Virus record (IMG/VR): IMGVR_UViG_3300009285_002340
Coordinates: 1-20,517 of that record
Strand: one strand, 5' to 3'
Length of the DNA stretch: 20,517 nt
DNA from: a virus
Part shown: positions 1-20,517 of the stretch, in pieces
Position numbering within the stretch: the stretch's first letter is position 1
Layout: each line of letters opens with the position of its first letter
Program-made: the position numbers and the translations under genes
The notes under the pieces: generated by a model
The model's database searches: none
What the model saw: the letters and a program-made list of their open reading frames with translations, nothing else
What the model was told of the DNA's origin: nothing

Positions 1-476
1 CCGCTGAGGTTCGCCCCGCTGAGATTCGCCCCGCTGAGATACGCCTCGCGGAGGTCCGCTTCATAGAGATTCGCCCCGCTGAGATTCGCCCCGCTGAGGT
101 TCGCCCCGCTGAGGTTCGCCCCGCTGAGATACATCTCGGTGAGATACGTCTCGCGGAGGTTCGCCCCGCTGAGGTTCGCCCCGCTGAGGTTCGCCCCGCT
201 GAGATACGTCTCGCTGAGATACGTCTCGCGGAGGTTCGCCCCGCTGAGATTCGCCCCGCTGAGATTCGCCCCGCTGAGGTTCGCCCCGCTGAGATACGTC
301 TCGCTGAGATACGTCTCGCGGAGGTTCGCCCCGCGGAGGTTCGCCCCGCGGAGGTCCGCCCCGTGGAGGTCCGCCCCGTGGAGGTCCGCCCCGTGGAGGT
401 CCGCCCCGTGGAGGTCCGCCCCGTGGAGGTCCGCCTTGCGGAGGTCCGCCTTGCGGAGGTCCGCCTTGCGGCCGTC
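1..476 (-). repeat. 15-bp tandem repeat array encoding the pentapeptides
   Basis: The DNA itself is a tandem 15-mer array (units like CGCCCCGCTGAGGTT on the plus strand) with blocks of near-identical units: CCGTGGAGGTCCGCC is repeated at about 360-430 and GATACGTCTCGCTGA-type units occur in pairs. Identity at synonymous positions within blocks suggests recent unequal exchange or slippage rather than only selection on the protein. Confidence 0.85.
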
Positions 477-551
477 GTTGCCATCCTGGCGCCATAGCGC
501 GTGCAGACGCAAGACTTTCTTAAGTTCGTCCGCCGTCATCAGTGTTGTCAT
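1..551 (-). CDS. Pentapeptide-repeat protein, 3' end beyond the window
   Basis: Read leftward from the ATG at 551-549, the frame stays open to the window edge (183 codons, no stop). The N-terminus (MTTLMTADELKKVLRLHALW) is the kind of short helical cap seen in front of many pentapeptide-repeat proteins. From about residue 30 the protein is an unbroken run of A-D/N-L-x-x units (ADLRK, ADLHG, ANLSG, plus TYLSE variants), about 31 repeats, which by family knowledge folds as a right-handed quadrilateral beta-helix. It starts 22 bp after the zinc-ribbon gene at 574-933 and has GAGAAG upstream, so the two are probably one operon from the promoter at 1025-1053. The function of this member is unknown; some relatives (Qnr, MfpA) mimic DNA and bind gyrase, but nothing here shows that. 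Other frames over the same DNA give artefactual repetitive proteins. Confidence 0.88.
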   Translation of the reverse strand, partial: MTTLMTADELKKVLRLHALWRQDGNDGRKADLRKADLRKADLHGADLHGADLHGADLHGADLHGADLRGANLRGANLRETYLSETYLSGANLSGANLSGANLSGANLRETYLSETYLSGANLSGANLSGANLRETYLTEMYLSGANLSGANLSGANLSGANLYEADLREAYLSGANLSGANLS

Positions 552-573
552 GGTGTCTTCTCGTTGCGGGTCG

Positions 574-933
574 CTAGTTGCTCATGCGGTCGTAACAATT
601 CGGACAGGCCGTGCCGCGGGCGGTCGTCATGGGATGGGCGCTCATGTGCCCGCAGTCGCAGCGAATCTGGTCAACCGGCTGCGTCTTACGTGCGCCACGG
701 CCGGCGGCAATCTCTCCATCGCGGATCATGCCGTACCAGTCGGAGCAGAAACAAATTTCTTTCCCGGCAGCCAACTCAGCGACGATCTCCTCGCGAGTCT
801 TGGGTTTGCGCTTGAGATTCCCGGCCGTTACGATGTCCATTTTTACGGCCAGATCGATGAGCATTTGCGCCTGTTCATCCGACACGAATTCGCGATACCA
901 GCGTCCGTTGCTCAGCATTTGTTGGATTTTCAT
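574..933 (-). CDS. Small protein with C-terminal zinc ribbon, function unknown
   Basis: A 119-residue protein starting at the ATG at 933-931, preceded by a strong GAGGAGA ribosome site. The N-terminal half (MKIQQMLSNGRWYREFVSDEQ) looks like a compact helical segment. The C-terminal 35 residues carry C-x-CGH and CPNC pairs (IRCDCGHMSAH ... ACPNCYDRMS) and should bind one zinc; an earlier FCSDWYGMI segment adds another Cys. It is the first gene downstream of the consensus promoter at 1025-1053 and shares that transcript with the pentapeptide-repeat gene. I do not recognise the family. The longer frames on the plus strand here have no plausible start or domain and are shadows. Confidence 0.75.
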   Translation of the reverse strand: MKIQQMLSNGRWYREFVSDEQAQMLIDLAVKMDIVTAGNLKRKPKTREEIVAELAAGKEICFCSDWYGMIRDGEIAAGRGARKTQPVDQIRCDCGHMSAHPMTTARGTACPNCYDRMSN

Positions 934-1024
934 CGTCTATCTCCTCAGGTAATGATTGGGGCGCTCATGCGCCGTAGATGTGAAATGTTTCCATATGTCT
1001 CTTTGCTACTTCTCTCTATCAAAC

Positions 1025-1053
1025 ATTATAGCATGTCTATCGCCGTCTGTCAA
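1025..1053 (-). promoter_or_regulatory. Perfect sigma-70 promoter, leftward
   Basis: On the minus strand TTGACA (1053-1048), a 17-nt spacer and TATAAT (1030-1025): both hexamers match consensus exactly at optimal spacing. It would drive the zinc-ribbon and pentapeptide genes after an untranslated leader of about 85 nt. It lies back to back with the repressor promoter at 1085-1113, so the repressor may control both. Confidence 0.85.
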
Positions 1054-1084
1054 GCATGAGTTTGCGAACCTCGACTATTGATGA

Positions 1085-1113
1085 TTGACATTACGCCGCG
1101 AATAGTGTAAGCT
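1085..1113 (+). promoter_or_regulatory. Promoter for the XRE regulator, with possible operator half-sites
   Basis: TTGACA (1085-1090), 17-nt spacer, TAAGCT (1108-1113), followed by the regulator gene 30 bp on. ACTATT at 1074-1079 and AATAGT at 1101-1106 form an inverted pair bracketing the -35 box, a plausible but short operator for an autoregulating repressor. The operator is inference only. Confidence 0.7.
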
Positions 1114-1143
1114 AGGGACATGAACACGAAAGGAGACAAGGCG

Positions 1144-1395
1144 ATGACGATCAAAATGAACGCAAGATTTGTGCGCCACGTACTAGCAGATCGGGACATG
1201 AGCGCACGCGACCTGGCCGCCAGAGCCGGTGTAGGTGAGGCGACCATGTACCGGCTTATGGCAGGCGCGGCATTTACCAGCGATACGCTAGGGAAAATTG
1301 CAACGGCGCTGGGTTGTCATCCGGTGGATTTGATTGAAGCCAAGGGGTACAACTACCCACACTTGGTCGCCCCGACCATTTCAAACGGACGCTAG
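1144..1395 (+). CDS. XRE/Cro-type helix-turn-helix regulator
   Basis: An 83-residue DNA-binding protein. Residues about 8-60 (RHVLADRDMSARDLAARAGV ... YRLMAGAAF ... LGKIATALGCHPVDLIE) follow the XRE pattern: helix, turn-helix with R-A-G-V at the turn, a recognition helix (GEATMYRLMAG), then the A-x-A-L-G-C-x-P-x-D-L closing helix. I chose the ATG at 1144 because AGGAG lies 8 nt upstream; the in-frame ATG at 1120 sits on the predicted transcription start and would need leaderless translation. It is divergent from the zinc-ribbon/pentapeptide operon, the arrangement of a phage switch or of a control gene for an accessory operon. No dimerisation or peptidase domain is attached, so it is Cro-sized. 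Confidence 0.88.
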   Translation: MTIKMNARFVRHVLADRDMSARDLAARAGVGEATMYRLMAGAAFTSDTLGKIATALGCHPVDLIEAKGYNYPHLVAPTISNGR

Positions 1396-1410
1396 ACGAC
1401 TACGACGGGG

Positions 1411-1437
1411 GCTGAGGCGAAAGAAAAACGCCCCAGC
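1411..1437 (+). terminator. Stem-loop after the XRE gene, possible terminator
   Basis: GCTGAGGCG and CGCCCCAGC pair as a 9-bp stem with one mismatch around an A-rich 9-nt loop (AAAGAAAAA), 16 bp after the regulator's stop codon. The following TTCTGCC is only weakly T-rich, so intrinsic termination is plausible rather than certain. Confidence 0.45.
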
Positions 1438-1466
1438 TTCTGCCGAGACGCTTTGCTTGCGTATTA

Positions 1467-1508
1467 CTATCCTCGCCGGTTAGTTTGGCGACCGGTCGGC
1501 TAGGATAG
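1467..1508 (+). promoter_or_regulatory. 42-nt two-stem structured element upstream of the small-gene train
   Basis: CTATCCT (1467-1473) pairs with AGGATAG (1502-1508); inside it CCGGT (1476-1480) pairs with ACCGG (1491-1495) around a 10-nt loop, with GCCGG/CCGGTCGGC offering an alternative register. It lies between the putative terminator at 1411-1437 and the start of the next operon, where a leader structure, processing site or protein-binding palindrome would be expected. Its function cannot be read from the sequence. Confidence 0.4.
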
Positions 1509-1525
1509 CTCACCAACCACCGGCC

Positions 1526-1738
1526 TTGCGGCGCAAAGTTGGCGGGACCGTGTGGCAGGATAACCTGCGCCGCCTCATTCGCAGCGAAGAAGAAGAGTTG
1601 GTCGTCATCCGCCAGATGATGGCGCAGACCGACCACCCGGAGCGATTGCGCGCCTTTGGCGAGATGCTGGCGCGCAAGGTAGAACGCGTGACGCTACTCC
1701 ACCAATTACTCAACTATTCCGACAGGGGGGACAAATGA
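1526..1738 (+). CDS. Small alpha-helical protein, function unknown
   Basis: A frame of 70 residues rich in charged helical segments (LRRLIRSEEEELVVIRQMMA, FGEMLARKVERVTLLHQLLN), likely a short helical hairpin or coiled coil. The start is uncertain: TTG at 1526 gives 70 residues, and GTG at 1550 (VWQDNLRRLIRSEEE) gives 62 and sits behind a weak GGCGGG. The stop overlaps the next gene's start as ATGA, so translation is coupled to the membrane protein at 1735. It opens the rightward train of small genes. I do not recognise the family. Confidence 0.55.
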   Translation: MRRKVGGTVWQDNLRRLIRSEEEELVVIRQMMAQTDHPERLRAFGEMLARKVERVTLLHQLLNYSDRGDK

Positions 1739-2007
1739 TTCCTGAGATGCGGGCTTACTTCGAGTTTGTTGGTGCGCTGACCACGCTCGCCGGGGCGATG
1801 GCCTGGTGGCGACGCGAAACTCCTGAAGAGGACGCCGCGGTCGTGGCGGCCACCGACGTAGTGCTTGAGACGCTCAGTAACGGGGACCTGGTGGGGCGTA
1901 CCGAGTGCGTGCAACACAAAAACATGAGGGATGCGATCACGGTGGAAGAGGCGCAGGCCATGCACGAAGAGGCCGAACTGCGGCGCTTCGGCTGGGGGAG
2001 GAATTGA
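1735..2007 (+). CDS. Small protein with N-terminal hydrophobic segment, function unknown
   Basis: 90 residues starting at an ATGA overlap with the previous gene, preceded by AGGGGGG. Residues about 7-26 (AYFEFVGALTTLAGAMAWWR) could form one membrane helix with a positive WWRRE stop-transfer end. The remainder is soluble and acidic (EEDAAVVAATDVVLETLSNG, VEEAQAMHEEAELRRFGWGR). It ends overlapping the next start by TGATG. The dense overlaps on both sides argue that it is a true gene. No family recognised. Confidence 0.65.
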   Translation: MIPEMRAYFEFVGALTTLAGAMAWWRRETPEEDAAVVAATDVVLETLSNGDLVGRTECVQHKNMRDAITVEEAQAMHEEAELRRFGWGRN

Positions 2008-2126
2008 TGCAACAACTCATTGCCGCCGCTATCGTCGCCGTCGCCTTGTGGGTGGTTATCACCGCTGCGGGCATGGCGTCGCTCATCTACGCCGGGCACG
2101 GCTGCACCGTAGTCTGGGGCTGCTAG
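2007..2126 (+). CDS. 39-residue single-pass membrane mini-protein
   Basis: Starts at the ATG at 2007, one base inside the TGA of the upstream gene, with GGGGGAGGA as an excellent ribosome site. The protein (MQQLIAAAIVAVALWVVITA then AGMASLIYAGHGCTVVWGC) is almost wholly one hydrophobic helix of about 28 residues followed by a short Cys-containing tail. Overlap, ribosome site and amphipathic start support it despite its length. The role is unknown; membrane mini-proteins of this type are common in phage early regions. Confidence 0.6.
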   Translation: MQQLIAAAIVAVALWVVITAAGMASLIYAGHGCTVVWGC

Positions 2127-2128
2127 TC

Positions 2129-2371
2129 ATGTACGACATCACGCAAGTTGGCCCGTCGCTGTGGCGGGCGGAAGTCTGGCTAAACGGGGACTACTACACG
2201 ACCACGCACGAGAGCTACGCCGCGGCGCAGGCGTGGGTGCGACAGTTGCTAGGCGGCGTCCGCGCTGGCGGCAGACGGGAGCCCCCTGGGCGCGGAGGAA
2301 CCGATGACCCGGATGCAAGGGCGCGGGCTGGCCCTGATGCTTATTTCGTTTTTTGTCGTGCTGTCGTTTGA
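2129..2371 (+). CDS. Small protein with beta-rich N-terminal half, function unknown
   Basis: 80 residues from the ATG at 2129, 2 bp after the preceding stop. The first 41 residues (MYDITQVGPSLWRAEVWLNG, then DYYTTTHESYAAAQAWVRQLL) look like a beta-beta-alpha mini-domain typical of small phage proteins. The C-terminal half (GGVRAGGRREPPGRGG...) is low-complexity and overlaps the next gene by 68 bp, which is unusual for this compact operon. The natural end may be nearer 2255, with the tail the product of a lost stop codon or a sequencing indel. Confidence 0.5.
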   Translation: MYDITQVGPSLWRAEVWLNGDYYTTTHESYAAAQAWVRQLLGGVRAGGRREPPGRGGTDDPDARARAGPDAYFVFCRAVV

Positions 2372-2477
2372 GGTGTTCCCGAACGACCTGGACGCTACCT
2401 ACAGCATGGTCCTGATTACCGTGGCCTACGCGCTCGCCGGCGTCGGCTGCATCTACATGCTGGTGGATTTGTCGTGA
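2304..2477 (+). CDS. 57-residue two-helix membrane protein
   Basis: ATG at 2304 with GGAGGAA 5 nt upstream, the best ribosome site in this operon. The protein has two hydrophobic helices (GLALMLISFFVVLSFEVF and MVLITVAYALAGVGCIYMLV) joined by a short polar PNDLDATYS loop, so both ends should face the same side of the membrane. Its stop overlaps the start of the PP-loop gene as GTGA, giving translational coupling. Two-helix proteins this size in phages include holins and superinfection-exclusion proteins; the sequence does not decide between them. Confidence 0.65.
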   Translation: MTRMQGRGLALMLISFFVVLSFEVFPNDLDATYSMVLITVAYALAGVGCIYMLVDLS

Positions 2478-3229
2478 CGCGTCCCATCTGCTGGTCCTAT
2501 GGCGGCGGCGTCCAAACTATCGCCATCCTGGTGCTCGTCGCGCAAGGCAAACTGCCTACGCCGCGTCTGGCAATCATGGCGGACACGGGCCGCGAACGGT
2601 CCGGCACCTGGCGTTACCTGGAGCAATACGCGCGGCCGCTCATGGAGCAGCTAGACATCGAGTTTCATCACGCCGGGCACGATCTGGCGACGGTGGACTT
2701 GTACGCGGGGACAGGCGACCTGCTCATTCCGGCGTTCACCGCCGGCGGGAAGCTGCCGACCTTTTGCAGCGACAAATGGAAGCGGCGGGTAGTGCGCCGC
2801 TATCTGCGCCGGCTAGGCTATGGCCCCGACAATCCGGTTACGGAGTGGCTCGGTATCAGCCTGGACGAAATCCATCGGCTGCGTCAATCCGATGTGGATT
2901 GGGTCGAAACGCGCTGGTCGCTCGTGTTTGACGTGCCGCTGCGTCGAGTCGAGTGCGAGACGATTATCGAGCGATACGGGCTGCCGTTGCCCAGCAAATC
3001 GGCGTGTTGGATGTGCCCGCACTTGACCAACGATGAATGGCGCGACGTGCGGGACAACGACCCGGACGATTTTGAACAGGCCATCCGGTTGGACGCGCAG
3101 ATACGGGCGGCGGACAGTCGGGGCGGCGTGTTTCTGCATCCTAGCCGCATGCCGTTGGCTGACGCAGACCTGGGCGCCGAGGCCGCGCCGTTGCCGCTGT
3201 TGGAATGTGCGAATAGCTGCTGGACATAG
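2474..3229 (+). CDS. PP-loop ATPase of the PAPS-reductase family
   Basis: 251 residues from a GTG at 2474 that overlaps the preceding stop. Residues 8-15 (SYGGGVQT) are the pyrophosphate-binding PP-loop, followed by the family's MADTGRERSGTWRYLE strand-helix. FCSDKWKRRVVRRYL matches the C-x-x-x-W/K-x-x-P/V motif of PAPS reductase/DndC-like proteins. The C-terminal third has the phage-family signature ACWMCPHLTNDEWRDVRDND, GGVFLHPSRMPL and a terminal ECANSCW. Such enzymes activate a substrate by adenylation, usually for sulfur transfer; paired Cys may hold an Fe-S cluster. Family membership is secure, the substrate is not. Annotated phage relatives are usually called phosphoadenosine phosphosulfate reductase although sulfate assimilation is unlikely; a nucleotide or DNA-modification role is possible. 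Confidence 0.88.
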   Translation: MTRPICWSYGGGVQTIAILVLVAQGKLPTPRLAIMADTGRERSGTWRYLEQYARPLMEQLDIEFHHAGHDLATVDLYAGTGDLLIPAFTAGGKLPTFCSDKWKRRVVRRYLRRLGYGPDNPVTEWLGISLDEIHRLRQSDVDWVETRWSLVFDVPLRRVECETIIERYGLPLPSKSACWMCPHLTNDEWRDVRDNDPDDFEQAIRLDAQIRAADSRGGVFLHPSRMPLADADLGAEAAPLPLLECANSCWT

Positions 3230-3238
3230 GGGGGGGAC

Positions 3239-3490
3239 ATGGCAGCAATAGATAGCGGGCGCAAATATGTACCGCCAAAGAACTGGGCCGGGACCGACGA
3301 AAACTCCGCTCGCATCTACCTAGACAGCGACGACGACGCGCGCCTGGACGGTGAGTTGCCGGAAGAGGTCGACCGCGGCCTGGTCTTTGTGGCGCAGCTG
3401 GTGCTGATGGCCGTCATCACGGCAGTCATACTCGCCACGGCGGCAGTGCTCATGTGGCTGGCGCCGGAGACGACGGGGATGCTGCCGTGA
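3239..3490 (+). CDS. Small single-pass membrane protein, C-terminal anchor
   Basis: 83 residues from the ATG at 3239, preceded by an eight-G run that may act as a weak ribosome site. The first 45 residues are polar and acidic (NSARIYLDSDDDARLDGELP). Residues about 48-76 (LVFVAQLVLMAVITAVILAT then AAVLMWLA) form one long membrane helix, with only a short tail outside. The stop overlaps the next start as GTGA. The topology is clear, the function unknown. Confidence 0.65.
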   Translation: MAAIDSGRKYVPPKNWAGTDENSARIYLDSDDDARLDGELPEEVDRGLVFVAQLVLMAVITAVILATAAVLMWLAPETTGMLP

Positions 3491-3702
3491 ACGCCACCCC
3501 CTACGACCCGACCACGGCTACGGACAACGGAGACCGCTGGCTAAGCGCGACCGACCTGGAAATCTGCGACGCGATTCGCCAACTGGAGGCACGCCGCGCC
3601 GCATTGGCAGTGAACGACCCAGTTATTTACGATCTGAATTCCAAACTCAATGAGCGGCGCCTAGATCTAGTTTTCAACCGGCGCAAGCGCCAACGCAAAT
3701 AG
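3487..3702 (+). CDS. Small helical protein with basic tail, function unknown
   Basis: Begins at a GTG overlapping the previous stop and encodes 71 residues. A polar N-terminus is followed by a predicted helical pair (ATDLEICDAIRQLEARRAAL, YDLNSKLNERRLDLVF) and a strongly basic NRRKRQRK end, which could bind nucleic acid. An upstream in-frame GTG at 3454 lies inside the preceding gene's membrane segment and is less likely. It is the last gene of the tightly overlapping train that begins near 1526. Confidence 0.6.
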   Translation: MNATPYDPTTATDNGDRWLSATDLEICDAIRQLEARRAALAVNDPVIYDLNSKLNERRLDLVFNRRKRQRK

Positions 3703-3720
3703 ACATTCTCAGCAGCACCC

Positions 3721-3868
3721 GCACCGGGTTCGGCTGCCGGCGTGCATATGCGTCGTCAAGGGCCGGGAAGGCCCACCTCATTAGCGCAGTCGTGAAAGGT
3801 GGGCCGCGGGAATCCTCCTTGTTGGTTGGACGAAGCCCCTGGGCGCAAGCCTGGGGGCGGGGGGGCAT
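3721..3868 (+). other. Structured G-rich stretch without a convincing gene; possible ncRNA or IS200/IS605-type end
   Basis: Three hairpins follow one another: GCAC...GTGC with inner CGG/CCG (3721-3745); GGCCCACCT (3770-3778) with AGGTGGGCC (3797-3805), a perfect 9-bp stem; and CCCCTGGGC-GCAA-GCCTGGGGG (about 3837-3858), a 9-bp stem with two G-U pairs closed by a GNRA tetraloop. GGGCC at 3760-3764 can instead pair with GGCCC at 3770-3774, excluding the second hairpin. The GAAGCCCC-hairpin-GGGGGC pattern resembles the right-end hairpin of IS200/IS605 elements and the 3' end of TnpB-associated guide RNAs, but there is no transposase here. The short frames crossing it have no credible start or domain. 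Confidence 0.4.
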
Positions 3869-4114
3869 ATTGACAGGCAACTGACCCCGCAACAACTATC
3901 TGCCCTACGCTGCATCCGCACGGCGTCCACCGTATGGCGACATAGTGTCGCCGGCGGCACGCTGGGCATCCCCGGCTGGATGTGGGCCGCGCTGACGGCC
4001 AAGGGCGCACTCGCACGGCGCACCAATGGGGAAACAGGCCGCTACGAGTACCGGCTCACCGACGCCGGCGGGGACGCGTGCGCCGCATTGACAGTTGCAA
4101 TTTCACCGGAATAG
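3869..4114 (+). CDS. Winged-helix-like small protein, start unclear or 5' truncated
   Basis: A continuous frame ending at the TAG at 4112-4114 reads RQLTPQQLSALRCIRTASTV, then GIPGWMWAALTAKGALARRT, then YEYRLTDAGGDACAAL. This looks like a small winged helix: helices, then L-x-x-K-G-x-L-x-R, a beta wing and Y-x-L-T-x-A-G. The frame is open back to about 3784 but contains no ATG, GTG or TTG; the coordinate given is an ATT at 3869 following a G7 run. A TTG at 3870 in the neighbouring frame would fit if one base were different. Either it uses a rare start, there is an indel, or the structured element at 3721-3868 has replaced its 5' end. Confidence 0.5.
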   Translation: MDRQLTPQQLSALRCIRTASTVWRHSVAGGTLGIPGWMWAALTAKGALARRTNGETGRYEYRLTDAGGDACAALTVAISPE

Positions 4115-4123
4115 GTGTAAAAT
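4095..4123 (+). promoter_or_regulatory. Promoter for the structured leader and first HNH gene
   Basis: TTGCAA (4095-4100), 17-nt spacer, TAAAAT (4118-4123), with TG directly before the -10. Transcription would begin around 4130, a few bases before the first arm of the pseudoknot at 4139. It overlaps the end of the preceding gene. Confidence 0.6.
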
Positions 4124-4138
4124 AGAGATGCGAAATAA

Positions 4139-4291
4139 GCGCCTGGAAACGCACTCGCCACATAGCACAGGTTTTTTTGTGCTGAAGAGCATATCACTGT
4201 TTCGACGTAAAGGTCGGGACTTAGGGCAGTCACACACAGATTCCTGTGCTGTTGGCGACGCTTTCCAGGCGCACCCTAAGTCCCGACCTTT
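4139..4291 (+). ncRNA. Predicted large pseudoknot RNA in the leader of the HNH gene
   Basis: Two inverted repeats interleave. Arm A (4139-4171, starting GCGCCTGGAAA and ending AGCACAGG) pairs with A' (4243-4272, CCTGTGCT ... TTTCCAGGCGC), about 30 bp with small bulges. Arm B (4209-4226, AAAGGTCGGGACTTAGGG) lies in the loop of A and is perfectly complementary over 18 bp to B' (4274-4291), one base after A'. A-B-A'-B' order is a pseudoknot. AGCACA/TGTGCT (4164-4183) forms a competing small hairpin. A ribosome site, GGAGG at 4301, follows B' directly, so folding could gate translation. The HEARO/omega RNAs found before IscB HNH genes are an analogous arrangement, but this protein has no RuvC part, so equivalence is not shown. 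The pairing is seen in the sequence; the RNA role is inferred. Confidence 0.6.
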
Positions 4292-4313
4292 GCGCGTTCT
4301 GGAGGTGTGGCAA

Positions 4314-4940
4314 ATGACAACATTGAAGCGGTGTCCCAAGTGTGGAATAGAGAAACCGGCGACGAAAGAATTTTTCGCACGCAATAGCAAAAGCCGTGAT
4401 GGATTTCATTCTCTGTGCAAAACATGCGCCGCCGATTATGGACGCGAATGGCGAAAAAATAATGCCGAACGTCTGGCGGCAAGTAAACGGGAATATGCGG
4501 AATCAAATAAAGAGCGACTAGCTGAGTATCAACGGAATTACCATGCTGTCCACAGGGAGGAAAAGATAGAACGAACCCGCTTATGGGTTCTAAACAATCG
4601 CGAAAAATCAACGGCATATCACCGCAGATATACACCACAATGGCGGGCTGCGAATCCGGAGAAAAATCGCGCAATTGATCAGAGACGGTATGCGCGTCTT
4701 TGTAAAGCGAACGGGGGCCATACCGGCACAGACGTTCAAGCACAATATAAACGTCAAAAAGGCAAATGCTTTTGGTGTGGTGTCAAGGTAGGCGATGCCT
4801 ATCATGTAGACCACGTGGTTCCATTAGCCCGCGGTGGCTCGAACGGTCCTGAAAATTTAGTCATATCCTGTGCGCCGTGTAATCAATCGAAAGGCGCAAA
4901 ACTTCCGCACGAGTGGCCGCGTGGCAACCGACTGATCTAG
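4314..4940 (+). CDS. HNH endonuclease with N-terminal zinc finger, homing type
   Basis: 208 residues from the ATG at 4314, with GGAGG 8 nt upstream. The frame is open to 4095, but that extension would translate the pseudoknot. Residues 7-38 form a zinc finger (CPKC ... LCKTC). A long charged helical linker of about 100 residues follows, with repeated Y-x-x-N-x-E/K-R motifs of the kind that lie along DNA. The C-terminal HNH domain has C152/C155, the D166-H167 catalytic pair (HVDHVVPLARGG), N181 and C186-x-x-C189. It should cut double-stranded DNA with one metal. A close paralogue lies at 8721-9392, and both end in nearly the same KLPxEW...RLI. As a free-standing gene with its own promoter and structured leader it behaves like a phage homing endonuclease. 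Confidence 0.9.
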   Translation: MTTLKRCPKCGIEKPATKEFFARNSKSRDGFHSLCKTCAADYGREWRKNNAERLAASKREYAESNKERLAEYQRNYHAVHREEKIERTRLWVLNNREKSTAYHRRYTPQWRAANPEKNRAIDQRRYARLCKANGGHTGTDVQAQYKRQKGKCFWCGVKVGDAYHVDHVVPLARGGSNGPENLVISCAPCNQSKGAKLPHEWPRGNRLI

Positions 4941-5029
4941 GTAATTCGCCATCGGGCGTTTACATACAACTTGGCCCCGTCATGCCTATAAGCAGGACAC
5001 AGCCACTACTAGCAGAAAGAGGTATTTCA

Positions 5030-5458
5030 ATGTTTGACACCAAGAAGTATACCCAATCTCGGTTCGTGAAAGGCGCAGATTTAGTCGAGGGTGAACGTGT
5101 AGTTTTGACGATTAAGTCGGCGGAGGAACAGACCTTCGAGCAATCCGGGGATACGGTGCCATGCCTTTCATTTCTTGAGATTGACCAGGGGCTGACCCTG
5201 AATCGCACCCGTATCGCTAAGCTCGTAGAGATGTTTGGCGAGGAAACAGAAGAATGGGTAGGTCAACGTATTGCCATCTACCCCGTCCCCGTGACCTTCC
5301 AGGGGAAAAGCACAATGGGCGTCGCCGTCGGCAAGGCGCCGTCACGTGCGAAGGCGCGTGTTTCGGTAGACAACGACGTTGAATTTGAGCAGCCCGCCAA
5401 ACGCAAGGCTGCGCCCGTGGCGGTAGTGGAGGATGACGACAATGAGTCTCCCTTCTGA
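5030..5458 (+). CDS. OB-fold-like replication protein with SSB-type acidic tail
   Basis: 142 residues from the ATG at 5030 (AGAGG 7 nt upstream; the longer frame reaches back to 4913 but overlaps the HNH gene). The core (FVKGADLVEGERVVLTIKSA ... LTLNRTRIAKLVEMFGEETE ... WVGQRIAIYPVPVTFQGKST) matches a common phage family with L-x-L-N-x-T, W-V-G and alternating strands, consistent with an OB fold. After a basic KRKAAP linker the protein ends in VVEDDDNESPF, an acidic tail closing on a Phe, like the DDDIPF tip by which SSB proteins recruit partners. Its place just before the primase-helicase supports a single-strand binding role. The family assignment is by pattern only. Its last 17 bp overlap the next gene. 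Confidence 0.65.
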   Translation: MFDTKKYTQSRFVKGADLVEGERVVLTIKSAEEQTFEQSGDTVPCLSFLEIDQGLTLNRTRIAKLVEMFGEETEEWVGQRIAIYPVPVTFQGKSTMGVAVGKAPSRAKARVSVDNDVEFEQPAKRKAAPVAVVEDDDNESPF

Positions 5459-5936
5459 TCCAGTTTCTGCAAAGGCATGTTTCAAGTGCGGTAGGACTCT
5501 CCCGTTGGGGGAGTTCTACCGACACCCGCAGATGGGGGACGGGCATCTTGGTAAGTGCAAGGAGTGCGCTAAGCGTGATGTGAATGAGAACCGCGCTCGG
5601 CATAGTGACTACTATGTGGAATACGAACGACTTCGTTCATCTCGCCCCGAACGCCGTGAGCAGGCTCATAAATGGCAGAGGATTCGTAGGAGGAAACACC
5701 CGGAAAAACAACAAGCATTGCGTCTCAGAGAACCACAAAAATACAAGGCAAGAACTGCGGTCAGTAATGCTATACGTGATGGCCGTCTAGTCAAGGAGCT
5801 ATGTACATTTTGTGGGAGCAATACAGTAGAGGCACATCATCACGATTACTCGAAACCGCTTGATGTAATCTGGGTGTGCCAACAATGTCACCGAGAGTAT
5901 TTTCATTCAAACCAAGAGCAGCTCTGCCCTTTTTGA
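5442..5936 (+). CDS. Zinc-finger protein with HNH-like C-terminal domain
   Basis: 164 residues from the ATG at 5442 (GGAGG 9 nt upstream; an in-frame ATG at 5433 is also possible). The N-terminal finger (ACFKCGRTLPLGEFYRH ... KCKECAKRD) is the same C-x-x-C-G ... C-K-x-C type as in the HNH proteins at 4314 and 8721. A basic linker follows (WQRIRRRKHPEKQQAL). The C-terminus (LCTFCGSNTVEAHHHDYSKP, VIWVCQQCHREYFH) is a variant HNH/treble-clef domain widespread in phages: two CxxC pairs and an HHHDY in place of the canonical DH...N. Cleavage activity is therefore uncertain; it may bind DNA only. It starts inside the tail codons of the SSB-like gene, so the two are translationally coupled. Confidence 0.8.
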   Translation: MSLPSDPVSAKACFKCGRTLPLGEFYRHPQMGDGHLGKCKECAKRDVNENRARHSDYYVEYERLRSSRPERREQAHKWQRIRRRKHPEKQQALRLREPQKYKARTAVSNAIRDGRLVKELCTFCGSNTVEAHHHDYSKPLDVIWVCQQCHREYFHSNQEQLCPF

Positions 5937-5945
5937 TCTGATTGC

Positions 5946-5976
5946 CACCGGGTCGCGTGAGTAACGCGGCCCGGTG
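5946..5976 (+). terminator. Strong 13-bp stem-loop between the zinc-finger gene and the primase
   Basis: CACCGGG-T-CGCGT and ACGCG-G-CCCGGTG pair continuously (one U-G) around a GAGTA loop, 9 bp after the stop at 5936. The downstream TTCTCCC is only weakly T-rich, so it may be a terminator, an mRNA stabiliser, or a structure controlling access to the primase start region. The possible GTG start of the primase at 5974 lies within the stem. Confidence 0.5.
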
Positions 5977-6000
5977 TTCTCCCGAAAGAAAAAGCCTGAC

Positions 6001-8394
6001 ATGAAAGATGACACTGTTCCCGATATGCTGGCCTCGGCTTTATGGTATGCCAAGCGCGGCTTTGCGGTGTTCCCCGTCCATGAACCCATCTTCAATGAGG
6101 ACGGTAAATGCGTCGGCTGCACCTGTGAGGAATATCGACACTCAGACAAGTGTAAGCAAGATCATCCTCACATGTACCTGGAACCAGACGCCCATTGTGA
6201 GCATCCCGGCAAATGTCCGCGTGTGCGTTGGCGCGACAAAAGCACGACCGATGCAGAACAAATAACGCGCTGGTGGCGCTGGTGGCCCGGAGCGGGCATC
6301 GGCATAGATGACGGCAAAAGCGGGATGCTCATCTTGGACGCGGATCTCTACAAGGACACCTATGCAGGAAACGGCTTTGTGCTTGATGAAGAAACACCTA
6401 CATCGTTGACCGGCGGCGGGGGAACGCACCTTTGGTATCGCCAACCGGACGGCAAACAGTACGGTAACGCACCCGGCGACTTGCCCGACGGCATCGATAT
6501 TCGTGGCATGGGTGGCTATCACATAGCGCCGCCCAGTCTGCACAAGTCTGGTCGCCGCTACGCCTTTGAATCCGGCTACGCTCCCAACGAAATTGACATG
6601 TCGGTTGTCCCGACGGCGTTACAGGCGCTACTTGACGCCGCGCCGCAGAATAAGCGCAACGACCTTGGCCCGGCTGACAGTGAGGCCGTTGAGCGTTCGG
6701 CGAAAATTGTACGCGCTCTGCTAAAACATGCTGAACTCATCGCGACCGAGCAGGAGTGGCGCGTCGGCGAGGACAACGGGCGACGATGGGTGATGGCCGA
6801 TTGTCCGTACAGTGACGACCATGCCGACGGCGCGTTTGTCGTGGTCTACCCGGATGGCGTGATCGGCGCGGGCTGTCATCATGCCCGTTGCCAGAAGCGC
6901 ATCAAAGAGGAAGGTGGCAGCGGCTGGAAACTACTCCGCAAAATAACCGACTTTGCCCCTACGCCAATTCTAAAGTTCCGCAATGGCGCGGGGCAGCCCG
7001 CGACCTTTGTTGATGCTGCCCATCTCACCGATATGGGCAACGCCCAGCGAATGCACGCCGCAGTGCAGGGGCAGGTGCTCTATGTCCCGCAGTTTGACCG
7101 CTGGTACACCTGGCATGGTACGCACTGGCAAGAGGACGATACATTCGAGATCGTGCGGTTGGCAAAGGAGGCGGTACGGGCCATTTATGCCGAGGCCGCC
7201 GCAACGGACGATGACGACCAACGCAAGAAATTAATCAAGTGGGGCGTGCAATCCGAGAACAGGTCGCGCGTGGAGGCCATGCTGTCGCTGTTACGTTCAG
7301 AGCCGGATATTGCGGTGCGCCCGGCAGACCTGGATCAACATCCCATGTATCTCGCCTGCACAAATGGCACGCTCGATTTGACGACCGGCGATTTGATGGC
7401 GCCTGACTCGACGCATCTGCTGACCCGACGTATCGAAGTCGCCTACGACCCGGCGGCGGACTGTCCTATCTGGGAACGGTTCTTACTGCGCGTCATGGAT
7501 GGAGATATGGAGCGTGTGTCATTTCTCCAGCGGCTAATCGGCCATGCGCTGACGGGCGACACGACCGGCAAGTACCTCGTGTTTATGTACGGACCCAAGG
7601 GCAACAACGGCAAGAGTACGATGGTTGAAATCATCACGCGACTACTTGGCCCCTACGCTCTCAAGTCGCCCACCGAAATGATCATGACCAAAGCCTATCG
7701 CGGCGGCATCCCCAACGACATCGCACGTCTACGTGGCGTGCGCTTCACGGTCACGAACGAAGTAGACGAGGGCATGATGCTCTCTGAAAGCGTGGTCAAG
7801 GACCTAACGGGCAATGACACGCTGACTGCTCGCTTTATGCGGGCCGAGTTTTTCGACTTCCGCCCGACGCATAAACTCTGGATATACGGCAATCATCGCC
7901 CGGAGATCAAAGGCACAGACCCCGCCATTTGGGATCGGGTCAAGCTCATCCCCTTCGATGTGGAGATTCCGCCGACTGAACGCGACCCGTTGATGGTCGA
8001 AAGGCTGGCCGCAGAACTGCCCGGAATCCTAGCATGGGCAGTACGCGGCAACTTTTATTGGCGAAAAATGGGACTCGCAACTCCCGCGGCCGTGAAGGTC
8101 GCGACGGCTGATTATCAGCGCGAACAAGATACCATCGGACAGTTCTTGAGCGAATGTTGCGCCCTTGGCGCGAACCATCAAATCAATGCCGGAATGATCT
8201 ATCAGGCATACGAAGGATGGGCTAAGCAGCTAGGTTTGCGGGGAGATTCAGGTACGAAATTTGGAGCCGACTTGACCCGACGGGGCTTCAGTGTCAAGCG
8301 AGAACGCTCAGGCAAGTTACGCATTGGGCTTGATCTAAATACATATGGGCGCACTTTCGGGCCATCGGTTAATCCACATTGGACGGACGACTAA
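6001..8394 (+). CDS. Phage primase-polymerase fused to SF3 (D5-like) helicase
   Basis: 797 residues from the ATG at 6001; a GTG at 5974 would add nine but is buried in a stem. The N-terminal archaeo-eukaryotic primase/PrimPol domain has the opening ALWYAKRGFAVFPVHEP, a Cys/His-rich insert at residues 37-72, catalytic D113-x-D115 (LILDADLYKD), TGGGGTH at about 137-143 and GIDIRGMGGYHIAPPSLHKS. A linker with C/H residues (GCHHARCQKRIKEE) leads to the D5_N region and the SF3 helicase: Walker A GPKGNNGKS at 531-539, Walker B-like VTNEVDEG near 584-591 and sensor-1 Asn at 631 (IYGNHRPEIKG). Together these prime and unwind DNA at a phage origin, as in P4 alpha-type proteins. It should be the master replication enzyme; the repeat array downstream is its likely origin. 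Confidence 0.93.
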   Translation: MKDDTVPDMLASALWYAKRGFAVFPVHEPIFNEDGKCVGCTCEEYRHSDKCKQDHPHMYLEPDAHCEHPGKCPRVRWRDKSTTDAEQITRWWRWWPGAGIGIDDGKSGMLILDADLYKDTYAGNGFVLDEETPTSLTGGGGTHLWYRQPDGKQYGNAPGDLPDGIDIRGMGGYHIAPPSLHKSGRRYAFESGYAPNEIDMSVVPTALQALLDAAPQNKRNDLGPADSEAVERSAKIVRALLKHAELIATEQEWRVGEDNGRRWVMADCPYSDDHADGAFVVVYPDGVIGAGCHHARCQKRIKEEGGSGWKLLRKITDFAPTPILKFRNGAGQPATFVDAAHLTDMGNAQRMHAAVQGQVLYVPQFDRWYTWHGTHWQEDDTFEIVRLAKEAVRAIYAEAAATDDDDQRKKLIKWGVQSENRSRVEAMLSLLRSEPDIAVRPADLDQHPMYLACTNGTLDLTTGDLMAPDSTHLLTRRIEVAYDPAADCPIWERFLLRVMDGDMERVSFLQRLIGHALTGDTTGKYLVFMYGPKGNNGKSTMVEIITRLLGPYALKSPTEMIMTKAYRGGIPNDIARLRGVRFTVTNEVDEGMMLSESVVKDLTGNDTLTARFMRAEFFDFRPTHKLWIYGNHRPEIKGTDPAIWDRVKLIPFDVEIPPTERDPLMVERLAAELPGILAWAVRGNFYWRKMGLATPAAVKVATADYQREQDTIGQFLSECCALGANHQINAGMIYQAYEGWAKQLGLRGDSGTKFGADLTRRGFSVKRERSGKLRIGLDLNTYGRTFGPSVNPHWTDD

Positions 8395-8411
8395 TTTTTA
8401 TTGTCAACCAA

Positions 8412-8555
8412 CTATACACACTGTGTATAGTTGGTGTGTATAGTCGCATAGGTGTGGGTGCATAGTGTGCATAGTAGATCGCTAATAGCAAGCTCACTAT
8501 TTTTTCTCGTGTGGTTATATGCAACAAGTATACACACTATACACAACTGTACACA
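8412..8555 (+). repeat. Array of DnaA-box-like 9-mers, candidate replication origin
   Basis: Seven near-copies of CTATACACA or its complement TGTGTATAG: 8412-8420 (+), 8422-8430 (-), 8435-8443 (-), 8466-8474 (-, TGTGCATAG), 8528-8536 (+, GTATACACA), 8537-8545 (+) and 8547-8555 (+, CTGTACACA). Most differ from the DnaA box TTATNCACA at one position. The first two lie in a perfect palindrome CCAACTATACACA-C-TGTGTATAGTTGG (8408-8434). Between the two clusters is an AT-rich stretch (ACTATTTTTTCTCG), suited to unwinding. Location immediately after the primase-helicase supports an origin; an operator cluster is the alternative. This also accounts for the gene-free region 8395-8720. Confidence 0.6.
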
Positions 8556-8633
8556 CTTGACATAAGAACGGGCATCATGGAATACGGAAAACCAATCCGA
8601 ACAAGGGGAGATAGAAATAAGATGGTAGGGCTG

Positions 8634-8642
8634 TGGTATAAT
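8634..8642 (+). promoter_or_regulatory. Extended -10 promoter for the HNH gene at 8721
   Basis: TGG-TATAAT is an exact extended -10 element; no good -35 lies 17 nt upstream, as is allowed for this class. A consensus TTGACA is present at 8558-8563 but has no matching -10 at normal spacing. The predicted start near 8650 makes the ATG at 8721 the natural translation start. Confidence 0.55.
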
Positions 8643-8665
8643 GAGGATACAACCTCAAACAGTTA

Positions 8666-8694
8666 CCGGGGCGGCATCGCAAAATGCCCCCCGG
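8666..8694 (+). promoter_or_regulatory. Hairpin in the leader of the second homing-type HNH gene
   Basis: CCGGGG-C-GGCAT pairs with ATGCC-CCCCGG: 11 bp with one bulged C around a CGCAAA loop, about 16 nt after the predicted transcript start and 26 nt before the start codon. GAGG/CCTC at 8643-8655 makes a smaller stem just before it. Like the first HNH gene, this one is transcribed behind RNA structure, although the two leaders share no obvious sequence. Confidence 0.5.
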
Positions 8695-8720
8695 CATGGC
8701 AGCAGAAAGGTAAGTTTCCG

Positions 8721-9392
8721 ATGCCTCTCCATGATACCGCGGTCGCGCCTGGTCTCAAAGTTTGCACCAAGTGCGGCAAATCCAAACCCGCCACAACTGA
8801 ATTTTTCTTCCGTCAAAAAAATACTAGGGATGGTCTTTGCCCTTCGTGCAAAGAATGTAAACGCGCCTACAACGCAGCAACAAGAATCCAGATAAGCGAA
8901 CGGCATCACGCACACTATGCCAGGAACAAAGAAAGTATAAAGCGGCGCGCGTTGGCCTATCATTTTTCCAATCGGAATGAGAGGTTAGATAAGCAACGCG
9001 TCTACCGGGCTGAGCACAAAGAGGATGCCGCACGACGAGATAGGGATTACTACATCAGAAATAAGAGAAGAATGAATGAGCAGGCACGCGCATGGAGGCT
9101 TGCCAACCGTGAGGCGGAAAATACTCTTTCACGTCGAAAACGTGCTCGCAAACGAAATGCTCCTGGTAGTCATACGGTAGATGATGTCAAAAAACAGTAC
9201 AGGGCACAGAAGGGAAAGTGCTATTACTGCCATATTGAAGTTGGAGATCGCTACCACATTGATCACGTAATCCCCTTAGCGCGTGGCGGCTCAGACGGAG
9301 CGGAAAACATTGTTGTCGCCTGTCCGACCTGTAATCTGCAAAAAGGCCGCAAGTTGCCATCAGAATGGTCTGAGGGAGGAAGGCTGATATGA
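8721..9392 (+). CDS. HNH endonuclease with N-terminal zinc finger, paralogue of the gene at 4314
   Basis: 223 residues from the ATG at 8721 (AAAGG 10 nt upstream). The frame is open back to 8511, but that stretch contains the promoter and hairpin, so the long version is unlikely. Zinc finger C15/C18 ... C43/C46 (VCTKCGKSKPATTEFFF ... SCKEC), then a basic, Tyr/Arg-rich helical linker. The C-terminal HNH has C167/C170, D181-H182 (HIDHVIPLARGGSDG), N196 and C201-x-x-C204-N205. Against the protein at 4314, the finger and the HNH domain are nearly superimposable while the linker has diverged, as expected if paralogues recognise different sites. The stop overlaps the next gene as ATGA. It is probably a homing endonuclease inserted next to the replication origin. 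Confidence 0.9.
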   Translation: MPLHDTAVAPGLKVCTKCGKSKPATTEFFFRQKNTRDGLCPSCKECKRAYNAATRIQISERHHAHYARNKESIKRRALAYHFSNRNERLDKQRVYRAEHKEDAARRDRDYYIRNKRRMNEQARAWRLANREAENTLSRRKRARKRNAPGSHTVDDVKKQYRAQKGKCYYCHIEVGDRYHIDHVIPLARGGSDGAENIVVACPTCNLQKGRKLPSEWSEGGRLI

Positions 9393-9724
9393 CGGGGCTG
9401 AACTATGGGTTGCCAGTGAGAATCTTCTACGCCAATCTGCTTCGGCACGGCGTCACGCTGCGGGTAGACAATGGCACGTTGAAGCTCGGCGGCGACGGGC
9501 GGAAAACTCTAAGCCCGGCGTACAGAAAAGAAATCGAACGCCGCGCTCCGCAGTTGTTGGAGTTGCTTTCGCCGTCCGTACCGGAGCCTCTGCAATCATA
9601 CACGGGGCGCATGTTGACGGTCACGGAAGCAGAAGAAGCGCAGAGGGTTGCAACAGAAGTTGCGGCGCATATCACACTAACGCCGGTCAATGGTGGTTGG
9701 CTAATGTTGATCAGAGAATTCTAG
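9389..9724 (+). CDS. TubC-like docking-domain protein
   Basis: 111 residues starting at an ATGA overlap with the HNH gene. Residues about 12-62 (ANLLRHGVTLRVDNGTLKLG ... AYRKEIERRAPQLLELL) match the TubC N-terminal docking-domain pattern: helix, beta hairpin L-R-V-x-x-G-x-L-x-L, then helix ending in L-L-x-L-L. In synthetases this mediates protein docking, and stand-alone copies are frequent next to phage and plasmid replication genes with unknown partners. The second half (YTGRMLTVTEAEEAQRVATE ... TPVNGGWLMLIREF) is a short alpha-beta tail of unknown role. Position downstream of the origin hints at a replication accessory. Confidence 0.65.
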   Translation: MTGLNYGLPVRIFYANLLRHGVTLRVDNGTLKLGGDGRKTLSPAYRKEIERRAPQLLELLSPSVPEPLQSYTGRMLTVTEAEEAQRVATEVAAHITLTPVNGGWLMLIREF

Positions 9725-9747
9725 AAACAACAGAAGGAGCCTACGTC

Positions 9748-9960
9748 ATGATCGAGGCGAACTCACTTACCAGCGCAGCGCAGTACAGAATTCATCCTCA
9801 GAAGAATTGGATCATCCAGGTGAAATTGGGGCCGAGCGCGCACTTTAAGCCACACTCCATCTGGTATGACGCGGAGGGTTTGACCGGCGCCGAATGGGCG
9901 CAAGGTATGTTGCTGCGGCTGGAGGAGATGTGCGCGCAAGAGGAGGATGACCATGCGTAA
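9748..9960 (+). CDS. Small protein, function unknown
   Basis: 70 residues from the ATG at 9748, with AAGGAG 8 nt upstream; an in-frame TTG at 9697 lies inside the previous gene and lacks a ribosome site. The sequence (YRIHPQKNWIIQVKLGPSAH, then IWYDAEGLTGAEWAQGMLLR) suggests a beta sheet followed by a C-terminal helix that ends acidic (EEMCAQEEDDHA). It overlaps the truncated HNH fragment by 8 bp, so it originally preceded that gene in an operon. No family recognised. Confidence 0.6.
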   Translation: MIEANSLTSAAQYRIHPQKNWIIQVKLGPSAHFKPHSIWYDAEGLTGAEWAQGMLLRLEEMCAQEEDDHA

Positions 9961-10051
9961 ATCCATCGGTATTTATCCGCACGACTGGCCCGCCATTGCG
10001 GCCGCGACCAAAGAAGTCGCGGGTTGGCGCTGTATTCGATGCGGCCATCCG
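9953..10051 (+). pseudogene. 5' fragment of an HNH endonuclease gene cut by insertion
   Basis: Reads YPHDWPAIAAATKEVAGWRC then IRCGHP, which aligns with residues 1-33 of the intact HNH protein at 10791 (EYPDGWPEFARQLKEQTGWR, CVRCNHP), with the same spacing from the start to C27-x-x-C30. At 10051 the similarity ends at the conserved CATCCG, and the very next three bases are the stop codon of the opposite-strand HNH gene at 10052-10753. The catalytic half (VHHL, LCQVCH in the relative) is missing. The frame continues 280 codons to 10789, but everything past 10051 is antisense of that gene. A GAGGAGG site still precedes the start. Confidence 0.75.
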
Positions 10052-10753
10052 CTAGTAGCGTGTCCCGTTCTCCCAATCGAACGCCACATGACAGTTTCGA
10101 CAAAGAGAAATCAGGTTGGACAGGGCATTGGCTTCACGATAGCGCTCAAGACCGAACTCTCTAAAGGGCACAACGTGAGCAACCGAGAGTTCTTCAGCCA
10201 ACTCGTCGCGATGTGCCTCACATCGTTGGCATGTATGCCCGTCTCTGTGGCGAGCCTTGTTGCGCTGTTGTCGCCAGTTGGGGCCGTAGTAGGGATATTC
10301 GCCGCCCTTCCAGTGCGGGCTATTCTTCCCGCGAAAGTGATTCGAGAACCATTCGAGCCGGCATTTGTCCCCACAGAAGCGTTTCGCCGTCGCGCTTGCC
10401 GCTACAGTGCGTTCTTTGCCACATTGTTCGCAGCGATAGGTTACTTTGTTCGACTTGCAAGCCGCGGAACAAAAGCGGCTGTTTGCGGCATCGCTAGGTT
10501 TTCGTCGATAGGTTTTTCCGCACCGTTGGCACAGAAGAAGAACGGCATTAGTGGCTTGAGCACAATGCTTCGAGCAGTATTCCTGCTTTTCGATGACAGA
10601 TGCCTTACCGGAGAATGGTTTGCCACATGTCTTGCATGTCTTTGTGGATGGAGCATTCTTGCAGGCGACAGAACAGTAAATCCGTCGCCCGGCTTCGCTT
10701 GGAAAGATAGAGAATGGCTTCCGGCATCTAGGGCATATCAGTGTAATTCTCAT
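10052..10753 (-). CDS. HNH endonuclease with four tandem zinc ribbons, inserted on the opposite strand
   Basis: 233 residues from the ATG at 10753-10751. The N-terminal 130 residues hold four zinc ribbons of the form C-x-x-C ... (Y/F)C-x-x-x-C: CPRC/YCSVAC, CKTC/YCSKHC, CQRC/FCSAAC and CEQC/FCGDKC, probably a DNA-recognition array. After NSPHWKGGEYPYYGPNW, a linker typical of phage HNH enzymes, comes the nuclease domain: RDGHTCQRC, LSVAHVVPFREFG and LSNLISLCRNCH. The His-Asn-His residues appear present, although the first position is AH rather than DH. It is the only gene between 1.1 and 20.5 kb on the minus strand, sits inside a broken HNH gene, and is fed by an extended -10 promoter at 10760. 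It is a likely mobile homing element. Confidence 0.88.
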   Translation of the reverse strand: MRITLICPRCRKPFSIFPSEAGRRIYCSVACKNAPSTKTCKTCGKPFSGKASVIEKQEYCSKHCAQATNAVLLLCQRCGKTYRRKPSDAANSRFCSAACKSNKVTYRCEQCGKERTVAASATAKRFCGDKCRLEWFSNHFRGKNSPHWKGGEYPYYGPNWRQQRNKARHRDGHTCQRCEAHRDELAEELSVAHVVPFREFGLERYREANALSNLISLCRNCHVAFDWENGTRY

Positions 10754-10759
10754 GTCGGA

Positions 10760-10768
10760 ATTATATCA
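10760..10768 (-). promoter_or_regulatory. Extended -10 promoter, probably giving a leaderless HNH mRNA
   Basis: On the minus strand TGA-TATAAT is an exact extended -10 box; its expected start point falls at about 10753, the first base of the HNH ATG. No Shine-Dalgarno sequence is visible in the 7 nt between, so translation would be leaderless. Confidence 0.55.
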
Positions 10769-10790
10769 TATGGAGGTAAGGACGCCTAAT

Positions 10791-11180
10791 ATGCGTAGGG
10801 GCAATGGCGAGTACCCAGACGGATGGCCTGAATTTGCCCGTCAACTCAAGGAGCAGACTGGTTGGCGGTGCGTCCGATGCAATCATCCGCATGCCCCGGA
10901 GAGTGGGCATACTTTGACGGTCCATCACCTGACGATGAACAAGGCAGAGCCTTTTGAGCACTGGTGGGCGTTCGCGGTTCTATGCCAAGTCTGCCATTTG
11001 CAAATACAGGCAAAGGTGGTCATGGAGCGCATCTGGTATCTCCCGCACAGCGCATGGTTTGCGCCATTCGCGGCCGGCTATTATGCCAACCAGCTTGGTC
11101 TACCCGATGACCGGGAGAGTGTACTTACCAATCTTGACCATCTCATTGCCCTGGGGCAAGGAACCGTTGACCATGCCTAG
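10791..11180 (+). CDS. Small HNH endonuclease, intact relative of the interrupted gene
   Basis: 129 residues from the ATG at 10791 (AAGGA 8 nt upstream); in-frame ATGs at 10752 and 10770 would overlap the promoter of the opposite gene. It carries the phage HNH signature YPDGWPEFARQLKEQTGWRC-x-x-C (C27, C30), HTLTVHHL (H45-H46), N50 and LCQVCHLQIQAKV (C65, C68, H69). The C-terminal half (ERIWYLPHSAWFAPFAAGYY ... LDHLIALGQG) is helical and of unknown role. Its N-terminal 33 residues match the fragment at 9953-10051. Genes of this group occur in many phages, sometimes as nucleases assisting packaging; the position here is with early genes. Confidence 0.82.
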   Translation: MRRGNGEYPDGWPEFARQLKEQTGWRCVRCNHPHAPESGHTLTVHHLTMNKAEPFEHWWAFAVLCQVCHLQIQAKVVMERIWYLPHSAWFAPFAAGYYANQLGLPDDRESVLTNLDHLIALGQGTVDHA

Positions 11181-11373
11181 TCCCACCACCCTAGACGGCC
11201 TGCGCGCCGACTCCGACGCCGCCCATGAGCGATGGAACAACGAGACCGACATCGACCGCCGGCACGACCTGCGCTTGGATTACTATCGGGCGTGCCAGGC
11301 GGTTACGGAAGCCGAGCACCGCGCGAAACACCCGTTGCCGGACGGGTATAGGCAGATACCGGAGGTGGGCTAG
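11173..11373 (+). CDS. Small charged helical protein, function unknown
   Basis: 66 residues from the ATG at 11173, overlapping the HNH stop by 8 bp. The protein is a probable helical hairpin (GLRADSDAAHERWNNETDID, RLDYYRACQAVTEAEHRAKH) ending HPLPDGYRQIPEVG. The overlap with both neighbours' signals and the uniform codon use favour a true gene. Its 3' end contains the GGAGG ribosome site of the next gene. No family recognised. Confidence 0.55.
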   Translation: MPSPTTLDGLRADSDAAHERWNNETDIDRRHDLRLDYYRACQAVTEAEHRAKHPLPDGYRQIPEVG

Positions 11374-11375
11374 TA

Positions 11376-11987
11376 ATGCGGTTCCTCATCCCGGTCGGCG
11401 GCGTGACGGATGATGCGTTCGGCGTGCTGACGACTTATCAGCACAAGGCAGTGCCGTCTGGCATTATCGCCGGGTTGCCCTGGGCCGCGGACAATTGCGC
11501 ATTTGGCGGTCATTTTGACGACCCGCGCTTTACCGCCTGGCTCGACACGATGACGCCCTACCGGGCCACCTGTCTGTTCGTCACCGTGCCGGATGTGGTA
11601 GGCGACGCCGCCGCAACGCTGGCATTGTGGCGGGAGTGGTCGTCGCGACTGACGGGCTGGCCGCTGGCGTTCGTGTGCCAGGACGGGCAGACACCGGACG
11701 CTATCCCGAATTGCGCGGCGGTGTTCATCGGCGGGACGACCGCATGGAAGTTGGGCGACGCGGCCCGCGTCTGTATCGCCTGGGCGCAGGCACACGGGCA
11801 GCATACCCACGTTGGTCGCGTGAACTGGTGGCGGCGGTATACTCATTTTCGTTCTATGCCGGGCAGTGACGATTTCACCTGCGACGGAACCAGGACAAAA
11901 TTTGAAGGCGTGGAGAGGACGCTAAACGCATGGAGGCAGTATCAGCAGAGCGAGTACCAAGCCGCGTTATTGTTTATGCCGGACTGA
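11376..11987 (+). CDS. TGT/DpdA-like protein (queuine tRNA-ribosyltransferase-like fold)
   Basis: 203 residues from the ATG at 11376, with GGAGG 10 nt upstream. The order of motifs resembles a small TIM-barrel family found in phages and compared with tRNA-guanine transglycosylase and the DNA-modifying DpdA: GLPWAADNCAF (D39), CLFVTVPDVVGDAAAT (D73), PLAFVCQDGQTPDAIP, AAVFIGGTTAWKL, HTHVGRVNWWRRY and GSDDFTCDGT. Those enzymes swap guanine for a 7-deazaguanine in tRNA or DNA. The assignment is from motif order by eye; the protein is shorter than classical TGT, and no preQ0 synthesis genes are present in the window, so the substrate is open. The end of the gene is followed by a short gap before the next small frame. 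Confidence 0.6.
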   Translation: MRFLIPVGGVTDDAFGVLTTYQHKAVPSGIIAGLPWAADNCAFGGHFDDPRFTAWLDTMTPYRATCLFVTVPDVVGDAAATLALWREWSSRLTGWPLAFVCQDGQTPDAIPNCAAVFIGGTTAWKLGDAARVCIAWAQAHGQHTHVGRVNWWRRYTHFRSMPGSDDFTCDGTRTKFEGVERTLNAWRQYQQSEYQAALLFMPD

Positions 11988-12003
11988 CGACGATGCGCAT
12001 ATC

Positions 12004-12207
12004 GTGACTCAGCGCCATGCGACAATCGACGCCGCGCTGCTCTATGCCTGGTGGCTGCGCCAACTGCGCTATGTCGCCACGCGCTATCTATATGAGTTAG
12101 ATTTCCAAGACCGGCGACTCGCGCGCCGGACGTACTATGCCTGTCGCCCGGCGCGGCGCTTGGCGTGGATGGGCATCAAGCCGAGGGGGGCTACCAATAC
12201 ACTTTGA
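12004..12207 (+). CDS. Small basic, aromatic-rich protein, uncertain
   Basis: 67 residues from a GTG at 12004, 16 bp after the preceding stop. Composition is unusual: 13 Arg, 6 Tyr and 5 Trp-rich stretches (YAWWLRQLRYVATRYLYELD, RRLARRTYYACRPARRLAWM). It could be a small nucleic-acid-binding protein. No clear ribosome site is visible, and no family is recognised; it is kept because it fills the only gap on this strand with a plausible frame. Confidence 0.4.
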   Translation: MTQRHATIDAALLYAWWLRQLRYVATRYLYELDFQDRRLARRTYYACRPARRLAWMGIKPRGATNTL

Positions 12208-12222
12208 TGAGAAGACTGAGCC

Positions 12223-12360
12223 ATGCCTAGTTACGTCGGCGAGTGCCGGCATCGTTGCCCCGGCGGGCGACCATGCGCCAGCACCGCCCACAAGCACCAT
12301 AGATTTGACGCAAGGGTACGCCCCCTTTTAAGGGGGTGGGGAATTGCGCCGCCCTCCTGA
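12223..12360 (+). CDS. Cys/His-rich mini-protein, uncertain
   Basis: 45 residues from the ATG at 12223 (GAGAAG about 10 nt upstream). The first part, MPSYVGECRHRCPGGRPCAS then TAHKHHRF, has three Cys and four His in a C-x-x-x-C-P-G-G-R-P-C arrangement typical of small phage zinc-binding proteins. The last 15 residues (RPLLRGWGIAPPS) run through a small CCCCC/GGGGG stem at 12321-12336 and look non-essential. It is the last gene before the new promoter at 12372. Confidence 0.4.
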   Translation: MPSYVGECRHRCPGGRPCASTAHKHHRFDARVRPLLRGWGIAPPS

Positions 12361-12371
12361 TCCCCGTTCGT

Positions 12372-12400
12372 TTGACAGCAGATAACAACTGTGGCATAAT
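12372..12400 (+). promoter_or_regulatory. Strong promoter for the CHAT-led cassette
   Basis: TTGACA (12372-12377), 17-nt spacer, CATAAT (12395-12400): 11 of 12 consensus bases at optimal spacing. The predicted start, about 12407, is the first base of the long hairpin at 12407-12442. It lies in a region otherwise without genes (12361-12514). Confidence 0.75.
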
Positions 12401-12406
12401 TCGTTT

Positions 12407-12442
12407 GTCAGTTACTCCCCGATGAATCGGGGAGTAACTGAC
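12407..12442 (+). promoter_or_regulatory. Perfect 36-nt palindrome at the predicted transcript 5' end
   Basis: GTCAGTTACTCCCCGAT-GA-ATCGGGGAGTAACTGAC: both 17-nt arms match without error. As RNA it gives a 16-bp stem with a UGAA tetraloop. It begins where transcription from the promoter at 12372-12400 should begin and ends about 70 nt before the protease start codon. As DNA it would be an excellent operator; as RNA, a 5' cap-like stabiliser or small-RNA precursor. No T-run follows, so it is not a classical terminator. Confidence 0.7.
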
Positions 12443-12514
12443 CCTTGACGCATTGGCCGCGGCGCGGCTGTCTATCGATACCGCTATTCGACTCTACAGC
12501 AGACAGGTGACAAG

Positions 12515-13063
12515 ATGACCTACAGCGTCAGAGTATTTGCACCCGATACAGACATGCCGCTGGCCCACGACCAGGTGCTCGACGTAATTGGCAATCTTCA
12601 GGCGGGCGGGGTGACGGTGCGGCGGCACACAGGTCACGTGTCGTTGCCCGACTTTGCGCGGGCTATGCAGGAGGGGCCGGTCGACGGCGTGATTTTTATC
12701 GCTCACGGTAACGAGTTGGGGATGTTATTGAGCGACGGTCTTCTTCTGACGGCCAATCTCGTGACGCACATCCGCGGCAATGTACGGGGTTTCGTATTTT
12801 TGAACTCATGCTCCAGCCTATTACCCGCCATCGAGTTGTCATTTGACGCAAAGGACTCTAGGGGCAATTGCCCGGACATTATCTGTACGCGCCTACCTCT
12901 GCCTGACACTGTGGCCTATGGCACGGCTAGTCGGTTCGCCGCCGAACTCGCCAAAGACCACAACCCGCGCCGTGCGTTTTATGAGTCGCGCCCTGGTCAG
13001 GGCCGCGAGTACGTCTATCAAGTGGGCATGTCGAGTGATTTTTTAGCGGCGGCGGCGGCCTAG
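12515..13063 (+). CDS. Minimal CHAT/caspase-like cysteine protease
   Basis: 182 residues from the ATG at 12515, with AGGTG 5 nt upstream. The fold pattern is that of a CHAT (caspase HetF-associated) domain reduced to its core: VDGVIFIAHGNELGMLLSDG places the catalytic His at 64 after a hydrophobic strand, LLLTANLVTHIRG gives the next helix, and RGFVFLNSCSSLLPAIEL places the catalytic Cys at 99. The usual closing region, strand then helix, follows (IICTRLPLPDTVAYGTASRF, then AAELAKDHNPRRAFYES). It ends in an alanine run. Such proteases cleave partner proteins in bacterial defence and cell-death systems. No sensor domain is fused; the two membrane genes after it are the obvious candidate partners. 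The His/Cys dyad is seen; activity and substrate are inferred. Confidence 0.65.
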   Translation: MTYSVRVFAPDTDMPLAHDQVLDVIGNLQAGGVTVRRHTGHVSLPDFARAMQEGPVDGVIFIAHGNELGMLLSDGLLLTANLVTHIRGNVRGFVFLNSCSSLLPAIELSFDAKDSRGNCPDIICTRLPLPDTVAYGTASRFAAELAKDHNPRRAFYESRPGQGREYVYQVGMSSDFLAAAAA

Positions 13064-13068
13064 TTGGT

Positions 13069-13323
13069 ATGGCCTACGGCGACAACGGCACGGTTTCGCA
13101 TCGCGAGGTAGACGATATCGCACGCGTGGCCCACGACGCCCAGGCGCGTGTGGGTGTAGTCGAGTACGCGGTGCAGGAGATGACCAAGCGCATGGACCGC
13201 ATGTACGCCCAAATGGAGCGCCAACAAATCAATGTGTCGGTGTGGTCGCTGGGGATCGCGGGCGCGCTGACGGCGCTCGGCTATTTCCTGTTCAGCCTGT
13301 TTTCGGTGGGACGCGTGCCGTGA
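13069..13323 (+). CDS. Coiled-coil protein with C-terminal membrane anchor (XhlA-like)
   Basis: 84 residues from the ATG at 13069, 5 bp after the protease stop. Residues about 8-52 form a coiled coil (VDDIARVAHDAQARVGVVEY, MTKRMDRMYAQMERQQ). Residues about 57-79 are one membrane helix (VWSLGIAGALTALGYFLFSL). This layout matches XhlA/hemolysin-type phage lysis proteins and also membrane-anchored protease targets. It is translationally coupled to the next gene by GTGA. The position just before the terminase genes agrees with a lysis-cassette role. Confidence 0.65.
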   Translation: MAYGDNGTVSHREVDDIARVAHDAQARVGVVEYAVQEMTKRMDRMYAQMERQQINVSVWSLGIAGALTALGYFLFSLFSVGRVP

Positions 13324-13709
13324 TTGACGTTTTTGCGCCTAGCACGCTGCTGTTCTGGCTCTATGTCACGGTTGGCACGATTGCGGCGGCCATGATGGGG
13401 ATGCTAGGCTGGGCGTGGTACATCCGGCGCGACGTGTTGTCCTGGTGGCTGACGCTCATGTTTGCGTTCGTCGCCCTCGACATGTATGCCAAAGCGTTGC
13501 TGCGTAGCCCGACCGGGTATTTGCCGCCGCTCAGCGCGTTGCATCTGTCCCGGCTGTCCGCCATCGGCATGGCGTTGGTGTTACTCGGCTTGACCGACTG
13601 GTATTTCGCTAGTCACAACGGGCACTTGGACATGCTGCGCCGTATCGTGCGCTGGTGGGACCGGCGACGCAACACGCCGCAAGAGTGGGAAGGGGGACCG
13701 CAGCCGTGA
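13320..13709 (+). CDS. Three-helix membrane protein, holin candidate
   Basis: 129 residues from a GTG at 13320 overlapping the previous stop. Three hydrophobic helices can be seen at about 8-33 (STLLFWLYVTVGTIAAAMMG), 37-58 (WWLTLMFAFVALDMYAKALL) and 77-96 (LSAIGMALVLLGLTDWYF). The C-terminus is positively charged (RRIVRWWDRRRNTPQEW), which would stay in the cytoplasm. Size, topology and neighbours fit a holin; no family motif confirms it. The longer frame from 13242 overlaps the preceding gene out of phase and is unlikely. It is coupled to a 35-residue mini-gene by GTGA. Confidence 0.65.
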   Translation: MIDVFAPSTLLFWLYVTVGTIAAAMMGMLGWAWYIRRDVLSWWLTLMFAFVALDMYAKALLRSPTGYLPPLSALHLSRLSAIGMALVLLGLTDWYFASHNGHLDMLRRIVRWWDRRRNTPQEWEGGPQP

Positions 13710-13813
13710 CGCGAATTGGCATTGGACACAGTGGCGGCCTCGGCCTGGGCATGGGCGGCGTGCGCCTGGCGGGGGGCGGCGTCACCTACCTTTTTGATGC
13801 CAAGTGGTCATAA
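13706..13813 (+). CDS. 35-residue glycine-rich mini-protein
   Basis: GTG at 13706 overlaps the upstream stop, and its TAA overlaps the next ATG (TAATG). The product is Gly-rich (RIGIGHSGGLGLGMGGVRLA) and ends TYLFDAKWS. Overlaps on both sides argue for translation, as phage genes are commonly linked this way. No family recognised; low complexity keeps confidence modest. Confidence 0.45.
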   Translation: MTRIGIGHSGGLGLGMGGVRLAGGGVTYLFDAKWS

Positions 13814-13962
13814 TGTGGCACGCTTATTTGCTGGTGGCGCTATTGCTCAACTTGACGACGTGCTCCGGCATATGGCGCGCGCCCGACACCGTGCCGATTG
13901 GCGACGACTGCGAAGCGCCGACCGTGTGCGCGGCGCTGGGCGCGGTGGGGTGGCGGGGGTGA
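13813..13962 (+). CDS. 49-residue secreted or lipoprotein-like mini-protein
   Basis: ATG at 13813 in a TAATG overlap. It begins with a short signal-like stretch (MWHAYLLVALLLNLTTCSGI) whose LTTC resembles a lipobox with Cys 17. The mature part (WRAPDTVPIGDDCEAPTVCA) carries a further Cys pair. Small lipoproteins after a holin can be outer spanins, but the lipobox is imperfect (T at -1 where G, A or S is usual), and a Gram-negative host is not established. It ends 3 bp before the terminase gene. Confidence 0.5.
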   Translation: MWHAYLLVALLLNLTTCSGIWRAPDTVPIGDDCEAPTVCAALGAVGWRG

Positions 13963-13965
13963 TAC

Positions 13966-14532
13966 GTGGGGCTGTCGCATAAACAGGCCGCCTTTGTCAC
14001 CGAATATCTAGCCGATTTCAATGCCACGAGGGCCGCGGAACGGGCTGGATACAAGGGCGACGAAAATACACTAGCCGTCACGGGGCATCGGCTGCTAAGA
14101 ATTGATAAGATCGCGGATGCCATATCAAAACGGCTTTCCGAAAAGGCGATGGGCGCAGACGAGGTTTTGATGCGCCTGGCCCAACACGCCCGCTCAGATT
14201 TGGGGCCGTGGCTCAGCGACGATGGCGCGATTGACATTGCCGCCATGAAGGAAGCGGGAACAACGCACCTGATTCGCAAGGTGAAACGCACCGAACGGTC
14301 CGGTGAATCAAAGGACGGCGGATTCTGGAGTCAGGTAACCGGGGAAGTGGAACTGCACGACGCGCAGGCCGCGCTGGTGCAGTTGGGTAAGCATCACAAG
14401 CTGTTTGTAGATCGGACGGAGCATACAGGCAAAGACGGCGGACCAATCGAGGTTGATGATAGCTATACCGACGCGGAGCGAGCTGCTCGAATTCTTAAGC
14501 TCTTGCGATCCGCAAACGAAACAACAGATTGA
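13966..14532 (+). CDS. terS: Terminase small subunit
   Basis: 188 residues from a GTG at 13966. The opening (GLSHKQAAFVTEYLADFNAT, RAAERAGYKG) is the Terminase_2 helix-turn-helix signature, followed by ALAVTGHRLLR-type helices, KAMGADEVLMRLAQHARSDL and a beta-rich middle (THLIRKVKRTERSG ... GEVELHDAQAALVQLGKHHK). This subunit binds the packaging site and loads the large subunit. It overlaps the large-subunit gene by 77 bp. The family match is strong; GTG was chosen because no ATG lies near and the signature begins at once. Confidence 0.9.
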   Translation: MGLSHKQAAFVTEYLADFNATRAAERAGYKGDENTLAVTGHRLLRIDKIADAISKRLSEKAMGADEVLMRLAQHARSDLGPWLSDDGAIDIAAMKEAGTTHLIRKVKRTERSGESKDGGFWSQVTGEVELHDAQAALVQLGKHHKLFVDRTEHTGKDGGPIEVDDSYTDAERAARILKLLRSANETTD

Positions 14533-15724
14533 TGCGCTGCTTGCCGATGTATCCACACCGGATTGGTTCGAGATCGGCGCGCGCGAAAAGCAATGCCCGC
14601 CTTCCGGTGACTGGCGCTATTGGCTCATTCTGGCCGGGCGGGGTTGGGGCAAAACGCGCACCATTGTCGAGTGGGCCAAGTGCCAAGCGCATCGCTGGCC
14701 GGGCAGCCGCGGCATGATCGTTGCTTCGACCGTGGGCGATGCTCGTGACGTGCTGATCGAGGGGGAATCGGGTTTCTTGAATACCTCAACCGATGTTCAC
14801 TACTACCCGGCTAAGGCCCAGATCATTTGGGACAACGGTAGTATTGCGCTCGTGCGCGGCGCAGAGAAGCCCTCGCGGCTGCGCGGGCCACAGCACCACT
14901 GGGCGATTGCCGATGAACTGTGCGCCTGGCAATATCGTGAAACGTGGGACATGCTAATGATGGGTTTACGTCTGGGTGATGATCCTCGTTGCGCGATTGC
15001 CACCACCCCGCGCCCGATTCCGCTGGTCCGTGAGCTGATGGCCGATCCTCACTGTCGCGTGACGCGGGGCAGCACCTACGAAAACCGGGACAATCTAGCG
15101 CCCGCCTTTTTCGATGCCATCATCAAACGCTATGAGGGGACGCGATTGGGCCAACAGGAGATCGACGCAGAACTGTTGGAGGATGTGCCCGGCGCGCTAT
15201 GGACGCGGGCTGTCCTAGAGGAAACACGGGTTAGCGTCACACCTGACTTTGAGCGCGTGGTGGTCGGTTTCGACCCTGCGGCGTCAGATACCGAAGGCAG
15301 CGATGAATCGGGGATTGTCGTCGCAGGCATAGACGGCAAACAAGAAGGCTTCCTTGTGGCCGACTACTCATTACGGGGGTCGGTGGATGAGCGACTTTCT
15401 GCCATCGTCAGAGCATATCATCGCCATCTAGCAGATGCCGTGATAGTCGAGGCCAATAATGGCGGCGACTGGCTACCCTATTCAATTCGCCAGAAAGATA
15501 ACACTATCAATGTGATTGTGGTTCACGCTTCGCGCGGCAAATATACGCGCGCCGAGCCAATTGCCGGGTTCTATGAGCAAAAACGCATCCATCATGTTGG
15601 GCTATTTGCCAAACTAGAAGACGAATTATGCACATGGGTGCCGGGTGACGAGTCCCCGGACCGGCTAGATGCGATGGTATGGGCCTTTACCGAGCTGATG
15701 GCGAGCGACTGGTACATGAGCTAA
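14456..15724 (+). CDS. terL: Terminase large subunit (Terminase_6 type)
   Basis: 422 residues from the ATG at 14456 (GAGG just upstream). The ATPase half has Walker A GRGWGKT at 61-67, VASTVGDARDVLIEGESGFL, and Walker B HHWAIADELCAW, then the ATTPRPIPLVRELM coupling motif. The nuclease half has VVVGFDPAASDTEGSDESGI with the first catalytic Asp, VIVEANNGGDWLPYSI with the second acidic motif, and SPDRLDAMVWAFTEL with the terminal acidic motif of the RNase H-like fold. It packages DNA into the prohead using ATP and cuts it to length. Its stop overlaps the portal start (TAATG), so terS, terL and portal are one translation-coupled unit. Confidence 0.95.
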   Translation: MIAIPTRSELLEFLSSCDPQTKQQIDALLADVSTPDWFEIGAREKQCPPSGDWRYWLILAGRGWGKTRTIVEWAKCQAHRWPGSRGMIVASTVGDARDVLIEGESGFLNTSTDVHYYPAKAQIIWDNGSIALVRGAEKPSRLRGPQHHWAIADELCAWQYRETWDMLMMGLRLGDDPRCAIATTPRPIPLVRELMADPHCRVTRGSTYENRDNLAPAFFDAIIKRYEGTRLGQQEIDAELLEDVPGALWTRAVLEETRVSVTPDFERVVVGFDPAASDTEGSDESGIVVAGIDGKQEGFLVADYSLRGSVDERLSAIVRAYHRHLADAVIVEANNGGDWLPYSIRQKDNTINVIVVHASRGKYTRAEPIAGFYEQKRIHHVGLFAKLEDELCTWVPGDESPDRLDAMVWAFTELMASDWYMS

Positions 15725-17244
15725 TGCGACAGACCACGAACTATTACTCACTATTTGACGGCGCAAAAAACATCCCCCTCAACTACCCGGAATCGCTGTG
15801 GCAGATTCACAGCGGCCCCGCCACAACCGAGCCGGACCTGGAACGCTACTATGCGACCGTGGGTCTCTTGTATCGCTGCGTGGATTTACGCGCCGAGAAC
15901 ATCGGCAAAATACCGTGGGAGATTAGCCGCGATACGACCGTCGTCTGGGACAGCGACGAAGGCCAAGCGCCGGATGAACTGTTGTGGTTCGCGGACTGGC
16001 GCGATTTCCTGGGGCTGACCGAAGCGGCGCTGTGTCTCGGCTCGTCGCGCGGCATGGAGGCGTTCTGGTTCAAGCTGCGTCAGGGGCGCACGGTAAGCGG
16101 GCTGCAATGGCTGGCCTCTAACACGATGACGCCGGTGTGGGGCGAACAGTGGAACGCGGCCGGCGGGCTGCTTGGCTACAAGCGGCGACTGGGCGCGACG
16201 ACCAAGAACCTGAGCTTAGACGACGTAGTGTACGTCTGGAAGCGCAACCCGCAATACGAAACGCAGCCGCGCCCGTCTCCAGCGCAGGCGGCCTTACGCA
16301 GCGCCAAAGTGCTGTACAACATTGACGAGTTTGTGGACAACTTTTGGAAGCGGGGCGCAATCAAGGCCACGATCCTAGCCTTAGCGGGCACGCCGTCGAA
16401 GGAAGAGCGCGACCGCATCGAGTCCTGGTTTGAGAAGGCCATGAGCGGTATCCGCAACGCCTGGGCGACAAAGGTCGTCAACGCCGACAAGGTCAACACG
16501 ATTGCGATTGGCGAAGGACTGGAGAGTCTATCCGACAGCAGCTTGACGCAGGAGCGCCGCGACGACATCGCCACGACGCTGGGTGTGCCGCACAGCATGT
16601 TATTTAGCAACGCCGCCAACTACGCCACCGCTGAGGTGGACAAGGCGAACTTCTATGAGGCGACGCTGATCCCCGATGCCACCCTGATTGCCAACCAGGT
16701 CAACAAGCAGCTATTGGAGCCGTTAGGCTACCGGCTGGAGTTCAAGCCGGATCGCATGAGTATCTTCCAGGCCGACGAAACGGCCCGTGCGCAGTCGCTC
16801 CTGAACCTGGTCAACTCCGGCATGAAATTGTCTATCGCCGCCGAAATCCTGGGCTATGATCTGCCCGGTACGATGCAGTATGCCGACCTGGACCCGGAGC
16901 CTGAGCCGCAAACGATTACGGTCGTGCCCAACGCGCCGCCGCGCCAGTTGACCGGGCCGGTGGAGGCGGAAGGCGGTAGGGAGAAGGGAGTAGGGGATAG
17001 GGAGATAGGCAGTAGGGGCAGCTTTGAGACGGATGCGCGGAGATTTCGCGAGTGGGCCAAGAAGCGCGTGGACCGGCCCGGCTTCGACCTGTTGGGCTTT
17101 GTGAGCGACCATCTGACCGTGGGCGACAAGCAGGCCATTTTGGACGGTCTACAGGGGGACGGCGACGCCGTAGATGCGCCCTTTCCGGTACATCGTAGCG
17201 AATCCGCCCTTTCAGGACCATTGGCATGGAACCAATATCCCTGA
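15724..17244 (+). CDS. Portal protein, HK97 type
   Basis: 506 residues from the ATG at 15724. HK97-family features: LLYRCVDLRAENIGKIPWEI near the start, TPVWGEQWNAAGGLLGYKRR and DDVVYVWKRNP in the middle, the stem/crown helices FVDNFWKRGAIKATILA, and SLTQERRDDIATTLGVPHSM then LFSNAANYATAEVDKANFYE. Twelve copies form the ring through which DNA enters the head and to which the tail joins. The tail segment at about 418-432 is encoded by a G-rich repeat and is likely unstructured. The last 71 bp overlap the next head gene. Confidence 0.93.
   Translation: MRQTTNYYSLFDGAKNIPLNYPESLWQIHSGPATTEPDLERYYATVGLLYRCVDLRAENIGKIPWEISRDTTVVWDSDEGQAPDELLWFADWRDFLGLTEAALCLGSSRGMEAFWFKLRQGRTVSGLQWLASNTMTPVWGEQWNAAGGLLGYKRRLGATTKNLSLDDVVYVWKRNPQYETQPRPSPAQAALRSAKVLYNIDEFVDNFWKRGAIKATILALAGTPSKEERDRIESWFEKAMSGIRNAWATKVVNADKVNTIAIGEGLESLSDSSLTQERRDDIATTLGVPHSMLFSNAANYATAEVDKANFYEATLIPDATLIANQVNKQLLEPLGYRLEFKPDRMSIFQADETARAQSLLNLVNSGMKLSIAAEILGYDLPGTMQYADLDPEPEPQTITVVPNAPPRQLTGPVEAEGGREKGVGDREIGSRGSFETDARRFREWAKKRVDRPGFDLLGFVSDHLTVGDKQAILDGLQGDGDAVDAPFPVHRSESALSGPLAWNQYP
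16975..17017 (+). repeat. G-rich minisatellite-like repeat inside the portal gene
   Basis: A run of 6-10-nt units (GGTAGGGAGAAGGGAGTAGG, GGATAGGGAGATAGG) encoding EGGREKGVGDREIGSRG in the portal frame. At least five GGG or GGGG tracts are close together, so a G-quadruplex is possible. The composition is unlike the flanking codons. Repeats of this type are, from general knowledge, dispersed in some Cyanobacteria and Chloroflexota. Confidence 0.7.
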
Positions 17245-17962
17245 GCATATCAAGGCGCTTGTTTTACAGCTAGACCCGGACGATGACGAGGCTGAGGTGG
17301 CGGCGCGGATGGTCATTGAGCGTCGTACCAAGCGCAATCTGCAAGCGGCGCTTGATGACATCCTACGCGAGATCACCATGCGCGAGCCACTGACCGTCGA
17401 AACGACTCTGGCGCAGACGCGCAACCATTTTCAGCGCGACCAGGCGCTCTATGATGCGCTGTACCGGGCGTTACAAGATGGCGCCGATTTGGGCGTGAGC
17501 GTGGCAGTAAGTCAATTCGAGGCCATCGGATTTGGCTTCGACTGGACATTGGTCAACACCGCTGCGCGGCAGTGGGCGGAACAGTACACCGGCTCGCTCA
17601 TTCGCAACGTGGAACAGACGACGGTAGACGCGGTGCGCCAGAGTGTTAGCCGCTGGATTGGCAACAGCGAGCCGTTGCAAGCGCTCATTGACGACCTGAC
17701 GCCGACGTTTGGTCCCAAGCGCGCCGAACGCATCGCGGCCACGGAACTGACGCGCGCTTTTGCGGAGGGGAATACCATCGCCTATCGAGAGTCGGGGGTG
17801 GTGGAGAAAATCGAATGGCGCACGGCGCGCGATGAGCGCGTCTGCCCGCAGTGCGGTCCCTTGCACGGGCAGGCCACCGAGTTGGGGCAGACGTTTGATG
17901 GGCATTATCCGCCCCGGCACGTAGGTTGCAGGTGCTGGATTGTACCAATAATCGAGGACTAG
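17174..17962 (+). CDS. Mu F-like head morphogenesis protein
   Basis: 262 residues from the ATG at 17174, overlapping the portal gene by 71 bp. Long N-terminal helices (AEVAARMVIERRTKRNLQAA, TLAQTRNHFQRDQALYDAL) lead to the conserved C-terminal Phage_Mu_F domain: RIAATELTRAFAEGNTIAYR, RTARDERVCPQCGPLHGQ and PPRHVGCRCWIVPI, with a CxxC and CRC. Proteins of this family (SPP1 gp7, Mu gpF) are minor capsid components entering the head with the portal. A later start is possible; the first 20 residues also read sensibly (RYIVANPPFQDHWHG). Confidence 0.85.
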   Translation: MRPFRYIVANPPFQDHWHGTNIPEHIKALVLQLDPDDDEAEVAARMVIERRTKRNLQAALDDILREITMREPLTVETTLAQTRNHFQRDQALYDALYRALQDGADLGVSVAVSQFEAIGFGFDWTLVNTAARQWAEQYTGSLIRNVEQTTVDAVRQSVSRWIGNSEPLQALIDDLTPTFGPKRAERIAATELTRAFAEGNTIAYRESGVVEKIEWRTARDERVCPQCGPLHGQATELGQTFDGHYPPRHVGCRCWIVPIIED

Positions 17963-18349
17963 ATGACCGTCTCCATCCACATCGCCGGCATAGATGCCTT
18001 GCAGCGCAAGCTGGGCCAGGATTTTCGCCGCGTCCTGCGCCCGCCAATGCAAAAAGCAGTGCATTTGCTCCAAGCGGACATGGCCGACTACCCGCCACAA
18101 CGACCGGGCAGCGCGTATCGGCGCACAGGCACTTTAGGCCGCACCTGGACCACGGAAGTGACGGATGTCAACAGCGGCGTCGAGGGCAAGGTGGGCAACA
18201 TGACCGAGTACGCGCCGCTAGTGCAATCCAGGCAATTCCAAGCGGCGGTCCACCGCGGGCGCTGGCAGACCGAACAGGATGTGTTGGCGCGCAACATGGC
18301 GCGTATCGAACGCTTTTTTCAGGACGCCGTGGACGCAGCGCTACGCTAA
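17963..18349 (+). CDS. HK97 gp10-like / neck protein
   Basis: 128 residues directly after the stop of the Mu F-like gene. The pattern matches phage head-tail proteins of the gp10/virion morphogenesis group: an opening MTVSIHIAGIDALQRKLGQD, a helix LRPPMQKAVHLLQADMADYP, then PPQRPGSAYRRTGTLGRTWT and a strand-rich GKVGNMTEYAPLVQSRQF. The family's Y-R-R-T-G-x-L-G/R motif and Y-A-P/x-x-V-x motif are both present. It acts in head completion or tail attachment. Its stop overlaps the next start (TAATG). Confidence 0.75.
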   Translation: MTVSIHIAGIDALQRKLGQDFRRVLRPPMQKAVHLLQADMADYPPQRPGSAYRRTGTLGRTWTTEVTDVNSGVEGKVGNMTEYAPLVQSRQFQAAVHRGRWQTEQDVLARNMARIERFFQDAVDAALR

Positions 18350-18549
18350 TGCTCGTCTTAGCGACTGCCGCCAATGCGCCGGACTGGGCCGACCTGCGCG
18401 ACGATAGCGGACATCTTTACGCACGCGTACAGCGTGACGAATGGCTGTTGGAGGTACGCCGCGGCGGGCGCACGGTTGTCTTTCGCCTGAGCGACTATCT
18501 GCGCCGGGAGCAGCAAATCCCGGAAGCCATGCCATTGAACCCGCGTTAG
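18349..18549 (+). CDS. Small protein, function unknown
   Basis: 66 residues from a TAATG overlap at 18349. The sequence (VLATAANAPDWADLRDDSGH, WLLEVRRGGRTVVFRLSDYL) reads as a small beta-sheet domain with a C-terminal basic tail. Position after the gp10-like gene suggests a minor virion or connector role, but no family is recognised. Its final codons contain the -35 box of the moron promoter at 18535-18563. Confidence 0.55.
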   Translation: MLVLATAANAPDWADLRDDSGHLYARVQRDEWLLEVRRGGRTVVFRLSDYLRREQQIPEAMPLNPR

Positions 18550-18563
18550 GACTGTGCTAGAAT
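18535..18563 (+). promoter_or_regulatory. Promoter of a moron-like cassette within the head genes
   Basis: TTGAAC (18535-18540), 17-nt spacer, TAGAAT (18558-18563). Predicted start about 18570, one base before the ATG at 18571, so the transcript would be leaderless. Late structural genes seldom have internal promoters, which supports an acquired unit. Confidence 0.65.
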
Positions 18564-18570
18564 AGTGAGC

Positions 18571-18828
18571 ATGACCAACAGGACACAGCTAATCGACGAT
18601 TACGTTCTCGCGGAGACGGCCATCTCGGAAGTCTTGCCGGGGCCGCTACACTTTTTTCATCACGTCGATCCCGACCAGGATACCATCGGCTTGCACGGGT
18701 ATTACGAGGGGCGCAAGTATTGGTTGAAGATTATCCTGCCGGGGTCGGAAGTTTCTGCGGTGGAAAAGTCCGCCTACATTAAGCAGATCGCGCGGGCATG
18801 TTACGAGGAATTGATTAGCGATTGCTGA
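18571..18828 (+). CDS. Moron gene, function unknown
   Basis: 85 residues from the ATG at 18571 (a GTG at 18565 is also in frame). An alpha-beta-alpha layout is visible: ETAISEVLPGPLHFFHHVDP, DQDTIGLHGYYEGRKYWLKI and SAYIKQIARACYEELISD, with a possible small DNA- or protein-mimic surface (acidic: DDY, DPDQD). It has its own promoter and is followed by a second unrelated gene and a terminator, so it should be expressed independently of late genes, possibly from a prophage. Family not recognised. Confidence 0.6.
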   Translation: MTNRTQLIDDYVLAETAISEVLPGPLHFFHHVDPDQDTIGLHGYYEGRKYWLKIILPGSEVSAVEKSAYIKQIARACYEELISDC

Positions 18829-18843
18829 AATTGAAAAATAATC

Positions 18844-19065
18844 ATGGCTAGAACGGCTAAAGGCGGGAAAGTTACCATAATATTAAATGGTGTTGAGTTA
18901 GGCACTCTCAACATTGATTTTGATAATGTTCCGGCAAACAGCGAAATTGCCGTGCAAAATAGCAGATTAGAGTGTACGGGTTCATTTACCGGGGAATTTG
19001 ACCAAGAAGCAACCGAACCTCTTGGTCTACTCGACCAACTTATTTGGGGCGATAGTCTCAACTGA
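18844..19065 (+). CDS. Second moron gene, beta-rich acidic protein, function unknown
   Basis: 73 residues from the ATG at 18844. The protein is strand-rich and acidic (KVTIILNGVELGTLNIDFDN, then VPANSEIAVQNSRLECTGSF, FDQEATEPLGLLDQLIW). The DNA is more AT-rich and uses more A/T-ending codons than the surrounding head genes, a sign of separate origin. No clear ribosome site precedes it. It ends 35 bp before the intrinsic terminator. Confidence 0.6.
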   Translation: MARTAKGGKVTIILNGVELGTLNIDFDNVPANSEIAVQNSRLECTGSFTGEFDQEATEPLGLLDQLIWGDSLN

Positions 19066-19099
19066 TATTTTAGCCATAATCGCATAGTTGTCGAGCGCA

Positions 19100-19141
19100 A
19101 GACGCCTACGAGACCGCAAGGTCCGTAGGCATCTTTTCGTT
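19100..19141 (+). terminator. Intrinsic terminator closing the moron cassette
   Basis: AGACGCCTACG-A-GACC pairs with GGTC-CGTAGGC-A-TCT around a GCAA loop, immediately followed by TTTTCGTTT. Stem strength, GNRA loop and T-tract together make this the clearest terminator in the window. It lies 15 bp before the protease ATG at 19156. Confidence 0.85.
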
Positions 19142-19155
19142 TCAGGGGGGTGACG

Positions 19156-20193
19156 ATGCCCTGGTATATCGAAGAGCGGGATGGGCGCTATTGCGTCCAC
19201 AAGGGCGAAAAGGAAGGCGAGCTAGTCAAGTGCCATGCCACGCGCAAAGAGGCGCAGGACCACATGGCCGCGCTCTATGCCAACATGCCCGCGGGCGAGA
19301 AAACGCTGACCCTGGTTGAAGTGGTCCCCGACTACGGTATTGTGGCGCGCGAGGACGGCACGACCTGGAAAGTCGCCTACACGCTAGATGCACAGGGTGA
19401 GCCGCAGCTAATCCCGGAAGCCGACTGGCTCCAGGTCGAGAAGCAGTGGACTCCGGTCGGCATGAAAGCTGCGCCTGATCTGGCCGCACAGTTCCAGGCC
19501 AAGCTACCGCAGCGGATCCCCGCGGGCAATGCGCTCAAGACCATCGGCAAGACGACCACCGAACTGCGCGTCGCCAACTATATGTGTCTCTTTGGCGGAC
19601 GCGACCTGGAGGGCCTCGCCAGCCCACGGCGCAATGCGGACGGCAGTCGCGGCGAGTATTTCACCAAAGCTACCAAATTTAGCAGCCCGTACACCGAAAC
19701 GGGCGTGCTGTATGAGGATTGGGAGCACGGCATAGCGCCCGCAGATGAGCCGGGCGCAGACGAGCCGCTTGGCATCGTGGATTGGAAAACGGCCAAGATT
19801 ACCGACAAGGGGTTGTTTGTCGAGCGCGTCTTGAATCGGCGCAACCAGTATGTGCAGTTCTTGGAAGAGCTAATCGACCAGGGTCTTATCGGCACGTCTA
19901 GCCAGGCCATCCCGACCGGCGTCCAGAAGGCCGCCGACGGGCATATCGTGGCGTGGCCCTTGATGCGCGACACCTTGACCGTCACGCCGATGGAGCCGCG
20001 CAACCTGACCGACAACCAACTGCAAGCTATCAAGCGCGCGGGCGAAAGACTACCCGCGTTGAAATCTATCTTTGCGGCGTGGCAGACAACGCCAGAGGCG
20101 GACGCCGGAGGGGAGCCAGGCCAGGCTCCCGGCGACGCGGCTGAGGACGCACAACGCCTGTCCCTAGAGCTAGATCTGTTGGAGATTGACTAG
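19156..20193 (+). CDS. Prohead protease with N-terminal extension
   Basis: 345 residues from the ATG at 19156, after a GGGGGG run; a GTG at 19150 adds two residues. The N-terminal 40 residues (WYIEERDGRYCVHKGEKEGE, CHATRKEAQDHMAALYANM) are a small extra domain often fused to phage proteases. The protease core starts at TTELRVANYMCLFGG: LYEDWEHGIAP with the catalytic His, LGIVDWKTAKITDKGLFVE, and GLIGTSSQAIPTG with the catalytic Ser, as in U35-type prohead proteases. It trims scaffold and capsid N-termini during head maturation. The acidic tail (PEADAGGEPGQAPGDAAEDA) is unstructured. It directly precedes the capsid gene. Confidence 0.87.
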   Translation: MPWYIEERDGRYCVHKGEKEGELVKCHATRKEAQDHMAALYANMPAGEKTLTLVEVVPDYGIVAREDGTTWKVAYTLDAQGEPQLIPEADWLQVEKQWTPVGMKAAPDLAAQFQAKLPQRIPAGNALKTIGKTTTELRVANYMCLFGGRDLEGLASPRRNADGSRGEYFTKATKFSSPYTETGVLYEDWEHGIAPADEPGADEPLGIVDWKTAKITDKGLFVERVLNRRNQYVQFLEELIDQGLIGTSSQAIPTGVQKAADGHIVAWPLMRDTLTVTPMEPRNLTDNQLQAIKRAGERLPALKSIFAAWQTTPEADAGGEPGQAPGDAAEDAQRLSLELDLLEID

Positions 20194-20203
20194 GAGGCAG
20201 AGT

Positions 20204-20517
20204 GTGAAAACGATTCAGGAACTCATCGAGGCGGCCCGCAAGGCCATCGAAGAAGGCAAGCTCGATGAGGCCAAGCAACTAACTGAACAGGCTAAGGCGC
20301 TCAAGGCCATCGAGGAATTGACGCCACCGCCCACGCCCGCTAAGGCAGGCCCGCCCCCGCCCCCCACCAACGGCGCGGGCGTGGCTGTGACCGTAGTCGA
20401 GGACGCTGCGGACAAGGCGCTGCGCGAACGCCCGTTCAAGGGCATGGGCGATTTCCTGATGGCGGTCAAGGACGCCGGACAGGGCCCCCACGATAACCGC
20501 CTCTTCCCGCTGCGCTC
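20204..20517 (+). CDS. Major capsid protein, N-terminal part (runs off the window)
   Basis: Starts at a GTG at 20204 with AGGAGG 6 nt upstream and is open to the window edge (104 codons). The first 35 residues are a coiled-coil delta domain (IQELIEAARKAIEEGKLDEA, KQLTEQAKALKAIEEL), the scaffold that the protease at 19156 should remove. A Pro/Ala linker follows (PPPTPAKAGPPPPPTNGAG). RPFKGMGDFLMAVKDAG then DNRLFPLR is the opening of the mature HK97 capsid fold (the F-x-x-x-G-x-F-L-x-A-V motif). The gene order portal, F-like, protease, capsid agrees. Confidence 0.85.
   Translation, partial: MKTIQELIEAARKAIEEGKLDEAKQLTEQAKALKAIEELTPPPTPAKAGPPPPPTNGAGVAVTVVEDAADKALRERPFKGMGDFLMAVKDAGQGPHDNRLFPLR

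Follow-up and report, generated by a model that had tools for sequence, protein, structure and literature searches.

In the T4 precedent, expression of the stand-alone endonucleases mobE (shown) and segB (implicated) is lowered by structured RNA around the ribosome site (PMC3014915). In T4 I-TevI, Aeh1 mobE and T4 segB, as at the locus described here, structure lies at the start of a homing endonuclease gene; it lowers translation and consists of hairpins over the Shine-Dalgarno (SD) sequence or AUG, without a pseudoknot or a conserved junction (PMC3014915 and general knowledge). The orphan Rfam family int-alpA (RF02996) carries the label "sRNA gene," and our search of the open literature found no paper on its function. 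HEARO, the IscB omega RNA, resembles the present locus in that a structured RNA is placed just ahead of a gene for an HNH protein; this RNA carries a guide, and the protein it partners is RuvC-HNH.

The window, by which we mean the whole stretch analyzed, is an IMG/VR virus record of 20,517 bases with portal, large terminase and Prim-Pol/D5 genes, the primase having no relatives among the viral contigs. The plus-strand gene at 4314 to 4940 encodes a 208-residue endonuclease (PF14279, 5.8e-12; PF01844, 3.4e-10) with two N-terminal CxxC pairs (CxxC...CxxC) and an HNH domain, the sole domain found. Its SD sequence, GGAGG, lies at 4301 to 4305 (+), 8 nt before 4314, and its frame is open across the whole leader from 4095 to 4313, 219 nt without a stop. 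The leader and gene are flanked by a small ORF, which ends at 4113, and a gene at 5031 to 5458 for which the family search returned no family. A second HNH homologue at 8754 to 9389, within the gene at 8720 to 9392, is 47% identical to the product of 4314 to 4940. Two more endonuclease-like genes with zinc-finger pairs are present, one at 10052 to 10753 (−; PF01844 HNH) and one at 5433 to 5936 (+) encoding a short protein with CxxC pairs, making about four endonuclease-like genes in this small phage fragment. Elsewhere in the window, positions 1 to 531 hold an array of a 15-bp unit, 21 copies of which overlap; both strands are open there, and the frames encode repeats such as RGGPP. Several direct and inverted copies of TATACACAC/GTGTATA, operator- or origin-like, lie at 8403 to 8560 between the primase and second HNH genes, and at 12407 to 12442 a 17-bp inverted repeat without mismatches, its arms (GTCAGTTACTCCCCGAT/ATCGGGGAGTAACTGAC) separated by a loop of 2 nt, is terminator- or operator-like.

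The preliminary description had read two interlocking helices in the leader of the first HNH gene, and both are real in the window. B (4209 to 4226) and B' (4274 to 4291) form a perfect 18-bp helix (21 nt at 95%), the strongest inverted repeat in the entire 20.5 kb. With its flanks the B/B' duplex was calculated at −43.9 kcal/mol versus −15.1 ± 3.0 for shuffled partners, and the duplex of A (4139 to 4171) with A' (4243 to 4272) at −51.4 versus −17.6 ± 3.5 kcal/mol, a margin of over 9 standard deviations in each case. For the 199-nt leader as a whole, folding gave a z score of −6.0. The helices follow the order A-B-A'-B' with 1 base separating A' and B', and the end of B' (4291) is 9 nt from GGAGG, all as originally reported; the ATG of the HNH gene lies 22 nt from the end of B'. 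There was no second copy of the leader repeats elsewhere in the record, an exact search of viral contigs with the B arm and a DNA similarity search of the leader region against 50,697 phages gave no match, and the collections searched yielded nothing closely related to this leader.

A promoter had also been placed at 4095 to 4123. A consensus scan located TTGCAA-17-TAAAAT there on the plus strand, so that the site is present, but it is weak, scoring 9/12 with 1.0 such site expected by chance in the region. Judged by the homologues, a promoter at this position is nevertheless likely. Approximately 25 near-full-length HNH homologues were found in viral contigs, with further ones from later scans, and a promoter score of at least 9 within 150 nt was found for 59% of the HNH homologues versus 12% of other ORFs at the same loci (p = 3e-9). 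Better folding than in shuffles was likewise more frequent for the 90 nt upstream of the homologues' starts (p = 0.004). Homologues lacking either helix had been proposed as the evidence that would count against the structure, and here the outcome was divided: many HNH homologues have a different leader of two hairpins, whereas in others the interleaved topology recurs and its helices covary. The two-hairpin layout consists of P1 with an inner stem and then a small SD hairpin, and recurs at 14 loci (L026, L034, L035, L037, L040, L041, L047, L048, L050, L055, L120, L123, L192, and L194). It resembles the leader of the second HNH gene in the window (8637 to 8720), which is of a different class and has TATAAT, a GC-rich hairpin (CCGGGG CGGCAT..ATGCC CCCCGG) and then GGCAGCAGAAAGG; GGCATCG of that hairpin is in addition the complement of CGATGCC, which lies over the start codon.

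Six HNH homologues (L028, L033, L032, L042, L104, and L121) were found to share one leader type, with the layout P1 (A), UA, P3 with loop CNTCATGAA, GAA, P2 with B as its loop, P1' (A'), and B' just before the SD sequence. A second subclass with the core GGATAGGA..CATCCGA was recovered by pattern in 21 viral stretches versus ~5 expected by a rough chance estimate, almost all ahead of an ORF encoding an HNH protein, a GIY-YIG protein or, in a few cases, another phage product. Pattern matches at L108 to L111 were attributed to chance, the rest of the structure being missing. One covariance model was built per subclass (R1 and R2) because MAFFT misaligned the subclasses when all leaders were aligned together. 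R1 and R2 recover each other's members as well as new ones, all of them before HNH genes (L126, L148, L155, L200, and a second site in L276). We refer to these leaders as class 1, a three-way junction P1-UA-P3-GAA(A)-P2-P1' in which the P2 loop (B) pairs with B' before the ribosome site. Across 24 members dissected by hand, P1 was paired in 163 of 174 cells and P2 in 92 of 93. When 20 distinct loops were compared, the longest stretch of Watson-Crick pairs joining B to B' averaged 5.9 bp with the leader's own partner versus 3.4 bp with exchanged partners, and none of 20,000 permutations reached the observed sum. The interleaved helix is therefore well supported in class 1, and at the level of sequence these compensatory changes show that B/B' has been kept in the other members.

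Class-1 members directly precede ORFs, with B' ending about 13 to 23 nt before the start codon. Near-identical leaders head HNH genes in one set of phages and GIY-YIG genes in another (L259, L262, L270, L276, and L277 versus L272 and L278), and L270 and L276 each have two leader copies before different genes. Promoter-like sites lie upstream of many of the leaders (L028, L032, L033, L042, L104, L121, L126, L144, L148, L155, L200, and L259 to L279). Outside these sets, short blastn queries with three class-1 leaders and a genome scan with A2 gave no match, R2 gave three weak matches in 251 Chloroflexota genomes, none convincing, and of the R1 matches in Pseudomonadota only L306 and L307 look real.

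The window leader shares with class 1 the A-B-A'-B' order, a B' just before the SD sequence of an HNH or GIY-YIG gene and, probably, the junction core. However, class-1 leaders are half as long, with a P1 of 5 to 9 bp, a B of 4 to 9 bp and several nucleotides between P1' and B' rather than 1, and the P2 loop and P1 of the window are far longer than the class norm. Its core can nevertheless be read in register on the plus strand. The outer part of A (4139 to 4159; GCGCCTGGAAA ... CGCC) forms the 5' strand of P1 and pairs with the outer part of A' (4254 to 4272), its 3' strand. UA follows at 4163 to 4164, a junction present in all 24 dissected leaders, and then the P3 hairpin GCACAGG...TTTGTGC (4165 to 4182), a U, and GAAGAGC (4184 to 4190; class consensus, GAA(A)AGC). 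By sequence and descriptor match, the 5' strand of P2 is AGCA (4188 to 4191) with its mate TGCT at 4247 to 4250, and GUU separates the latter from P1' at 4254. A weak 4-bp inner P2 helix, also a descriptor match, joins ACTG (4196 to 4199) to CAGT (4227 to 4230). B lies within the P2 loop and, as in class 1, ends (4226) directly at this P2 3' strand; the strand that pairs with the loop likewise lies beyond P1' and ahead of the start codon, and the 22-nt spacing of B' falls in the class range. P3 competes with the inner third of the A/A' helix. The inner third of A (AGCACAGG, 4164 to 4171) can pair either with the inner part of A' (CCTGTGCT, 4243 to 4250) or, as a local hairpin that related leaders have, with 4176 to 4183.

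The pattern TA-hairpin-GAARAG occurs once in 41 kb, at the leader, and in 0.015% (1.5e-4) of local shuffles. With P1, B, P1' and B' held fixed, the full descriptor was matched in 17 of 4,000 shuffles, a frequency that is to be read with tolerances (a 1-nt bulge, a 3-nt gap and a long loop) chosen partly with the window in view. This register lends moderate support to membership, and we infer that the window copy belongs to class 1. The R1 and R2 models did not match the window leader, nor did the int-alpA model up to an E value of 5 (gathering cutoff, 35.8), and Rfam at gathering thresholds returned nothing for the window and 20 homologue loci; that the window is missed is no surprise, its P2 loop measuring 55 nt. 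MicroRNA-like Rfam matches to the long B helix were set aside as chance. Hammerhead and HDV-like ribozyme folds were also rejected for the leader, the junction sequences and helix order of these ribozymes being different.

Class 1 overlaps int-alpA. L264, a member of a class-1 subclass, matched RF02996 over its full length at 32.5 bits (E value of 1.9e-5), just below the gathering cutoff of 35.8, and L274 scored 28.3 bits, also below it; conversely, R1, built from phage leaders only, matched the int-alpA locus L297 at an E value of 0.0019, all covariance E values being rough. Int-alpA was found above its cutoff in 29 of 150 genomes from the order of Cupriavidus, the host of L200. The 23 int-alpA loci that were read have the class-1 layout with UA, GAAAA and a P2 loop that finds its complement downstream, as CCCTT does in AAGGG. 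Most of these loci have an ORF start about 15 to 25 nt beyond B', with the SD sequence often in or beside a small hairpin. The complementarity of the loop to the 3' end (CCCTT/AAGGG) is conserved at L280 to L305. Given this position and complementarity, a cis-regulatory leader fits better than the Rfam label, and int-alpA appears to be a leader, not a free-standing sRNA. With the window leader the family shares complementarity of the P2 loop to the motif's 3' end and an ORF soon after, and the three-way junction with its UA and GAAA junctions may be shared as well. It differs in scale, being about 70 nt long, its P2 loop ~9 nt and its B helix about 5 bp, whereas the window copy spans ~155 nt with an 18-bp B helix, and in position, since the window leader heads an HNH gene and does not lie between integrase and alpA genes.

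We consider it probable that the RNA of 4139 to 4291 is the 5' leader of the HNH message, acting in cis on its translation, and most likely an enlarged relative of the class-1 leaders that overlap int-alpA. Formation of B:B' beside the SD sequence would hinder 30S loading and keep synthesis of the nuclease low or delayed, and the folded leader may hinder initiation by analogy with the T4-type endonuclease genes. An alternative pairing, either the inner A/A' or 4157 to 4162 with 4306 to 4311 beside the start codon, could give a second state. Two folds, the full A helix and the class-like P1+P3+P2, compete and are both compatible with the B pseudoknot; before any pseudoknot penalty their sums are about −97 and −89 kcal/mol, respectively, versus −84 kcal/mol for the best nested fold, and with B set aside the class-like fold (−55.0) came out less stable than the extended A/A' helix (−63.1), which counts against this reading. 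So does an SD sequence that is only partly paired, being 67% open in the nested ensemble; the interval from it to the AUG (4306 to 4313) is 25% open there, mostly paired with 4157 to 4162. The proposal of a translation switch for a homing endonuclease holds in its general direction, given that homologous HNH genes tend to have promoters of their own and structured leaders, and that a class of these leaders with covarying B/B' keeps close to the start codon within a tight range of spacings. Opening a pseudoknot of 18 bp would, however, take very long, and a static block fits better than a switch. The occurrence of one leader type before HNH, GIY-YIG and other genes argues against simple autoregulation by the nuclease or by one protein fold.

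It is possible, though somewhat doubtful, that the helices arose outside class 1 as a simple cis block burying the ribosome-site region, as in T4 I-TevI and Aeh1 mobE, and that the UA/GAA core is coincidental. Such blocks have a well-documented precedent (PMC3014915), the class models miss the window, and the best nested fold does pair the bases just before the start codon; yet the interleaved topology, the end of B at the P2 3' strand, the register of the core and the spacing of B' are all class-like. That the repeats instead act as DNA, as termini of a mobile unit or as a recombination or replication site, is improbable. A long perfect inverted repeat upstream of a mobile gene could be so read, but the record holds no further copy, the A-B-A'-B' order is unlike that of terminal repeats, and what relatives conserve, on a single strand in the interval from promoter to SD sequence, are RNA-typical junction residues and a paired loop.

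A structured RNA adjoining an HNH gene had also suggested a trans-acting or guide RNA that partners the protein, as a cousin of HEARO or omega RNA, and this part of the preliminary description fares poorly. Rfam HEARO is not matched, the protein has HNH but no RuvC, leaders of this class also head GIY-YIG and non-nuclease genes, and the RNA, whose B' borders the ribosome site, contains no variable, guide-like segment; a guide function is accordingly very improbable. We give an equally slight chance to the leader being coding, with a longer protein starting from 4128 or earlier. The absence of an in-frame stop from 4095 to 4314 would permit this, but the homologues start at the position of 4314 (M-x-T-x-K-x-C), GGAGG lies 8 nt before that codon, and a start at 4128 would lie at or before the likely transcript start.

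With the cis-acting leader as the preferred reading, a broader suggestion can be offered only tentatively: that a regulatory RNA class of mobile elements, known only as int-alpA, might sense a common signal, such as a metabolite, a protein or the infection stage, before unrelated homing nucleases and other phage genes through a loop-to-leader pseudoknot, the window holding a giant version. The covariation of B and B' supplies ready-made compensatory mutants. The comparison ties int-alpA, an orphan filed as an sRNA, to a class of cis-acting, pseudoknotted leaders before phage homing endonucleases, and the family thereby gains a testable role in the translational control of mobile-element genes.
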